A DNA stretch of 64,000 nt from Alcanivorax sp. 24 (GTDB lineage Bacteria > Pseudomonadota > Gammaproteobacteria > Pseudomonadales > Alcanivoracaceae), in NCBI RefSeq assembly GCF_004360225.1, contig NZ_SNUA01000009.1, positions 62,001 through 126,000 of the forward strand, written 5' to 3'. How positions within the stretch are numbered: the stretch's first letter is position 1; the number at the start of each line of letters is the position of its first letter. The notes beneath the pieces were generated by a model. The model searched no databases, had not been told where the DNA came from, and saw nothing but the letters and a program-made list of their open reading frames with translations. Shown piece by piece: positions 1 to 64,000 of this stretch. Made by a program: the position numbers and the translations under genes.

Positions 1-679
1 ATACGGTCTGGATGTAGCGGGGCTTGGAGGGATCCTCCTCCAGCAGGCGGCGCAGCCGCGACACCTGCACATCAATGGAACGCTCCATGGCGGACCATTC
101 CCGCCCCCGGGCCAGGCTCATCAACTTATCCCGGGTCAGCGGCTCCCGCTGATGCTGGATCAGCGCTTTGAGCACGGCGAACTCACCGGTGGTCAACGCC
201 TGCGGCTCACCATCACGGCTCAGCGTGCGGCTGGACAGGTCCAGCGTCCAGGGCCCGAAGTCCACACTGCCTTCCGCTTTGCTTGGCGCCCCCGGTACTT
301 CGCGTACGTGACGGCGCAGTACCGCGCGGATACGCGCGCTCAGCTCCTTCGGATTGAATGGCTTGGGCAGGTAATCGTCGGCGCCGGCATCCAGCCCTTC
401 GATGCGCTCGGCGTCATCCCCCTTGGCCGTGAGCATGATGATCGGCAGGTCGTTCTCACTCTCGCGCAGGCGCCGGCAGATCGACAGGCCGTCCTCGCCA
501 GGCAGCATCAGGTCCAGAACCATCAGCGAATAGATCTCCCGGGACAGGGCCCGGTCCATCTGCTCGGCGTCCGCCACCGCTTTCACCGCGTAGCCCTGCT
601 CCTCGAGGAACCGTTGCAGCAGGCCGCGCAGGCGGGCGTCGTCGTCCACCACCAGAATCTTGTCCACTTGTTCGCTCAT
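1..679 (-). CDS. ompR: Two-component response regulator OmpR (C-terminal end cut by the window edge)
   Basis: OmpR is the DNA-binding response regulator of the EnvZ/OmpR osmotic-stress pair and acts in the cytoplasm. The frame starts at the ATG at 679 (MSEQVDKILVVDDD) and stays open to base 1, so about 226 residues are visible. The receiver domain shows the acidic pocket D12-D13, the phosphoacceptor D56 in VLDLMLPG and the conserved KPF. A winged-helix DNA-binding domain follows (LTTGEFAVLKAL, RSIDVQVSRLRRLLEEDP), as in OmpR/PhoB proteins. EnvZ would be expected just beyond the left edge, which is inference. It is divergent from the pilH-like gene. The OmpR call rests on overall similarity, especially the winged-helix half; another OmpR/PhoB regulator is the alternative. 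Confidence 0.85.
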   Translation of the reverse strand, partial: MSEQVDKILVVDDDARLRGLLQRFLEEQGYAVKAVADAEQMDRALSREIYSLMVLDLMLPGEDGLSICRRLRESENDLPIIMLTAKGDDAERIEGLDAGADDYLPKPFNPKELSARIRAVLRRHVREVPGAPSKAEGSVDFGPWTLDLSSRTLSRDGEPQALTTGEFAVLKALIQHQREPLTRDKLMSLARGREWSAMERSIDVQVSRLRRLLEEDPSKPRYIQTV

Positions 680-913
680 GAGGCTTCCCGAATCGTTTTG
701 ACTGCCGAATGACCCGTCTCATACCCGTCACTGTGACGGCGGGCAAGTTTTACGATGATTAAGATTGTATATAAAGATTACTGTCGACACCCGATGTGCC
801 GATCCGCGGCCTGCCCGGAAACGGCACCCGGCTGACGTTTTTCATCAGCTTACCTTTGTCGGACGGACTGCTATCATTTTCACGACGTGCTGTTTTTAGG
901 GGGGATAACACGC

Positions 914-1276
914 ATGGCCAAGATACTGGTGGTGGACGATTCACCCACCCAGCTCACCAACCTGGCGAGGATCGTCGAGGGACAGGGGCATCAGGTGATC
1001 ACCGCCGTGAACGGCGTGGAAGGCATAGAACGGGCGCGCAGCGAACGGCCGGACCTGATTCTGATGGATGTGGTGATGCCGGAACTGAATGGTTTCCAGG
1101 CCACCCGCAAGATCACCCGGGATGCGGATCTGGGAGGCATTCCCGTGATCCTGGTGACCACCAAGGACCAGGAGACCGACAAGGTCTGGGGGGAACGCCA
1201 GGGCGCCTCCGGCTACATCGTCAAGCCTCCCAGGGAAGCGGAGCTACTGGCGGAAATCGACCGGGTATTGCGCTGA
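914..1276 (+). CDS. pilH: PilH-like single-domain response regulator
   Basis: This 120-residue protein is a stand-alone CheY-type receiver without an output domain. The acidic pocket is D8-D9, the phosphoacceptor D52 lies in LILMDVVMPELNG, and K104 lies in IVKPP. The stretch LVTTKDQETDKVWGERQGA is typical of PilH, which modulates type IV pilus twitching through the Pil-Chp pathway. The start at 914 is preferred because it follows a purine-rich AGGGGGG about 7 bases upstream; a frame-extending start at 887 has no ribosome site. In Pseudomonas pilH sits in a pilGHIJK operon, but here it stands alone and is followed by a terminator. The activation loop reads KPPREAE rather than KPVDEE. Confidence 0.8.
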   Translation: MAKILVVDDSPTQLTNLARIVEGQGHQVITAVNGVEGIERARSERPDLILMDVVMPELNGFQATRKITRDADLGGIPVILVTTKDQETDKVWGERQGASGYIVKPPREAELLAEIDRVLR

Positions 1277-1320
1277 TCTTCGGCGATAACCACAGCCATC
1301 CGGGCAAGTCAATCTATGAA

Positions 1321-1357
1321 CGACCGGAGTCATTCCCTATGATTCCGGTCGTTTCTT
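1321..1357 (+). terminator. Rho-independent terminator after pilH-like gene
   Basis: CGACCGGAGTCAT pairs with ATGATTCCGGTCG across a five-base loop (one G-T pair) and is followed by TTTCTT. It lies 45 bp after the pilH-like stop codon and upstream of tex. Confidence 0.8.
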
Positions 1358-1414
1358 ATATACGTGCCGGAAACGCCGGCGTGATGCGGATCAGCGTGCA
1401 ATCCAGGAATACCC

Positions 1415-3757
1415 ATGCAGAGCATCGAACAGATCATCGCCCAGGAACTCAACGCCCAGCCGCAACAGGTGACCGCCGCCGTGGCCCTGCTGGACGAAGG
1501 GGCCACCGTGCCGTTTATCGCCCGCTACCGGAAAGAAGCCACCGGCGGACTGGATGATACCCAGCTGCGGAACCTGGAAGAGCGGCTGCGCTACCTGCGC
1601 GAGCTGGAGGAGCGCCGCGAGGCAATCCTCAAGAGCATCGACGAGCAGGAGAAGCTGACTCCGGAATTGGAGAAGGCGATCCGCGAGGCGGACACCAAGA
1701 CCCGGCTCGAGGATCTGTATCTGCCGTACAAGCCCAAGCGCCGCACCCGCGCTCAGATGGCCCGCGAGGCCGGCCTGGAGCCGTTGGCGGATGCTCTGCT
1801 GAACGATCCTGGCCTGGACCCGGAGGGCGAAGCCGCCGGTTATCTCAACGAAGAGCACAAGATCGCTTCCGCCAAGGATGCCCTGGATGGCGCCAAGCAG
1901 ATCCTGATGGAACGCTTCGCCGAAAACGCCGAACTGCTCACCCGCATGCGCACCTTCCTTTGGGAACGGGCCCAGATCCAGTCCCGGGTGGCGGAGGGCA
2001 AGGAAGAGGAAGGCGCCAAGTTCCGTGACTACTTCGAACACCAGGAAGCCCTCAAGAGCATTCCCAGCCACCGTGCTCTGGCGCTGTTTCGCGGCCGTAA
2101 CGAAGGCGTGCTGCATGTCGCCATGGTGCTGCCGGAAGAATTGGAAAGCGCCGAACCCCATCCCTGCGTGGCCATGGTTCGTGAAGTGGCCGGCTGGCGT
2201 GATCAGGGCCGTGCCGCCGATAACTGGCTCGGCGAGGTAATGCGCTGGACCTGGAAAATCAAACTCAACACCCATCTGGAAACCGAACTGCTCGGCCGCG
2301 TGCGCGAACTGGCCGAGGAAGAGGCCATCCAGGTGTTCGCCCGCAACCTCAAGAGCCTGCTGATGGCCTCGCCGGCGGGTCCGAAAGCCACCATGGGCCT
2401 GGACCCGGGATTGCGTACCGGAGTCAAGGTGGTGGTGGTGGACGCCACCGGCAAACTGCTGGAACACACCACGGTTTTCCCGCACCAGCCCAAAAACCAA
2501 TGGGCGCAGTCCCTGGCGGCGTTGACCAAACTGAGCGTCAAGCATCAGGTGGATCTGGTGGCGATCGGCAATGGCACCGCCAGCCGTGAAACCGACAAGC
2601 TGGCCGGCGAGCTGGTCAAGGCACTCAAGGACAAGCAACCGATCCAGAAGATCATGGTGTCCGAGGCCGGCGCTTCGGTGTACTCCGCTTCCGAACTGGC
2701 GGCGCGGGAATTCCCGGAACTGGATGTGTCCTTCCGTGGCGCCGTGTCCATCGCCCGCCGTCTGCAGGACCCGCTGGCGGAGCTGGTCAAGATCGACCCG
2801 AAATCCATCGGCGTCGGCCAGTACCAGCATGATGTCAGCCAGGTGAAACTGTCACGCTCCCTGGACGCGGTGGTGGAAGACTGCGTGAACGCCGTCGGCG
2901 TGGACGTGAACACCGCCAGCGCGCCGTTGCTGGCGCGCATCGCCGGCCTCAACAGCACCATAGCCGGCAACATCGTCAGCTTCCGCGAGAAGAACGGTGC
3001 CTTCAACAATCGTGATGCTCTTAAGCAGGTGCCACGTCTGGGGGAAAAGACCTTCGAGCAGGCCGCCGGCTTCCTGCGGGTGATGAACGGCGAGAACCCG
3101 CTGGACGGTTCCGCCGTGCACCCGGAGGCTTATCCGGTGGTGGAGCGGATCGCCAAACAGCACGACCGCCCGATCAAGGACCTGATCGGCGACATCCCGT
3201 TCCTGAAGAGCGTCAAACCGGTCGAGTTCACCGACGAGCATTTCGGTCTGCCCACCGTCACCGACATCCTCGGCGAGTTGGAAAAGCCGGGCCGCGACCC
3301 GCGTCCGGAATTCAAGGCGGCGGAGTTCAAGGAAGGGGTGGAAACCCTGGCCGATCTGAAGCCGGGCATGATTCTGGAAGGCGCGGTGACCAACGTCACC
3401 AACTTTGGTGCCTTCGTCGACATCGGCGTGCATCAGGATGGTCTGGTGCACGTGTCGGCGCTGGCCGATAAATTCGTCGAGGATCCTCACGATGTGGTCA
3501 ACCCCGGCGATATCGTCAAGGTGAAGGTGCTGGAAGTGGATCAGGCGCGCAAGCGCATCAGCCTGACCATGCGTATGGACGATCGCCATCAGGAGCGTCA
3601 GGCTGGTCAAAGTCCGGGCGCACCGGCGGGCAAAGGCCGGCGTGGCGGCGGGGGCCAACGTCAGCGTGGCGGCGGCAACAAACCGGCGGCGGCACCGCAA
3701 GGCGCGCTGGGCGCGGCTTTCGCCAAAGCACTGGAGCAACAGAAGAAGCGCGGCTAG
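1415..3757 (+). CDS. tex: Transcription accessory protein Tex
   Basis: Tex is a cytoplasmic nucleic-acid-binding protein associated with transcription elongation and widely conserved in bacteria. The 780-residue product has the usual order: N-terminal helical region, a YqgF/RNase H-like fold around residue 330 ([17 protein letters not shown]), helix-hairpin-helix segments ([16 protein letters not shown]) and an S1 RNA-binding domain near residues 650-720 ([18 protein letters not shown]). The last 60 residues form a Gly/Arg-rich tail. Length and domain order match the family closely. It lies alone between a terminator-like hairpin and the pilH-like gene. Confidence 0.95.
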
Positions 3758-3779
3758 TCTTCAGTGAGTCAGCCCGCGG

Positions 3780-3811
3780 GCGGTGTGCCGGCCAGACCGG
3801 CGGCACACCGC
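3780..3811 (+). terminator. Hairpin between tex and gshA
   Basis: GCGGTGTGCC and GGCACACCGC form a 10-bp GC-rich stem immediately after the tex stop. There is no T tract, so a role in termination or 3'-end protection is inferred. Confidence 0.5.
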
Positions 3812-3894
3812 CGGTAACAAAACATCAACACGGGCGGCGGCCCGATACCGCCTGATCGCCGCCCAGATCATCGCCCCAAGAATGGGACAGCCCC

Positions 3895-5463
3895 ATGACC
3901 GACCTGCTCAGTCAACGCATTCAGGCCCTTCTGGACTCCGACGCCGCCAGCACCCTGGCGGGCATTCGAAGGGGCATCGAGAAAGAGAGCCTGCGCATCA
4001 GCACCGATGGCAACCTGGCGCAAACCAACCATCCCGAAGCGCTCGGCTCGGCCCTGACTCACCCTTACATCACCACGGACTATTCCGAAGCGTTGCTGGA
4101 GTTCATCACGCCCGCCAGCAGCGACCTGCACAGCCCGCTGGAATTCCTCGATCAATTGCACCGCTACACTTACCGCCACATCGGCGATGAGCTGTTGTGG
4201 GTCAATTCCATGCCCTGCCGGGTGACGGAGGACAGCGAGGTGCCGGTGGCCCACTACGGCAGTTCCAACGTGGGCCGCATGAAGCATATTTACCGGATCG
4301 GCCTGGGCCATCGCTACGGCCGCAAGATGCAAACCATCGCCGGCATTCACTACAACTTCTCCTTCCCGGAATCGTTCTGGCAGTTGCACCAGGCCCAGGA
4401 AGGCAGTGACGAGCCGCTGCAGGATTTCATTTCCCGGCGTTACTTTGACCTGACCCGTAATTTCCAGCGTTACTCCTGGTTGCTGGTGTACCTGTTCGGC
4501 GCTTCGCCGGCATTGTGCGCGTCGTTCCTGGCCGGCCGCGAGCACCATCTGCTGGAGCGCTTCGACCACAGCCTCTACCGCCCCCATGCCACCAGCCTGC
4601 GGATGAGTGATCTGGGCTACCAGAACAACGCTCAGTCCTCCCTGGCGATCAGCTACAACAATCTCGATGAATACGTGGAGACGCTGACCCACGCCATCAA
4701 AACACCGGAACCGGCCTACGACGCCATCGGCGTACTGAATGCCAAAGGCGACTATCAACAACTCAACGCCAACATCCTGCAAATCGAAAACGAGTACTAC
4801 TCCTCGATCCGGCCCAAACGGACCATCAACAAAGGCGAGCGCCCCACCCTGGCGCTCAAGCGGCGCGGCGTCGAGTACATCGAGATCCGCGCTCTGGATC
4901 TCAACCCGTTCGAACCGGTGGGCATCAACCAGCAGGAAATCCGCTTCCTCGACCTGTTCGCCACCTATTGCCTGTTGCGCACCTCTCCGCAATTGGAAAG
5001 CTGCGATCTCAACGCCAGCAAGGACAATCTGCGTCAGGTGGTCTACAACGGCCGGGATACCTCCGTGGCTCTGAATAACTGGGGTGAGAGCGTGACCCTG
5101 AAACAGTGGGCGCTGGAGAAGCTGGACCAGATGGTGCCGATCGCCGAGTTGTTCGACCGCTGTCACGGTGGCAACAACTATTGCGACGCCTTGCAGCGTC
5201 AGCGTTTGAAGGTGGAAGAACCGGACGCCACGCCATCCGGGCAGATCATGGACAAGCTGGAAAGCCGCGACCAGACCTTCTTCCAGTTCGCTATGAACCA
5301 GGCCCTGGCCCACAGGGACCACTTCCGCTCCCGGCCGCTGGACGCCGACCGCGAGGCGCAACTGGCCACGCTGGCCCGGCACAGCCTGACCGAACAAGCC
5401 GCCTGGGAGACCGCCGACGACATGGATTTCGAAAGCTATCTGGCCACCTATTTCAAGGACTGA
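3895..5463 (+). CDS. gshA: Glutamate-cysteine ligase (GshA, gammaproteobacterial type)
   Basis: This ATP-dependent enzyme joins glutamate and cysteine in the first step of glutathione synthesis in the cytosol. The 522-residue product matches the E. coli-type family in length. Visible signatures include RRGIEKESLRIS near residue 25, TTDYSEALLEFITP, and RRGVEYIEIRALDLNPFEP in the second half. The start at 3895 is an ATG directly in front of the conserved N-terminus. gshB is not in the window. The gene is followed by a REP element. Confidence 0.96.
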   Translation: MTDLLSQRIQALLDSDAASTLAGIRRGIEKESLRISTDGNLAQTNHPEALGSALTHPYITTDYSEALLEFITPASSDLHSPLEFLDQLHRYTYRHIGDELLWVNSMPCRVTEDSEVPVAHYGSSNVGRMKHIYRIGLGHRYGRKMQTIAGIHYNFSFPESFWQLHQAQEGSDEPLQDFISRRYFDLTRNFQRYSWLLVYLFGASPALCASFLAGREHHLLERFDHSLYRPHATSLRMSDLGYQNNAQSSLAISYNNLDEYVETLTHAIKTPEPAYDAIGVLNAKGDYQQLNANILQIENEYYSSIRPKRTINKGERPTLALKRRGVEYIEIRALDLNPFEPVGINQQEIRFLDLFATYCLLRTSPQLESCDLNASKDNLRQVVYNGRDTSVALNNWGESVTLKQWALEKLDQMVPIAELFDRCHGGNNYCDALQRQRLKVEEPDATPSGQIMDKLESRDQTFFQFAMNQALAHRDHFRSRPLDADREAQLATLARHSLTEQAAWETADDMDFESYLATYFKD

Positions 5464-5590
5464 CGGCGGCGCGGGAACCATTGTGTCCGCCCCGCACTCC
5501 ATACCATCATGTCCCTGAAGTTGAGGGGGGATCGCGATCCGTGGACAGTATTCGCTACCTAGGCAGCTTCCCACAGGGAGGGGCTACAGA

Positions 5591-5620
5591 GCCGCTGTGG
5601 GAGCGAGCTTGCTCGCGAAT
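5591..5620 (+). repeat. REP element
   Basis: A single REP unit (CTGTGGGAGCGAGCTTGCTC core, then GCGAAT) sits between gshA and dsbB. The core is palindromic around GAGC-AAGCTT-GCTC-like arms, the form common in Pseudomonas. Confidence 0.75.
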
Positions 5621-5683
5621 CAGCCTGCCAGCGATTCGAAAAAATAAACCAGGCCCAGCCTGAGCCAGAAAGGAATCAAATCG

Positions 5684-6187
5684 ATGTGGTCCAAACTGCC
5701 TTCGCCCCGGGCCCTCAACGGGCTCGCCCTGCTGGCCTGTGTTATCGCCATGGCCAGCGCCCTGTATTTACAGCACGTGGATGGCCTGGAGCCCTGCCCG
5801 CTGTGTATCTTCCAGCGCGTCGCCGTGTTCGCGGCAATGGCCATTCTGCTGGTGGCGTTCCTGCACGGCCCGCGAAGTATCGGTGTGCGTATCTATGCCG
5901 TGCTCACGGCTCTCGCCGCCCTGGTGGGGGGCGGCATCGCCATCCGCCATCTGTGGCTGCAAAGCCTGCCGCCGGATCAAGTGCCCGGTTGCGGTCCCGG
6001 TCTGGACTATATGCTCGACGTGTTTCCGCTCCATGATGTTCTGGCGCAGGTGCTCTCCGGCTCCGGCGAATGCGCCGAGATCAGCTGGACCTTTCTTGGC
6101 CTGAGCATCCCCGGCTGGTCGCTGGTGGTGTTTACCGGACTGTTGCTGTTCGCCCTGGTACAATTGTTCCGTCCGTTACGCGCCTGA
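5684..6187 (+). CDS. dsbB: Disulfide bond formation protein DsbB
   Basis: DsbB is an inner-membrane protein that reoxidises periplasmic DsbA and passes electrons to quinone. The 167-residue product has four hydrophobic segments. The first redox pair is C38/C41 (EPCPLC) followed by the typical FQR motif. A second cysteine pair lies in the long periplasmic loop near residues 103-126 (VPGCGPG and GECAEI). Both pairs needed for electron transfer are therefore present. The start follows an AGAAAGGA ribosome site. It stands alone between gshA and the lrgAB pair. Confidence 0.93.
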
Positions 6188-6390
6188 CCGGTTCCCGCCG
6201 GCGGCCCTTTTCGCTGGCCGCCGGCTTCATGCCTCCGGGCCAGGCGCCGCGACGCTGCAGGGAGGCACTCGACGCGGGCCTTTCAGGCCTGATTCAGGTC
6301 ATTCCCGCCGATCCCTCCGTTTCACACCCCAGGTTCGCAGCGCCGTGATTCCGGGCTTTGTCCAGAGGTAGGGACTTCCGGGAGATCCTG

Positions 6391-6762
6391 ATGATTGATG
6401 GCCTGCTGATTCTGTTGTTGTTTCAATTTCTTGGCGAGGTGCTGATCCACCTCACCGGCCTGCCACTGCCGGCACCCGTGGTGGGTATGGTCTTGCTGTT
6501 GTTCGCGCTGATGCTGGGCGTGCCGGGGATGGGTAAGGTCTCCGAGGCCGCCGGTGCGTTGATCCGCCATATCACCTTGCTGATCTTCCCTCTCGGTGTC
6601 GGCATCGTGCTGCAATGGCACCGCTACCAGGACAATGCCCTGGCCCTGGCGGTGTCGGTGGTGTTCGGCACCCTGATCGCCCTGCTGCTGGTGACGTTGC
6701 TGTTGAAGGTTCTGCTGCGCCGTTCTTCTCACGGCGGTGGAGGAGACTCGCGCCATGGCTGA
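6391..6762 (+). CDS. CidA/LrgA family holin-like membrane protein
   Basis: This 123-residue protein has four predicted membrane helices and the family signature LPLPAPVVGMVLL. CidA/LrgA proteins work with LrgB-type partners; roles in murein hydrolase control, programmed lysis or pyruvate export have been proposed in other bacteria. The start at 6391 follows GGGAGA; an upstream TTG at 6358 is less likely. Its stop overlaps the start of the LrgB-like gene, so the two are translated from one message. Confidence 0.88.
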   Translation: MIDGLLILLLFQFLGEVLIHLTGLPLPAPVVGMVLLLFALMLGVPGMGKVSEAAGALIRHITLLIFPLGVGIVLQWHRYQDNALALAVSVVFGTLIALLLVTLLLKVLLRRSSHGGGGDSRHG

Positions 6763-7516
6763 ACTTCCTCCCTCTTCCCTGTCCGGTGAGCTATTACACA
6801 CTCCTCTGCTAGGTGAGCTCCTGCACACCCCCCTGTTCGGATTGTTGCTGACACTGGCCAGCTACCGTTTCGCCCAGTGGGCCTACGCCAAATCCAACAG
6901 CATGGCGCTGTTTCACCCGTTCATCGTTGCCGCCATTCCGGTGATCATCGTGCTGCCGCTGGTCGGCGTGCCTTACGAGGAATACCGTGACCAGACCGCG
7001 CTGATTTCCTTCCTGCTCGGTCCCGCCACCGTGGCCCTGGCCTGGCCACTGTATCGCCAGCTGCACACCGTGCGCAGCGTCTGGCGGCCATTGCTGATCA
7101 CGGTGGTGATTGGCGCGGCGCTGGCTTCCGGGCTGGCGGTGGGCCTGGCCTGGTGGCTGGGCGCGCCGGAAACCGTGGTCGGCTCCCTGGCCCCCAAATC
7201 CATCACCACGCCCATCGCCATCGAGGTAGCGAGAGTCACCAATGGCGATGTTTCCCTGGCCGCCGGCGCGGTGGCGATCACCGGCATCGTCGGCGCCCTG
7301 GCCGCCGGCCCGGTGTTCCGGCTGCTGCGGGTGGAGGACGACCGCGTCCGCGGCTTCGCCCTCGGGCTGGTGGCCCACGCCATCGGCACCGCCCGCGCCT
7401 TCGAGTTCAGTGAAAAGGCCGGGGCCTTCGGCGGCCTGGCGCTGGGCCTGACCGGCCTGCTAACCGCCCTGGCCCTGCCCTGGATCTGGCCGTGGGTGTC
7501 TTCATTGATGGGCTGA
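6755..7516 (+). CDS. LrgB/CidB family membrane protein
   Basis: The 253-residue product is very hydrophobic and carries the LrgB core, including LLGPATVALAWPLY and LAPKSITTPIAIEV. It is the usual partner of the preceding CidA/LrgA protein. The start at 6755 is chosen because GGAGGAG lies just upstream and it overlaps the previous gene by 8 bp. Residues 10-25 contain a short near-duplicated segment (GELLHTP twice), which is unusual for the family and may affect only the cytoplasmic N-terminus. Confidence 0.88.
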   Translation: MAELPPSSLSGELLHTPLLGELLHTPLFGLLLTLASYRFAQWAYAKSNSMALFHPFIVAAIPVIIVLPLVGVPYEEYRDQTALISFLLGPATVALAWPLYRQLHTVRSVWRPLLITVVIGAALASGLAVGLAWWLGAPETVVGSLAPKSITTPIAIEVARVTNGDVSLAAGAVAITGIVGALAAGPVFRLLRVEDDRVRGFALGLVAHAIGTARAFEFSEKAGAFGGLALGLTGLLTALALPWIWPWVSSLMG

Positions 7517-7517
7517 G

Positions 7518-7611
7518 TATCGCGGCCCTCTTCTGTATGAAGAGGGCCACTGCTGTCCCACCATTCGCAGGCAGACTCACACGCAACACGCCGGCACGCC
7601 AAATCCGGGCT
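7518..7611 (+). repeat. Hairpin-bearing intergenic repeat, copy 1
   Basis: Begins 1 bp after the lrgB-like stop. It has ATCGCGG, a 10-bp hairpin (GGCCCTCTTC / GAAGAGGGCC), CCACTGCTGTCCCA and then ACACGCAACACGCCGGCACG. The same order recurs near 33.9, 34.2 and 52.5 kb. The hairpin could also terminate lrgB transcription. The remaining bases up to the rsd start hold nothing else recognised. Confidence 0.65.
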
Positions 7612-7824
7612 CGGAAAAACGTTATGCCGCGACACTTATAAGAACGCGAGAAGGTTATGAAGAAATCATCTTTTACGGCAACCCACTGATACCCCGCGCT
7701 TTTTCCCCTTCACCCGGATCCTGTCCCATTCTCACCCATTGCCAGCCGCTATTCGCCGGTTCTAGTCTCGACTTCCCCAAGGAAAAAAATCTGTCAGCCA
7801 TGCCCGAATAAAGGAGAGCGAACA

Positions 7825-8316
7825 ATGGCAAGTTCCAGTTCCACAGCATTGGCCCAATGGCAGCAAATTGAGGCACTGGTACAGGCCTGGCTGGAGGAGC
7901 GGCGGCAATTGATCGTGCTCCTTTGCCAGGTACAGGGCGTCGACCACACGCCGTCACGGGAAGAACCGGATCCCCCCATCCATCAACGCATCCAGGACCT
8001 CTGTCAGGTTCTGATGGACTATCTCAGCGCGGGTTATTTCGAGGTCTATAACGCCCTGGTGCGAGCGGCGCGCCATTACGGCAGCGGGCCACCACAGTGG
8101 GCGGAACAATTGATTCAGAGGCTGGATGCCTCCACCGAGGAAGCACTGGCGTTCAATGAGGATTACGACAATCCGACCCACTGCATGACGCGGCTGACCG
8201 AGTTACCGGAACGGGTGGCGCGCTTGATGGTGGCGCTGGAGGAGCGGTTCGCCCTGGAAGATCAACTGATAGTGAGCCTTTACCAGCAGCCAGTGGCGCG
8301 AGCCGGGCAAGGGTAG
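7825..8316 (+). CDS. rsd: Anti-sigma-70 factor Rsd/AlgQ
   Basis: Rsd (AlgQ in Pseudomonas) binds sigma-70 and shifts RNA polymerase towards alternative sigma factors in stationary phase. The 163-residue all-helical product matches the family in length. The segment WLEERRQLIVLLCQVQGV near residue 27 is the conserved sigma-binding helix region. GGAGAG lies about 9 bases before the ATG. The gene converges on the FKBP gene across a shared hairpin. Confidence 0.85.
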   Translation: MASSSSTALAQWQQIEALVQAWLEERRQLIVLLCQVQGVDHTPSREEPDPPIHQRIQDLCQVLMDYLSAGYFEVYNALVRAARHYGSGPPQWAEQLIQRLDASTEEALAFNEDYDNPTHCMTRLTELPERVARLMVALEERFALEDQLIVSLYQQPVARAGQG

Positions 8317-8324
8317 CTGGCGGT

Positions 8325-8354
8325 TTCCGGCCGACCCATCAGGGCCGGCCGGAA
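8325..8354. terminator. Bidirectional hairpin between rsd and FKBP genes
   Basis: TTCCGGCCG and CGGCCGGAA form a perfect 9-bp stem between two convergent genes. Position suggests a shared terminator; T tracts are absent. Confidence 0.5.
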
Positions 8355-8362
8355 TGGCGGTG

Positions 8363-9130
8363 TTATTCGCCTTGGTCCGCCGCGGGCTCTTCCGCGGCCT
8401 GGTCATCGGCATCATCGCCCTGACCCTGGATACCCAGCAGTTCCACTTCGAAGATCAGCACTTCGTTAGGACCGATGTCACCACCGGCGCCCTGCTTGCC
8501 GTAGCCCAGTTCCGCCGGCAGATAGAGCTTCCACTTATCACCGACTTTCATCATTGGCAGCGCTTCCTGCCAACCCGGGATAATGTGGGCCAGACCGAAA
8601 GTAGCCGGCTGGTCCCGCTCGATGGAGCTGTCGAACACCTCACCATCGGTGGTGCTGCCTTCATAATGGACAGTAACGGTATCTTCCACGGTGGGAGACG
8701 GCGCGCCTTCCTCGCCGGACTTCAGCACTTCGTACTGCAGGCCGCTGTCGGTGGTGGTAACACCATCACGCTTGCCGTTTTCGGCCAGGAATTCCTCGCC
8801 TTTCTTCAGGTTATCCTCGGCTTCCTGTTCCAGTTTGGCCTGGCGTTTTTCCACCAGACGCATCTGGAAGTCCTGGATCAGCTGGTTCAGATCCTCATCC
8901 CCAAGGCGGGAATCCGTGCCAGTGTGACCGTCGCGGATACCGGCAATCATCGCTTCGGTATCCAGTCCCTCCATGGCACTCATCTGCTCGGCGCTGCGAT
9001 AACCCAGTGCGTAGGACGCTTTCTGGTCGTCCGTTTTGATCTCCACCTTGGCGGCATCCTCACCGCCGTCCTGTTGACCGCAAGCCGCCACCAGGACGGT
9101 ACCGGCCAGCACGATTCCCAACTTTTTCAT
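8363..9130 (-). CDS. FKBP-type peptidyl-prolyl isomerase, lipoprotein (FkpA/Mip-like)
   Basis: The enzyme catalyses cis-trans isomerisation of proline bonds and assists protein folding in the envelope. The 255-residue precursor has a lipoprotein signal with lipobox LVAAC (C17). Residues about 30-110 form the helical dimerisation region of Mip/FkpA proteins, rich in charged residues. The FKBP domain spans about 125-230 (VTVHYEGSTTDGEVFDSS, FGLAHIIPGWQEAL, LGYG). The acidic tail after the domain is unusual. It is monocistronic. Confidence 0.9.
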   Translation of the reverse strand: MKKLGIVLAGTVLVAACGQQDGGEDAAKVEIKTDDQKASYALGYRSAEQMSAMEGLDTEAMIAGIRDGHTGTDSRLGDEDLNQLIQDFQMRLVEKRQAKLEQEAEDNLKKGEEFLAENGKRDGVTTTDSGLQYEVLKSGEEGAPSPTVEDTVTVHYEGSTTDGEVFDSSIERDQPATFGLAHIIPGWQEALPMMKVGDKWKLYLPAELGYGKQGAGGDIGPNEVLIFEVELLGIQGQGDDADDQAAEEPAADQGE

Positions 9131-9573
9131 TCTGCCTCCATTGGCCTGTGGTTATTTCCCGCTCGCCCGCCGAAGTAACGGCCGCGCCCCAGCACCCGGC
9201 GGCGGAATCTGGCCATACTGCCAGTTTCCCGCCCCCTCGCGCCAGCGCTAAACCGTGAACGCCGACAAGGGTCGGGGATCGCCATGGTCCAACGGAACCG
9301 AAAACACCCCGACCAACAGGAGAAACAAAGATGTAACGTCTGAAGCTGACCGGCATTTCCCCCAAGAGTTCCAGTCAGCCTTCATTCTGCCCGTGGCAAA
9401 ACGGCTGTCAAAACCCTGGCGCGGAAAACCGTGTCAATGTCGTGCAATAACAAGCATTTGGAGGGAAATAACGAGGTTTGGCGGCGCGTAAGCACAAATC
9501 GGCCAGGGATTAGAGGCTTACACGCCGATTCGCTGCCAAGACAGCCCACAGAGGAGCGGCTTCGCGGTCCATC

Positions 9574-9659
9574 GCTGTGGGAAGCGGCCTTGGCCGCGAA
9601 TACTCCCCAGGGCAGTTGCCCATTCGCTTGCAAGCAAGCTTCCCACAGTGGCTTCGTAG
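9574..9659. repeat. Inverted pair of REP elements
   Basis: One REP (CTGTGGGAAGCGGCCTTGGC) faces a second in opposite orientation (ATTCGCTTGCAAGCAAGCTT, then CCCACAG). It ends 31 bp from the stop of the acyl-CoA ligase gene. The rest of the 559-bp gap from 9131 contains no gene or other element that I recognise. Confidence 0.75.
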
Positions 9660-9689
9660 TCAGGTTGTAAGGAATAGGGTCAACCAGCG

Positions 9690-11291
9690 TCAGCCCGGCT
9701 GGTAATACGCCTCGTGCTCGGAGCGAATCATGTGCTTTTGCACTTTGCCGGTTCCAGTGCGTGGAAATTCTTCCGTGAACAGCACCGCCTTGGGCACCTT
9801 GAAGCCCGCCAGCCGCTCCCGGCAATGCTCCAGCACCCGCTCTTCGTCCGCCCGCGCACCAGGTTTGAGAATCACCACCGCGGTGATCGCTTCCCCCCAG
9901 TGTTCATGGGGTAGCCCCACCACCGCCGCTTCCGCCACGGTTTCATGCTCCATCAGGCAGCGCTCCACCTCGATCGATGCCACGTTTTCACCGCCGGTCT
10001 TGATCACATCCTTCTTGCGGTCGGTGAACCAGATGGCGCCGTCCTCATCCATCCAGGCAATGTCGCCGCTGTGAAACCAGCCATGCTGAAAACTCTCGCG
10101 GGTCTTGTCCGGCTGGTTCAGATAGCCGTTCATGGTCTGCGGGCCGCGATAGACGATTTCCCCCGGCTCGCCACGGGGCAACAGGCGGCCGTGATCGTCC
10201 ATGATCGCCACCCGCGTCATGGCGGTGGCGGTGCCCCAGGTGGCGGCCTTGCTCCACTGATGCTCCGGACGTTGCATGCAGGTGGCCGGAGTGAACTCCG
10301 TCTGGCCGGAACCGAGCACCACATCGGCATTGGGAAACAGTTCGTGCAGAGCACGCAGCCGTTCATCCGGCATCGGCGCCATGGCATAGACCGCCCGGGT
10401 CACCGACGTCAGATCGTGGTTGCCGTGCGCCGCGACGTCCAGCAACTGGCCGTACATCATCGGCAGAAACATGATCACATTGGCCTGGTGCTTTTCGATC
10501 AGAGCCAGCATGTTTTCCGGTGTATCGAACCCCGGCGCCAGAATCACCCGAGCGCCCACGGTGAACATGGGCACGGTCATGGAATTGAGCATGGCGCAAT
10601 GAAACAGCGGCAGCACCACTAGCGCCCGGGTATTGTGATCGGCCTGATGGGCAAGCGCCCCGGACAGCCCGGCCATGGTCACCGCCAGATGACTGGTGAG
10701 CACGCCCTTGGGCAAAGCAGTGGTGCCGCTGGTGTAGAGCAGTTGCACCGCGTCACGATCAAACACCGGCACTTGCAGTTCGGCATCGTCCCCTTGTTCC
10801 AGCAAGGCATCGAACGAACCGGCGTCCCTGGGCAGAGCCTCCGGCGCCCGCGCCCCGGTCCAATACACCCCCTGAAGCTCCGACAACGATGGCACCAGTT
10901 CCTTCGCCGCCGCCAACAACTGATCCTGCACGATCAGCACCTTCGCCGCGGAATCCTGGAAACAATAGGCGATTTCCGAGGGGCGCAGCCCCAGATTGGC
11001 CGGTGCGCAGATCAACCCGGCCTTGGCGCAGGCCAGATAAGTAATGAGGATTTCCAGGCAGTTGCCGGCCATCACTCCGACCACGTCCTGATGCTTCAAA
11101 CCGAGGCCCAGCAAAGCGCTGCCCAGGCGATTCGCGCGCCGATCCAGTTCACCGTAAGTAAGACTTTGCTCGCCACAAACCAGCGCCACTCTGTCCGGAA
11201 ACAGATCCGCGGCCCGGGTGCTCATGTCACCGACACAGACCCGGTCCACCATATGCCGGCCGAAAGCGTCCTCGTCGAGATTCACTGTCAT
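9690..11291 (-). CDS. Acyl-CoA synthetase (AMP-forming), AtuH-like by context
   Basis: A 533-residue ANL-family ligase that activates a carboxylic acid to its acyl-CoA through an acyl-adenylate. The P-loop signature is LLYTSGTTALPKGV, the ATP/AMP motif is VLGSGQTEFTP, and the C-terminal hinge and catalytic lysine region reads DRKKDVIKTGGENV and PRTGTGKVQK. GGAGAG precedes the ATG at 11291. It is the last gene of a four-gene operon with carboxylase beta, carboxylase alpha and enoyl-CoA hydratase. The substrate cannot be read from sequence. A branched or isoprenoid acid is inferred from the neighbours. Confidence 0.88.
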   Translation of the reverse strand: MTVNLDEDAFGRHMVDRVCVGDMSTRAADLFPDRVALVCGEQSLTYGELDRRANRLGSALLGLGLKHQDVVGVMAGNCLEILITYLACAKAGLICAPANLGLRPSEIAYCFQDSAAKVLIVQDQLLAAAKELVPSLSELQGVYWTGARAPEALPRDAGSFDALLEQGDDAELQVPVFDRDAVQLLYTSGTTALPKGVLTSHLAVTMAGLSGALAHQADHNTRALVVLPLFHCAMLNSMTVPMFTVGARVILAPGFDTPENMLALIEKHQANVIMFLPMMYGQLLDVAAHGNHDLTSVTRAVYAMAPMPDERLRALHELFPNADVVLGSGQTEFTPATCMQRPEHQWSKAATWGTATAMTRVAIMDDHGRLLPRGEPGEIVYRGPQTMNGYLNQPDKTRESFQHGWFHSGDIAWMDEDGAIWFTDRKKDVIKTGGENVASIEVERCLMEHETVAEAAVVGLPHEHWGEAITAVVILKPGARADEERVLEHCRERLAGFKVPKAVLFTEEFPRTGTGKVQKHMIRSEHEAYYQPG

Positions 11292-11338
11292 GGTGCGGCT
11301 CTCCTGTTGTTGTGCTTATGGGAATATGGATAGGATCG

Positions 11339-12118
11339 CTAGCGCCCGGGCCAATCCGGCGCACGCTTCTCATTGAACGCGGCCAGGCCTTCCTTGGCGT
11401 CCTCGGTCAGCGCAAGAGTGGCAATCTGCGTTTCGGTGTAGGCGATGGCCTGATCGAAGGACATCGCTTCGATAGCCCGCAACGCATACTTGCCCCGGCG
11501 AATCGCGGTGGGGGATTTGTCCACCAGGCGGTCAATCAACCATTCGACCTTGGCGTCCAGTTCCGCCGCCGGCGCCAGATGATTGACCAGCCCCGCCTGC
11601 AACGCTTCGTCGGCGGTGAAGGGCTCACCGGTGAAGCACCACTCTCGCAGCACCCGTTGCGGCACCAGACGCTGCAGCAGACTCAACACCTGCATCGGGA
11701 AAACCCCGACCTTCACTTCCGGCAATCCGAAGCGCACCGTGTCCACCGCCACCGCCATGTCGGTCATGCACAGCAACCCCATGCCACCGGCCATGCAGAC
11801 TCCGTTCACCCGGGCAATGCTCGGTACCGTGCTGTTACTGGCGAGGCGCATCAGATCGGCGTAGTCGGCATTGGGCTTGGCGTAATCGAAGACGAAACCC
11901 TCTCCGGGACGCAGATCGGCGCCCGCGCAAAAGGCTTTGTCACCGCTGCCGGTGAGCACGATCACACGCACTTGCGGATCCGCCTGGGCCTGCTCATAAC
12001 CCTGACGAATACCGTCGATCACCGCCTGATTGATGGCGTTGCGTTTCTCCGGCCGGTTCACCGTGATCCACAGCGCCCGGCCACGTTGTTCCAGTAATAC
12101 CGCTTGCTCCGTACTCAT
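11339..12118 (-). CDS. Enoyl-CoA hydratase/isomerase family protein
   Basis: This crotonase-fold enzyme hydrates a 2-enoyl-CoA or a glutaconyl-type CoA. The 259-residue product shows the CoA-binding start (RPEKRNAINQAVIDGI), the oxyanion-hole segment near residues 65-70 (GDKAFCAGADL) and the second active-site loop (VNGVCMAGGMGLLCMTD). Its start overlaps the carboxylase alpha stop by ATGA, so translation is coupled. By position it parallels AtuE or LiuC (isohexenylglutaconyl-CoA or methylglutaconyl-CoA hydratase). That assignment is inference. Confidence 0.86.
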   Translation of the reverse strand: MSTEQAVLLEQRGRALWITVNRPEKRNAINQAVIDGIRQGYEQAQADPQVRVIVLTGSGDKAFCAGADLRPGEGFVFDYAKPNADYADLMRLASNSTVPSIARVNGVCMAGGMGLLCMTDMAVAVDTVRFGLPEVKVGVFPMQVLSLLQRLVPQRVLREWCFTGEPFTADEALQAGLVNHLAPAAELDAKVEWLIDRLVDKSPTAIRRGKYALRAIEAMSFDQAIAYTETQIATLALTEDAKEGLAAFNEKRAPDWPGR

Positions 12119-14100
12119 TCCGGTTTGCTCTCCTCACTGGCATCCACTTCGATTTCCACCAGTACCCGACCGGCGGTCACCTGATCTCCTTCCGCGGCGC
12201 TGATCACCGAGACCACACCGCCGACGCCGGCCCGGTGCACGTGCTCCATCTTCATCGCTTCCAGCGTCAGCACCGCTTCGCCGGCTTCCACCCGCTGGCC
12301 TTCGTGTACCGCCACCGACACCAGGCGACCGTTCATCGACGCCCGCACCCGGCCATCGCCACCATCAACGGCGCCCCGGGCAGCGGCGGCGTAGGTACAG
12401 TCCGTTACCGCGTAGCCTTCGCCGTCATGGAGGAAGTACAACACGTCTCCACGACGCTCCAGCGCTACCGTCTCCACCACGCCGTCGCGTTCCAGCCGCA
12501 CTCCTTCAGCGGTGAAACCGAGCAGCCCGAATGCCGTGACGACGTCGTCGATGACCACCTGCAAACGATCCGACTGCAAACGGGTCAGGGTAGCGGCGCC
12601 GTCTTCATCACGCAGTTGATAGCGGACGATAAGCGGCAATCGGGAAGACAAAACAGCCCGGGTGTTGCCGGCCCCGCTATCAGTGAGATACAACAAAGCG
12701 GCGGCCAGCGCCCGCAGTTGCTGTCCGTGCTCCTCGTCCTCGCGCAACAAGTCGCCCTGGCGCTGCTCCACGAACGCGGTGGTGGCCTCACCAGCGGCGA
12801 ACACCGGATCGCGCAGGCAACGCGCCAGAAAGCCCTGGTTGGTTTCCACCCCCAGCGCCACCAGTTCTTCCAGCCCCGTGGCCAGACGGCGGCGGGCCTC
12901 GTCCCGGTTCTCGCCCCAGGCAATCAACTTGGCCACCATCGAGTCATAGAACGGCGGCACCTCGGCGCCATCCTGCAACGCACTGTCCACCCGCAGGGTT
13001 CGCGGCGCGCGCCAGCGCACCAGGGTGCCGCTCTGCGGCATGAAGCCCTGGCGCGGACTTTCCGCGCAGAGACGCACTTCGATGGCATGTCCGCGGAAGC
13101 GGATGTCATCCTGTTCCGGGGCCAGAGGTTCCCCGGCGGCCACTCGCAATTGCAGAGCCACCAGATCCACACCGGTGATCGCCTCGGTGACCGGGTGTTC
13201 CACCTGCAGGCGCGTGTTCATCTCCATGAAGTAGAACCGTCCCTCGCTATCCAACAGGAACTCCAAGGTACCGGCGCCTTCATAGCCGATGGCCCGCACC
13301 GCTTTCACGGCGGTCTCACCCATCTGCTCACGCAGAGCCTGATCCACGGCCGGAGAGGGCGCTTCTTCCACCACCTTCTGGTGACGGCGCTGTACCGAAC
13401 AATCCCGCTCACCGAAATGCAGCGCCTTGCCGTAACGGTCCGCCATCACCTGAATCTCCACGTGACGCGGTTCGACGATGGCTTTCTCCAGAATCACTTC
13501 CGGATCACCAAAAGCGCTTTGCGCCTCCGAACGGGCGCTGGCCAACGCCTCCAGGAAGGTGTCAGTGCTTTCCACCAGACGCATGCCGCGCCCGCCGCCA
13601 CCAGCGGTAGCTTTGATCATCACCGGGTAACCGATCTCATCCGCCTCCCGGTGCAGCCGTTGCTCGCTTTGATCCTGGCCTTGATAGCCGGGCACGCAAG
13701 GCACGCCGGCCTGCTCCATCAGCAGCTTGGCACGGGCCTTGTGGCCCATGGCCTCGATGGCCTCGGCGGAGGGGCCGATGAACACCAGTCCGGCGTCGGC
13801 GCACGCTCTCGCCAGCGCCGGATTCTCCGCCAGAAAGCCATAGCCCGGGTGCACCGCGTCGGCTCCGGCACGTTTGGCCGCGTCGATGATGTTGTCGATA
13901 TTCAGATAGGACTGCGCCGGCAATGCCTCGCCGATACAAACCGCCTGATCCGCCTCCAGGGCGTGGCGGGCATCGCGGTCGGCGCTGGAATAAACCGCCA
14001 CCGTGCGGTAACCCAGTTCCCGGGCGCTGCGCTGAATGCGCAGGGCAATTTCGCCACGATTGGCGATCAGTATCTTGCTGAAAGGGGTCGCTTTACTCAT
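12115..14100 (-). CDS. Acyl-CoA carboxylase alpha subunit (biotin carboxylase plus biotin carrier)
   Basis: This 661-residue subunit carboxylates its own biotin with bicarbonate and ATP for a downstream acyl-CoA carboxyltransferase. The N-terminus (KILIANRGEIALRI) opens the biotin carboxylase domain. The ATP-grasp region has KATAGGGGRGMR and MEMNTRLQVEHPVTE. The C-terminal carrier domain ends in EAMKMEH with the biotinyl lysine about 35 residues from the end. The start at 14100 (MSKATPFSK) is taken over an upstream in-frame GTG at 14190 that would overlap the beta gene. It lies 16 bp after the beta subunit gene. Methylcrotonyl- and geranyl-CoA carboxylases both have this architecture. Confidence 0.92.
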   Translation of the reverse strand: MSKATPFSKILIANRGEIALRIQRSARELGYRTVAVYSSADRDARHALEADQAVCIGEALPAQSYLNIDNIIDAAKRAGADAVHPGYGFLAENPALARACADAGLVFIGPSAEAIEAMGHKARAKLLMEQAGVPCVPGYQGQDQSEQRLHREADEIGYPVMIKATAGGGGRGMRLVESTDTFLEALASARSEAQSAFGDPEVILEKAIVEPRHVEIQVMADRYGKALHFGERDCSVQRRHQKVVEEAPSPAVDQALREQMGETAVKAVRAIGYEGAGTLEFLLDSEGRFYFMEMNTRLQVEHPVTEAITGVDLVALQLRVAAGEPLAPEQDDIRFRGHAIEVRLCAESPRQGFMPQSGTLVRWRAPRTLRVDSALQDGAEVPPFYDSMVAKLIAWGENRDEARRRLATGLEELVALGVETNQGFLARCLRDPVFAAGEATTAFVEQRQGDLLREDEEHGQQLRALAAALLYLTDSGAGNTRAVLSSRLPLIVRYQLRDEDGAATLTRLQSDRLQVVIDDVVTAFGLLGFTAEGVRLERDGVVETVALERRGDVLYFLHDGEGYAVTDCTYAAAARGAVDGGDGRVRASMNGRLVSVAVHEGQRVEAGEAVLTLEAMKMEHVHRAGVGGVVSVISAAEGDQVTAGRVLVEIEVDASEESKPE

Positions 14101-14116
14101 ATCGTTACCGCTCGAA

Positions 14117-15739
14117 TCAGGGACGGGCCACGGAGAACTGCATCGGCTGGGTTTGCCGCAGCTCCGCCTCGCGGCAGATGGATAGCACATAGGCGATCAC
14201 GCCGCGGGTATCGCGCGGGTCGATGACACCATCGTCCAGCAGGCGGCCGCTGGTGGCGAATACGTCCATTTGCTTTTCAAAGGTCTCGATAATGCGCCCC
14301 TCCAGATCCTCCAGGGCGGCGCGATCCACTTCCTGGCCACGGCGTTTGGCCGCCGATTCGGTGACGATACTCATGGTGCGGGCGGCCTGTTCACCGCCCA
14401 TTACCGCGGTCTTGGCGTTGGGCCAGGAGAAACAGAAACGCGGATGAAAGCCCCGGCCGCACATGCCGTAATTGCCGGCGCCAAAGGACGCGCCGCAGTA
14501 CAAAGTGATCTGCGGCACGGTGGCGTTGGTCACCGCCTGAATCATCTTGGAACCGTGTTTAATGATGCCGGCCTGTTCATAGTCCTTGCCGACGATGAAG
14601 CCGGTGGTGTTGTTCAGATACAGGATCGGCGTGCGCGACTGGCAACAGGCCTGAATGAAATGGGTAGCCTTGGTCGCCCCGGCGGGATCGATCGGCCCGT
14701 TATTGGTGATGATGCCCAACGCCATGCCTTCGATGCGCGCCTGCCCGCAAACGGTGGCGGAGCCATAGTTGGCGCCGAACTCGAGGAAGTCGGAGTCGTC
14801 GACGATGCGCGCGATCACTTCCTTCATGTCCACCGGTCTTTTGTGATCCATGGGCATGATGCCGAGCAGCTCCTCGCGATCGTACCGGGGCGGCGGTGCC
14901 GTTTCGGCGGCGGCCGCCGGGATATCCCGGTTCCAATCCAGCTTGCCCATGATGTCACGTACCAGACGCAGGGCATCGCGATCATCCTCGGCGAGATAAT
15001 CACCCAGGCCCGACAAGGTGGTGTGCATCTCGGCGCCGCCCAGTTCCTCATCGGTGGCTTCTTCACCGGTGGCCGCTTTCAGCAGAGGCGGACCGGCCAG
15101 GAAGGCCTTGGAGCGGCCGCGCACCATGATGATGTAATCCGACAGCCCGGTCTGGTAGGCGCCGCCGGCGGTGGAGGAACCGTGCGTAACGGTGACCACC
15201 GGCAGACCGGCGGCGGACAGACGCGCCAGGTTACGGAACGAGGAGCCACCCAGAATGAACTCCTCGACCCGGTACTTGAGCAGGTTGGCGCCGGCGCTTT
15301 CCACCAGTTGCACGTAGGGCAGCTTGTTTTCCAGTGCCAACTCCTGCACCCGCAGTACCTTGTCCAGCCCCATGGGCTGGGCGGCACCGGCGTCGATGCC
15401 GGAATCGGTGGCGAGGATCATGCAGCGCACGCCGCGGACATAACCAATGCCCGCGATATTGCCGCCGCCGGGGATGGTTTTCTCCGGATCCGCGTTGTCC
15501 ATGCCATAACCGGCCAGGGTAGCCAGCTCCAGAAAAGGGGCGCCGGGGTCCAGCACCAGCGCCACACGCTCACGCGGCAGCAATTGGCCGCGCTTTTCAA
15601 AGCGCCCCTTGGCGGCGGCGGACTTGTCCCGGGTCCGTTGCTCCACCGAGCGCAAACGCGTCAGCAGCGCCTCCATACCGGCCCGGTTTTCCCGGAAAGT
15701 GGCGTCCGCGGAGGACACTTGGGTTTCGAGTACTGCCAT
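14117..15739 (-). CDS. Acyl-CoA carboxylase beta subunit (carboxyltransferase, geranyl/methylcrotonyl type)
   Basis: The subunit transfers CO2 from biotin to an acyl-CoA. The 540-residue product has the two-lobed carboxyltransferase fold. The N lobe shows LVESAGANLLKYRVEEF and HGSSTAGGAYQTG, and the C lobe shows IITNNGPIDPAGATKATHF and ASFGAGNYGMCGRGF. These segments put it among methylcrotonyl- and geranyl-CoA carboxylases rather than propionyl or acetyl enzymes. The ESAGANLLKYRVEEF wording looks closer to AtuC than LiuB, which is my judgement from memory. Start at 15739 follows GGGAAG; a GTG at 15766 is possible. It is the first gene of the operon. Confidence 0.9.
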   Translation of the reverse strand: MAVLETQVSSADATFRENRAGMEALLTRLRSVEQRTRDKSAAAKGRFEKRGQLLPRERVALVLDPGAPFLELATLAGYGMDNADPEKTIPGGGNIAGIGYVRGVRCMILATDSGIDAGAAQPMGLDKVLRVQELALENKLPYVQLVESAGANLLKYRVEEFILGGSSFRNLARLSAAGLPVVTVTHGSSTAGGAYQTGLSDYIIMVRGRSKAFLAGPPLLKAATGEEATDEELGGAEMHTTLSGLGDYLAEDDRDALRLVRDIMGKLDWNRDIPAAAAETAPPPRYDREELLGIMPMDHKRPVDMKEVIARIVDDSDFLEFGANYGSATVCGQARIEGMALGIITNNGPIDPAGATKATHFIQACCQSRTPILYLNNTTGFIVGKDYEQAGIIKHGSKMIQAVTNATVPQITLYCGASFGAGNYGMCGRGFHPRFCFSWPNAKTAVMGGEQAARTMSIVTESAAKRRGQEVDRAALEDLEGRIIETFEKQMDVFATSGRLLDDGVIDPRDTRGVIAYVLSICREAELRQTQPMQFSVARP

Positions 15740-15927
15740 GAAAAGGGCTTCCCAGTCTGTCGGCACCGGGGCTCACCGGCGCCTTGGTGTTAAAACAGTT
15801 CTGGTAGCCTACGCAGTGGCAAAGCGGCGGGTCTTGCGAAAAATAGCTATGGGGGGAAGGAAAGTTGATCGTGGATAGTTGACAGCGAAAAGAAAAAACG
15901 AAAAGAAAAAACTGGGGAACCTTAACT

Positions 15928-16010
15928 GCTGTGGGAAGCTTGCTTGCAAGCGAATAGGATTCGTTCAAGGGTATGCAATATTCGCTTGCAAGCAAGCTTC
16001 CCACAGTGGC
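15928..16010. repeat. Inverted pair of REP elements
   Basis: CTGTGGGAAGCTTGCTTGCA with CGAAT faces ATTCGCTTGCAAGCAAGCTT with CCCACAG across a 23-bp spacer. It fills much of the 322-bp gap between carboxylase beta and bioA; the AT-rich remainder upstream of it shows no gene. Confidence 0.78.
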
Positions 16011-16061
16011 CAAAGATCAGGAGGTTTGCTCTTTGCGCAATCAACTATCCACTGTCAATTG

Positions 16062-17342
16062 TCAACTCTCTAATTGACTTACCACCCTCATGGCGTGAGT
16101 CAGTTGTCTCAGTTGCTCCGGCTCGATGATGAACGGGGGCATGATGTAAAGCAGTTTGCCGAACGGCCTGATCCAGACGCCCAGTTCGACCAGTTGTTTC
16201 TGCACCTGGCCCACGTCGCAAGGCTGCTTGAGTTCCACCACGCCGATGGCGCCGAGCACGCGCACATCCGCTACCTTGTCGGATTCCAGGCAGGGTGTCA
16301 GTTCAGTCCGTAGCTGCATTTCGATGGCCTGCACCCGCTGCTGCCAGGGGCTTTCCAGCAGCAGGTCGATACTGGCGTTGGCCACCGCGCAGGCGAGCGG
16401 GTTGCCCATGAAAGTGGGCCCATGCATCAGGACGCCGGCCTGGCCGTCGCAAATGCCGGCGGCCACGCGATCATTGCAGAGCGTGGCGGCGAGGGTCATG
16501 TAACCCCCGGTGATGGCCTTGCCGAGGCAGAGGATATCCGGCACCACATCGGCGTGTTCCAGGGCGAACAGTTTGCCGCTGCGGCCGAAGCCGGTGGCGA
16601 TCTCGTCGAAAATCAACAGCACGCCGTGCTGGTCGCACAGACGGCGGCAGCCTTTCAGGAATTCCGGGTGGTACAGCCGCATGCCACCGGCCCCCTGCAC
16701 CACCGGCTCCAGTATCAGCGCGGCGATCTCGTCCGCGTGTTGCTCCAATTGCGCGCGCACGGAGTCCAGAGCACTATCGTCCCAAACGCCGTCGAACCGC
16801 ACCGAGGGCGCCTCGGCGAAGTAGTGGCGCGGCAGAATACCGCTGAACAGATCATGCATGCCGTTGACCGGATCGCACACCGCCATGGCGCCAAAGGTGT
16901 CACCGTGATAGCCGTTGCGCAGCGCCAGCAATCGGTGTTTGCCGGTCTTGCCCTGGCTCATCCAGTACTGCAGCGCCATCTTGATCGCCACTTCCACCGA
17001 CACCGAACCGCTGTCCGCCAGGAATACCTTGGTCAGTTCAGCAGGGGTCAGGGCCACCAGCCGCTTGCCCAGCTCCACCGCCGGTTCATGGGTGATGCCG
17101 CCGAACATCACGTGAGCCATGCGCTCGGCCTGGTCGCGCAGGGCCTGATTCAGGCGTGGGTGGTTATAGCCATGGATGGCCGCCCACCAGGACGACATGC
17201 CATCCACCAGCCGGCGCCCGTCTTCCAGCTCCAGGTGGACGCCCTCGGCGGCGCGCACCGGGTACACCGGCAGGGGCCGGGAGGTGGAGGTGTAGGGGTG
17301 CCAGAGATGGTCGCGGTCGAAATCGAGGTCGATGGAGGCCAT
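16062..17342 (-). CDS. bioA: Adenosylmethionine-8-amino-7-oxononanoate aminotransferase BioA
   Basis: BioA is a PLP enzyme that makes 7,8-diaminopelargonate in biotin synthesis, using S-adenosylmethionine as amino donor. The 426-residue product opens with the BioA signature [11 protein letters not shown]. It also has [16 protein letters not shown] near residue 47, [25 protein letters not shown], and the PLP lysine motif [12 protein letters not shown] near residue 275. It stands alone here, apart from other bio genes. Biotin is the cofactor of the adjacent carboxylase, but I cannot say whether that neighbourhood is functional. Confidence 0.93.
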
Positions 17343-17429
17343 GGGACTACCTGTTTAAGAGGACGGCTGTTACGGGGACAGCGGTTTATGGGGAAAGCCC
17401 GAGCACCATGCCAAGACCGGCGCCAATGC

Positions 17430-18317
17430 TCAAGCGTCGTCGTCCACCGGCTTCCAATCCAGGGTTTCCTGATCCAGTAGCCAGGCGTGCCAGCGGCCGT
17501 CGCTGTCCTGCACCCGGTAGTGATAGTCCCCGTCCCGGGTGACCGTGCGCTCGGAGATCTGATTCTTCAGACAGCTGTCCAGCGTCAGCGTGCGCCAGTC
17601 CAGCAACCGCCATTGCGTATCCAACCGCAGTCGCACCAGACCGCTCTCATCACCGGCGCCGCACATGCCCAACGCATAGGGACGGGATGGATGCTGGTAA
17701 CCCAGCAGCACCACCAGACCCTGCCCATCCTCGCGCCATTCCAGGACCTCGTTACCCGCCGCCGGCATATCGAACGCGGTCAGGTCCAGTTCTCTCTCCC
17801 GCTCACCGTCTTGCAGATGCAGGAACGAGTAGCGCCGGTAGACCGACAAATCAGGGTTGTACAGACGCAAGGCGGCAGTGCCCTCCTCATCGCGCCAGCT
17901 CCCCGTACCTTCGTGATTGATCTCGAACCGTTCGGTCCAGCCGGTCAGCGCGCGGTAGTAGGCAATACTGTCCCAGAAGCGGCTGCCTTCGTAGGCGAAG
18001 TCCAGCAGCTCCCGCCCCGGCGTCGGGTTGTCAAAGCGATAAAGCGCCCAGCCATCGGTGTCACGCAGTCCCACCAGGGGCACCCAGGCACGGGAATCGC
18101 CACGACGGTAAGCTCCGCTGAGGGAATAAATATCGCGGTGGCCGGGGGAAAACTCATGCACGCGCAGCATCAGGGTCAGCGGCATATCGCCCAACTCCCC
18201 ACGGTAAAGCCGCTCCCGGGTATCCCATTCCCGCACCTGTATCCGTGGCTGCGCCACCGACACCGCCGTCAGCAACAACATCAGCAGGGCGATGACGCTT
18301 CGTCCTCGGGTATTCAC
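17430..18317 (-). CDS. Exported protein of unknown function
   Basis: A 295-residue protein with a signal peptide (MNTRGRSVIALLMLLL..., likely cleaved after residue 22, SVA|QP), so probably periplasmic or secreted. The mature part is rich in Trp, Arg and Asp and looks beta-rich, with repeated short strands such as LYRRYSFLHLQDG and WALYRFDNP. There are two cysteines near residues 222 and 252. No domain was recognised. It lies between bioA and the acyl-CoA ligase gene on the same strand, with gaps of 87 and 124 bp, so it may be transcribed alone. Confidence 0.7.
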   Translation of the reverse strand: MNTRGRSVIALLMLLLTAVSVAQPRIQVREWDTRERLYRGELGDMPLTLMLRVHEFSPGHRDIYSLSGAYRRGDSRAWVPLVGLRDTDGWALYRFDNPTPGRELLDFAYEGSRFWDSIAYYRALTGWTERFEINHEGTGSWRDEEGTAALRLYNPDLSVYRRYSFLHLQDGERERELDLTAFDMPAAGNEVLEWREDGQGLVVLLGYQHPSRPYALGMCGAGDESGLVRLRLDTQWRLLDWRTLTLDSCLKNQISERTVTRDGDYHYRVQDSDGRWHAWLLDQETLDWKPVDDDA

Positions 18318-18441
18318 TTTTCGCGCTCCGCCGGCAATCCGATCGATGAGAAAAGAAACGTATTTTAAACGGGTCGGAACGCTGGCGGGGACGCTTTGTC
18401 GGACATTAAGGTGAACTTTTGTGAATGACGGGATATCGGGA

Positions 18442-19977
18442 TCAACCGTCCGGGATTCCCTCCGCCTCTTTCCTCAGCAATGCCTTCTGAATCTTCCCCG
18501 CCGGTGTCAACGGCAGGCTGTCACGAAAAACCAGGCGACGGGGAATTTTATAATCCGCCAACGCCCGGCAATGCGCCAGCACCGCGGCCTCGTCCAGATC
18601 GGTGCCGGGGCGCGAGACGATGTAGTAGCAACCGATTTCACCAAGCACCGCGTCAGGCACACCGATACCGGCCACCATCATCACCTGCTCCAGACGGGCA
18701 ATGTGATTCTCCACCTCGGCGGGATAGACATTGAAGCCGCCCTGAATAAACATGTCCTTCTTGCGGCCACGCAAGGTAATCATGCCCTTGTCATCGCGCT
18801 CACCGAGATCGCCGGTGTGCAGCCAACCTTCCTCATCGAAGGCACCGCCGCTATCGGCGGCGCCAATGTATCCCGGCACCACGCCCACGCCACGAAACAA
18901 CAGCTCACCGACCTCGCCGACGGGCAGGTCGGCGCCCGTTTCGTCCACCACCCGCAAGCCGGCATCGGCCAACGGCTGGCCGATACAGCGTTTCAAGCTA
19001 TCGTCATCGCATTTCCAAGGCGTCATGACGATGGCTCCGGACGTCTCCGACAAGCCGTACAGATTCATCAGCGTGGCCCTCGGCACCACCTCCTGCAAGC
19101 GTGCCAGCAGGGTATCGTCCACATTGCTGCCCCCTGTGATGACCATCCGCACCCGCGACAGGTCCACCTGCTCCAGCGCCGGGTTCATCAACAGCAACGT
19201 CAGCATGGTGGGGACACCCTGCAGCAAGGTAGGGGGATGTTCGGCCATCATCGCCAACACCTGATCCGCTTTGAAATCCGCCACCAGCTCACAGGTCGCC
19301 CCACCAAGCAGGCTGGTCAGAATGCCGCAGGTGATCCCTCCCACATGATTGAACGGCAGCGCCAGTTGGGTGTGATCCTCCGGGGAGATGCGGGTATGCG
19401 CTGCCTGGGCAGCGGCGGAAGCGAGCATGCTGGCATGGGTCAGCGCCGTACCTTTGGGGCGGCCCGTGGTGCCGGAGGTATAGATCACCATGGCGAGGTC
19501 GTCGGCGCTCAATTCCGGATCCAGGGCCGCCGGCTCCGCTCGCAGCAGTTGCTGAAAGCGCTCTCCATCCAGATCCACCACCTGCTCCAGGGCCGGAGTC
19601 TCCGGTGCGAGCCGATCGAACAGGGCGAGAAAATCGCACTTGTCATGATCCGCCACGGTGAATACCGCTCTTATGCCGCTGTCCTTGACCATATAGCGCA
19701 GCTCCGCATCGCGGTAACGCACCGACAATCCCACCACCGCCACCCCCAAACGGGCACAGGCGAAAAACAACCACAACCAATCCACACGATTGGGGGCGAT
19801 CACCCCAATACGATCACCACGACGCAGGCCCAATTCCCGCAGGCCGCCAGCCAGACTGGCGCTGATGGTTTGTGCGTCGTCGAAAGAATAGCGAACGCCG
19901 TTATCGATCCATCCGGTCCGTTGGGCGTACTCTTGAGCAACCAGGTCGAGCTGGTCGGGAATACGTCTGACGCTCAT
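18442..19977 (-). CDS. Acyl-CoA ligase (AMP-forming), second copy
   Basis: A 511-residue ANL-family ligase with the P-loop VIYTSGTTGRPKGTA near residue 170, LYGLSETSGAIV near 300, and the hinge/catalytic region GRKKDMFIQGGFNVYP and PLTPAGKIQK at the C-terminus. GGAGA precedes the ATG at 19977. It sits 22 bp downstream of the AraC-type regulator on the same strand and is probably cotranscribed with it. The substrate is unknown; a medium- or short-chain or aromatic acid is possible. Its closeness to the regulator suggests it supplies the inducing acyl-CoA or removes the inducer, which is inference. Confidence 0.86.
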   Translation of the reverse strand: MSVRRIPDQLDLVAQEYAQRTGWIDNGVRYSFDDAQTISASLAGGLRELGLRRGDRIGVIAPNRVDWLWLFFACARLGVAVVGLSVRYRDAELRYMVKDSGIRAVFTVADHDKCDFLALFDRLAPETPALEQVVDLDGERFQQLLRAEPAALDPELSADDLAMVIYTSGTTGRPKGTALTHASMLASAAAQAAHTRISPEDHTQLALPFNHVGGITCGILTSLLGGATCELVADFKADQVLAMMAEHPPTLLQGVPTMLTLLLMNPALEQVDLSRVRMVITGGSNVDDTLLARLQEVVPRATLMNLYGLSETSGAIVMTPWKCDDDSLKRCIGQPLADAGLRVVDETGADLPVGEVGELLFRGVGVVPGYIGAADSGGAFDEEGWLHTGDLGERDDKGMITLRGRKKDMFIQGGFNVYPAEVENHIARLEQVMMVAGIGVPDAVLGEIGCYYIVSRPGTDLDEAAVLAHCRALADYKIPRRLVFRDSLPLTPAGKIQKALLRKEAEGIPDG

Positions 19978-19999
19978 GATCAGGTCTCCATGGTGGTGT

Positions 20000-20827
20000 T
20001 CATGGGCCGGCGTTGACCAAGGCGTCCGGCGCGCCGACCCGGCTCTGCAGCAGGATTGCCAGTTTGCGTGACCCGACCAGGATGTCCTTGGGGGTCAGAC
20101 CATAGAACTGCCGGATGGAATGGCTGAAGTGGGTGGAATCCGGATAGCCCACGTCCAGGGCGATATCGGTGAGGGTATCGCGGCGATTAACGTGATAGAG
20201 CAGGCTGCGGGCACGTTTCCAGGCGCGGAACTTGCGATAGGTAACCCCCAGATCCTCCTTGAACAGGTGGAGAAAACGGGAAAACGACAGCCCGCTGAGC
20301 AGCGCGGCTTCTTCCGCCGGACAATGACGGGAGGGGTCGTCTCTCAGATAGGCCAACACTCTCGCTACCCGCGGATCCAGCTCACGGCGCGGCAACGTCT
20401 GCCCGAGAAACAGGGGGTCCACCTCCACGCGGGGATCGGTCCCATCTTCCGCCAGGGCCTGGATACGGGCAAAGCCACGTCTGAGCGTCTGCAGCAGCTC
20501 ATCGCGATCACCGCCACCCTCGCTCCGCAGCAGGGGCGGCAGTTTGCCCATGTTCACGGTTTCCGGTTCCACCATCACCGAACCGAGCAGCCGCTCACCG
20601 GTTTCCACCCAATGCGGCTGGTAAGGGGGCACCACCGCCACCGCGGTTTGCCGCCAATTGCGACCATCGAAACTGATGCGGAATGGCTGGTCCGGACCAC
20701 AGTAGACGGTCAGCGAACCAAAGCTGCGCAGACGCGGGCGCCCCAGCAGGCCCAAATAGCAGACCCGCTCAGGCCCAAGCAGCATGACCCGTCCGCGGCG
20801 CCGACGGGAACTTGTCGTTGTTGTCAT
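20000..20827 (-). CDS. AraC-family transcriptional regulator
   Basis: A 275-residue regulator. The C-terminal 100 residues hold the two helix-turn-helix motifs of AraC/XylS proteins: AALLSGLSFSRFLHLFKEDLG and the second with DIALDVGYPDSTHFSHSIRQFYGLTP. The N-terminal 150 residues would bind an effector; the start MMTTTTSSRRRRGR is strongly basic. Start at 20827 is chosen because AGGAGG lies 5 bases upstream; a longer frame to 20977 has no ribosome site. It is cotranscribed with a ligase and divergent from the dehydrogenase operon at 21331, which it probably controls. Confidence 0.85.
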   Translation of the reverse strand: MTTTTSSRRRRGRVMLLGPERVCYLGLLGRPRLRSFGSLTVYCGPDQPFRISFDGRNWRQTAVAVVPPYQPHWVETGERLLGSVMVEPETVNMGKLPPLLRSEGGGDRDELLQTLRRGFARIQALAEDGTDPRVEVDPLFLGQTLPRRELDPRVARVLAYLRDDPSRHCPAEEAALLSGLSFSRFLHLFKEDLGVTYRKFRAWKRARSLLYHVNRRDTLTDIALDVGYPDSTHFSHSIRQFYGLTPKDILVGSRKLAILLQSRVGAPDALVNAGP

Positions 20828-21330
20828 CATTGCCTCCTCCGGTGACAACGTCACCGCAGGGCCCGTATCCACACAGGCCTGCGAGGAATATAAGAAAAAG
20901 GGTCCACCCTTATTCCCACACGACCGATTGGCAAAAAAGATCAAAACCCGTCGGCCAAAAATATAATCCCGAGCCATGAAGGCGTGTTTGAACTTAAACC
21001 AAACAATTGACCCAATGCAACGGTCTCCCGAGCTTCGCTTCGAAAGGTGGCATTACCTCACGATCACACTCGTACACACTGCCCCCACGGGGCTTCCACC
21101 CCCCTTGCCCGGGGGCTCTCCGATACGTTGCAAACCTTCAGCTTAGTCACTGTCGAAACCCTGGACTTGTGCCAACTGGCTAATCCTATTTTTATTTCTC
21201 TTTTTTTGTTTTTCGCTTTTTTCGTGCTTGATTCCCGCCTTTTTTATAGCCATACCATCATGTCGTCCCCCTCCGGGGCAACGTCACATCGGCAGCCGTG
21301 CCGTGAATCCAAACAACAGGAGGTTTTAGA
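20828..21330. other. 503-bp divergent intergenic region
   Basis: This region separates the AraC-type regulator from the plus-strand acyl-CoA operon. It should carry both promoters and the regulator's binding sites. I could not identify a convincing operator pair. It has AT-rich tracts near 20940-21010 and 21180-21250. A good AGGAGG ribosome site at 21319 serves the dehydrogenase gene. No protein-coding gene is supported in it. Confidence 0.5.
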
Positions 21331-22485
21331 ATGCTGTTCACCAACGAGCACCGGGCGCTGTCGGAATCGGTCAAGAAATTTGTCGCCACACAGATCAACC
21401 CCTACGTGGATGAATGGGAAAAGGACGGTATTTTTCCCGCCCATGAGCTGTTCAGAAAAATGGGAGAAAAGGGCTTTCTCGGCATCGCCAAACCGGAGCA
21501 GTTTGGCGGCATGGGCCTGGACTGGAGCTACAACCTGGCCTTCTGCGAAGCCATGGGTGAGGTGAACGGCGGTTCCATTCCAATGGCGGTGGGCGTGCAA
21601 ACCGACATGGCCACCCCCGCTCTGGCCAAACAGGGTTCCGACGCTCTGCGTGAGGAATTTCTCGCGCCGGCCATCGCCGGCGAGTACGTGGCCTGTATCG
21701 GTGTATCCGAACCCGGCGCCGGTTCCGACGTCGCGTCCATCCGCACCCATGCCCGCAAGGATGGCGACGACTACGTCATAAACGGCGGCAAGATGTGGAT
21801 TACCAACGGCACCCAGGCGGACTTTATGTGTCTGCTGGCCAACACCGGCGACGGCCCGGCACACAAAAACAAATCCCTGATCGTTCTGCCACTGAAAAGC
21901 AAAGGCGTCACCATCGCCCGTAAGCTCGACAAACTCGGCATGCGTGCTTCCGACACCGCCGAAATCTGGTTCGAGGATGTGCGTGTGCCGCAACGCCATC
22001 GTATTGGCGAAGAAGGCATGGGCTTCATTTACCAGATGCAGCAGTTCCAGGAAGAGCGACTGTGGGGAGCGGCCTGCAATCTGCGTTACATGGATATCGC
22101 GGTGCAAAACGTCATCGACTATACCCGTGAACGCCAGGCCTTCGGCAAGTCCCTGCTGGACAACCAGGTGGTGCATTTCCGGCTGGCGGAACTGCAGACG
22201 GAAATCGAGGCGTTGCGTTCACTGGTGTATCGCGCGGTGGAAGAAATGATCAACGGCACGGACGTCACCTACCTGGCGTCCATGGCGAAGCTGAAAACCG
22301 GCCGTCTGTGCCGCGAGGTCGCCGACAGCTGTCTTCAATATTACGGCGGCATGGGCTTCATGAACGAGACACCGATTACACGCATGTACCGGGATACCCG
22401 CCTGACCTCCATCGGCGGCGGTGCCGACGAGGTGATGCTCGGCATCATCGCCAAATTCATGGGCACCCTGCCGGGCAAACGCTAA
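21331..22485 (+). CDS. Acyl-CoA dehydrogenase (first of two)
   Basis: This FAD enzyme introduces a 2,3 double bond into an acyl-CoA. The 384-residue product has the family's order: helical N-domain, the FAD/substrate signature ACIGVSEPGAGSDVASIRT near residue 115, KMWITNGTQADF, and the C-terminal YYGGMGFMNETPITRMYRDTR. A catalytic glutamate in the usual short/medium-chain position could not be verified by eye. AGGAGG lies 7 bases before the ATG. It opens the plus-strand operon and by analogy could act as citronellyl-CoA (AtuD) or isovaleryl-CoA dehydrogenase. Confidence 0.9.
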   Translation: MLFTNEHRALSESVKKFVATQINPYVDEWEKDGIFPAHELFRKMGEKGFLGIAKPEQFGGMGLDWSYNLAFCEAMGEVNGGSIPMAVGVQTDMATPALAKQGSDALREEFLAPAIAGEYVACIGVSEPGAGSDVASIRTHARKDGDDYVINGGKMWITNGTQADFMCLLANTGDGPAHKNKSLIVLPLKSKGVTIARKLDKLGMRASDTAEIWFEDVRVPQRHRIGEEGMGFIYQMQQFQEERLWGAACNLRYMDIAVQNVIDYTRERQAFGKSLLDNQVVHFRLAELQTEIEALRSLVYRAVEEMINGTDVTYLASMAKLKTGRLCREVADSCLQYYGGMGFMNETPITRMYRDTRLTSIGGGADEVMLGIIAKFMGTLPGKR

Positions 22486-22539
22486 GGCTCGACAATGGCC
22501 ACCGGGATCACCGGACAGCCAACCGATAAGGAGAATAAG

Positions 22540-23685
22540 ATGAAACGATTGACCACGCTTCTGACCGGCGCCGTGCTGGCCGGCGTCACCGCGCTGCCAA
22601 CAACGGCCCAGGCCGAGTCCCTGCGCTTAGCGGTGGGCTTCCCTTCCGCTTCCGCCAACGTGGATGCCGCCAAGGCCTACGCCAAGGCGGTGGCGGACTA
22701 TTCCGGCGGCGATCTGGAAGTAAAAATCTACGAGCTATCGCTGCTCAACCTGGCCGAGATGAGCGGTGGGCTCAAGCAGGGCATCGCCGACGTAGGCTAC
22801 CTGCTGACCCCCTACTTTCCGGCCGAATACCCCAACATCAACATGGCGGCGGAACTGTCCATGCTGCTGGCGCTGAATGACCCCACCGGAAACGAAGGCC
22901 TGGCCTACGCCGGCGCCATGAGCGAGTACATAATGCTGCACTGCGGCGACTGCGTGGCGGAGTTGAAGCAGCAAAACCAGGTCTTTACCGGTGGCGGCGC
23001 CAGCCCTCAATACGGTCTTCTTTGCACCACGCCAGTCACCACCGTCGCCGATCTTAAAGGCAAGCGTCTGCGCGCCGGGGGCGCACAATGGGCACGTTGG
23101 GCCAAGCATTTCGAGGCCTCTCCCGTGTCCCTGCCCGGTAATGAGATTTTCGAGGCGCTGAATCAGGGCGTGGTGGACTGCACCATTCAATCCGCGGCGG
23201 AACTGAGCGGCCTGGGACTGATGGACGCGGTCAGCGACATCACCATGGCGGTGCCCGGTGGTGTGTTCGGCGGCTCCGGCCCCAGCAACGTCAACCGCGA
23301 CGTCTGGCAAGGCCTCGATGCCGATCAGCGCAAGGCGTTGCTGCATGCCGGCACGGTCATGTCCGCCACCGCCGCCGTGCTCTACCGGGACTATGGTGAG
23401 CGGGATCTGAAAACCGCCATGGAGAAGGGCGCCAGACAGCACGATGCCAGCCCGGAACTGGTCGCCGCCTCCCGCGATTTCATTCGCGAGGATGCCAAGA
23501 ATATCGCTCAGTATTATCAACAAAAACATAACGTCCGTGACACGGCGGACAAGATTGAAGTCATGCGGCCACTGGTGGAGAAATGGCTTAAGCTCACCGC
23601 CGATATCGATAGCGCGGAGGCCCTTGCCGACCTGTACTGGCGGGAGGTGAACTCCAAGGTCGATGTCGACCGTTACGGGCTTTAG
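22540..23685 (+). CDS. TRAP-type transporter substrate-binding protein (DctP family)
   Basis: A periplasmic solute-binding protein of 381 residues with a signal peptide cleaved near AQA|ES (residue 25). The mature protein has the DctP pattern: LAVGFPSAS, GLKQGIADVGYLL, and the conserved VADLKGKRLRAGG followed by NEIFEALNQGVVDCTIQS. TRAP systems import organic acids using sodium or proton gradients. The membrane subunits DctQ and DctM are not in this window, so it is an orphan here. GGAG lies 7 bases before the chosen ATG. It may feed a carboxylic acid to the following ligase and dehydrogenases. Confidence 0.85.
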   Translation: MKRLTTLLTGAVLAGVTALPTTAQAESLRLAVGFPSASANVDAAKAYAKAVADYSGGDLEVKIYELSLLNLAEMSGGLKQGIADVGYLLTPYFPAEYPNINMAAELSMLLALNDPTGNEGLAYAGAMSEYIMLHCGDCVAELKQQNQVFTGGGASPQYGLLCTTPVTTVADLKGKRLRAGGAQWARWAKHFEASPVSLPGNEIFEALNQGVVDCTIQSAAELSGLGLMDAVSDITMAVPGGVFGGSGPSNVNRDVWQGLDADQRKALLHAGTVMSATAAVLYRDYGERDLKTAMEKGARQHDASPELVAASRDFIREDAKNIAQYYQQKHNVRDTADKIEVMRPLVEKWLKLTADIDSAEALADLYWREVNSKVDVDRYGL

Positions 23686-23742
23686 CGGGGAGCCCACTTA
23701 TACGTCATTCGCTGGCAAGTTCGCTTCCATAGTAAGCACTAC

Positions 23743-23775
23743 GAAGCCGCTGTGGGAGCGAGCTTGCTCGCGAAT
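23743..23775 (+). repeat. REP element inside the acyl-CoA operon
   Basis: One REP unit (GAAGCCGCTGTGGGAGCGAG, then CTTGCTCGCGAATC) lies between the TRAP protein gene and the ligase gene. A partial unit (ATTCGCTGGCAAG) lies just before it at 23707. It may lower expression of the downstream half of the operon. Confidence 0.75.
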
Positions 23776-23943
23776 CTTTTCGCTCCATGAGCCCATTCCC
23801 CGCAGTGCGGAAAGCCCCCCCTCAAGGGTCAGCCAGTTAACACAAGACCGGCCCGGCGGCCGTTGCTAGCGTTCCTCTCTACAAAGGCGCCTTCCCGGGC
23901 GCCGTCCCATACCGATAACAACACTCGCTCAGGAGACACCAAG

Positions 23944-25509
23944 GTGACCCAGCCCTCCTCCTTATCAACCCACCAGGATGTGCATTATCTGGGTGGGATT
24001 GGCGACTGGATAACCCATCACGCCACCCAGGATCCGCAGCGCATGGCACTGGTATTCGGTGATCTGCGCCTGACCTATTCAGCGCTGAACCAGCGCATAA
24101 ATCGCCTCGCCAATGCCCTCACCGGTCTCGGCGTCGGCAAGGGCGATCGAGTCGCCTTGCTGATGCTCAACGGCAACCACTTCATCGAGAGTTTTTTTGC
24201 CTGTGCCAAGCTGGGCGCCATCGCTCTCCCCCTGAACTATCGCCTCAGCGCCGAGGAAATCGGTTTCATCCTCGGCGACGCCAGCGCCACCGTGTTGCTC
24301 TATCAGCCGGCCCTGGCGGACCTGTTCCGGCCGATTCGCCGGAACACCGCTCTGCGTCACGCCATAGCCACAGAAGGCGAGGCGGAGCCGGGCGATCACC
24401 GCTATGACACCCTGCTCGAAGCGGCGCCCGCCACCGAACCCGAGGTACCCCTGAGTCAGAATGATCCGTTGATGATGATGTATACCTCCGGCACCACCGG
24501 AAAACCCAAGGGCGCCCTGCTCAGCCACGGCAACCCGACCTGGCTCACCGCCGACATGATCGCCAGCGACGCGGCGATCAGCCGTGACAGCGTGATTCTC
24601 ACCATCGCTCCGCTGTTTCATATCGGCGGGCTTGCCGTACATACCCTGCCGGCTTTCAACATTGGTGCCCAGGTGGTGCTGCACGCCCAGTTCGATCCGC
24701 GACACACTCTGGCCACGGTGCAAGAGGAACACATCACGGAACTGTTTCTGTTGCCCGCCATGTGGCAAGCGCTGAGTCAGTTTCCCCACATTGACGATTA
24801 CGATCTGTCCTCCTTGCGCAGCCTGCTTTCCGGGGGCGCGCCCTGCCCGATACCGGTGATCGAATTCTTTCAGAAGCGCGGTCTGGCGTTCCAGGAAGGG
24901 TTCGGCATGACCGAAACCTGTGCCGGCGCCTGCATCCTTGGCAGCGCCGACGCGGTGCGCAAGAACGGGTCAGTGGGCAAGCCCCTGGTGTACGTGCAGA
25001 TGCGCATCGTCGATGAAAACGACGAGGACGTGGCGACCGGCGAGGTGGGCGAGCTGGTACTGCGTGGCCCGACCATGTTCCTGGGCTATTGGGGACGGCC
25101 GGACGCCACCGAGGAGGCCTGCCGTAACGGCTGGTTCCATTCCGGTGATCTGGCCCGCCGTGACGAGGAAGGCTTCTATTACATCGTCGACCGGAAGAAG
25201 GACATGCTGATTTCCGGCGGCGAGAATGTCTATCCCACCGAAGTGGAACAGGTGCTCTACAAACATCAGCAGGTGTTGGAAGTGGCGGTGATCGGCGTCC
25301 CCGACGACAAATGGGGCGAAGTGCCGATGGCGGTGGTGGTACCCAGGGGCGACCAGACACCGACCCTGGAATCCCTGCGTGAGTTCTGCGACGGCAAACT
25401 GGGCCGCTTCAAGATTCCCAAACACCTGGCTCTGGTGGACGAGCTGCCCCGCAACGCCACTGGAAAAATACTTAAACGCACCCTGCGCGACCGGTTCACC
25501 GGCGCCTGA
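23944..25509 (+). CDS. Acyl-CoA ligase (AMP-forming), third copy
   Basis: A 521-residue ANL-family ligase. Motifs are MMYTSGTTGKPKGALLSHGN near residue 180, EGFGMTETCAGACIL near 320, and the C-terminal DRKKDMLISGGENVYPTE and PRNATGKILKRTLR. The start is a GTG at 23944 because CAGGAGA lies 8 bases before it; a longer frame from 23863 runs through a low-quality leader. It is followed 42 bp later by a second acyl-CoA dehydrogenase. It is distinct from the two minus-strand ligases. The substrate is unknown. Confidence 0.87.
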   Translation: MTQPSSLSTHQDVHYLGGIGDWITHHATQDPQRMALVFGDLRLTYSALNQRINRLANALTGLGVGKGDRVALLMLNGNHFIESFFACAKLGAIALPLNYRLSAEEIGFILGDASATVLLYQPALADLFRPIRRNTALRHAIATEGEAEPGDHRYDTLLEAAPATEPEVPLSQNDPLMMMYTSGTTGKPKGALLSHGNPTWLTADMIASDAAISRDSVILTIAPLFHIGGLAVHTLPAFNIGAQVVLHAQFDPRHTLATVQEEHITELFLLPAMWQALSQFPHIDDYDLSSLRSLLSGGAPCPIPVIEFFQKRGLAFQEGFGMTETCAGACILGSADAVRKNGSVGKPLVYVQMRIVDENDEDVATGEVGELVLRGPTMFLGYWGRPDATEEACRNGWFHSGDLARRDEEGFYYIVDRKKDMLISGGENVYPTEVEQVLYKHQQVLEVAVIGVPDDKWGEVPMAVVVPRGDQTPTLESLREFCDGKLGRFKIPKHLALVDELPRNATGKILKRTLRDRFTGA

Positions 25510-25551
25510 TCCTGGACACCGCCTCGCGCCGTCCCTAGCCTGGAGTAAACG

Positions 25552-26700
25552 ATGAACACAGTCAGCAGTCCGTTCTATACCGAGGAGCACGAAGCCTACC
25601 GCGACACGCTGCGCGCCTTCGTCGGCAAGGAACTGGAACCCCACGCGGCGCAATGGGACGAGGAAGGCACCTTTCCACGCGAGTTGTACCGCAAAGCCGC
25701 CGGGGTCGGACTGTTCGCGGCGGGCTATCCGGAGCAGTACGGCGGTCTGGATCTGGACTTGTTCTACATGCTGATCAACGCGCAGGAACTGGCCCGGGCC
25801 GGCGTCGGCGGCCTGCACGCCAGCCTCATGAGCCACCACATAGGCCTGCCGCCGATCATCCGCGCCGGCCTTCCGGCATTAAAGGACAAATGGGTACCGG
25901 CGGTGATCCGCGGCGACAAGATCAGCGCGCTGGCGATTACCGAACCCGGCGGCGGTTCGGACGTGGCGGCACTGACCACCACCGCTCGCCGCGACGGCGA
26001 TCACTATGTCGTCAACGGCAGCAAGACCTTCATTACCTCGGGGATGCGCGCCGACATTTATACCGTGGCGGTGCGCACTGGCGAACCCGGCCACAAGGGT
26101 ATTTCCCTGCTCGCCATCGAGCGCGACACCCCCGGATTCACACGCACTCAGCTGGAGAAAAAAATGGGCTGGTGGTGTTCCGACACCGCCACTCTGTATT
26201 TCGATAACTGCCGGGTACCGGTGGAAAACCTTCTCGGCGAGGAGAACCAGGGTTCCAAACTGATCATGCGGAATTTCAACAGCGAACGGCTGTTCATGGC
26301 CGCCGCCTGCACCGCCTACGCGAGGGTTTGTCTGGAGGAAATGATTGAGTATGGCCAGCAGAGGAAAACTTTCGGCAAGGCCTTGATGGAACACCAGGTG
26401 ATTCGTCACAAGGTGGCGGACATGGCCATGCGCATCAACGCCACCCAGGCCTATCTGGAACAACTGACCTGGCGGGTGCAGAACGGTCAGAACCCGGTGG
26501 CGGACGTCTGCCTGCTGAAAAATCAGGCCACCCAGACGATGGAACACTGCGCCCGCGAAGCGGTGCAAACCCTCGGCGGCGCCGGTTATCTGCGCGGCTG
26601 CAAATCGGAACGAATCTACCGGGAGGTCCGCGTCAACGCCATCGGCGGCGGCGCCGAGGAAATCATGCGCGACCTCGCGGTAAGGCAAATGGGACTGTAG
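25552..26700 (+). CDS. Acyl-CoA dehydrogenase (second of two)
   Basis: A 382-residue flavoprotein dehydrogenase of the same family as the one at 21331 but clearly divergent from it. It shows ALAITEPGGGSDVAALTTTA near residue 125, KTFITSGMRADIYTVAVRTG, and LGGAGYLRGCKSERIYREVR at the C-terminus. Expected use of FAD and electron-transferring flavoprotein comes from family knowledge. TGGAG lies 9 bases before the ATG. It is 16 bp upstream of the AtuA-family gene, so the pair is tightly linked. Confidence 0.9.
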   Translation: MNTVSSPFYTEEHEAYRDTLRAFVGKELEPHAAQWDEEGTFPRELYRKAAGVGLFAAGYPEQYGGLDLDLFYMLINAQELARAGVGGLHASLMSHHIGLPPIIRAGLPALKDKWVPAVIRGDKISALAITEPGGGSDVAALTTTARRDGDHYVVNGSKTFITSGMRADIYTVAVRTGEPGHKGISLLAIERDTPGFTRTQLEKKMGWWCSDTATLYFDNCRVPVENLLGEENQGSKLIMRNFNSERLFMAAACTAYARVCLEEMIEYGQQRKTFGKALMEHQVIRHKVADMAMRINATQAYLEQLTWRVQNGQNPVADVCLLKNQATQTMEHCAREAVQTLGGAGYLRGCKSERIYREVRVNAIGGGAEEIMRDLAVRQMGL

Positions 26701-26716
26701 TGATGAGCAAAAGACT

Positions 26717-28504
26717 ATGAGCAAAACAATCCGCATCGGCGGCGCTTCCGGCTACTGGGGCGACACCGCCATTGGCCCCATGCAACTGATTCGCCAGGGA
26801 CAAGTGGACTACCTGATCTTCGACTATCTGGCGGAAATCACCATGTCGATCCTGGCCAAGGCCCAGTCCCGCGATCCCGCCCTGGGCTACGCCACCGATT
26901 TCATTGAACGGGTCATGGCGCCTCTGCTGCCGGAGATCCATCGCCAGGGCATCAAGGTCATCGCCAACGCCGGCGGCGTGAACCTGACCGCTTGCCGGCA
27001 GGCTCTGGAGAAGGTGGCCGCCGATGCCGGCCTCACTCTGCGCATCGGCACCGTGGAAGGCGACAACCTGCTCCCTCAGGCCGAGGCGGTGCGTGCCCTG
27101 GGCCCCACCGAACTGGACACCGGCGCTTCCCTGCCCGCCAAGCTGATGAGCATGAACGCTTACCTGGGCGCCTTCCCGGTTGCCGCCGCCCTCGACGCCG
27201 GCGCCGACATCGTGCTCACCGGGCGCTGCGTGGACAGCGCTCTGGCGGTGGGCCCGCTGATCCATGAATTCGGCTGGCAGCCGGACCAGTATGACCGGCT
27301 CGCCGCCGGCGCCCTGGTGGGTCATGTGATCGAGTGCGGCGCCCAGGCCACCGGTGGCAACTACAGTGACTGGCCGGATACCGTGGACAGCTGGGACGAC
27401 ACCGGCTTCCCCATCGCCGAGGTCTCCGCCAACGGGGCTTTCGTGCTGACCAAACCCCGCGACACCGGCGGTGCCGTCACCCCGCTCACCGCCGGCGAGC
27501 AAATGCTCTATGAAATCGGCGACCCCGGCGCCTATATGCTGCCGGACGTGATCGCGGATTTCCGCCAGGTAACCCTGGAACAGGACGGCCCGGACCGGGT
27601 CCGTATCGAAGGCGCCCGGGGGCATGCCCCCACCGACACCTACAAAGTCAGCGCCACCTACGCCGACGGCTTTGGTTGCGTCGGCACCTTCGTGATCGCC
27701 GGACGCGACGCCGCCACCAAGGCCCGCCGCCAAGGAGAGGCGGTGCTGAAGAAAGTCCGGCGCCTGCTGGAACAGTCGAACCTCGGCGACTTCAGTAAAA
27801 CCGCGCTGCAACTGGTTGGCGCGGAAAGCAGCTACGGCGATCATGCCAGCGACAGTGCCCGGCGGGTGCGGGAAGTGGTACTGCGCCTGGGCGTGCACCA
27901 TCCACGCCGGGAAGGGGTGGAGCTGTTCTCCAAGGAATTCGTCGGCGCCGGCCTGTCCATGGCGCCAGGCATCACCGGCTTAAGCCCCGGCCGGCCACGC
28001 CCCACGCCTATCGTGCGGTTGTTCTCGTTTCTGATCGACAAGGAGCGGGTGCCGGTGCGGGTGGCGGTGGACGGAGAACCGGTACCGCTGGCATTGGCGG
28101 CGAAGCGCGGCGGCGGGCGGCCGATGGCCAGCCGGTCCGATCCGGCGCCGGCACTGGAAGATAGCGGGATCAAGGTCCCCCTGTACCGCCTGGCCGTGGC
28201 GCGTAGTGGTGATAAAGGCGACCACGCCAATATCGGCGTCATCGCCCGGCGACCGGAGTATCTGCCGGCATTGCGCGCCGCGCTCACCGAAGAGCGGGTC
28301 GCCGAATGTTTCTCCCATACCGTCAAAGGCAAGGTGGAGCGCTTCGATCTGCCCGGCAGCCACGCCATGAACTTTCTGTTGCGTCACGCGCTGGACGGTG
28401 GCGGCGTCGCCTCCCTGCACCTGGATGCCCAGGCCAAGACCTATGCCCAGGTACTGCTGGATATGGACATCCCGGTGCCCGAAGGGCTGCTGCCCGACAG
28501 CTGA
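26717..28504 (+). CDS. atuA: AtuA-family protein (DUF1446), acyclic terpene utilisation
   Basis: The 595-residue product opens with IRIGGASGYWGDTAIGP and contains VIANAGGVNLTAC near residue 75 and VLTGRCVDSALAVGPLIHEF near 175, all typical of the AtuA (DUF1446) domain. Residues about 480-590 form the AtuA-like C-terminal domain (RLAVARSGDKGDHANIGVIA). AtuA is required for citronellol/geraniol catabolism in Pseudomonas, but its reaction is not established. Full length matches the family. The ribosome site is weak. A five-codon ORF at 26703 overlaps the start and repeats ATGAGCAAAA. It is the last gene of the plus-strand operon. Confidence 0.87.
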   Translation: MSKTIRIGGASGYWGDTAIGPMQLIRQGQVDYLIFDYLAEITMSILAKAQSRDPALGYATDFIERVMAPLLPEIHRQGIKVIANAGGVNLTACRQALEKVAADAGLTLRIGTVEGDNLLPQAEAVRALGPTELDTGASLPAKLMSMNAYLGAFPVAAALDAGADIVLTGRCVDSALAVGPLIHEFGWQPDQYDRLAAGALVGHVIECGAQATGGNYSDWPDTVDSWDDTGFPIAEVSANGAFVLTKPRDTGGAVTPLTAGEQMLYEIGDPGAYMLPDVIADFRQVTLEQDGPDRVRIEGARGHAPTDTYKVSATYADGFGCVGTFVIAGRDAATKARRQGEAVLKKVRRLLEQSNLGDFSKTALQLVGAESSYGDHASDSARRVREVVLRLGVHHPRREGVELFSKEFVGAGLSMAPGITGLSPGRPRPTPIVRLFSFLIDKERVPVRVAVDGEPVPLALAAKRGGGRPMASRSDPAPALEDSGIKVPLYRLAVARSGDKGDHANIGVIARRPEYLPALRAALTEERVAECFSHTVKGKVERFDLPGSHAMNFLLRHALDGGGVASLHLDAQAKTYAQVLLDMDIPVPEGLLPDS

Positions 28505-28522
28505 GAGGCCGTGCCGGCACGC

Positions 28523-28648
28523 CATTCGCCGCCAACGCCGCCTCCCACGGAAAGCGCCACGAAGCCGCTGTGTGAGACGGCCTTGGCAGGGAAAAGGTCC
28601 CGGGATCAAACTTACGCCGGATTTGCTGGCGGGCCAGCTTCCCACAGG
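28523..28648. repeat. Degenerate REP cluster after atuA
   Basis: Three decayed REP-like pieces are visible: GCCTCCCACGG, GAAGCCGCTGTGTGAGACGG and GCTGGCGGGCCAGCTTCCCA. They occupy most of the gap between atuA and the ynfA-like gene. Confidence 0.55.
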
Positions 28649-28677
28649 GAGCCACGACACCGTCGTGGGAAACCGCC

Positions 28678-29001
28678 TCAGGCCGGCCGCGGCCCCAGCA
28701 GAATGATGCCGGCGCCGGCCAGACACACACCGCCACCGATCAGATCCCAGCGATCCGGCGCGCGCTGCTCCACCACCCACAGCCATAGCAACGACGTCAC
28801 GATATAGACACCGCCATAGGCGGCGTAGGCCCGTCCGGCGTAGTCCGCCTCCACCAAACTCAGCAACCAGGCAAACGCGGCCAGACTGAGCATCCCCGGC
28901 ACCAGCCAGAGCACCGAACGGTCCAGCCGCCACCAGGCCCAGAACGAGAAGCAGCCGGCGATCTCCGCCAGGGCCGCCAGCAGATATAGCAGCGGTGTCA
29001 T
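28678..29001 (-). CDS. YnfA/UPF0060 small membrane protein
   Basis: A 107-residue protein with four predicted membrane helices and the family core [14 protein letters not shown] near residue 13 and [20 protein letters not shown] in the middle. YnfA proteins resemble small multidrug-resistance transporters; their physiological substrate is not settled. The ATG at 29001 overlaps the stop of the upstream gene (ATGA), so the two are translationally coupled. Confidence 0.88.
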
Positions 29002-29468
29002 TGCGACTCCTCAACCGCCTCGCACAACGCTTCCAGAGTCGCCTGCAGCCCCTGGCAAACACCGGCTTCCGGCGCCACCATCAGCAGCCAGGACAACATC
29101 GATACCGGCTGGTCCGTCGGCGGCGCCCCCTGGGTCAGATCCGCCAACTGGTTCAATAGCAGACGCTCCGCCTCCAGTTCCGCTTCCTGGATCTGCCGTT
29201 TCAGTTCCCGCGCCCAACTCTCGGCGGCGGCCCGGCGCCGTACCTCCCGCAGCGGCCGCAGATAATCCTTCTCCATGGTCTCCGCCCGCGCCAGCAAGCG
29301 CCGGCCCAGAGCCGCGTCCGCCGGGCTGGGGCGGCGGCTCAGCCACAGTGCCGCCAGCACCGCCGCCACCGGTACCTGATACTCATCCTGCAGGCGCAGG
29401 CACTGGCGTTCCACATCCGCTCGTCGCCACAAACGCAGCGCGAAAGTCCAAAGCGTGTCTTCGCTCAT
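28998..29468 (-). CDS. TIGR02444-family conserved protein
   Basis: A 156-residue, mostly helical cytoplasmic protein. The opening ([20 protein letters not shown]) and a central charged coiled-coil-like segment ([18 protein letters not shown]) match a conserved uncharacterised family found in Pseudomonas and relatives, which I recall as TIGR02444. No enzyme motif is visible. Start at 29468 follows AAGGA; the longer frame to 29525 has no ribosome site. It is divergent from the ABC-F gene, with a MITE-like element in the shared promoter region. Confidence 0.72.
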
Positions 29469-29537
29469 CGGCAGTCCTTCAGTTGCGCGCGGCCATACCC
29501 TACACTGCGCCGGTTTCCACCCCATTATCGTTGAGTC

Positions 29538-29820
29538 AAGAGCCTGTGTATGATCTTTAGGCCGCCGCGCCGGAGCTCATTTTTTTGTCAGGTCGTGATT
29601 CCGATTGTGCGGTGTGGTCCTTCCACATAAACAAGCGTAATCGCGGCCTGGCGGACTCTTCACCTGAAGAAAGTGAGCCCGGCCCTTCGGGTTGCGCAGG
29701 AAAAGACGCCATGCTGCGTTGTGGTCTTTGCCCTTGGCCCGCCAAGGCCTTCAGCCCACGCCTTGCCTGGCGTCTTTTCCTGCGGCAACGCGGTGGCGTA
29801 AAGATCATACACAGGCTCTT
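29538..29820. mobile_element. MITE-like structured element, copy A (283 bp)
   Basis: The ends are inverted repeats of about 31 bp with two mismatches (AAGAGCCTGTGTATGATCTT at both ends). It contains no ORF worth calling and no transposase. Two inner hairpins are visible: TGTGG-TCCTT-CCACA, and long arms GCAGGAAAAGACGCCA / TGGCGTCTTTTCCTGC. A second copy at 60718 has different arm sequences that still pair. The right end stops 5 bp before the ABC-F start codon. Target-site duplication is not clear. Confidence 0.82.
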
Positions 29821-29825
29821 ATACC

Positions 29826-31739
29826 ATGTTGTCCCTGGAACACATCAACCTGCGCCGTGGCGCTAGTCTGCTGCTGGAAGACGCCAACTTCACTCTGCAT
29901 CAGGGTCAGAGAGTCGGATTGGTGGGCAAGAACGGCAGCGGCAAGAGCTCCCTGTTCAAGTTGATCAGTGGCGAGCTGGATACCGATGCCGGGCAATTAT
30001 TCCGCCCCGCCGACTGGCGCCTGGCGATGATGGCCCAGGAGGTCCCGGCTCTGCCGCAGCCGGCCATCGACTACGTTCTGGACGGTCATCAGGAACTGCG
30101 CGCCGCAGAACGGGAACTGGCCCGGGCCCAGGATAACGACGACAGCGACGCCATGGCCCACGCCCATGCCCGCCTGGACACCCTGCGTGCCTGGGAACAA
30201 CCGGCCCGCGCCGCCACCCTGTTGGCCGGTCTCGGCTTCAACGAAGCGCAACAGCAACAGCCGGTCAGCGCTTTCTCCGGTGGCTGGCGCATGCGTCTGA
30301 ATCTGGCCCAGGTGCTGCTCGCCAACGCCGATCTGGTACTTCTGGATGAGCCCACCAACCATTTGGATCTGGACGCCATCCTCTGGTTGCAGCAGTGGCT
30401 GGTTCAGCAGCCCGGCGCCTTGATGGTGATTTCCCACGACCGCGCGTTTCTCGACGCCACCGTCGACGAGATCCTGCATATCGACCAGGGGCGGCTCAAA
30501 CGCTATACCGGCACCTATTCGGACTTCGAACGGCAACGGGCGGAGCAACTCTCGCAACAGCAAAAGCTGTATGAGAAGCAGCAAACCCAGATCGCTCATT
30601 TGCAGAAGTTCGTGGACCGGTTCAAGGCCAAGGCATCCAAGGCCAAGCAGGCACAGAGCCGGGTAAAAGCGCTGGAGAAACTGGAGCGCATCGCTCCGGC
30701 CCATGTGGATTCCGCGTTCCGTTTTTCATTCCACACGCCCAAGCGGCTGCCGGATCCGATGATCGACCTGGAAGGGGTCGGCTGCGGCTACCACGGCCAG
30801 CCGGTGCTCACCAACGTCACCCTGAATCTGCGCCCGGAATCCCGGCTTGGTCTGCTCGGTCAGAACGGCGCCGGCAAGTCCACCCTGATCCGCACCCTGG
30901 TGGGCGAACTGCCGGCCATCGGCGGACATCTACTGCACGGCCCGGATCTGGTGATCGGCTACTTCCACCAGCAGCAGGTGGATCGTCTCGACGCCAAGGA
31001 CACCCCCTACCAGTTACTCAACCGGGAGTACCCGCAATGGAGCGAGCAGCAGATTCGCAATGAGCTGGGTGGCTTCGGCTTTCATGGCGACGACGTGTTC
31101 GCCCCGATCGGCCGCTTTTCCGGCGGCGAGAAGGCGCGCCTGGCGCTGTCACTGATCGTGCAGCAGCAACCTTCGCTGTTGTTGCTCGATGAGCCGGCCA
31201 ACCACCTGGATCTGGACATGCGCGAAGCGCTGACCATGGCGCTGCAGGATTTCGCCGGCGCCGTGGTCCTGGTTTCCCACGACCGCCATCTGCTGGAAAC
31301 CACCGTGGACGAATTTCTACTGGTGGCGGACGGCGGTGTGCGCCCCTTCGATGGCGACCTGGACGACTATGCGCGCTGGCTGCAGCAGACCCGCCGCGAG
31401 CAGCAGGCGGAAGCGAAAGCGGACGAGAGCCGCGCACCGCTGCGCGATGACGCCAAACAGCGTCGCCAGGACGCGGCCCGCCGCCGCGAGCAGCTACGGC
31501 CATTGAAGAAAACCGTGGAGAAATGCGAGCAGCGTCTGGAGTTGGCCGGCCGGGAGTTAGCCGGGGTGGAGATGCTGCTGGGCGACGAGGGCCTGTACAC
31601 CGACAGCACGCGCAAGCAGGAGCTGGCCGATCTGCTCACCCGCCAGGGACAACTGCGTAACGACAAGGAACAACAGGAAATGGCGCTGCTGGAGGCGATG
31701 GAAGCCTTGGAAGAGGCGGAAAAGGCAGTGAATAGTTAA
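29826..31739 (+). CDS. ABC-F family ATPase, YheS-like
   Basis: A 637-residue soluble protein with two ABC ATPase domains and no membrane segment. ABC-F proteins act on the ribosome. Walker A motifs are GLVGKNGSGKSSLF near residue 32 and GLLGQNGAGKSTL near 342. Signature motifs are FSGGWRMRL and FSGGEKARL, and the Walker B segments are VLLDEPTNHLDLDA and LLLDEPANHLDLDM. A linker with charged helices lies between, and a coiled-coil tail ends the protein, as in YheS. The start sits right behind the MITE-like element, so its native ribosome site has been replaced or lost; the nearest purines lie in the repeat end. Confidence 0.9.
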   Translation: MLSLEHINLRRGASLLLEDANFTLHQGQRVGLVGKNGSGKSSLFKLISGELDTDAGQLFRPADWRLAMMAQEVPALPQPAIDYVLDGHQELRAAERELARAQDNDDSDAMAHAHARLDTLRAWEQPARAATLLAGLGFNEAQQQQPVSAFSGGWRMRLNLAQVLLANADLVLLDEPTNHLDLDAILWLQQWLVQQPGALMVISHDRAFLDATVDEILHIDQGRLKRYTGTYSDFERQRAEQLSQQQKLYEKQQTQIAHLQKFVDRFKAKASKAKQAQSRVKALEKLERIAPAHVDSAFRFSFHTPKRLPDPMIDLEGVGCGYHGQPVLTNVTLNLRPESRLGLLGQNGAGKSTLIRTLVGELPAIGGHLLHGPDLVIGYFHQQQVDRLDAKDTPYQLLNREYPQWSEQQIRNELGGFGFHGDDVFAPIGRFSGGEKARLALSLIVQQQPSLLLLDEPANHLDLDMREALTMALQDFAGAVVLVSHDRHLLETTVDEFLLVADGGVRPFDGDLDDYARWLQQTRREQQAEAKADESRAPLRDDAKQRRQDAARRREQLRPLKKTVEKCEQRLELAGRELAGVEMLLGDEGLYTDSTRKQELADLLTRQGQLRNDKEQQEMALLEAMEALEEAEKAVNS

Positions 31740-31825
31740 CAAGGAACAGTGACTGGGGAGCGCTCTGGAACCGCCGGCTTACATACCGATTCGCTGCCAA
31801 GGCAACTGCCCACGACAGAAACAAC

Positions 31826-31910
31826 GAAGCCGCTGTGGGAAGCTTGCTTGCAAGCGAATGGGCTCTCCCCTAAAAAGATTCGCTTGCAAGCAAGCTTCCC
31901 ACGGCGGCGG
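31826..31910. repeat. Inverted pair of REP elements
   Basis: CTGTGGGAAGCTTGCTTGCA with CGAAT faces ATTCGCTTGCAAGCAAGCTT with CCCAC. It lies between the convergent ABC-F and hemS-like genes. Confidence 0.78.
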
Positions 31911-31915
31911 CCGCC

Positions 31916-32896
31916 TCAGGCGAACAAAGCACCGGGGCGGCCTTCCTGTATCAGGGCTTCACCGAGCAGGGCCAACCAGGCATCCTCATTCCCTCCGGAG
32001 GACAGGGTCCACAGCCAGCGCCCCTCCGAATCGAGCGCTTCCAGCGCGGTCAGCACACGGCCAGGTCCCGGACGGCGCAGACGCCATATCGACGCCACCC
32101 GCCCCATATCGAGACTGATCAGGGTGCCGTTATGGGCCAGATGACATTGCCCCTGCTGCCAACGTGGCGGCGACCAAGGCGCGCTCAAACACAATTTGAC
32201 CCCCCGATTACCGGTGCACACCGTCAGCGGCATGGCGCGGTCGGCGGCAAGAGACAACACTGACGGCACCGTCTCGCTACGTATCGGGCAGGCAAATTTG
32301 TCCCGCACCGCCTGATACAACACCTGCCGGCGATCCCCCACCTGGCGCAGTAATTCCTCGAACGCGTCCTCGTCGCTTTGCGACCAGCGTCGCTCCCAAT
32401 CCATAAGCGAGCCCGCCGGGCGGTGCGTCGCCCGCACGGCGAGCGGATAGCCCAGTTGCTGTTGATCCGGATGCAGCATGGCACAGACCAGTTCCTCGAA
32501 GGCCAGGCCACCGCTTTCCGGCGCAACCGCCATTTGCTGTACCGGTTCGCCGTAGTCATCGAAAAACAGCAGGCTGCGTGCCGGCAGATCCGCCACCGGT
32601 GCCAATATCGCCAGCACCGAGCGCCATTGGCGAACGTCCAGTTCCTGACGCATGCGGCACTGCTCACCGCGGCAGTCCAGCCCGGGGCTGGAGCCGGTCA
32701 GAGCCGGATAGCGTATTGACTGGGAGACCCGGCCGCCGCTGGCAAAAGTGGTTACCACCAGGGAACCGAGCCGATAGAGTCCTTTGAGAATCGCCATGGG
32801 CTCTTCCTGGAGCCTCAGTACGCGATCACCCAGGGCGGCGCGACAATGTCGCAGGGTCGCCGACTGGGCAGTGCCGCCTATGGCCATTACCGTCAC
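31916..32896 (-). CDS. HemS/ChuS-like heme-handling protein
   Basis: A 326-residue cytoplasmic protein, close to the usual HemS/ChuS length, with two repeated halves. The first half has ARSLLFFDDYGEPVQQMAVAP, and the second has VCTGNRGVKLCLSAPW and VASIWRLRRPGPGRVLTALE, matching positions in ChuS. Such proteins bind heme and some degrade it; the heme-ligand histidine could not be confirmed. The start is set at a GTG (32896) because GGAGG lies 7 bases upstream; the ATG at 32887 is the alternative. It is 125 bp downstream of hemP, behind the Fur box. Divergent from typical HemS, so moderate confidence. Confidence 0.72.
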   Translation of the reverse strand: MTVMAIGGTAQSATLRHCRAALGDRVLRLQEEPMAILKGLYRLGSLVVTTFASGGRVSQSIRYPALTGSSPGLDCRGEQCRMRQELDVRQWRSVLAILAPVADLPARSLLFFDDYGEPVQQMAVAPESGGLAFEELVCAMLHPDQQQLGYPLAVRATHRPAGSLMDWERRWSQSDEDAFEELLRQVGDRRQVLYQAVRDKFACPIRSETVPSVLSLAADRAMPLTVCTGNRGVKLCLSAPWSPPRWQQGQCHLAHNGTLISLDMGRVASIWRLRRPGPGRVLTALEALDSEGRWLWTLSSGGNEDAWLALLGEALIQEGRPGALFA

Positions 32897-33021
32897 GATC
32901 CTACCTCCAAGGTACGCGAAGAAATTAGGGTGTGGGCAGCTGGCGGCGGCTTGCTTTCCACAGTCAGGGAGAACTGTCGGGGCCACGAGCGTGGCCGGCA
33001 TTCTGGTTGGTCGGAACCAGG

Positions 33022-33204
33022 CTACTTGGTCAGAATCAAGCGGTCGTTGGCGGTGCGCCGTAACAGGTAACGCTCGCCGCCGTGCTCGATCCAGAGTTTG
33101 CCATCGGCGTTGAGCAAGGCACGGCTGGCGACGCTGTCTTCTTGTACGGCGATGCGTCGGCCACTGCGAGTGGCGATCGTCACCGGTTTCTTCCATTGCG
33201 ACAT
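33022..33204 (-). CDS. hemP: Hemin uptake protein HemP
   Basis: A 60-residue protein with the HemP pattern SRALLNADGKLWIEHGGERY and the ending LILTK. HemP proteins are small and often head heme-uptake operons under Fur control. The start at 33204 (MSQWKK) follows CAGGAG at 7 bases; an in-frame ATG at 33225 has its purines touching the start codon and is less likely. A Fur-box-like sequence lies 30 bp upstream. The hemS-like gene follows on the same strand. The heme receptor and ABC importer expected in a full locus are not in the window. Confidence 0.85.
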   Translation of the reverse strand: MSQWKKPVTIATRSGRRIAVQEDSVASRALLNADGKLWIEHGGERYLLRRTANDRLILTK

Positions 33205-33233
33205 GGCGGGCTCCTGTTCGCTCATCCTTAACT

Positions 33234-33252
33234 GAGAATGATTATCATCACA
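33234..33252. promoter_or_regulatory. Fur box
   Basis: GAGAATGATTATCATCAC matches the 19-bp Fur consensus GATAATGATAATCATTATC at 14 positions. It lies 30 bp upstream of hemP and about 90 bp upstream of the divergent small gene. It implies iron repression of hemP and the hemS-like gene. Confidence 0.8.
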
Positions 33253-33339
33253 GGTCGGCGGTGCCGTCAACCTTTGTTTACAAGAAATCCGACCCCGATC
33301 ATCTCGCCGCGCCGTTCGATCCTGGTTACACTCAAAATC

Positions 33340-33858
33340 ATGATGACATCGATAGCCGCTTCCGCCATTCGTACGCCGCAAGAAAAACTGGCTGCCATCC
33401 TCGACAGCCACCAACCCCGCCGCCTGCTCACCGTCAGCCTCAACCCGGTTCCGGTCGCCGAGCACTGGTGCGATGACCATGGCTGTGAGTTGATCCGCAT
33501 AGAGGAGCAAAACCCGTTCGATGCCCTGGAGCACATCGACCGGGTGGACATGGCGATTGTCGCCGATCAACTGGAGTACATGAGCCAACGCGACGGCGAA
33601 TCCTTGATCGGCCTGCTGCGCAACCTGCACACGGACTCCCTGGTGGCGGTCTACCAACCGCACCTGGCACCGGAGAAACTGCGCTGGCCCAACAACGGCT
33701 TCCTCGCTCTGGGTTGCCGGGAGGAAGGTCACTTCGCGCAGGATCAGAGGGAACTGCTGCTCTACAGCTACGATCTCGATTCGTACAATTTCAAACGCGC
33801 CTGGAATAATCCGCGCTTCTGGGCCAATCCGGAGAACTGGGGCAAGTATTGGTGGTGA
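33340..33858 (+). CDS. Conserved protein of unknown function (DUF6231-like)
   Basis: A 172-residue soluble protein. I recognise it only as a conserved gammaproteobacterial family, possibly DUF6231. Visible segments are LEHIDRVDMAIVADQLEYM in the middle, which looks like a methyltransferase-fold strand and helix, and a Trp-rich tail (RFWANPENWGKYWW). No cofactor motif was confirmed. Two adjacent ATGs at 33340 and 33343 are equally plausible, and no clear ribosome site helps choose. It is divergent from hemP, but the Fur box is on the hemP side. Confidence 0.68.
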   Translation: MMTSIAASAIRTPQEKLAAILDSHQPRRLLTVSLNPVPVAEHWCDDHGCELIRIEEQNPFDALEHIDRVDMAIVADQLEYMSQRDGESLIGLLRNLHTDSLVAVYQPHLAPEKLRWPNNGFLALGCREEGHFAQDQRELLLYSYDLDSYNFKRAWNNPRFWANPENWGKYWW

Positions 33859-33862
33859 GGTA

Positions 33863-33948
33863 ACATCGCGGTCCACGGACCCTTGCTGTCCCACAATTCG
33901 CTGGCACGCTGGCACGCTGACACGCAACACGCCGGCACGCCAAACCCA
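33863..33948 (+). repeat. Hairpin-bearing intergenic repeat, copy 2
   Basis: Starts 5 bp after the stop codon at 33858. It has ATCGCGG leading into the hairpin GGTCC-AC-GGACC, then TTGCTGTCCCACAATTCGC and ACACGCAACACGCCGGCACG. Same order as copies 1 and 3. Confidence 0.65.
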
Positions 33949-33992
33949 AGGCCCGCTTGCCGGCCTTGGGAACGTGAATTCAGAAGAACCCC

Positions 33993-34016
33993 GTCATGCC
34001 GGACTTGATCCGGCAT
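33993..34016. repeat. Palindromic TGCCGGA-type repeat
   Basis: TGCCGGACTTGATCCGGCA forms a hairpin. The flanking GTCA resembles a palindromic unit seen in many bacterial genomes. Between here and 34140 are further hairpins, such as AACGGTGCT-TAG-AGCACCGTT and CGCCCT-TG-AGGGCG. No gene is supported in this stretch. Confidence 0.5.
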
Positions 34017-34148
34017 CTCCCTCTACGAAGCCATGCGCCCTACAGAGGGGAGCCCGGGTCACACAACGGTGCTTAGAGCACCGTTTGGACGCCCTTGAGG
34101 GCGCCCCAAAGGGTGCTTTCAAAGCGTGTAAGCGGGTCGCCCCAAAAC

Positions 34149-34184
34149 CATGGGACACCAGTGGCTCACGAGCCGCGATTGATT
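34149..34184 (-). repeat. Hairpin-bearing intergenic repeat, copy 4 (inverted, partial)
   Basis: Read on the minus strand it gives AATCGCGGCTCGTGAGCC then ACTGGTGTCCCA, the same 5' module as copies 1-3. The 3' module ACACGCAACACG is absent. Confidence 0.5.
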
Positions 34185-34250
34185 CCTGGCCTAGCCAAGA
34201 CCGCGCGCCTCAAGTAAGGTGACGCGCGACCCGTCCAGACATGCAGACCA

Positions 34251-34931
34251 ATGATCTTCGAACGCCTCAAGGAAGCCCTTTATTTCTGGCGACGCCACCT
34301 TGCCGCCCTGTTTCTGATCAGTGCCCCTTTCGCCTTGCTCGGTGAAGCCGCGCAGTGGGCGATGGGCCCGCTTCTGATGTTCGACGGGGATCAACTGACC
34401 GGCATCAATCTGAGCGTGGGCCTGGTCATGCTGCTGATCCGGCCGCTGGCGGAAGGCGCGCTGATCATGCAGCTGGCGTCGATACATCAGGGCCGCGCCC
34501 AGGGTGTGATCGCTTGCACTCTGCCCGCGCTGATGCTGTACCCGGCGCTGCTGCTGACCTATTTTCTGATCGGTATCGGCGTCACCCTTGGCTGGATGCT
34601 GCTGTTCTTCCCGGCACTTTGGGTTTATACCCGCCTGTGCTTCGCCCCTTTCCGGGTCGCACTCCACCGGCAGTCACCGATCGCCGCCTTGCGCGGTGCT
34701 TTTCAGTACAGTGGCCCGTGCCAGTGGCAACTGCTGGCCGCCATCGCCCTCACCGGGCTGATCATGTTCGGCCTGATCGGCCTGACCAATACTCTGTTCA
34801 CCAGCCTGCTGGGTGAGAACGCCGGGGTTGGTCTGGTGGTCAACGTTCTGGCTTCCCTGATCACCACCCTGATCAACGTGGTGGTATTCCGATTCTGGCT
34901 CCTGAACGATCCCGGCACCGAACAGAACTGA
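34251..34931 (+). CDS. YciC-like (UPF0259) membrane protein
   Basis: A 226-residue integral membrane protein with about five to six hydrophobic segments, for example LAALFLISAPFALLG near residue 20 and LLLTYFLIGIGVTLGWMLLF near 105. The repeated RR...A(L/I)...F pattern (RQSPIAALRGAFQY) fits the YciC/UPF0259 group, whose function is not known. It converges on the DNA methyltransferase gene with only 3 bp between stops. No operon partner is evident. Confidence 0.6.
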   Translation: MIFERLKEALYFWRRHLAALFLISAPFALLGEAAQWAMGPLLMFDGDQLTGINLSVGLVMLLIRPLAEGALIMQLASIHQGRAQGVIACTLPALMLYPALLLTYFLIGIGVTLGWMLLFFPALWVYTRLCFAPFRVALHRQSPIAALRGAFQYSGPCQWQLLAAIALTGLIMFGLIGLTNTLFTSLLGENAGVGLVVNVLASLITTLINVVVFRFWLLNDPGTEQN

Positions 34932-34934
34932 CCG

Positions 34935-36356
34935 TCAGCGGCCCCGCGGCACCCAGCGCAGGGCCCGGAATCCCTGGTTCACCAGGGCCTCCCGTTTCAA
35001 TACTCGCCGAACCCGCTCGCGGGTCAGTTCGGCGATGGTGGGCCAACGCTCGTCACCCGTGGGTTCGCTGCCCTGCACCAGGACAAAGCGGCGCCGGCTG
35101 CGCTGATCCCGGTTCAATTCCAATACCGCCTGCCCGGTGGTGCCGCTGCCGGCAAAGAAATCCAGCACCAGGTCCCTGGGGCCGGTGGCGATCTCCAGCA
35201 GAAAGCGAATCAAGCGGGTGGGCTTGGGATAGGAGAACGGCGCCTGACCGCCGAACAACGCCTGCAACTCCTGGGTCCCTGAGCGGGCGGTACCGTACCG
35301 GTGCCCATCCAGCCAGGTCACGGGGACCTCGCCGAAAGGTGCCTTCTCGCGCAGAAACACTTTCAATTGCGGCCGCCCGCGTCCACGTCGTCCGAACAGG
35401 ATGCGCCCCTGTCCATTCAGTTCATTGAAGCGTTCCTCGCCAGTGCGCCAACAACGCCCCTCGGGCGGCCAGAAGGTCTCACCCGTGTTCGGGTTGGTGA
35501 TCGCGTAGGTCAGCCCCGGGCGACGGTTGGGCGCGTCGAAGGGATCCAGCTTCCAGGGGCCGCGCGGGTCATCATCCGGATTGCTGTAACGGTCATCGAT
35601 CAACGGGCCGGGACGCACAGCGAACCCCGGCAAACGATCCCAGATATCCTGATTGCCAGCGGTCAGACGGCGCTGCTGACGGCGCCGCACCCGGGCGTAG
35701 GCCAACACGTATTCATGCTGCACACTGAGGTCGGTGTCGTTTTGCCGTGAGGTGCGCGACTGCCAGGGAAAAGTGGCGACGAAATTGTCCGGGCCGAAGA
35801 TCTCGTCAAGAATCAGACGCAGAGTATGCACTTCATGATCGTCGATGCTGACGAACAATACCCCGTCATCGCGCAACAGCTCCCGCGCCAGCAGCAAACG
35901 CGGGTACATCATGTTCAGCCAGCGGGCATGCAGGCGGCCACTGTCACCGTTTTCGCCGGCGTCACCGGCCACCGCCAGATAAGTGGCCACGGAATGGCGA
36001 TAATTGTCCGGATACAGAAACCCCCGGCCGGTATTATAGGGCGGGTCGATGTAGATCATTTTCACCTGGCCGCGCAGTTCCGGCTGAAGATGATGCAGCA
36101 CCGCCAGGTTGTCGCCCTCGATGATACGGTGAGGGGCCGCTCCGGTGGCCAGCGGCGGCCGTCCCAGGCGTTCCAGGTGGCCACGGGGCACCCGGGTCAA
36201 CTCGGCAAGCATGGCCTCCTTGCCCGGCCAGTACAGGCCGAAACCGCCATTGTCACGGGGGTCGTTAAGGGAAAACCTTGTTTGCGAATTTGCAAAATCA
36301 TTCTTGGCGGAAGGTCTATAACAAAAATCGAGAACAGCAGCCCCATCCATATCCAT
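34935..36356 (-). CDS. Orphan adenine-type DNA methyltransferase (type III Mod-like, beta class)
   Basis: A 473-residue site-specific DNA methyltransferase. The catalytic motif DPPYNT (residues 104-109) precedes the SAM-binding motif FFAGSGTTGQ (about 400-409), the beta-class order used by type III Mod subunits and some solitary enzymes. LYWPGKEA near residue 41 is the usual N-terminal segment. The middle 200 residues are the likely target-recognition region. No restriction subunit lies nearby. The first 30 codons are AT-rich and the start (36356 or 36350) is weak. A TTGC-N6-GCAA dyad at 36282 falls inside these codons and another lies 85 bp upstream. Confidence 0.85.
   Translation of the reverse strand: MDMDGAAVLDFCYRPSAKNDFANSQTRFSLNDPRDNGGFGLYWPGKEAMLAELTRVPRGHLERLGRPPLATGAAPHRIIEGDNLAVLHHLQPELRGQVKMIYIDPPYNTGRGFLYPDNYRHSVATYLAVAGDAGENGDSGRLHARWLNMMYPRLLLARELLRDDGVLFVSIDDHEVHTLRLILDEIFGPDNFVATFPWQSRTSRQNDTDLSVQHEYVLAYARVRRRQQRRLTAGNQDIWDRLPGFAVRPGPLIDDRYSNPDDDPRGPWKLDPFDAPNRRPGLTYAITNPNTGETFWPPEGRCWRTGEERFNELNGQGRILFGRRGRGRPQLKVFLREKAPFGEVPVTWLDGHRYGTARSGTQELQALFGGQAPFSYPKPTRLIRFLLEIATGPRDLVLDFFAGSGTTGQAVLELNRDQRSRRRFVLVQGSEPTGDERWPTIAELTRERVRRVLKREALVNQGFRALRWVPRGR
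36282..36295. promoter_or_regulatory. TTGC-N6-GCAA operator dyad (within methyltransferase 5' codons)
   Basis: TTGCGAATTTGCAA. One of seven perfect copies in this region. It is 61-74 bp inside the methyltransferase gene as called, so it could block transcription or mark a start codon further downstream. Confidence 0.7.
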
Positions 36357-36440
36357 AAATGCCCGCTTCGCTCTTTGAATACCGATTTTTTTCCACGGCC
36401 CTCCATGGAGTTACCGTAGCACGAGGCAGAGCATTTTGGT

Positions 36441-36454
36441 TTGCATAAACGCAA
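36441..36454. promoter_or_regulatory. TTGC-N6-GCAA operator dyad upstream of methyltransferase
   Basis: TTGCATAAACGCAA. It is 85 bp upstream of the methyltransferase start and 159 bp from the dyad at 36282. Confidence 0.72.
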
Positions 36455-36491
36455 TATGGAAATAAATTAGAGCGACCCGCAAGTCATCGCC

Positions 36492-36560
36492 TTGCAATTC
36501 AACAAATGTGACACACCTCACTTTGCTCAACTGCAAATGTCGCTCTTTGCGATGTTGCAA
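36492..36560. promoter_or_regulatory. Operator cluster of the first XRE gene (one degenerate, two perfect dyads)
   Basis: TTGCAATTCAACAA at 36492 is a 7/8 match. TTGCTCAACTGCAA at 36523 and TTGCGATGTTGCAA at 36547 are perfect. Start-to-start steps are 31 and 24 bp. The last dyad starts 57 bp before the XRE start codon. Confidence 0.8.
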
Positions 36561-36603
36561 TTATGTCATTGCGCCCCGAACGACGACCTATGAAACTTTC
36601 ATC

Positions 36604-36957
36604 ATGGATATCGGGGCCTTACTCAAGGAACGGCGTGAGCGCCGCAAAGAAACTCTGGAAGAGGTGGCGTTTCGCGCGGACACCGACCCGGGCAATTTGT
36701 CCCGTATCGAACGCAACCGTCAGGACCTTTCCGTCAATCGCCTGATCAAATTGTGCGAAGCCCTGGAAATAAGCCTTTCCGAGTTCTTCGCGGAGCTGGA
36801 GAAGCGTGCCGGCGGTAATCGGCTCAGTGATCCCGCCGCGGCTTTCGACAAGGAAACCCGCTGGTTGCTGAAGACGCTCAACACGGTCCCGCCGACCCGG
36901 CGCCGCCTGATTCTGGAAGTCACCGAAACCATCGTCAAAAGCGGCCGGCTGGCCTGA
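36604..36957 (+). CDS. XRE-family regulator, first of a tandem pair
   Basis: A 117-residue protein with an XRE helix-turn-helix over residues about 5-60: LKERRERRKETLEEVAFRAD, then DPGNLSRIERNRQDLSV as the recognition region. The C-terminal 50 residues are helical and start LSDPAAAFDKETRWLL, shared with the next gene. It resembles the controller-type regulators of restriction-modification loci but is longer. Start at 36604 is supported by equal operator spacing with the paralog. It probably represses its own promoter through the dyads at 36492-36560 and may act on the methyltransferase. Confidence 0.85.
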   Translation: MDIGALLKERRERRKETLEEVAFRADTDPGNLSRIERNRQDLSVNRLIKLCEALEISLSEFFAELEKRAGGNRLSDPAAAFDKETRWLLKTLNTVPPTRRRLILEVTETIVKSGRLA

Positions 36958-36969
36958 GCATGTTGCACC

Positions 36970-37038
36970 TTGCGCAATGGCAAGAGCATCTTTCCTATTA
37001 TTGCGTAATTGCAAATGCGCTCTTTTGCGTTTTTGCAA
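36970..37038. promoter_or_regulatory. Operator cluster of the second XRE gene (three perfect dyads)
   Basis: TTGCGCAATGGCAA at 36970, TTGCGTAATTGCAA at 37001 and TTGCGTTTTTGCAA at 37025. The steps are again 31 and 24 bp, and the last dyad starts 57 bp before the start codon at 37082. Confidence 0.85.
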
Positions 37039-37081
37039 ATAGACCATGGCGGGCAAAAGAGCGCTTACCGACACTTATTCC

Positions 37082-37465
37082 ATGGACACGGACATCGGCG
37101 GCATCTTGAAAAGGCGGCGGCTAAGCCGCAACGAAACTCTCGAGGACGTGGCGTTCCGGGCGGACACCGACGCGGGCAATTTGTCCCGCATCGAGCGCAA
37201 CAAGCAGGAGCTCACGGTACAACGGCTGGGGCGGCTTTGTGATGCCTTGGAAATGACGCTGGCGGATTTCTTTCAAGAACTGGAAGGACGCGCCTTGAGC
37301 GACCCGGCCGCCGCTTTCGACAAACCTACCCGGGAACTACTGTCGGTAGTCAGCGAAATGAATCCCGCCGGCCGCGCTCAATTGGTGGAAGTGGCTCAGG
37401 CAATGGCCCGGTATTCAGTGTCGGCCCGCCGCCGTCAGCGGCGGTCGAAAACCACGAAATCGTAA
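37082..37465 (+). CDS. XRE-family regulator, second of a tandem pair
   Basis: A 127-residue paralog of the previous gene. The helix-turn-helix (LKRRRLSRNETLEDVAFRAD, DAGNLSRIERNKQELTV) and the LSDPAAAFDK linker are near-identical, while the last 45 residues differ and end in a basic tail ([12 protein letters not shown]). The start at 37082 is preferred over 37046 because the operator-to-start distance then equals that of the first copy. Its 3' end overlaps the convergent folA gene by 31 bp. The two recognition helices are close enough to bind the same dyads. Confidence 0.85.
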   Translation: MDTDIGGILKRRRLSRNETLEDVAFRADTDAGNLSRIERNKQELTVQRLGRLCDALEMTLADFFQELEGRALSDPAAAFDKPTRELLSVVSEMNPAGRAQLVEVAQAMARYSVSARRRQRRSKTTKS

Positions 37466-37962
37466 TCGTACGGGTTCGGGCCTTCCGCCTTGAAGGATTC
37501 CCGGCCCCGCTCCACCCATTCCGACCGGTCCCACCGCGGAAACCAGGCATCCCCCTCCACATCCGCCTGCACTTCGGTGATATAGAGCCGGTCCGCCCGG
37601 GGCAGTGCCAGGGCATAGATCTGCGCGCCACCCAGGATCATCACTTCATCCTGGCCATCGATGAACGCCACGCTTTCCGCCAGCTCCAAGGCCTGATCCA
37701 GATCCGCCACCACCCTGCCGCCCTCGGCCTGGTAGTCCGGGTCCCGGCTGATGACGATGTTGGTGCGGCCCGGCAATGGCCGCCCCAGGGATTCCCAGGT
37801 CAGCCGCCCCATCACCACCGGTTTGCCCAAAGTGGTGCGCTTGAAGTATTTCAGATCGTTGGGCAGATACCAGGGCAGTTTGTTGTCGCGGCCGATCACC
37901 CGATTGCGGGCCATGGCCACGATCATCGCCACCCGCACGCCTTGCTCGTTGCTTTCCTTCAT
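37435..37962 (-). CDS. folA: Dihydrofolate reductase FolA
   Basis: FolA reduces dihydrofolate to tetrahydrofolate with NADPH. The 175-residue product has the N-terminal [20 protein letters not shown], the NADPH segment [15 protein letters not shown], and [10 protein letters not shown]. The start at 37962 overlaps the thyA stop by ATGA. It is the last gene of the tauE-like-lgt-thyA-folA operon, and thymidylate synthase makes the dihydrofolate that this enzyme recycles. The C-terminus overlaps the second XRE gene on the other strand. Confidence 0.95.
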
Positions 37963-38792
37963 ACCGCGATCGGCGCCTTGATCAGAGGATGGGGGTCATA
38001 GCCTTCCAGGGTGAAATCCTCATAACGGAAGGCGAACAGGTCACGGACCTCCGGATTGAGATGCATGGTGGGCAGAGCGCGGGGCTCCCGCGCCAGTTGA
38101 GTATCCGCCTGCTCCAGGTGATTGCTGTAGAGATGGGCATCGCCCAGGGTATGCACGAACACCCCCGGCCGCAGATCGCAGACCTGAGCCATCATCAACG
38201 TCAGCAGCGCATAGGAGGCGATATTGAAAGGCACGCCCAGGAACACATCCCCACTGCGCTGATAAAGCTGGCAGCTGAGCCGGCCGTCGGACACGTAGAA
38301 CTGGAACAGGCAATGACAGGGCGGTAACGCCTGCCGGCCTTGCGCCGCGTTCTGATCCGGCGACACCGACGGATCCGGCAGCACCGCTGGATTCCAGGCG
38401 CTGACGATCAGCCGCCGGGAGTCCGGGTTACGGCGGATCTCTTCCAGCACCTCACTGATCTGATCGATCACACGGCCGTCCGGGGTCGCCCAGGAGCGCC
38501 ACTGCGCCCCGTACACCGGCCCCAGGTCACCGGCTTCGGTGGCCCACTCGTCCCAGATCGAAACGCCGTTGTCCTTCAAGTAGCCGATGTTGGTATCACC
38601 GGCCAGGAACCACAGCAACTCATGGACAATGGACTTGAGATGCACCTTCTTGGTGGTCAGCAACGGGAAGCCGTCGCGCAGATCGAAGCGCATCTGATAA
38701 CCGAACAGGGACAAGGTACCAGTACCGGTACGATCCCCTTTCTGAATGCCGTGCTCACGCACTTCCCGCAACAGATCGAGATATTGCTTCAT
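37959..38792 (-). CDS. thyA: Thymidylate synthase ThyA
   Basis: ThyA methylates dUMP to dTMP with methylene-tetrahydrofolate. The 277-residue product has the catalytic cysteine in [14 protein letters not shown], the dUMP-binding [20 protein letters not shown] region, and DRTGTGTLS at the N-terminus. A short insertion ([13 protein letters not shown]) precedes the active site, slightly longer than in E. coli. It overlaps lgt upstream and folA downstream by 4 bp each. Confidence 0.96.
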
Positions 38793-39586
38793 ACCGCCGC
38801 TCTCCGCTGATCATGTCGATACGCCCAGACCACCATGGCGGCGCCGATCAGCACCATGGGGAGGCTCAACAGCATACCCATGGTCAGCCAGCCCCCGGCC
38901 AGGTAACCGATGTGCGCATCCGGCTCGCGGAAGAATTCCACCAGTATCCGCGAAAGCCCGTAGCCAATGCCAAACAGGCCGGTGACCGAACCCGCCGGCC
39001 GCGGTTTGGCGGAGTAGATCCACAGCACCAGGAACAGCACCACGCCTTCCAGGAAAAACTCATAGAGCTGGGAAGGGTGGCGTGGCACGCCCATGGGGTC
39101 GGAGGGGAAGACCATGGCCCAGGGCATGTCCGAGGCGCGCCCCCACAGTTCACCGTTGATGAAATTACCGAAGCGGCCGGCCCCCAGACCGATGGGTACC
39201 ACCGGCACGGCGAAATCCGCCACCTGGAAATAGCGCTTGCCGGTGCGACGGGCGAACAGCCAGAACGCGAAGAGCACGCCCAGAGCGCCACCATGGAAGC
39301 TCATGCCGCCGGTCCAGATCTGGAACAACCACAGCGGGTTGTCGAGAAACCGGTCGAAACCATAGAACAGAACGTAGCCCACGCGGCCGCCGAGGATCAC
39401 CCCCAGCGCCGCGTAGAACAGCAGGTCACTGACCTGCTGCCGGGTCCAGCCGCTGCCGGGCCGGTCCGCTCGCGTCTTCGCCAGCCACCAGCCGCCGGCG
39501 AAGCCGATCATGTACATCACCCCGTACCAGTGAATCTGCAACGGCCCCAGGGAGACCAGCACGGGATCGATTTGCGGGAAGGTCAT
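38789..39586 (-). CDS. lgt: Prolipoprotein diacylglyceryl transferase Lgt
   Basis: Lgt attaches diacylglycerol from phosphatidylglycerol to the lipobox cysteine of prolipoproteins in the inner membrane. The 265-residue product has about seven membrane segments. Signature regions are [17 protein letters not shown] near residue 95 and [16 protein letters not shown] near 135. Start at 39586 (MTFPQIDPV) follows AGGGAG; an upstream in-frame start is less likely. It lies 10 bp after the tauE-like gene and overlaps thyA. Confidence 0.95.
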
Positions 39587-39596
39587 CAAAGGCTCC

Positions 39597-40394
39597 CTAA
39601 CCAAGCATCAGTTCGGTGCCGATCACGATCAGCACCACGGCGAAAATACGCTTCAGGGTGGCGGAAGGCAGGCGGTGGCTGAGCCGCGCGCCCACCCGCG
39701 CCATCGGAAAACTGGTGACGACGATGGCCAGCGCCGCGGGGAAGTACACATAGCCCAGCGCCCATTGCGGCAGCCCCGGCTTGCCCCAACCGGTGATGAT
39801 GAAACCCAACGTGCCGGCCAGCGCGATCGGCAAGCCACAGGCGGCGGAGATCGCCACCGCATTTTGCATCGGCAACCGGCACCAGGACAAAAACGGGACG
39901 GTCAGCGAACCACCACCGATACCAAACAGACTGGAGATGGTGCCGATCACACCGCCGGCCCCGGCGAGGCCGGCGCTTCCAGGCACCCGCTCCTCGCCCT
40001 GCTGCTGCTTGCGGCGGCCGCTGAGCAGCATCTGCAATGCCACCAGTACCGCGAACACGCCGAACAATCGGGTCAGCATCGGTCCGGACAGCCGGTCGGC
40101 GATGACCGCGCCGATCAGCGCCCCCACCACGATACCAACACCGAGCCGGAACGCCACCGGCCAACGTACGAAGCCGGCCCGATGGTGGGTGTGCACGGAA
40201 CTGATCGAGGTGACGATGATGGTACACAGCGAGGTTCCCACCGCCAGTTGGGCCACCACCTGGGGGTCGATGCCCATGGCGTGATAAAGGTAAATCAGCG
40301 GCGGCACGATCACCACACCACCGCCGAGCCCCAGAGCGCCGCCCAGCAGTCCGGCGAACACACCGATCAGGGCGCAGATCAAAAACAGGGTCAT
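39597..40394 (-). CDS. TauE/SafE family sulfite/organic anion exporter
   Basis: A 265-residue membrane protein with about eight hydrophobic segments and the repeated glycine-rich pattern of the family: [20 protein letters not shown] near residue 15 and [21 protein letters not shown] near 150. Members export sulfite or sulfonates, but the substrate here is unknown. The start at 40394 ([12 protein letters not shown]) is chosen over a longer frame at 40451 because GAGGAA lies upstream and the helix begins immediately. It heads the operon containing lgt, thyA and folA. Confidence 0.88.
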
Positions 40395-40495
40395 GGCGGG
40401 CCCATTCCTCTGACAAAGTAAGTCGGACAAACAGATAAAGCGCCGCGCCACCGACCGCTTTCGCCAGGTACGCGCCGAGCCGGTATGCTAGCAGC

Positions 40496-40659
40496 TAGGG
40501 CCTGTTCACACTATTTCCATAGCGCCTGCTGGATGCCCTTTTTGCCTCCAGCCAAGCGGAGGGCGCGCGGTTTGGTCATTCCAAATGAGCGACGAGTAAC
40601 GCAGAGTAGTGACGTTTTAGCCGCAACAGGCGCGATGGAAATAGTGCGAACAGACCCTA
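40496..40659. mobile_element. MITE-like element of a second family (164 bp)
   Basis: Terminal inverted repeats of about 33 bp with three mismatches: TAGGGCCTGTTCACACTATT at the left and TAGGGTCTGTTCGCACTATT read from the right. The flanks show a possible 3-bp duplication (AGC). It has an inner hairpin TTTGG-TCATT-CCAAA. No ORF. It lies in the divergent region between the tauE-like and NRDE genes, 48 bp before the NRDE start. Confidence 0.75.
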
Positions 40660-40707
40660 AGCGGACCGTTTTCCCGATTCCGTTTTCCGATCCAGAAAGA
40701 GACGCCC

Positions 40708-41466
40708 ATGTGTATTGTTTTGTTCCGCTGGCAGCCCGGTGATGCCTACCCTCTGGCGGTTTCCGCCAATCGTGACGAATTCCATCAACGGCCGGCGGAA
40801 CCGGCCCGCTGGCGCGGCGATGTGTTCTGCGGCCTGGATCGGCGGGCTGGCGGCACCTGGCTGGGCATCCATCGCGACGGCCGCTTCGCGGTGGTCACCA
40901 ATTACCGGGAACCAGTGGCCGAACGCACCGTCGGTGAGCTGTCCCGGGGGCTGCTGCCACAGGCCTTTCTGGAGAGCCATCAGAGCCCCGAACTGTTTTG
41001 CCGGTCGCTGGAAGCGGACGAGCATCTTTATTCCGGTTTCAATTTGCTGGTCGGGGACCGCGAGAGCCTGTGGTACCTGAGCAACCGCGGGCCGGCGGCG
41101 CAGCCGGTGAAACCGGGCCTGCACGGTCTTTCCAACGGCATACTGGACGATCCCTGGCCCAAGGTGGAGCGTGGCAAGCAGCGGCTGGCCCGGGTGCTGG
41201 AGGGAGAGGGCGCTCTTGGCGCATCCTCTCTCCACGATCTGCTCGGCGTGGTAGTGGACCCTTACCAACCGCCGGAAGAAGAACTTCCGGATACCGGCGT
41301 GGACCGGGAACTGGAACGGCTGGTAGCGCCGATCTTCATTCAGTCGCGACAGTACGGCACCCGCGCCAGTTCGGCGGTGCTGCTGCCCCGGGAAGGGGCT
41401 CCGATGATGCGCGAGCAGTGCTGGCGGGCGGATGGCGAGGCGGATGGGGCGCCGACGGACAGTTGA
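40708..41466 (+). CDS. NRDE (TANGO2-like) family protein
   Basis: A 252-residue cytoplasmic protein with the family start MCIVLFRW and the name-giving NRDE motif in LAVSANRDEFHQRPAEPA. It also has GGTWLGIHRDGRFAVVTNYR. NRDE/TANGO2 proteins occur in bacteria and eukaryotes; a role in heme trafficking has been proposed for some eukaryotic members, but bacterial function is not settled. AGAAAGAGA precedes the ATG. The 164-bp MITE-like element lies just upstream. Confidence 0.88.
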   Translation: MCIVLFRWQPGDAYPLAVSANRDEFHQRPAEPARWRGDVFCGLDRRAGGTWLGIHRDGRFAVVTNYREPVAERTVGELSRGLLPQAFLESHQSPELFCRSLEADEHLYSGFNLLVGDRESLWYLSNRGPAAQPVKPGLHGLSNGILDDPWPKVERGKQRLARVLEGEGALGASSLHDLLGVVVDPYQPPEEELPDTGVDRELERLVAPIFIQSRQYGTRASSAVLLPREGAPMMREQCWRADGEADGAPTDS

Positions 41467-41498
41467 GCGGGGCATCCCGCCGATCCAGGGGAAGGATC

Positions 41499-41567
41499 AT
41501 TCGCGAGCAAGCACGCTTCCCACAAGTCGATACGAAGCCGCTGTGGTAAGCGTGCTTGCACGCGAAC
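41499..41567. repeat. Inverted pair of REP elements
   Basis: ATTCGCGAGCAAGCACGCTT with CCCACA faces CTGTGGTAAGCGTGCTTGCA with CGCGAA. It lies between the convergent NRDE and ptsP genes and abuts the ptsP stop codon. Confidence 0.72.
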
Positions 41568-43843
41568 TACGCCGCCGCGGGGGCACGGTGGCGGATCAGA
41601 TCGCCCAGGCCGACCTTGGTCAGTTGCAGATCCATGTAGGCGGTGATCACCTCGCCGTTGTCCATGGCCAGCACCTCGTTGAGCAGGCGACGCAGAAAGC
41701 CCATGTTGACCTGCCGCACCGCCGCCTTGACCCGTAACAGGTTGGAGGCATTCATGGACAAGGCGTCGAACCCCATCGCCATCAGCAGCAGAGCGGACGC
41801 CGGATCACCGGCCATTTCCCCGCACACCGATACCGGTTTGCCCTCGGCATGGGCCTGCTCCACCACATGCAGCAGCGCATGCAGCACCGACGGATGGAAA
41901 GAGTTATACAGGTCCGACACCTGGCGGTTATTGCGATCCACCGCCAGCAGATACTGGGTCAGATCGTTGGTGCCCACGGACAGGAAATCCACCCGCTGGG
42001 CCAGGGCCCGGGCCTGGTAAATGGTGGCCGGCACCTCGATCATCACCCCCACCGGAGGCATGTCCACGTCCACCCCTTCCTCGCGCACTTCCAGCCAGGC
42101 GCGATGGATAAGATGCTGGGCCTCCTCCGCCTCGAACACATTGGTGACCATCGGCAGCATGATCCGCAGGTTGTTGAGCCCAGCGGCGGCCTTGAGCATG
42201 GCCCGTACCTGGACGATGAAAATTTCCGGGTGATCCAGAGTGACCCGGATACCCCGCCAGCCGAGGAACGGGTTGTCCTCCTCGATGGGGAAATAGCTCA
42301 ATGACTTGTCGCCCCCCACGTCCAGTGTGCGCATGGTCACCGGCAACGGCGCGAACGCCTGCAATTGCTCCCGGTACAACACACGCTGCTCTTCCTCGGA
42401 GGGAAAGCGGTCACGGATCATGAACGGAATTTCGCTGCGGTACAGGCCCACGCCCTGGGCGCCGCGCTCCAGGGAGCGGTTGATGTCGGTCATCAGTCCT
42501 GTGTTCACCTGCAGCTGGACACTGATCCCGTCCTCGGTTTCCGCCGGCAGATCACGCAGTTTCTCCAGACCTTCCAACAAGCTCTGCTCTTCGGCGATCA
42601 GCTCCTCGAACTGATGCCTCAGTTCCGGGGTGGCATTGGCCACCACCCGGCCCCGGAAACCGTCGACGATCAGTTCCTTGCCATCCAGCTTCTTCAGCGG
42701 CAGATTCATCGCCCCCACCACGGTGGGAATACCCATGGCCCGGGCCACGATGGCCATGTGCGAATTACGTGACCCACGAGTAGTGACGATACCGGCAATA
42801 CGTTCCTGCGGCAGTTCCATCAGCATCGGCGCGGAAATATCCTCGCCGATGAGAATACAGTCGTGGGGAAATTCCAGCTCACGCCGGTTGTGGCTCTGCA
42901 ACTGGGCCAGCACCCGCCGCCCCAGATCACGGACGTCCGCCGCCCGCTCACGCAGGTAGGGGTCATCCATCATCTCGAAATTATGCACGTGGGCATCCAC
43001 CACGATGCGCAAGGCGCCCTGGGCCCAGTGCCCTTCGCGGATCTTGGCCACCACTTCCGCCGGCAGCGCATGACGGTCCAGCATGCGCAGGTACACATCA
43101 AACAGCGCCTGCTCTTCCGCCCCCAGGCTGGCCTTGGCGCGTTCCGCCAGATCGCGGATTTCCTTGCGCACCCGCACCAGCGCGTGGTCCAGCAGGGCGA
43201 TTTCGCCGCTGATATCCTCGGCTTCACGATCCGGCACCGCGGACAGGTCGGTTTGTGGAAACAGTAATTTGGCCAGGCCGATGGCGGCGCCGGAAGATCC
43301 GGGCTGGCCGTCGTACATGCTGGCCTGGCGCTCGCGGGTTTCCAATTGCTCGAACAGAATGCCGGACGCATGGGCATGGGCGATCACCGCCGACAGCTGG
43401 GCGGAGATGGTGACCAGGAACGCCTCTTCACTTTGGTCAAAGCGGCGGGCGTCACGTTGCTGCACCACCAGCACGCCCAGCACCTCGCCATGGTGCATCA
43501 CCGGAACACCGAGAAAAGCGTGGAATGGATCCTCACCGGTTTCCGCCAGATAGTGGAATTTCGGGTGGGCGAAGGCATCTTCCAGGTTGATCGGCTCCTC
43601 GCGCTGTCCCACCTGGCCCACCAGCCCCTCGGACAGCCCCAGGCTGACCCGGCCCACCGCCTCGCGCTTGAGCCCCTCGGAGGCCATCAGCACATAACGT
43701 TCCCGATCGTTGTCCCGCAAGTAAATGGAGCACACTTCGGTGCCCATGGCATCGCGCACCCGCTGGGCCATAAGATCCAGGGCCGAGCGAATGTCCGGCG
43801 CGTTATTCACTTCCTGCACAATGCGGCGCAGGGTATCAAGCAT
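41567..43843 (-). CDS. ptsP: Phosphoenolpyruvate-protein phosphotransferase PtsP (EI-Ntr)
   Basis: EI-Ntr starts the nitrogen phosphotransferase chain by passing phosphate from phosphoenolpyruvate to NPr. The 758-residue product has an N-terminal GAF sensor domain (about 1-165, [14 protein letters not shown]), then the EI core. The phospho-histidine is in [16 protein letters not shown] near residue 365. The PEP-binding barrel shows [16 protein letters not shown] and [18 protein letters not shown], and the C-terminus has [10 protein letters not shown]. It overlaps rppH by 8 bp, an arrangement common in Pseudomonas and relatives. Confidence 0.95.
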
Positions 43844-44339
43844 GTTTGCTCCTCTTGGGCAGGGCTGGGGCCAGTTCTCTCAGAGCTCGCGCATAGACCG
43901 CGCGCTTGAAATGCACCACTTTGCGGATCGGATACCAGTAGTTTACCCAACGCCAGTCCTGAAACTCCGGCTCCGGCCCCAGAGTCAGGTCGATGGCCGC
44001 CTCTGCCGCGTTAAGCCGCAGCAGAAACCATTTTTGCCGTTGCCCGATACAGCGGGGCCGGTTGCGTGGAGGGCGCAGGAAGCGGCGCGGCAAACGGTAG
44101 GTCAGCCAGCCTTCGGTATGGGCGAGAATGCTGACGTGTTCCTGGCGCAGCCCGACCTCTTCTTCCAATTCCCGGAACAGGGTCTCCTCCGGCGTCTCCC
44201 CGGGCATCATGCCACCCTGGGGAAACTGCCAGGCATCCCGGTTGCCAACGCGACGCCCCCAGAATACCCGGCCATCGGGCCCCGCGATCACGATACCGAC
44301 ATTCAGCCGATACCCCTGTTCATCAATAATGCCAGTCAT
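43836..44339 (-). CDS. rppH: RNA pyrophosphohydrolase RppH
   Basis: RppH removes pyrophosphate from the 5' end of triphosphorylated RNA and triggers mRNA decay. The 167-residue product has the RppH start [16 protein letters not shown] and the Nudix box [20 protein letters not shown] around residues 37-57, followed by EVGL. Start at 44339 is chosen over a longer frame at 44444 because it matches the family N-terminus. It is the promoter-proximal gene of the rppH-ptsP operon and divergent from the HAD gene. Confidence 0.94.
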
Positions 44340-44548
44340 GGTCTTCCAAACCCGGGGGAGCCGGCAACATCCGGCCCGCCGGGGCCGGAGGGGCACACAC
44401 AAGGCGTGCCGCGCCATGGCCATCATGGCGGCTCCGATACTCACTCATTAAACCTTGTCCCGGTAGCCTCGATCAATCGGCTGCCGAACGGATCGGCCTT
44501 TGCTATGCTCCTGGCGCCAACCTTTCTCTCTATTTCATGGGATCCAGC

Positions 44549-45211
44549 ATGACTCTGGCCATCTTTGACCTGGACAACACCCTTATTGCCGGCGATTCCG
44601 ACCATCAATGGGGGGAGTGGCTGATCAGCCAGTCCCTGGTGGACGCCGCCGCCTACCAGACCGCCAATGACCGCTTTTACCAGGACTACCTGGACGGCAC
44701 CCTGGATATCATCGCCTACCAGGAATTCGTACTCGGCGAACTGGTGGGGCGCCCTCTGGAGCAACTCCACGCCTGGCGCGAACAGTACATGAAGGACGTG
44801 ATCCAGGGCCTGTGGCTGCCGGCGGCCGAAACGTTGCTGCAAGAACACCGCGATCAGGGCCATACCCTGATGATCATTACCGCCACCAACGATTTCATCA
44901 CCGCCCCCATCGCCGAACGGCTGGGCGTGCCGCATCTGCTGGCCACCCGGGCGGAAAAGACCAGTCAGGGTTACACCGGCAGGGTGGCGGGCATCCCCTG
45001 CTATCAGGGCGGCAAGGTCAAACGTCTGCGGCAATGGCTGGAGGAGCACGGCGAATCCCTGGACGGCAGTTGGTTCTACAGCGATTCCCACAATGATCTG
45101 CCGCTGCTGGGCGAAGTCACCCATCCAGTGGCCGTGGACCCGGATGACAAGCTGGCCGCGGCCGCCCGGGAGCGGGACTGGCCGATCATTTCGCTGCGGC
45201 GGGGCCAATGA
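44549..45211 (+). CDS. HAD-superfamily phosphatase, SerB-like (HAD-IB)
   Basis: A 220-residue HAD hydrolase with motif I DLDNTL (nucleophile D7, acid D9), motif II in LMIITATNDFITAP, and the motif III/IV region WFYSDSHNDLPLL. This pattern is that of the HAD-IB group with phosphoserine phosphatase-like enzymes; the real substrate is unknown. The start at 44549 is chosen because MTLAIFDLDN is the natural N-terminus. It overlaps the following lipoprotein gene by 4 bp. Confidence 0.88.
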   Translation: MTLAIFDLDNTLIAGDSDHQWGEWLISQSLVDAAAYQTANDRFYQDYLDGTLDIIAYQEFVLGELVGRPLEQLHAWREQYMKDVIQGLWLPAAETLLQEHRDQGHTLMIITATNDFITAPIAERLGVPHLLATRAEKTSQGYTGRVAGIPCYQGGKVKRLRQWLEEHGESLDGSWFYSDSHNDLPLLGEVTHPVAVDPDDKLAAAARERDWPIISLRRGQ

Positions 45212-46143
45212 GAAAAGCAGCTCTGCTGGTACTGACGGCACTGTCACTGGCCGGCTGCAACGAACCCGCGCAACAACAGGCCCCGCCAGCGCGGACCCCA
45301 CTGGTGGAAACGCTGGACAGCCAAGCGGACCAGGCACTGACACCGGCTCTCGAGACCTGGCGTCAGGCACTGGAAGCCTTTGCCGCCGGCACCGACGAAC
45401 ACGCCGTTACCACGCTGATCGAACAATGGCGGGAACTGTACCGCACCACCAACCGGTTCTGGCTGGTGCTGGCTACCCGCGCCTGCGGCCGGGATCGGGT
45501 GTCGTCGCTGGAGCGCGTGGACGACTGGCCGCTCTATCCGGCCTATGTGGATGCCACTCCGAGCTGGCCAGAGTCCGGCATCGTCAACGATCAGGCCCTG
45601 CCAATCCGCCGCGACACCCTGTTGGAACAGCAACGGGTGGCCGCGTCCGGCGAGGTGAGCCTGGGGTTTCAGCCGCTATGGTTGTTGCTGCATAACGATG
45701 ATGGCTCGCCCCGGGCGGTCTCGAAGTTCAGCACCGGCACCCCGATCACTCAGCGCCGCCACGACTATGTGCGGGTGGCCGGCACTCTGCTCATGGACGA
45801 TCTGGCACCTCTGCTGGGTGCCGACGGCGTCAGCGCCGCGGAGTTGCGCTGTGGTCTGAAGCTGCTGGACCGGCGACTGCGTCGGGCTCGCCGCTGGACG
45901 GAGGACTCGGAGAGCGGAACAGCGAAAGGAGAACGGATGGTCCCCGGGGACAGCCTGATGATAGTGCACGAGATATTACCGGAAGCCGCCCTGGCACAAC
46001 TGAACGGCGACGATCTCGCCCCCTTGCGGGCGGCGCTGGAAAAACAGAAAGCGGGTTTCAGCAAGGCCCTGCAACAGGCCGGTGAAAGCGGGCAGTGGGC
46101 GCCGATCAGTAACTGGCTGAACGGCGATCAGGGCGAGCCCTAG
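45208..46143 (+). CDS. Imelysin-like lipoprotein
   Basis: A 311-residue lipoprotein with lipobox LAGC (C17). The mature part is helical. The segment VSLGFQPLWLLLHNDD and the later RRHDYVRVAGTLLMDDLAPLL resemble imelysin/peptidase M75 proteins, which are linked to iron uptake. The family GxHxxE motif reads GFQPLW here, so the conserved His and Glu are missing. That suggests either a divergent, non-catalytic member or a misassigned family. Translation is coupled to the HAD gene (ATGA). Confidence 0.55.
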   Translation: MRKAALLVLTALSLAGCNEPAQQQAPPARTPLVETLDSQADQALTPALETWRQALEAFAAGTDEHAVTTLIEQWRELYRTTNRFWLVLATRACGRDRVSSLERVDDWPLYPAYVDATPSWPESGIVNDQALPIRRDTLLEQQRVAASGEVSLGFQPLWLLLHNDDGSPRAVSKFSTGTPITQRRHDYVRVAGTLLMDDLAPLLGADGVSAAELRCGLKLLDRRLRRARRWTEDSESGTAKGERMVPGDSLMIVHEILPEAALAQLNGDDLAPLRAALEKQKAGFSKALQQAGESGQWAPISNWLNGDQGEP

Positions 46144-46213
46144 GGATTTTCTCGAACAGGGAGGGACCGCGGTTGCGGATCAACATCCGGCCGTGTCCCT
46201 TCGATCTGATTAC

Positions 46214-46317
46214 GAAGCCGCTGTGGGAAGCGGCCCGGGCGGCGCTCCGCTTGGCCGCGAATGTCCCCGGGCGTTTTGGCCATTCGCTTGCAAGCAAGCT
46301 TCCCACAGCGGCTTCGC
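46214..46317. repeat. Inverted pair of REP elements
   Basis: GAAGCCGCTGTGGGAAGCGG with a long GGGCGGCGCTCCGC loop and CCGCGAAT faces ATTCGCTTGCAAGCAAGCTT with CCCACAGCGGCTTCG. It lies between the convergent lipoprotein and outer-membrane protein genes. Confidence 0.75.
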
Positions 46318-46351
46318 AGCCCCCTCGGAGAGCAGGCGATCAGCGTGCTGC

Positions 46352-46942
46352 TTAGAAGTTATAGCGGCCAAAAACGCCGAAGGTATCCACGTCATCGGCA
46401 AGGGTGATGCGGGCGCCCACATCCACCGCCGGGGTCAGATTCAGCAGGCCCTGACCATAGACACCGAATTGGTCGTCATAGATATCCTCGTAGACCACGC
46501 CACCGGACAACTCCACCATGTCCAGGGTACGATGACGCAGACCCGCGCGCAGGGCATAGCCCATTTCATCGTCGAAGTCGTTGTCGTCGTAGATCACGTC
46601 ACCCATCAGTTCCAGATCCAGGCCCCGATTCAGCGGGGTATGCATGCCTGCCCCGATGTACATGCGGTGGCCGTCCACATCGTCGTCCCAGCGGGAGCGC
46701 TTGTAGTCACCGTCGTAGAAGCTCACGCCACCACGCAGGAAGATGTGCTCATCCAGAGCGAAGGCCCCTTCCGCGGTCAGTGCGTCAACGTCCAGGCCAT
46801 TGTCGTAATCCCAGCGGTCATAGCCGAGTTGGCCATAGGTATAGGAGAATCCGTTATCGCGCACCGGCGCGTTCTGAGCCAGGGCATTGCCGGTCAGAGT
46901 GGCAGCGGCAAGCGCGGAAAACATCAACGTCTTTTTCATCAT
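46352..46942 (-). CDS. Small outer-membrane beta-barrel protein
   Basis: A 196-residue precursor with a signal peptide cleaved near ALA|QN (residue 22). The mature part alternates short amphipathic strands such as FSYTYGQLGYDRWD, FLRGGVSFYDGDY and GGVVYEDIY, rich in Tyr, Asp and Gly. It ends in F (GVFGRYNF), the usual outer-membrane C-terminal signal. About eight strands are likely. The family was not named with confidence; it is similar in style to OmpW/Ax21-like barrels. Two start codons (46942 and 46939) are adjacent. Confidence 0.75.
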   Translation of the reverse strand: MMKKTLMFSALAAATLTGNALAQNAPVRDNGFSYTYGQLGYDRWDYDNGLDVDALTAEGAFALDEHIFLRGGVSFYDGDYKRSRWDDDVDGHRMYIGAGMHTPLNRGLDLELMGDVIYDDNDFDDEMGYALRAGLRHRTLDMVELSGGVVYEDIYDDQFGVYGQGLLNLTPAVDVGARITLADDVDTFGVFGRYNF

Positions 46943-47157
46943 TCAGGTCCTCATTAACCGGTCGAACAACACGGGCACCGCCTGTTGACAGGTTGGCCCG
47001 TCACCCAGCCTAAAACAGTGCGCCCATGGTGCACCCGAGGCGACTGCCCCGCCATGGGGCAGTCGTTGTTTTATGACGCTTTTATAAAAGTTTGCGATTT
47101 AAATCCGGCGTACTATGCCGTTATCGGAAAATGGCCCGATGACGGATGGTTTTGTTC

Positions 47158-47189
47158 TTGACCCTGGGGTTACCCCAGGCTTGGATAGT
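47158..47189 (+). promoter_or_regulatory. MerR-type (CueR-like) long-spacer copper promoter
   Basis: The -35 box TTGACC (47158-47163) and a -10-like GATAGT (47184-47189) are 20 bp apart (19 bp if GGATAG is used). The perfect dyad CTGGGGTTACCCCAG fills the left of the spacer. This geometry is typical of MerR/CueR-activated promoters. It lies 23 bp before the copA start codon. cueR itself is not seen nearby. Confidence 0.8.
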
Positions 47190-47211
47190 GCTCTCCATGG
47201 AGGACCATCCC

Positions 47212-49752
47212 ATGAACGAACAGACTTTGCCGATTCAGGGCGCGACCTGCCAGGGCTGCGCCCGCAAGATCCGCACGGCCCTGCTGGCGGTACCCGGGGT
47301 CTCCAGCGCGGAGGTCGATCTGGAGCAGCAAACCGTCACCGTCAGCGGCAGCGCCGACCGGGCCGCGCTGCGTGACGCCTTGACCGAAAGCGGCTACGCG
47401 GCCGATGACACTGAAGACGCCGAGGCCGACGCTGCCGCCTGCCACCCTGCTCCCCAGGAGACTCGGACCGGTGGCGCCGGGCCCACCCAGAAGGAAAGCG
47501 AACATTTGCTGGCGATCACTGGCGCCACCTGCGCCTCCTGTGTGCGCACCATCGAGTCCGCGCTCAGCGGGGTGGCCCGCGTCCACGACGCCAGTATGAA
47601 TCTGGCCGACCGCACCGCGCGGGTGGCCGGCAACGCCCGCCCCCAGGCCCTGATAGACGCGGTGCAAGCGGCCGGCTATGGCGCCAGCGTCATCGACGAT
47701 GAGCAACAGGCCGATCAGCAGCGTGAGGAACAGGAACACGCGCATTACCGCGAGTTGATCCGCCATACCGTGATCGGCCTGGCGGTGGGTATCCCACTGA
47801 TGGCATGGGGGCTGGCCGGCGGCACCATGATGGTGACGGCGGGCACCGCCAGTCAGTGGAGCTGGCTGGCGATGGGCCTGATCACCCTTGGGGTGCTGGC
47901 CTGGTCCGGGCGGCATTTCTTCATTGGCGCCTGGAAGGCGGGCCGCCACCATAATGCCAACATGGACACCCTCATCGCCCTGGGCACCGGCGCGGCCTGG
48001 GCCTATTCCATGGTGGTGGTGCTGTTCCCGGACTGGCTGCCGGAAGCGGCGCGCCATGTGTACTTCGAGGCCAGCGCCATGATCATCGGCCTGATCAACC
48101 TGGGCCAGGCCCTGGAGATGCGCGCCCGCGGCAAGACCAGCGAAGCGGTGCGCCGGCTGCTGGATCTGGGCGCCCGCACCGCCCGGGTCATCCGTGACGG
48201 CGAGGAACGGGACATACCGGTGGAATCGGTACAGGCCGGCGATCTGTTGCGCGTCCGCCCCGGCGAAAAAATCGCCGTGGACGGCGAAGTGGAGGAAGGC
48301 GAAAGCCGCCTGGACGAGTCCATGCTCACTGGCGAGCCGATGCCGGTGAGCAAAACCCCCGGCGACACGGTCTCCGCCGGCACCGTCAACGACAGCGGCA
48401 CGCTGATCTATCGCGCCACCCGGGTGGGACGGGATACCGCCCTGGCGCAGATCATCGCTCTGGTGAAAAAAGCCCAGGGCGCCAAACCGCCCATCGGACG
48501 TCTGGCGGACCGCATCTCGGCGGTGTTCGTGCCCACCATCCTGCTGATCGCGGTGGCTGCGGCGCTGGCCTGGTACAACCTTGGGCCGGACCCGCGCATC
48601 GTGCATATGATGGTGGCCGCCACAACCGTGTTGATCATTGCCTGCCCCTGCGCGCTGGGACTGGCCACGCCGATGTCGGTGATGGTCGGCGTCGGCAAGG
48701 CGGCGGAGGCCGGCATCCTGATCCGCCAGGGCGAGGCACTGCAAACCGCCGGGGATCTGGACACCATCGTGTTGGATAAAACCGGCACCATTACCGAGGG
48801 CCATCCGGCGGTGACCGGCGTACACACCATCGACAGTGAAAGCGAGAGCACCGTACTGACGCTGGCGGCGTCGCTGGAAACAGGCTCGGAACACCCGCTG
48901 GCGCGGGCTATTCTCGCCGCCGCCGAAGAACGCGGGCTGCGAACCGAAACCGTCACCGATTTCCAGGCCCACAACGGCAAGGGCGTCAGCGCCCGTCTGG
49001 ACGGCACCTTGCTCCGGCTCGGCAACCGCCGCTGGCTGGACCAGGAAGGCGTGGCCGGCGGCCTGGAAGAACAGGCGGAAGCCCTCGGCCGGGACGGTGC
49101 CACCCCGTTGTTCCTGGCGCGGGATCAGCAACTGCTGGGCGTGATCGGCGTCGCCGATCCGATCAAGCAGGACTCCCGCGCCGCCATCCAACGCCTGCAC
49201 GATCTGGGCCTCACCGTGGTGATGATCACCGGGGATGTGCGCACCAGCGCCGAGGCCATCGCCCGCCAGGCCGGGGTGGATAAGGTGCTGGCCGAAGTTC
49301 TCCCCGAGGACAAGACCCGCGAGATCCAGCGCCTGCAGGGTGAAGGCCGCAAGGTGGCAATGGTCGGCGACGGCATCAACGATGCGCCGGCACTGGCCCA
49401 GGCCGATGTGGGCTTCGCTATCGGCACCGGTACCGATGTGGCCATCGAATCCGCCGCCATCACCCTGATGGGGGGGTCGCTGCACGGCGTGGCCGACGCC
49501 ATGGCGATTTCCCGGGCCACCGTGCGCAACATCAAGCAGAATCTGTTTGGCGCCTTTGCCTACAACACCCTCGGGGTCCCGGTGGCGGCGGGTATTCTAT
49601 ACCCCTTCACCGGTTGGCTGCTGAGCCCGGTGATCGCCGGTGCCGCCATGTCGCTGAGCTCGGTGACGGTGGTCACCAACGCCAACCGGCTGCGTCTGTT
49701 CCGGCCACGCGATCCATCCCGCGACAATGAGGAGAGCCGTGGTGAATCCTGA
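47212..49752 (+). CDS. copA: Copper-exporting P-type ATPase CopA
   Basis: CopA pumps Cu(I) from the cytoplasm to the periplasm using ATP. The 846-residue product has two N-terminal metal-binding domains with C13-x-x-C16 (GATCQGCAR) and C107-x-x-C110 (GATCASCVR). The membrane core carries CPC at residues 478-480, the phosphorylation motif DKTGT at D522, and [20 protein letters not shown] in the ATP domain. The start at 47212 is preferred because GGAGG precedes it; a longer frame from 47146 would include the promoter. It heads a four-gene operon and its stop overlaps the next gene. Confidence 0.95.
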
Positions 49753-50401
49753 GCAACTGGCGGCGCAGCTGCGCTGCCCCCACGACGACGACGGGCTCAA
49801 GGTGGCCACCAACATGGACCGGCGCAACGCCGAGGTAATCGAGGCGGCCTACGCCGCCCTGGATTGCCGCCCCGGCCAGCGGGTATTGGAGATCGGCCCC
49901 GGTGGCGGCGGTCATGTGGCCACCTTGCTGCGGGACCGGCCGGGGCTCGATTACACCGGCCTGGACCTGTCCCCGCTGATGGTCCGTGAAGCACGGGCCG
50001 CCAATCACGACTGGGTGGAGAAAGGCCGCGCCCGTTTCCTGCTCGGCGATCTGCTGGCGCCGCCGTTGGCGGATGGCGGCATGGACCGGGTGGTAGCGGT
50101 GAATGTGGTTTATTTCTGGCAGCCGCTGGCGCCGGCACTTGAGCGCATCCATGCACTGCTTGCTCCCGGCGGGCGCTGTGCCCTGGGTCTGCGCAGCCGC
50201 GCCAGCATGCGGGAACTGCCGGTATTTGAACACGGTTTCGCCTTGTATGACGGCCCCGATCTGGTCGCCGCCCTGGAAGCGGCGGGGTTCCGCTCCGTGC
50301 GCTTGGAGCAGGCCCGGGAAGAAACCGTCAACGTACTCGGTCAGATGATGGACAAGGAACGTCTGGTGGTGGTGGGCGACAAAGCGGAGGCAAGGGTATG
50401 A
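49742..50401 (+). CDS. Class I SAM-dependent methyltransferase in the copper operon
   Basis: A 219-residue methyltransferase. The SAM-binding motif [16 protein letters not shown] lies near residue 45, the acidic post-strand [12 protein letters not shown] near 70, and [15 protein letters not shown] near 115. The substrate is unknown; the closest visual match is to small-molecule or quinone-type methyltransferases. Start is a GTG at 49742 following GGAGAG. It overlaps copA by 11 bp and the cupredoxin-like gene by 4 bp, so it is translated with the copper genes. Its role in copper resistance is not known. Confidence 0.8.
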
Positions 50402-50763
50402 CAACCTGGCTAATCAATCTCGGCGGGCTGCTGTTAATGGCCCTGATCGTCTGGTGGTTCTGGCTATCCGGCCGTGGCCCGGCCAAGCGCGCCGGTGACA
50501 CGCCGCTGGATATCGTGGTGGACAATGGTGTTTACGAACCTTCGGTAATTCAGGCCCGGGCCGGGCAACCGCTGACGCTGCGCTTCTTGCGCCGTGATCC
50601 GAGCCCGTGCGCGGAGCAGGTGATTTTCCACGATCTCGGCGTCTCCGAATTTCTCGACACCGGTAAAGCCACCACCATAACGCTGACACCACGGCAGCCG
50701 GGAAAATACCGTTTCACCTGTCAGATGCAGATGTACCAAGGTACTTTGATCGTCAACGACTGA
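50398..50763 (+). CDS. Membrane-anchored cupredoxin-like protein
   Basis: A 121-residue protein with an N-terminal membrane anchor (residues 4-22) and a cupredoxin-like domain. Possible copper ligands are C71 and H78 (CAEQVIFHDLG) and C108, M110, M112 (FTCQMQMYQG), which fits a periplasmic copper-binding fold. The sequence is shorter than classic azurins or plastocyanins. It is translationally coupled to the methyltransferase gene and lies downstream of copA. A role as periplasmic copper sink or carrier is inferred. Confidence 0.82.
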   Translation: MTTWLINLGGLLLMALIVWWFWLSGRGPAKRAGDTPLDIVVDNGVYEPSVIQARAGQPLTLRFLRRDPSPCAEQVIFHDLGVSEFLDTGKATTITLTPRQPGKYRFTCQMQMYQGTLIVND

Positions 50764-50789
50764 TTTTTTATGAAAAAAGGAACCGCATC

Positions 50790-51212
50790 ATGAAAAAACT
50801 ACTGCTGGGCGCCGCCCTCACCCTGGTCAGCATGGCCGCCTCCGCCGCCAGTCTGGAGGTGTACAAGTCCCCTACCTGTGGCTGTTGCATCAAGTGGGTG
50901 GAGCACATGCGCGAAAACGGTTTCGACGTGAAGGTACACGAAACCCAAAACCTGCAACCGATCAAGGAAAAAGCCGGGCTGCGGGCGGGACTGGGTTCCT
51001 GCCACACCGCCTTCATCGACGGCTATACCATCGAGGGCCATGTGCCGGCCAAGGAAGTAAAACGCCTGCTGGAAGAGCGCCCCGAGGCCGTCGGCCTGAC
51101 CGTACCGGCCATGCCGATCGGCTCTCCCGGCATGGAAATGGGCGACCGCCAGGATCCCTATCAGGTGCTGCTGTTCGATGAAAAGGGTACCGAGGTCTAC
51201 GCGCAATACTGA
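50790..51212 (+). CDS. DUF411 periplasmic metal-binding protein
   Basis: A 140-residue protein with a signal peptide cleaved after about residue 20 (ASAA|SLEV). The mature part has the DUF411 motif YKSPTCGCCIKWVEHM (C30, C32, C33) and GSCHTAFIDGYTIEGHVPA (C71, H72). DUF411 proteins are often found in copper-resistance clusters and are thought to bind metal. The gene lies 26 bp after the cupredoxin-like gene. It closes the copper operon. Confidence 0.9.
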   Translation: MKKLLLGAALTLVSMAASAASLEVYKSPTCGCCIKWVEHMRENGFDVKVHETQNLQPIKEKAGLRAGLGSCHTAFIDGYTIEGHVPAKEVKRLLEERPEAVGLTVPAMPIGSPGMEMGDRQDPYQVLLFDEKGTEVYAQY

Positions 51213-51448
51213 CGCCGGACGCCGATAATGCAAAACCAGACCCAACGCCCTGGCAAGCACTAAAGCGCCTTTTTTTTATGGTTCCTCGCGGTTTAGCGGG
51301 AAGGGTCGCTCCGGCGGGGCTTCGTGCGGCCCCGATTCGAGTGAACCGCCGCGTTGCGGACGCCAACAACGACAAACCTTTCCAGGAGAGCAAAGGAGCC
51401 CCCTATTGCTCGGTTACCTCGAAGACCTCCATTCAGATCATGCCACGA

Positions 51449-51660
51449 CGCCGCTGTGGGAAGCTTGCTGGCAAGCGAATCGCCAACGGCTCAGGGTATT
51501 CACGGCCAAGGCCGTTTCCCACAGCGGCTTCGTGGCAGGTCTGTGGGAGACCAGCATGCTGGCGAATTCCGGCCCTCTGCTGTTGGGATATTCGCTTGCC
51601 AGCAAGCTTCCCACAGCGGCTTCGTAGCAGGTCTGTGGGAGACCCGCTTGCTGGCGAATA
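51449..51660. repeat. Cluster of five REP units
   Basis: Five consecutive REP-type hairpins alternate in orientation, with GCTTGCTGGCAAGCGAAT, GGCCAAGGCCGTTTCCCA, CCAGCATGCTGGCGAATT, ATTCGCTTGCCAGCAAGCTT and CCCGCTTGCTGGCGAATA. They fill the middle of a 629-bp gap between the copper operon and the LysE gene. The rest of the gap contains no gene I can support; a run of eight T at 51271 has no convincing stem. Confidence 0.78.
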
Positions 51661-51841
51661 GAGCGGCTTGGTAGCCCCTTCCGTTACAGACCCGTGCCCA
51701 TGATTGAGGCGCCGCGGCCCCGGGTTTTGACTTTAGCGTCTGGCGTCCAGCGTCTGTCGCTCGGCCCTTTGCCTTAACCTCGCCCTTGACGGCAAGGTCC
51801 CCGCGCACTGAAATGCCCTCTTTGCCATCGGGGCCGACAGC

Positions 51842-52456
51842 ATGCTGGATCTTCATTCCTGGCTGATTCTCACGGCGGTGTGTCTGCTCGGCGCGATGAC
51901 GCCGGGCGCCAGTCTGGCGGTAGTGACCCGCCACACCGTGCTAAGCGGCGCGCGCGGCGGTGTCACCGCCGGCCTGGCCCATGCCGGTGGCATCGCCGTC
52001 TATGCCGCGGCCTCGGTGGCGGGGCTGGCGGCATTGCTGCACCGCTTTCCCTGGCTGGAAACCCTGATCTCGGCGGCCGGAGCGCTGTTCCTGCTGTGGT
52101 TGGCCTGGAAAAGCGGGCGCGCCGCCGCCGGACCCGCCCCCGAAGCCGAGGCACACACCACCCACGGTGCCGCCCGCGACGGTTTCCTCATCGCCTTGCT
52201 GAACCCCAAGGTGGCACTGTTCTTTCTGGCGTTGTTCAGCCAGTTCATCGAAGCGGATATGGGCACTCCGGCGCGACTCCAGATGGCCACCACCGCCGTG
52301 GTCATCGACGGCGCCTGGTACAGCCTGTTCGCCTTGGTCCTGGCGCGGGGACCGGCACCGGCCTGGCTGGCGCGTCACCACGATTGGCTGGAAAGAGGCA
52401 CCGCGCTGATTCTGGCCGGGCTGGCCTTGGCGGTGCTGGCGCGAATTGTTTTATGA
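51842..52456 (+). CDS. LysE/RhtB-family amino-acid exporter
   Basis: A 204-residue inner-membrane protein with about six hydrophobic segments. The family signature is LLGAMTPGASLAVVTRHTV near residue 17, and LIALLNPKVALFFLALFSQF near 120. Members export amino acids or homoserine lactones, and the substrate cannot be read here. There is no clear operon partner. It is followed by a structured repeat. Confidence 0.88.
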   Translation: MLDLHSWLILTAVCLLGAMTPGASLAVVTRHTVLSGARGGVTAGLAHAGGIAVYAAASVAGLAALLHRFPWLETLISAAGALFLLWLAWKSGRAAAGPAPEAEAHTTHGAARDGFLIALLNPKVALFFLALFSQFIEADMGTPARLQMATTAVVIDGAWYSLFALVLARGPAPAWLARHHDWLERGTALILAGLALAVLARIVL

Positions 52457-52470
52457 CGTCGGAGGCCAGC

Positions 52471-52558
52471 CAATCGCGGCTCACGAGCCCGTGATAACCC
52501 ACAATCCGCTGGCACGCTTACACGCAACACGCCAAACCCGTGGCCCGCTTGCACAGCC
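52471..52558 (+). repeat. Hairpin-bearing intergenic repeat, copy 3
   Basis: AATCGCGG leads into the hairpin GGCTC-AC-GAGCC, then ACCCACAATCCGCTGGCACG, then ACACGCAACACGCC. It starts 14 bp after the LysE stop. An inverted remnant of the 3' module (TTGGCGTGCCAGCATGTTGC) is at 52673-52692. Confidence 0.65.
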
Positions 52559-52581
52559 TTGCGGATATGAATTCGCGCCGT

Positions 52582-52667
52582 CTTCGCTGGCAAGCCAGCT
52601 TCCCACAGAAGGGCTACGAAGCCGCTGCGGGAAGATGTCCGGGCGGCGCTCCGCTTGGCAGCGAAGA
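52582..52667. repeat. Inverted pair of REP elements
   Basis: TTCGCTGGCAAGCCAGCTTC with CCACAG faces GAAGCCGCTGCGGGAAGATG with CTTGGCAGCGAA, between the convergent LysE and rlmI genes. Confidence 0.72.
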
Positions 52668-52714
52668 ACGTGTTGGCGTGCCAGCATGTTGCGTGTAAGC
52701 AGGCTCTTCCAATC

Positions 52715-53917
52715 TCAAACCTTGAACAGCACCCGGCTGAACCAGCTCTTCAGGTACGCGGTTTCCGGTATCGACGGGTGGATCGGATGGTCCGCCCCCT
52801 GTCCTTCGTAGCCGATCACCTGTAGACGCCGATCGATGTGGCGGGCGCTGGCGCGCACCACATCCAGCAGCTTCTCCGCCGGCAGCAGCATGGAACAGGA
52901 CGCTGAGACAAAGTAACCGCCAGGTTTCACCAACCGCACCGCCAGCTCATTGATGGCATGATAACCGGCCAGACCGTTCTTGAAATCCTTGCGACGCTTG
53001 ATGAAAGCGGGCGGATCCAGCACCACCAGATCGAACTTTTCGCCGTCGCTCACCAGTTGCTTCATGGCCATGGTGGCATCGCCTTCCAGAGTGCGCATTT
53101 TTTCCGCCACGCCGTTGCGCTCCGCGTTGGCGTGCACGAAGTCCAGCGCCGTGGTGGAGCTGTCCACGCAAGTCACTTCCTCGGCTCCGGCCACCGCCGC
53201 CTGCACGCCCCAGCCACCACAATAGGAAAACACATCCAGTACCCGGGCTCCCTTCGCCAGCGGCGCCATCCGTGCCCGGGCGGCACGGTGATCGAAAAAC
53301 CAGCCGGTTTTCTGCCCTTCTTCCAGCGGCGCCTGAAAGTCCACGCCATTCTCCCGCAGTGATAAGACCGCCGGCAATTGACCCTTCTCCGCCCGCACAT
53401 GAATAGGCAGGTCCTCCAGCGCGCGCACGCTGGCGTCGTTTTTGACAACGATACAGGCCGGATCCAGCACCGCGTCCAGGGCTTCCACCACACGTTTCAG
53501 ATACGCTTCCATGCCGGCGGTGCCGCATTGCACCACCAGAGTGTCGCCGAAACGGTCCACCACCAGGCCGGGCAGACCATCAGCCTCGCCGTAAATCAAT
53601 CGATAAAAGGGCTCATCGAACAGGGTCTCGCGCATCGCCAGGGCTTCAGCAATGCGCTTCTTGAAGAAACTCTTACTGGGTTCCTGACGGGCATCACGGC
53701 TGTACAAGCGCGCGGCGATCAGGGAATTGGGACTCAGCAACGCCCTGCCCAACACCTTGCCACGATGGTCTTCCACCATGCAGGCGCCACCGGCGGGCAG
53801 ACTTTTCAGCGGTTGCTCGCGGGTATCGATTTCATTGGCGTAAATCCATTCGTGCCCGGCCTTGAGCCGGCGTTCCTCGTTTTTCTTCAACCGGATCACC
53901 GGGGTCGATTCACTCAT
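52715..53917 (-). CDS. rlmI: 23S rRNA (cytosine-5) methyltransferase RlmI
   Basis: RlmI methylates C1962 of 23S rRNA in E. coli. The 400-residue product has an N-terminal PUA domain (IRLKKNEERRLKAGHEWIYANE), a central EEHI-like linker, and a Rossmann methyltransferase domain with VLDVFSYCGGWGVQAAVAGA near residue 225, the catalytic-loop VVLDPPAFIKRRKDF near 300, and SASCSMLL near 350. The length fits the RlmI/COG1092 family. It lies upstream of a DEAD-box gene on the same strand with a 30-bp gap. Confidence 0.92.
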   Translation of the reverse strand: MSESTPVIRLKKNEERRLKAGHEWIYANEIDTREQPLKSLPAGGACMVEDHRGKVLGRALLSPNSLIAARLYSRDARQEPSKSFFKKRIAEALAMRETLFDEPFYRLIYGEADGLPGLVVDRFGDTLVVQCGTAGMEAYLKRVVEALDAVLDPACIVVKNDASVRALEDLPIHVRAEKGQLPAVLSLRENGVDFQAPLEEGQKTGWFFDHRAARARMAPLAKGARVLDVFSYCGGWGVQAAVAGAEEVTCVDSSTTALDFVHANAERNGVAEKMRTLEGDATMAMKQLVSDGEKFDLVVLDPPAFIKRRKDFKNGLAGYHAINELAVRLVKPGGYFVSASCSMLLPAEKLLDVVRASARHIDRRLQVIGYEGQGADHPIHPSIPETAYLKSWFSRVLFKV

Positions 53918-53947
53918 GACAGCACCTTACAGACAATGGACCGGAAA

Positions 53948-55306
53948 TCAGTCTTGCGAACGGGGTTTGCGCTTGAGGGTGGCGTGGCCGCCCTTGAGTT
54001 CCTGGGCAGCGGGTTTTACCGTACGGCGAGCATCGGCGCTTTTCTTCGCGCCTTTCGCCGCTTTCGCTCCTTTCACGCCGCTTTTGGCGGCGGCCTTGCG
54101 CTTCAGCTTTTTGCTTTTGCTGCCCACCGCACGACCATCGGCGCGCCGTTTCTTCGGCCCCTGATAGTGCGCCCTGAGGGGCTCGATGATACGAAACTCG
54201 AACTGCTGGCCGAGATAACGCTGGATGCTCGCCATCAGATTCCATTCGCTGGCGCTCACCAACGACACCGCCAGCCCCTCGCCACCAAGCCGGCCGGTGC
54301 GGCCAATACGATGGACATAATCGTCACCGCTGCGCGGCATGTCGAAGTTGATCACCAGATCGAGACCGGACACATCCAGGCCCCGGGCGGCCACATCGGT
54401 GGCCACCAGGATATCCACATCGCCATTGCGTAACCGGTCCATGGCCTGCTTGCGTTCTTTCTGCGCTTTTTCGCCGTGCAACACATAAACCTTGTTGCGT
54501 GCGGTGGCGCGCAACACCCCGCCAAGGCGATCCGCCTGCACCCGGGTATTGGTGAACACCATGGCCTTGGCATAGGTTTCATGGGCCAGCAGCCATTGTG
54601 TCAGGCGCTCCTTGTGCGCCGCGTCGTCGGCGGTAATCACCTGCTGGCGAATGCCGTGGTGGATTTCACGGACGGTGTGCAACGCCAGAACCCGGGATTC
54701 ACGCAGCACGCCGCGCACCAGGCGCTCCATGTTGGCGTCCCCCGGGGTGGCGGAGAACAGCCAGGTATGACGCTGTTCCGGACAGGCCGCGGCCAGACGG
54801 CTGACATCCTCGCCAAAGCCCAGATCAAGCATGCGGTCGGCTTCGTCGATCACCAGCACCGCCAGATCCGCCAAAGCCAGATTGCCCGCTTCCAGATGTT
54901 CCAACAGGCGCCCTGGCGTACCCACCAGAATTTCCGGGTTCTTGCGAATGCGGGCCGCCTGGACTTTGAAATCCTCACCGCCGGTAACCACCTCGGACTG
55001 GATGAAGGTGAACCCCGCCAGCGCCTGCACCTGTTTCCGCAACTGGCTGGCCAGTTCCCGGGTGGGGGATAGAATCAGGGCCCGAGTACCGGACAGCGGC
55101 TTGGGTTCCAGCAGCAGATGCTGCAGCAAAGGCAGCGCGAAGGCCGCGGTCTTGCCACTACCGGTGCGGGCGGTGACACGCAGGTCGTGTCCGGCCAGCG
55201 CCTGCGGAATCGCCTCGCGCTGCACTTCCGTGGGCGTCTCCATAGAGCACGCCTCTATCCCTTTAAGCAGGCGCTCATGCAGCCCTAATTCGGCGAACCC
55301 CGTCAT
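53948..55306 (-). CDS. DEAD-box ATP-dependent RNA helicase
   Basis: A 452-residue helicase. Motifs in order are PTEVQREAIP (Q motif), ARTGSGKTAAF (I), PTRELASQL (Ia), GTPGRLLEH (Ib), VIDEADRMLDLG (II, DEAD), FSATP (III, SAT), FTNTRVQADRLG (IV), VLVATDVAARGLDV-like VATDVAARGLD (V) and HRIGRTGRLG (VI). The last 70 residues are a Lys/Ala-rich tail that probably binds RNA. It resembles SrmB/RhlE-type ribosome-assembly helicases; the exact subgroup is unsure. GAGGAG precedes the start. Confidence 0.9.
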   Translation of the reverse strand: MTGFAELGLHERLLKGIEACSMETPTEVQREAIPQALAGHDLRVTARTGSGKTAAFALPLLQHLLLEPKPLSGTRALILSPTRELASQLRKQVQALAGFTFIQSEVVTGGEDFKVQAARIRKNPEILVGTPGRLLEHLEAGNLALADLAVLVIDEADRMLDLGFGEDVSRLAAACPEQRHTWLFSATPGDANMERLVRGVLRESRVLALHTVREIHHGIRQQVITADDAAHKERLTQWLLAHETYAKAMVFTNTRVQADRLGGVLRATARNKVYVLHGEKAQKERKQAMDRLRNGDVDILVATDVAARGLDVSGLDLVINFDMPRSGDDYVHRIGRTGRLGGEGLAVSLVSASEWNLMASIQRYLGQQFEFRIIEPLRAHYQGPKKRRADGRAVGSKSKKLKRKAAAKSGVKGAKAAKGAKKSADARRTVKPAAQELKGGHATLKRKPRSQD

Positions 55307-55529
55307 GCCATTCTCTCCTCGTATCGTTACCCGCCCGCGAGCGGTCGGGCCAAGAGGCGTAGTGTAACGGATTTGCGCCCGCTTTAAGGGGGTTTTGCCG
55401 CGTCCGGGAGTACACCTCCCGCCAACGCCGGATTTTCCCGGTGGTCGGCGCTACAATGAGCGGGATTGGCGAGCCCCGACCCCCTCGGGGCATGACGAAG
55501 GCTTGTGTATAGAGGGAACCGGCATAGCC

Positions 55530-56258
55530 ATGAGGTGGTGGGTCAAAAGCGCTCCGGAGCAGACCGGTTTTGATGGTCTGGACGCGGTGTTTCAACTCCA
55601 GGGGCAAGTGGTCTCCGACGGCCCCATGGGAGATGTGGTGCGCCTGCGCCGTGGGGAGCGAACCTTCTTCGTCAAACGGTACCGCAACGGCGGCGGCCAT
55701 CTGCACAACTGGGTGGGCACACCGCGAGTACAACGGGAATGGCGCAACCTGGACCTGTTCCGCCAGTGGGGGCTACCGGTACCGGACGTGGTTGGCGCCG
55801 GTTTCCGCCGCCGGCGGGGTCGTTTTCATCAGGGGGCCCTGATCACCGTGGGTATCCCCGACAGCACCGATCTGGCCACCCTGGCCCGTTCAGGCGCCGG
55901 CTGCCTGAGGGACCCGGCCTGGGTGGCCACGGTGTCCGATCAGGTCGCCGACGGCCTGCGTGTCATGCACGACCACGGCTTCTGTCACGGCGACATGAAG
56001 TGGCGCAACATACTGGTCAGCGGTAACCCACCCAGGGTGTTCTTCATCGATTGCCCCGCCGGTCGCTTCTGGTCCGGCCCGTTTCTGCGTTACCGCGTGA
56101 TCAAGGATCTCGCCTGCCTGGACAAAGTCGCCAAGCACACCCTCAGCCGGACACAACGCCTGCGCTTTTATCTGCGCTACAGCGGCCGCCCCCGGCTCAA
56201 TGACGCGGACCGCCGCCGAATCCGCAAGGTGCTACGGTTCTTCCAGGGGCGGGAATAA
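55530..56258 (+). CDS. Lipopolysaccharide-kinase-like protein (Kdo/WaaP/InaA group)
   Basis: A 242-residue protein kinase-fold enzyme. The ATP-binding lysine is K49 in TFFVKRYRNGG, the catalytic loop is HDHGFCHGDMKWRNIL (D155), and the metal-binding aspartate is D174 in VFFIDCPAG. WaaP/InaA-type kinases phosphorylate sugars of the LPS core or related envelope molecules. The start at 55530 has only a distant ribosome site. No other LPS gene is nearby, so the substrate is open. It is divergent from the DEAD-box gene. Confidence 0.82.
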   Translation: MRWWVKSAPEQTGFDGLDAVFQLQGQVVSDGPMGDVVRLRRGERTFFVKRYRNGGGHLHNWVGTPRVQREWRNLDLFRQWGLPVPDVVGAGFRRRRGRFHQGALITVGIPDSTDLATLARSGAGCLRDPAWVATVSDQVADGLRVMHDHGFCHGDMKWRNILVSGNPPRVFFIDCPAGRFWSGPFLRYRVIKDLACLDKVAKHTLSRTQRLRFYLRYSGRPRLNDADRRRIRKVLRFFQGRE

Positions 56259-56262
56259 GCGC

Positions 56263-56392
56263 CATTCGCAGCGAAAAAGACAGCTTCCCACAGACAGAAC
56301 CACGGAGTCACCGTGGGAAGCGGCCTTGGCCACGAATGCCCCGGGCGGTTGGCCATTCGCTTGCAAGCAAGCTTCCCACAGCGGCCTCGTAG
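56263..56392. repeat. Cluster of three REP units
   Basis: ATTCGCAGCG...CAGCTTCCCACAG, CCGTGGGAAGCGGCCTTGGC and ATTCGCTTGCAAGCAAGCTT with CCCACAGCGG. The remaining bases up to 56620 hold no feature I can support. Confidence 0.72.
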
Positions 56393-56620
56393 CAACCTCC
56401 GGTTTCATGTCTCCAAGGGCCGATGGTCCGTGGCCGGCGCCCCTTTTCGCCCCTCGATTCATCGACCATCAAACCAACCAGTATGCCCGCCACCGCCAGT
56501 TGGGCTACACTCAAAGACCATCAATATGGCAAGCACCTTGATCCGTTCGCCCTGGCCGCGGACGACGACCGGGGTGCTGATCGAGCACGAATAACAACAT
56601 CAGACCATTCCGAGGCCACC

Positions 56621-57841
56621 ATGCCGTTTTTCCGCCGCCGCCCGCCCTTCGCCTTGATGGTGATTAACGGGGCTTTATGCACTATCGCCATCCTGGTATT
56701 CGCGCGCCTCAGCTATGGCCTGGTGCTGCCAGCCATGCGCGACGGGCTGGGCCTGAGCAACGCTCAGGCGGCGAACCTGAGCACGGTGAACGCCCTCGGT
56801 TATCTGCTGCTGGTGATGGTGGCCGGCGTGTTCGCCGCGCGTTTCGGCGGCAAGACTTCGGTGGTACTCGGACTCATGCTGGTGACCGGCGGCTTCTTCG
56901 GCCTCGCCCACGCCAGTGACTTCGTGCCGATCCTGCTGTTGATGCTGGTATTGGGCATGGGCACGGCCTTCGGCTACACCCCTTTGATCTCGCTGCTGGC
57001 CAACACTTTCCCGCACCGACGTGGCGCGGTGATCGGCTTCGCCAACAGCGGCGTGGGATTGGGCATGCTGCTGGTTGGCCTGATCGTACCGGCCATGACC
57101 GAACGCAGCGCCGAACAGGGGTGGCGCGATGTCTGGCTGCTGTTCGCCTCCGGCGGGCTGGCGGTGCTGGTCATGTCAGTGCTGATTCTGCGTAATCCAC
57201 TGGACCATGCGAGTACGGCCAGACCCAAGCTTCGCGCCAAGGATCTGCCGGTGTTCCGCAATCCCCATGTGATCACGGTGGGGCTGGTGTACGGCGTACA
57301 GGGCCTTACTTATATCGTGCAGACCACGTTCATGTACAGCTACGCCCTGGAGTCGGGCGTGCCGGCGCTGACCACCGGTCATCTGGTGTCGATGATGGGC
57401 ATCATGTCGGTGTTCACCGGTCCGCTGTGGGGTGGCCTGGCCGACCGGCTGGGCTATTCCAACAGTCTGGTGCTGGCGATGACATTGTCGCTGGTGGGTA
57501 CCGCCCTGCCGGTACTGTGGCCGATACAACCCATGTTCGTTGCCCATTTCCTGATTCTGGGCCTGTGCATCTCCGGCCTGTTCACCTCCATCCTGGCCGC
57601 TTCCACGGAAACCGTGGCGCCCCATCAGGCCGCCGTGGCGGTGAGTTTCGTCACCCTGTTCTATGCCGTCGGCCAGTTGATCGGCCCCGCCGCCGCCTCG
57701 CTGATCATTGAATGGAGCGGCGGCTTTCGAGCCACTTTCGCCGCCACCTCGGTGGTGTTGGCCCTTGGTGTCTACCTGGGCCACCGCAGCCGCCGTTACC
57801 AGCGGCCCGCCCGGGAAACCTGTGCCGGACTGGCCGACTGA
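56621..57841 (+). CDS. MFS transporter
   Basis: A 406-residue inner-membrane transporter of the major facilitator superfamily with about twelve hydrophobic segments, two halves of six. Features include LVLPAMRDGLGLSNAQAANL in the first loop, FPHRRGAVIGFANSGVGLG near residue 130, and GGLADRLGYSNSLVLAM in the second half. It resembles YbfB-type or oxalate/formate-antiporter-like members, but the substrate is unknown. The start at 56621 gives a natural N-terminus; a longer frame from 56423 would add a non-membrane leader. It converges on the VOC gene. Confidence 0.88.
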   Translation: MPFFRRRPPFALMVINGALCTIAILVFARLSYGLVLPAMRDGLGLSNAQAANLSTVNALGYLLLVMVAGVFAARFGGKTSVVLGLMLVTGGFFGLAHASDFVPILLLMLVLGMGTAFGYTPLISLLANTFPHRRGAVIGFANSGVGLGMLLVGLIVPAMTERSAEQGWRDVWLLFASGGLAVLVMSVLILRNPLDHASTARPKLRAKDLPVFRNPHVITVGLVYGVQGLTYIVQTTFMYSYALESGVPALTTGHLVSMMGIMSVFTGPLWGGLADRLGYSNSLVLAMTLSLVGTALPVLWPIQPMFVAHFLILGLCISGLFTSILAASTETVAPHQAAVAVSFVTLFYAVGQLIGPAAASLIIEWSGGFRATFAATSVVLALGVYLGHRSRRYQRPARETCAGLAD

Positions 57842-57861
57842 CTCCGGTCACCTGGATCCGG

Positions 57862-58269
57862 TTATTCGCCGGGGATCGCCGACGGGTCCATCCAGAACGC
57901 TTCCCAGACATGGCCGTCCGGGTCCGCCAGGTTGCGGTTGTACATGAACCCCAGGTCCTGGACCGGATTGATATCGGCGGTGCCGCCATGGGCGGCGGCG
58001 GCGTCGTTCATCGCGTCCACTTCCTCATGACTATCAAGGCTGAGCGCCAGCATCACTTCACTGGCGGTGGCGGGCGGAATCGGCCGTTGAGTGAAAGTGC
58101 GCCACTTGTCATGGGTGAGCAACATGACGTGAATCGACTCACTCCAGACCATGCATGCGGCGGTGTCGTCGGTGAAGTGCGGATTGTTCTCGAAACCAAG
58201 CGCGGTATAAAACGCCATGGACGCCTGCGGATCCGTGACGGGCAGATTGACAAAAATCATCCTGGACAT
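57862..58269 (-). CDS. VOC-family (glyoxalase-like) protein
   Basis: A 135-residue protein of the vicinal-oxygen-chelate fold. It has the paired beta-alpha-beta modules, with MIFVNLPVTDPQASMAFYTALGF at the start and NRNLADPDGHVWEAFWMDP at the end, the latter resembling the DPDGN/H-E metal region. Members bind metals and perform varied reactions or drug binding; a function cannot be assigned. GAGGTTCC precedes the start weakly. Confidence 0.85.
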   Translation of the reverse strand: MSRMIFVNLPVTDPQASMAFYTALGFENNPHFTDDTAACMVWSESIHVMLLTHDKWRTFTQRPIPPATASEVMLALSLDSHEEVDAMNDAAAAHGGTADINPVQDLGFMYNRNLADPDGHVWEAFWMDPSAIPGE

Positions 58270-58418
58270 AATCGGAACCTCTCAAGGTGGTGATCGAAAA
58301 GACGGCCAGCGCCGCCGTTTCCCGCTAGTCGTACCACGTCCCCGGATTTCGACAAAAGAGTCCAATCGTTACCCAAGCGGTTCTTCACGATGCTTTCGTG
58401 GTCCACCACGAGCGCTGT

Positions 58419-58490
58419 ATTCGCGAGCAAGCTCGGCTCCCACAAAGCGGGCCACGAAGCCGCTGTGGGAGCCGAGCTTGCTCGCGAATC
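58419..58490. repeat. Inverted pair of REP elements
   Basis: ATTCGCGAGCAAGCTCGGCT with CCCACA faces GAAGCCGCTGTGGGAGCCGA with GCTTGCTCGCGAATC. It sits 16 bp from the ogt stop codon. Confidence 0.78.
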
Positions 58491-58505
58491 AACCTGCAGC
58501 CGTGG

Positions 58506-59006
58506 TCAATCGAACAGGGTGCCGTTATCCGGTCCGCCGCCTTCCAGTGCCAACAGTCGGGCTTTGCGGTCGACACCGCCGGCATAGCCGGTCAGGCTGC
58601 CGTTCGCACCCAGCACCCGGTGGCAGGGAATGATCACCGAGCAGGGGTTGCGACCCACGGCGGCCCCCACCGCCCGTACCGCCCGGGGCCGCCCGAGCCG
58701 GTGCGCCAATTCGCCATAGGTGGTGGTGTCACCGCAGCGGATTTCCCCCAGGGCCCGCCAGACCTGGCACTGAAACTCGGTCCCGCGCGGCGCCAGCGGC
58801 AAATCGAAATCGCGGCGCTCCCCGCCGAAGTAGGCGCGCACCTGCTCGGCGGCGGTCAACAGCAGGGGATGCGCCGGATTGTGCCGCCAGGGTCGCGGGT
58901 CGGGATGGTATTTCTGTCCTTCGAACCAGGCGCCCACCAGCGCGTCGTCTTCCGCCGCCAGCAACAGCGCGCCCAGGGACGTGGGTAAAGCGTGATATTC
59001 AATCAT
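58506..59006 (-). CDS. ogt: Methylated-DNA-protein cysteine methyltransferase (Ogt), first copy
   Basis: This suicide repair protein takes the methyl group from O6-methylguanine onto its own cysteine. The 166-residue product has the active-site IIPCHRVLGANG with C128, the helix-turn-helix region TTYGELAHRLG, and the GSLTGYAGGVDRK tail. The start at 59006 overlaps the Ada-AlkA fusion by ATGA, so the two repair proteins are coupled. A second, different copy lies at 61798. Confidence 0.93.
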   Translation of the reverse strand: MIEYHALPTSLGALLLAAEDDALVGAWFEGQKYHPDPRPWRHNPAHPLLLTAAEQVRAYFGGERRDFDLPLAPRGTEFQCQVWRALGEIRCGDTTTYGELAHRLGRPRAVRAVGAAVGRNPCSVIIPCHRVLGANGSLTGYAGGVDRKARLLALEGGGPDNGTLFD

Positions 59007-60463
59007 GGGGTCTCGTTCTCCCTGCCACCGAGCCAAAGATGCATCACCGCATAAGCGCGCCACGGACGCCAGGCCTCCGCCCGCCGTCTCACTGTCACCG
59101 CTGAAGTTTCCCCCAACGCCTTGAGCACGCCAAGGTCGGCGGCGGGAAAGGCATCCGGCCAGGACAGCGCCCGCATCGCCAGATACTGGGCGGTCCAGTC
59201 ACCGATGCCAGGCAGGGCCTTGAGCTGGGTCAGGGTGCGCTCCACATCCGCCGCCGGCGACAGCAGCATGGGATCCTCGGCGCAGGCAGTGGCCAGCGCC
59301 TGGATCGCTTTCACCCGGGCCCGGATGATGCCCAGCAACCCCAGCGTCTCCGCCTCGGCGGCGGCCACCACGGCGGCTTCCGGGAAGGTAGTGGTGAGAT
59401 CCTCGAACGGCGTGTCCAGCGGCTCTCCCAGTGATGCCGCCACCCGGCCGGCCAGGGTGCGCGCCGCCTTGACCGTGATCTGCTGCCCCAGCACCGCGCG
59501 CACCGCTGCTTCGAAGCCATCAAAAGCGCCGGGCACCCGCAGCCCCGGCCGTGCCGCCGCCAACAGCCCCAGCCGTTCCGCCACCAGCGACGGTTGGGCA
59601 TCCAGATCGAACAGTCGGCGCAAGCGCACCAACACTTCCGGCACCACCGGTGCCAGGGATTCGGAAAGGGTCACCGTGAGCCCGTTACGCGGCCCCGGCG
59701 CCACGGTCAGCCAGCCACGATGCACCCGGTCGCCGCGCCGGACCAGTGCGGTGCGCCGGTATTGCCCCTGCTCCATGCCTTCCACTCCGGGGATCGCCCG
59801 GGCGGCAAGAAAATCGCGCAACGCTTCCCAATCAAAAGGCGGCCGATAGCTCAAATGAAAGACCAATTCACCGTCGCCGGGGCGGCGTCTCGACGCGGCC
59901 CGTCGCCATGCGGAGGGCGGCTGGCCATAGCGTCCCCGGAACAGAGTGTTGAAACGCCGCAGACTGTTGAAGCCGGCGGCCAGCGCCACTTCGGTGATGG
60001 TCAGACCGGTGTCGCGCAACAGGCGCCGGGCCAGCAGCAGGCGCCGGGTTTGCGCGTATTCCACCGGTGCCACGCCGAATTCGGCGTGGAACACCCGGCG
60101 CAAATGGCGATCGGTGACGCCGAGCCGTTCGGCCAGAGCCGCCAGCGATTCCGTATCGCCCGCGCCGAGGTCCAGATATTCCGCCGCCTGTCTGGCCAGG
60201 CGCCTGTTCGCGTCGACACTGGCATCGCCCGGGGCCAACTCCGGCCGGCAACGAAGACAAGGACGATAGCCCTCGGATTCCGCCGCCGCCGCACTGGCGA
60301 AAAAGCGACAGTTCTCTCGCTTGGGCAGACGCGCCGGACACACCGGCCGACAGTACACGCCGGTGGAGGACACCGCCACGAAAAAGCGCCCGTCGAAACG
60401 AACATCGCGGGTACGCAGAGCCTGATAACACTGATCATCGTCAATCCACATGGCATCGATCAT
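59003..60463 (-). CDS. Ada-AlkA fusion: methyl-phosphotriester sensor plus 3-methyladenine glycosylase
   Basis: A 486-residue two-function protein. The Ada N-domain has all four zinc/methyl-acceptor cysteines at C38, C42, C69 and C72, the same numbers as in E. coli Ada. Residues about 85-185 form an AraC-type helix-turn-helix (RLGVTDRHLRRVFHAEFGV, EVALAAGFNSLRRFN). Residues about 200-486 are an AlkA glycosylase with the hairpin LKALPGIGDWTAQYLAM and the catalytic aspartate D443 in AADLGV. It lacks the C-terminal methyltransferase of true Ada, supplied instead by the coupled ogt gene. Start could also be M5 (60451). Confidence 0.93.
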   Translation of the reverse strand: MIDAMWIDDDQCYQALRTRDVRFDGRFFVAVSSTGVYCRPVCPARLPKRENCRFFASAAAAESEGYRPCLRCRPELAPGDASVDANRRLARQAAEYLDLGAGDTESLAALAERLGVTDRHLRRVFHAEFGVAPVEYAQTRRLLLARRLLRDTGLTITEVALAAGFNSLRRFNTLFRGRYGQPPSAWRRAASRRRPGDGELVFHLSYRPPFDWEALRDFLAARAIPGVEGMEQGQYRRTALVRRGDRVHRGWLTVAPGPRNGLTVTLSESLAPVVPEVLVRLRRLFDLDAQPSLVAERLGLLAAARPGLRVPGAFDGFEAAVRAVLGQQITVKAARTLAGRVAASLGEPLDTPFEDLTTTFPEAAVVAAAEAETLGLLGIIRARVKAIQALATACAEDPMLLSPAADVERTLTQLKALPGIGDWTAQYLAMRALSWPDAFPAADLGVLKALGETSAVTVRRRAEAWRPWRAYAVMHLWLGGRENETP

Positions 60464-60626
60464 ACCCCGCCGCAGCGTCCGCTACTCGCCCTTTTCGGAC
60501 CTCGAGATTTTTGTTTTTTATTCAGAAAAACTAAATTCCAAAATGACACCAAAAGAAAGAAACTCTCTTTTTTGAAAGAACAGCAATCCAATTTTTCTCA
60601 AGCATTCCACATAGGCAAACTAAATC

Positions 60627-61797
60627 ATGAGTGCGGTTCTGCCGTTACTGGCCCTACGCGCCTTTACTGAAATTGGACGCCATGGCAGCGTCAAGCGCGC
60701 CGCCGGGGTGATGGGTTAGAGCCTGTTCACGATCTTTACGCCGCCGCGCCGGAGTTCATTTTATCGTCAGGTCGTGATTCCGATTGTGCGGTGTAGTCAT
60801 TCTACATAAACAAGCGTAATCGCGGCCTGGCGGTAAAAGGGGCCCGGCCCTTCGGGTTGCGCTGGAAAAGCCGCCAGACGACGCCCCGGCCTTTGACTTT
60901 GGAACCACCAAAGCCTGCAGTCCGCGACGCCGCCTGGCGGCTTTTCCAGCAGCAACGCGGTGGCGTAAAGATCGTGAACAGGCTCTTACACCCGGCGCGG
61001 TCAGTCAGCAACTGAAACAGCTCGAAGAGCGGATCGGGGCCCCTCTGTTTATCCGAACCCGCCAGGGCATGCAGCTCACCGAAGCCGGCGAACAGGTTTA
61101 TCCCGCCCTGCTCCAGGCCTTCGAACAGATCGAACGCAGCCTGGGCAGCCTGGGCAGCCTGGAAGCCCGGAACGCCCGGCAAACACTGACCGTGAGCACC
61201 ACGCCGTCCTTTGCCGCCTCCTGGCTGGTGCCCCGTCTCGGCCGCTTCACCGAGCGTCACCCGGATATCGATGTTCGCGTGGAGGCCTCATCCGATCTGA
61301 TCCACTTTCAGCGCGACCGGGTGGACGTGGCGATCCGTCACGGCCTGGGCGATTACCCCGGGCTGGCATGCCAGCGCCTGATGGCGTCGGTGCTGGTGCC
61401 GGTGGCCAGCCCCGCCCTGTTGGCCCGGGGACCACTGATCCAGGAACCCGCCGACTGTCTGGCCTTCCCATTACTGCAAAACAGCAACCGGGCGGACTGG
61501 GTGCTGTGGCTGAAAGCACTGGGGGTGAGCGAACCGACCCACGCCGACCGGGGGCCCGCATTCAATGACGAGCTGCTGCTGATCCGGGCGGCGGAGGCCG
61601 GGCAGGGTCTCGCTTTGATCCGGGATGTGCATGCCCGGGCGGAAATCGATGCCGGCCGGCTGGTGCTGGCTCTGGATCAGCCCTGGCCATCGGACTTCGC
61701 CTATTATCTGGTGTGGCCTGCTTCCGTGCAGGAAAAACCGGCCATGACACTCTTCAGAGAATGGCTGGAGCAGGAGGCGTCGTACGGTGAGGTTTGA
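60627..61797 (+). pseudogene. LysR-family regulator gene interrupted by a MITE-like element
   Basis: The first 31 codons (60627-60719) encode the beginning of a GcvA-like LysR helix-turn-helix (LPLLALRAFTEIGRHGSVKR). A stop codon from the element then ends the frame. After the element, the sequence resumes with PGAVSQQLKQLEERIGAPLF, the rest of the DNA-binding domain and the effector-binding domain to 61797. Simple removal of the element leaves the frames off by one base, so it was probably not clean. The gene should be non-functional, although a truncated protein from an internal ATG at 61069 is possible. It ends exactly where the convergent ogt gene stops. Confidence 0.85.
60718..60986. mobile_element. 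MITE-like structured element, copy B (269 bp)
   Basis: Terminal inverted repeats of 31 bp with one mismatch (AGAGCCTGTTCACGATCTTT at both ends). Inner hairpins are TGTAG-TCATT-CTACA and arms GCTGGAAAAGCCGCCAG / CTGGCGGCTTTTCCAGC. It shares the conserved middle (AGGTCGTGATTCCGATTGTG) with copy A at 29538. It lies inside the LysR gene. No transposase or clear target duplication. Confidence 0.85.
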
Positions 61798-62307
61798 TCA
61801 CAACAAGCTCCGCTGTGGCAACGCTCGCTCCAGCTCAAGCAAAGCCAACTTGCGTTCGATTCCGCCAGCGTAGCCGGTAAGACTGCCGTCGGCTCCAATC
61901 ACCCGATGACAAGGGACGATAATGGCGATCGGATTGACGGCATTGGCACGGCCAATAGCCCGCGCCGAAGTGGGCCGGGACAACCGCGTTGCCAGCTCGC
62001 CATAAGAGATGGTGGTGCCATAGGGCACCCGCCGCAAATGACGCCAGGCCTCTTGCAGAAAAGCGTTGCCGTGGGGCGCCAGTGGCAGGTCGAAATCCGT
62101 CAGTTGCTCAGCGAAATAAGCGTCCAGCTGCTCCGCCACGTGACGGACGGCCGCCGCGTCCTGAACATAGGACAGGCCGCGCCAGTGCACGCTGGCCGGA
62201 TGGTGTTGCCCATCAACGAACTCCAGGCGCACCAGAGCACCCTGCTCATCAACCAGGGCGATCATCGACCCCAGCGGCGTGGTTAGCACATCAGCCCTGT
62301 ACGTCAT
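61798..62307 (-). CDS. Methylated-DNA-protein cysteine methyltransferase (Ogt type), second copy
   Basis: A 169-residue O6-alkylguanine repair protein with the acceptor C133 in IIVPCHRVIGADG and the recognition region TTISYGELATRLS. It is clearly diverged from the first copy at 58506, so it is not a recent duplicate. It overlaps the decayed GST gene by 4 bp and likely was its operon partner. It converges with the LysR remnant with no gap. Confidence 0.9.
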   Translation of the reverse strand: MTYRADVLTTPLGSMIALVDEQGALVRLEFVDGQHHPASVHWRGLSYVQDAAAVRHVAEQLDAYFAEQLTDFDLPLAPHGNAFLQEAWRHLRRVPYGTTISYGELATRLSRPTSARAIGRANAVNPIAIIVPCHRVIGADGSLTGYAGGIERKLALLELERALPQRSLL

Positions 62308-62882
62308 ACCTGGTCACCCTGGAGCCTGTTCTTGATATTGAATAAGGGGCACGGCCCGGTGGCCGGCGCGGGCAACATCACGCCACGCCGCACCGCCGGC
62401 CGCCGCGCCACGGCATCATGCCAGCGTGTTAAATGACGATGGCGCTCAAATCCAAACCCGCAAATCACGGCGATGTGCGTCCAACCCAAAGTGACGATAT
62501 CGGCGATGGAGTAGTTGTCGCCAGCAAGGAAGGCCCGGCTGCTCAAATGCCGGTCCAGTGTGGCGAAAGCTTCCTCGCTCAAGCTTCGGTAACGATCAAC
62601 AACATCGCGCGACAGGGTCGGCGCGAACAACTCGAAATACACACGCTGCCCCAGTATCCGCCCCATGCTGGCGGAATGAAACTGCAACCACTTGATCGCT
62701 TCCCAACGCGCCGTCAACGGCTCCCACGGCAGGCGCCCGGCTTTTTCGCCAGATACAACAGGATCGCCGAAGACTCGAAAAGCGTCACCCCGGTCTGATC
62801 ATCGCGCAGGACGGGAATCCGGCCATGAGGGTTCATCAACAGAAAAGGCGATGGGGGAGGAATCCGTGAACACAGTGATCAT
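62304..62882 (-). pseudogene. Glutathione S-transferase, decayed gene
   Basis: The N-terminus MITVFTDSSPIAF is typical of a GST. It is followed directly by NPHGRIPVLRDDQTGVTLFE in another frame, so about 35-40 codons (the rest of the thioredoxin-like domain, near 62840) are missing. The frame shifts again at a run of five A (62742-62746 on the minus strand): six A would restore LAKKAGRLPWEP. The C-terminal half from 62717 (WEAIKWLQFHSASMG, LAGDNYSIADIVTLGW) is intact and open to 62304. Both lesions together argue for a real pseudogene rather than a single sequencing error. Confidence 0.8.
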
Positions 62883-63023
62883 GGGCCAACCTCGCTTATC
62901 TGTCAGGAAAGTCAGAGTCGCAAGGTAGCCAGGACACGGGCCCGGGAAAAACGATATGTGCTGAGCTCAGGATATAGAAAGGCTAAAGCGGTCCGTAGGC
63001 CACGGATATCCCACCGTTGCGCC

Positions 63024-63098
63024 GATTCACTGCCAAAGCAGCTTCCCACAGAGAGAATGCTACGGGGCCGCTGTGGGAAGCTGCCTTGGCAGCGAATC
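63024..63098. repeat. Inverted pair of REP elements
   Basis: ATTCACTGCCAAAGCAGCTT with CCCACAG faces GCCGCTGTGGGAAGCTGCCT with TGGCAGCGAAT, 6 bp from the dedA stop codon. Confidence 0.72.
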
Positions 63099-63103
63099 GT
63101 GTC

Positions 63104-63655
63104 TCAGCGGGGTGCACGGAAATGGCGCCACAGCCACATCAGCACACCGATCAGCAACAGCGCCCCCAACACATAAAATTCATAACGCTTCAGATGGCCA
63201 AGCAACCCTTCCAGCAAGGTACCGAAATGGAAGGCGGCGCCGCCCAGCGCCGTTGCCCAGATCGCGGCGCCCAGGGCGTTGAAAAACAGATAGCGGCGCG
63301 GCGGATAACCAGACAGGCCAATCACCACCGGCATCACCGTACGCAGACCATAGACGAAACGGAAACCGAGCACCCACAGATCCGGATGGCGCCGCACCAG
63401 CCCCAGGGCTTTTTCCCCCGCTGCTTCCCAGCGCGCCTTACGTCGCAACAACCGCCGGCCATGATGGCGCCCGAGCAGAAACCAGAGCTGATCGCCGCAA
63501 AAAGCACCGGCGAAAGCAGTGAATATCACCAGATCCAGACGCAGATAGTCATGGAACGCCAGGAACCCCGCCAGCACCAGTATTGTCTCGCCTTCCAGGA
63601 AGGTCCCCACGAACAGGGCGGGATAGCCGAAGTGTTCCAGGAATTGTTGAAGCAT
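63104..63655 (-). CDS. DedA-family membrane protein
   Basis: A 183-residue inner-membrane protein with several hydrophobic segments. The family core is FLEGETILVLAGFLA near residue 19, FCGDQLWFLLGRHHGRR near 52, and FRFVYGLRTVMPVVIGLSG near 98, with the conserved arginines. DedA proteins are needed for envelope homeostasis, and some act as lipid flippases. The gene lies alone between a REP pair and an AT-rich gap of 295 bp that contains no supported gene. Confidence 0.9.
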   Translation of the reverse strand: MLQQFLEHFGYPALFVGTFLEGETILVLAGFLAFHDYLRLDLVIFTAFAGAFCGDQLWFLLGRHHGRRLLRRKARWEAAGEKALGLVRRHPDLWVLGFRFVYGLRTVMPVVIGLSGYPPRRYLFFNALGAAIWATALGGAAFHFGTLLEGLLGHLKRYEFYVLGALLLIGVLMWLWRHFRAPR

Positions 63656-63950
63656 GGCGAAGACCGGCGGGAGGAAGCCGGCAGCCTAACCCGATTGCCC
63701 ACATCGCACAATGAATGACATGCCTTCCGGAAAAGCACCAAAACGGACCGAACCTGACGCACCACAATGGCGCCATACTTTCGGACCGGACCTGGGGCAC
63801 CACTACCATCAAAACAACAAATCCCTTTTACATCAAATAGTTAACAATTTCCCCGCTCTCCTGGTGCGGTTCTTGCTGATCCTTTCCATAGCAATAGAAC
63901 GACGCTTTTAAAGGCTTTCCGCAAACATCGATGATCCAGAGAGTGCGACC

Positions 63951-64000
63951 ATGTCTTACCTAGTACCTTCCGAGTTCGTGACAAAAATGGTGGATGCCGG
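63951..64000 (+). CDS. Start of a probable formate/nitrite transporter (cut by window edge)
   Basis: Only the first 16 codons are visible (MSYLVPSEFVTKMVDA). GAGAG lies about 6 bases before the ATG. The opening resembles the N-terminus of formate/nitrite transporter (FNT) family proteins, but too little is present to be sure. The identity is tentative. Confidence 0.4.
   Translation, partial: MSYLVPSEFVTKMVDA

Follow-up and report, generated by a model that had tools for sequence, protein, structure and literature searches.

Two adjacent genes for small Cro/CI-type regulators of the marine bacterium Alcanivorax sp. 24, XRE1 and XRE2, are each preceded by three dyads of the type TTGCN6GCAA with identical spacing and lie next to the gene of a type III Mod-like DNA methyltransferase. 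With a probability of approximately 0.77, these dyads are operator arrays of the XRE proteins, which would form a self- and cross-regulated controller pair setting the level of the methyltransferase. The locus is well supported by comparison, and the mechanism proposed below is close to known ones.

Dyads upstream of the regulator genes

The window, i.e. the whole stretch of DNA that was analyzed, comprises 64,000 nt (GCF_004360225.1, contig NZ_SNUA01000009.1, positions 62,001 to 126,000 of the forward strand). It harbors eight perfect TTGCN6GCAA dyads, one of them at position 18761. The other seven, together with a copy matching seven of the eight fixed bases (7/8), form a cluster of eight sites spanning 757 bp (Table 1). 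All eight had been described in an earlier note on this DNA, and the motif search located each of them at the position given there. Re-measurement also gave the same geometry: in both triples the dyads are stepped by 31 and then by 24 bp, and the last dyad starts 57 bp before the ATG. The start of XRE2 at 37082, which the note had deduced from this distance, is consistent with it.

Table 1. Genes and dyads of the locus (positions in the window).
Feature	Position	Strand	Basis
Apparently solitary DNA methyltransferase (P0003, 473 aa), type III Mod-like	34935-36356	-	PF01555, 6e-32
Perfect dyad within the methyltransferase frame, close to the start	36282-36295		motif search
Perfect dyad in the methyltransferase/XRE1 gap, -163 from XRE1	36441-36454		motif search
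XRE1 triple, distal dyad (7/8)	36492-36505		one-mismatch search, promoter alignment
XRE1 triple, middle dyad	36523-36536		motif search, promoter alignment
XRE1 triple, proximal dyad, 57 bp before ATG	36547-36560		motif search, promoter alignment
XRE1 (P0001, 117 aa), Cro/CI-type HTH regulator	36604-36957	+	PF01381, 9e-11
XRE2 triple, distal dyad	36970-36983		motif search, promoter alignment
XRE2 triple, middle dyad	37001-37014		motif search, promoter alignment
XRE2 triple, proximal dyad, 57 bp before ATG	37025-37038		motif search, promoter alignment
XRE2 (P0002, 127 aa), Cro/CI-type HTH regulator	37082-37465	+	PF01381, 5e-7

In 100 shuffles of the whole window, 1.78 perfect dyads were obtained on average and seven at most, so that the observed number of eight was never reached. 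With one mismatch allowed, the window as a whole proved to be ordinary (46 matches, compared to a shuffle mean of 36.4, with eight of the 100 shuffles giving at least as many). When the composition of the segment from 36201 to 37100 was resampled 20,000 times, the mean was 0.057 perfect dyads and the maximum three. The two further dyads which the note had placed around the methyltransferase start were likewise recovered. The dyad at 36282 corresponds to codons 21-25 of the methyltransferase if the gene starts at 36356. It is present in two close relatives (L036, L037) and was not seen outside close relatives. Since the methyltransferases of L036 and L037 are approximately 94% identical, this presence is weak evidence of function. 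The dyad at 36441 lies 85 bp upstream of the methyltransferase ATG and has a perfect (8/8) counterpart in L037 and a 7/8 counterpart in L036.

Conservation of the arrays

The spacing was examined in ten held-out copy-2-type promoters (copy 1 of A. mobilis included) of nine other genomes, belonging to clades that had not been used for the hypothesis, and in eight copy-1 promoters of other clades; both sets come from few clades and are not independent. The proximal dyad was perfect in all ten copy-2-type promoters, and dyads of at least 7/8 were detected in nine of the ten at an offset of 24 bp and likewise in nine at 55 bp, the geometry described in the earlier note being kept at these promoters. 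Mean dyad scores at these offsets were 6.9 and 6.5, respectively, compared to 2.03 +/- 0.89 over all offsets from 14 to 119. The exception is copy 1 of A. mobilis, which has a 31/23 spacing. In the copy-2-type promoters compared, the proximal dyad starts 57-59 bp before the xre start codon. Of the copy-1 promoters, five revealed the 24-bp step at 7/8 or better and none the 55-bp offset. The half-sites are 0.88-0.96 identical while the identity of the spacers is 0.26-0.50 (ten pairwise comparisons of five representatives). Hence, the distance has been kept and not the sequence in between. In the A. venustensis clade, all three loci (L044-L046) possess a pair of dyads with a 24-bp step in the gap of 135 bp between the start codons of the methyltransferase gene and xre1, which makes shared control of the two genes likely there.

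Dyads elsewhere in the genome and the genus

The complete genome (4.76 Mb) contains 110 perfect sites, compared to seven within 757 bp at the locus; the motif is therefore not dense elsewhere in the genome. For the tighter form TTGCN4TTGCAA, the whole genome gave six matches on the orientation searched and none on the other. Four of these matches are at the locus. The regulon search thus gave two matches outside it, one of which sits in a dispersed repeat. The frames flanking this match are, judged by eye, presumably related to HrcA and GrpE.

Tandem pairs of perfect dyads separated by 5-35 bp (steps of 19-49 bp) were searched for in 13 genomes of the genus, and 38 pairs were found in eight of them. 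All 15 pairs at the locus have a step of 24 or 31 bp, the remaining 23 a step of 21 or 22 bp. Within the searched range, perfect pairs stepped by 24 or 31 bp consequently occurred only at the locus. The genomes G002, G003, G004, G011 and G012 have no perfect pair; their copy-2 triple contains 7/8 sites. It is very unlikely that the dyads, instead of being operators, belong to a structural element or to an intergenic repeat of the dispersed type. The genus does possess other paired TTGCN6GCAA elements, several of them beside short tandem repeats, but their step differs from that of the arrays, and in the copy-2-type promoters the proximal dyads lie at a nearly constant distance from the start codon of the xre gene.

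The dispersed paired elements have the structure TTGCN6GCAA-N7/8-TTGCN6GCAA, and their 23 copies are distributed over seven of the 13 genomes. Their outer ends often read TTGCGG...CCGCAA, and the flanking tandem repeats consist of, e.g., CTATTAA or GTCTGGC units. Examples are G000:C2:17311-17345 (L096), C11:100922-100956 and C16:19633-19667, as well as L089, L091, L092, L094, L095, L097 and L099. The window also contains REP-like repeats around GCTTGCTTGCAAGCGA or its complement (at 9626, 15942, 15984, 31846, 31882, 46286 and 56359), which form inverted pairs 36-42 bp apart at two places.

The XRE proteins and their homologs

XRE1 and XRE2 share 59% identity in an alignment of 111 columns. Both proteins contain the segment TD[PA]GNLSRIERN which, judging from the family, would hold the recognition helix. 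A structure model of XRE1 (mean pLDDT 86, pTM 0.57) matched the folds of ClgR, C.Esp1396I, C.BclI and SinR, in agreement with a profile search. Matches to the PADLOC family 'Control_protein' were weak (1e-5 and 1e-7). Among solved structures, ClgR (5woq, 3f51) is the best match by sequence and fold. However, the two proteins reached only 36.1 and 33.3 bits at an NCBIfam cut-off of 170 for ClgR, and a Pfam scan of ten neighbors did not reveal a clp gene.

Adjacent XRE pairs are present in all 13 genus genomes, and relatives at E 1e-10 in eight of 44 other genomes searched. The tree of the XRE copies is too poorly supported to tell the orthology of copy 1 and copy 2 between clades. The assumption of the earlier note that an operator-regulator unit has simply been duplicated therefore finds no support, as this tree does not resolve the history. 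A mobile origin was also considered and rejected: relatives of XRE1 were absent from 72,556 plasmid and 50,697 phage records at E 1e-5. Viral contigs yielded 16 relatives, which are 30-43% identical over 66-69 residues. The 3′-end of XRE2 overlaps the convergent folA gene. In A. balearicus (L036, 4479-5081), the XRE2 frame extends to 200 codons, antisense into folA, whereas it stops at 127 codons in the window and at 130 in A. xenomutans.

As a binding test set, we compiled 21 upstream regions (within 180 bp of the start) of homologous XRE genes located away from the locus. Perfect dyads were detected in 12 of the 21 regions (TTGCN6GCAA in three, TTGCN7GCAA in nine), corresponding to about seven independent loci because the matches include near-duplicates (L048/L053, L058-L060, L061/L062) and two loci sharing a neighbor gene (L049/L054). 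Control stretches of 180 bp, drawn at random from the same loci, gave frequencies of 1.1% and 1.9%, respectively. Neither form was present as a perfect dyad in the other nine regions, among which one locus (L025/L055) was counted twice. The neighboring frames of the homologous genes differ, and Moraxellaceae and Alcaligenaceae are among their hosts. The strongest evidence for binding of the dyad by the XRE proteins is its association with their family. Taken together, the kept spacing over diverged spacers, the synteny described below and the dyads at homologous XRE genes make it most likely that the dyads are the XRE proteins' own operators.

An unlinked transcription factor that binds the dyads and controls the regulators and the methyltransferase is unlikely. 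The tie between XRE proteins and dyads is one of sequence, and about 100 further matches exist in the genome, which speaks for such a factor. On the other hand, the dyad is also found with XRE relatives in further contexts and bacterial families, where the neighboring frames are different, and perfect pairs with the steps of the arrays were met nowhere else in the 13 genomes.

Three loci of Alcaligenaceae/Burkholderiales (L058, L059, L060) carry three perfect TTGCN7GCAA dyads at approximately -155, -80 and -35, upstream of 4001. L058 and L060 are adjoined by a convergent frame of 628 aa which by eye resembles dihydroxy-acid dehydratase.

The methyltransferase and its surroundings

P0003 matched PADLOC MTase_III at 3e-111 and the Mod subunit of EcoP15I at 4e-51, and its Mod sequence includes the DPPY and FxGxG motifs. 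In all 12 orthologs, DPPYNTG is present, as is motif I (FFAGSG), the latter found by pattern search in nine and read directly in the other three. The gene occurs in all 13 genus genomes, and weaker relatives at E 1e-20 in seven of 44 other genomes. The window and 11 named loci all share the gene order methyltransferase-XRE-XRE-folA-thyA (12 of 12).

Type III restriction-modification systems consist of Res and Mod. A PADLOC scan of 12 neighboring frames within 29826-44444 did not match any restriction family, and a search of the window's genome for PF19778, the endonuclease domain of type III Res, gave no match. One of the 13 genus genomes (G011) has a match, L107 (G011:C7:39706-40023). A second Mod-like match is located on the same contig at a distance of about 6 kb, whereas the locus of G011 lies on C12. 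The missing restriction family nearby and the missing domain in the genome indicate that the methyltransferase of the locus is probably solitary. With solitary or phase-variable type III Mod methyltransferases, it has the Mod-like sequence in common (EcoP15I Mod). In contrast to them, it has two XRE genes and TTGC dyads as neighbors, and no tandem repeat array was listed in the gene.

Conceivably, the locus descends from a restriction-modification system with controller genes that has lost its restriction subunit and is now decaying. The resemblance of the methyltransferase to type III Mod and of the regulators to C proteins would fit this idea, as would the lack of a detectable Res endonuclease domain in 12 of the 13 genomes, including that of the window. 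In the loci compared, however, open frames, catalytic motifs and the operator geometry have been maintained although the spacers diverged, which is not expected of relics, and a C box is absent (see below). A decaying remnant is therefore quite improbable.

Promoters and proposed regulation

In seven representatives of the copy-2-type promoters, the elements TTGnG and GAnACT are conserved at a distance of 17 bp. They are located downstream of all dyads and end 6-8 nt before the ATG, and no Shine-Dalgarno sequence was recognized by eye in front of the copy-2-type ATGs. This arrangement would suit activation of a leaderless transcript, a reading toward which we only lean. Promoter predictions, scored with hexamer frequencies, did not beat shuffled sequences in any of nine regions (fraction of shuffles at or above the observed score 0.18-0.87), and the -35/-10-like pair of XRE2 in the window scored below zero (-0.27). 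Self-limiting control, as suggested in the earlier note, is thus not supported: no predicted promoter exceeded the shuffles, and dyads upstream of TTGnG/GAnACT would suit activation equally well. Its proposal of helical phasing holds for only one of the two steps, since at 10.5 bp per turn 31 bp correspond to 2.95 turns while 24 bp correspond to 2.29.

We infer the following mechanism. Dimers of XRE1 or XRE2 would bind TTGCN6GCAA by their nearly identical recognition-helix segment. Upstream of each xre gene, the fixed 31/24-bp spacing would set an array of three dimers, and dimers may also bind the divergent region common to xre1 and the methyltransferase gene. The regulators would thereby control themselves and perhaps the methyltransferase, the self- and cross-regulated pair determining how much of the probably solitary type III Mod-like enzyme is present. 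We lean toward a mixed circuit similar to that of C proteins, in which the copy-2-type promoters would be activated or finely autoregulated and the divergent promoters of the methyltransferase gene and xre1 repressed. A further speculation, to which little probability can be assigned, is a genus-wide epigenetic loop, in which methylation in or next to the dyads would alter XRE binding and the 31/24-bp array would read the methyltransferase level and set a heritable state.

Comparison to C-protein systems

In the restriction-modification systems from which C-protein circuits are known, the host is protected by timing. C proteins have the small XRE/Cro-CI HTH fold which is also found in XRE1 and XRE2, and they use dyad operators before their own gene and the methyltransferase gene, with which the dyad positions of the locus appear to agree. 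C.Esp1396I has three operators, upstream of its own gene and of the methyltransferase gene (PMC3758141), and in the PvuII system the C-dependent transcript is leaderless (PMC2997769). C.Kpn2I inhibits the methyltransferase promoter and binds a site within a coding region (PMC6237814); by analogy, it may serve as a precedent for the dyads at 36282 and 36441. For C.Csp231I, a C protein with a motif other than the GACT C box, two dyads separated by about 18 bp have been reported (PMC3115060).

C proteins recognize GACT C boxes, whereas the putative operator of the locus is TTGCN6-7GCAA. Within 36201-37100, GACT-N3..7-AGTC was not found; a single N5 match with one mismatch (36909) lies inside XRE1. 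Other differences are the two tandem regulators (117-127 aa), the three dyads per promoter, the type III Mod-like methyltransferase for which a restriction subunit was not found, and the same chromosomal place in all loci compared. Because neither a C box nor a linked restriction gene was detected, we did not assign the locus to the C-protein systems. It resembles C-protein control of restriction-modification without two of its defining features.

Significance

Literature searches for Alcanivorax combined with 'DNA methyltransferase' and XRE, or with 'orphan methyltransferase', did not find the locus described; a search for 'methylome' and Alcanivorax dieselolei gave a match apparently on another subject. 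What looks like a C-protein circuit, with an operator code of its own, two regulators and three-site arrays, is present in all 13 genus genomes searched. As the circuit adjoins a methyltransferase for which a type III partner was not found in 12 of these genomes, the locus allows one to test how a solitary methyltransferase is maintained at a fixed level. Beyond the genus, TTGC-N6/7-GCAA is a candidate operator code for a regulator family that also occurs in Moraxellaceae and Alcaligenaceae.
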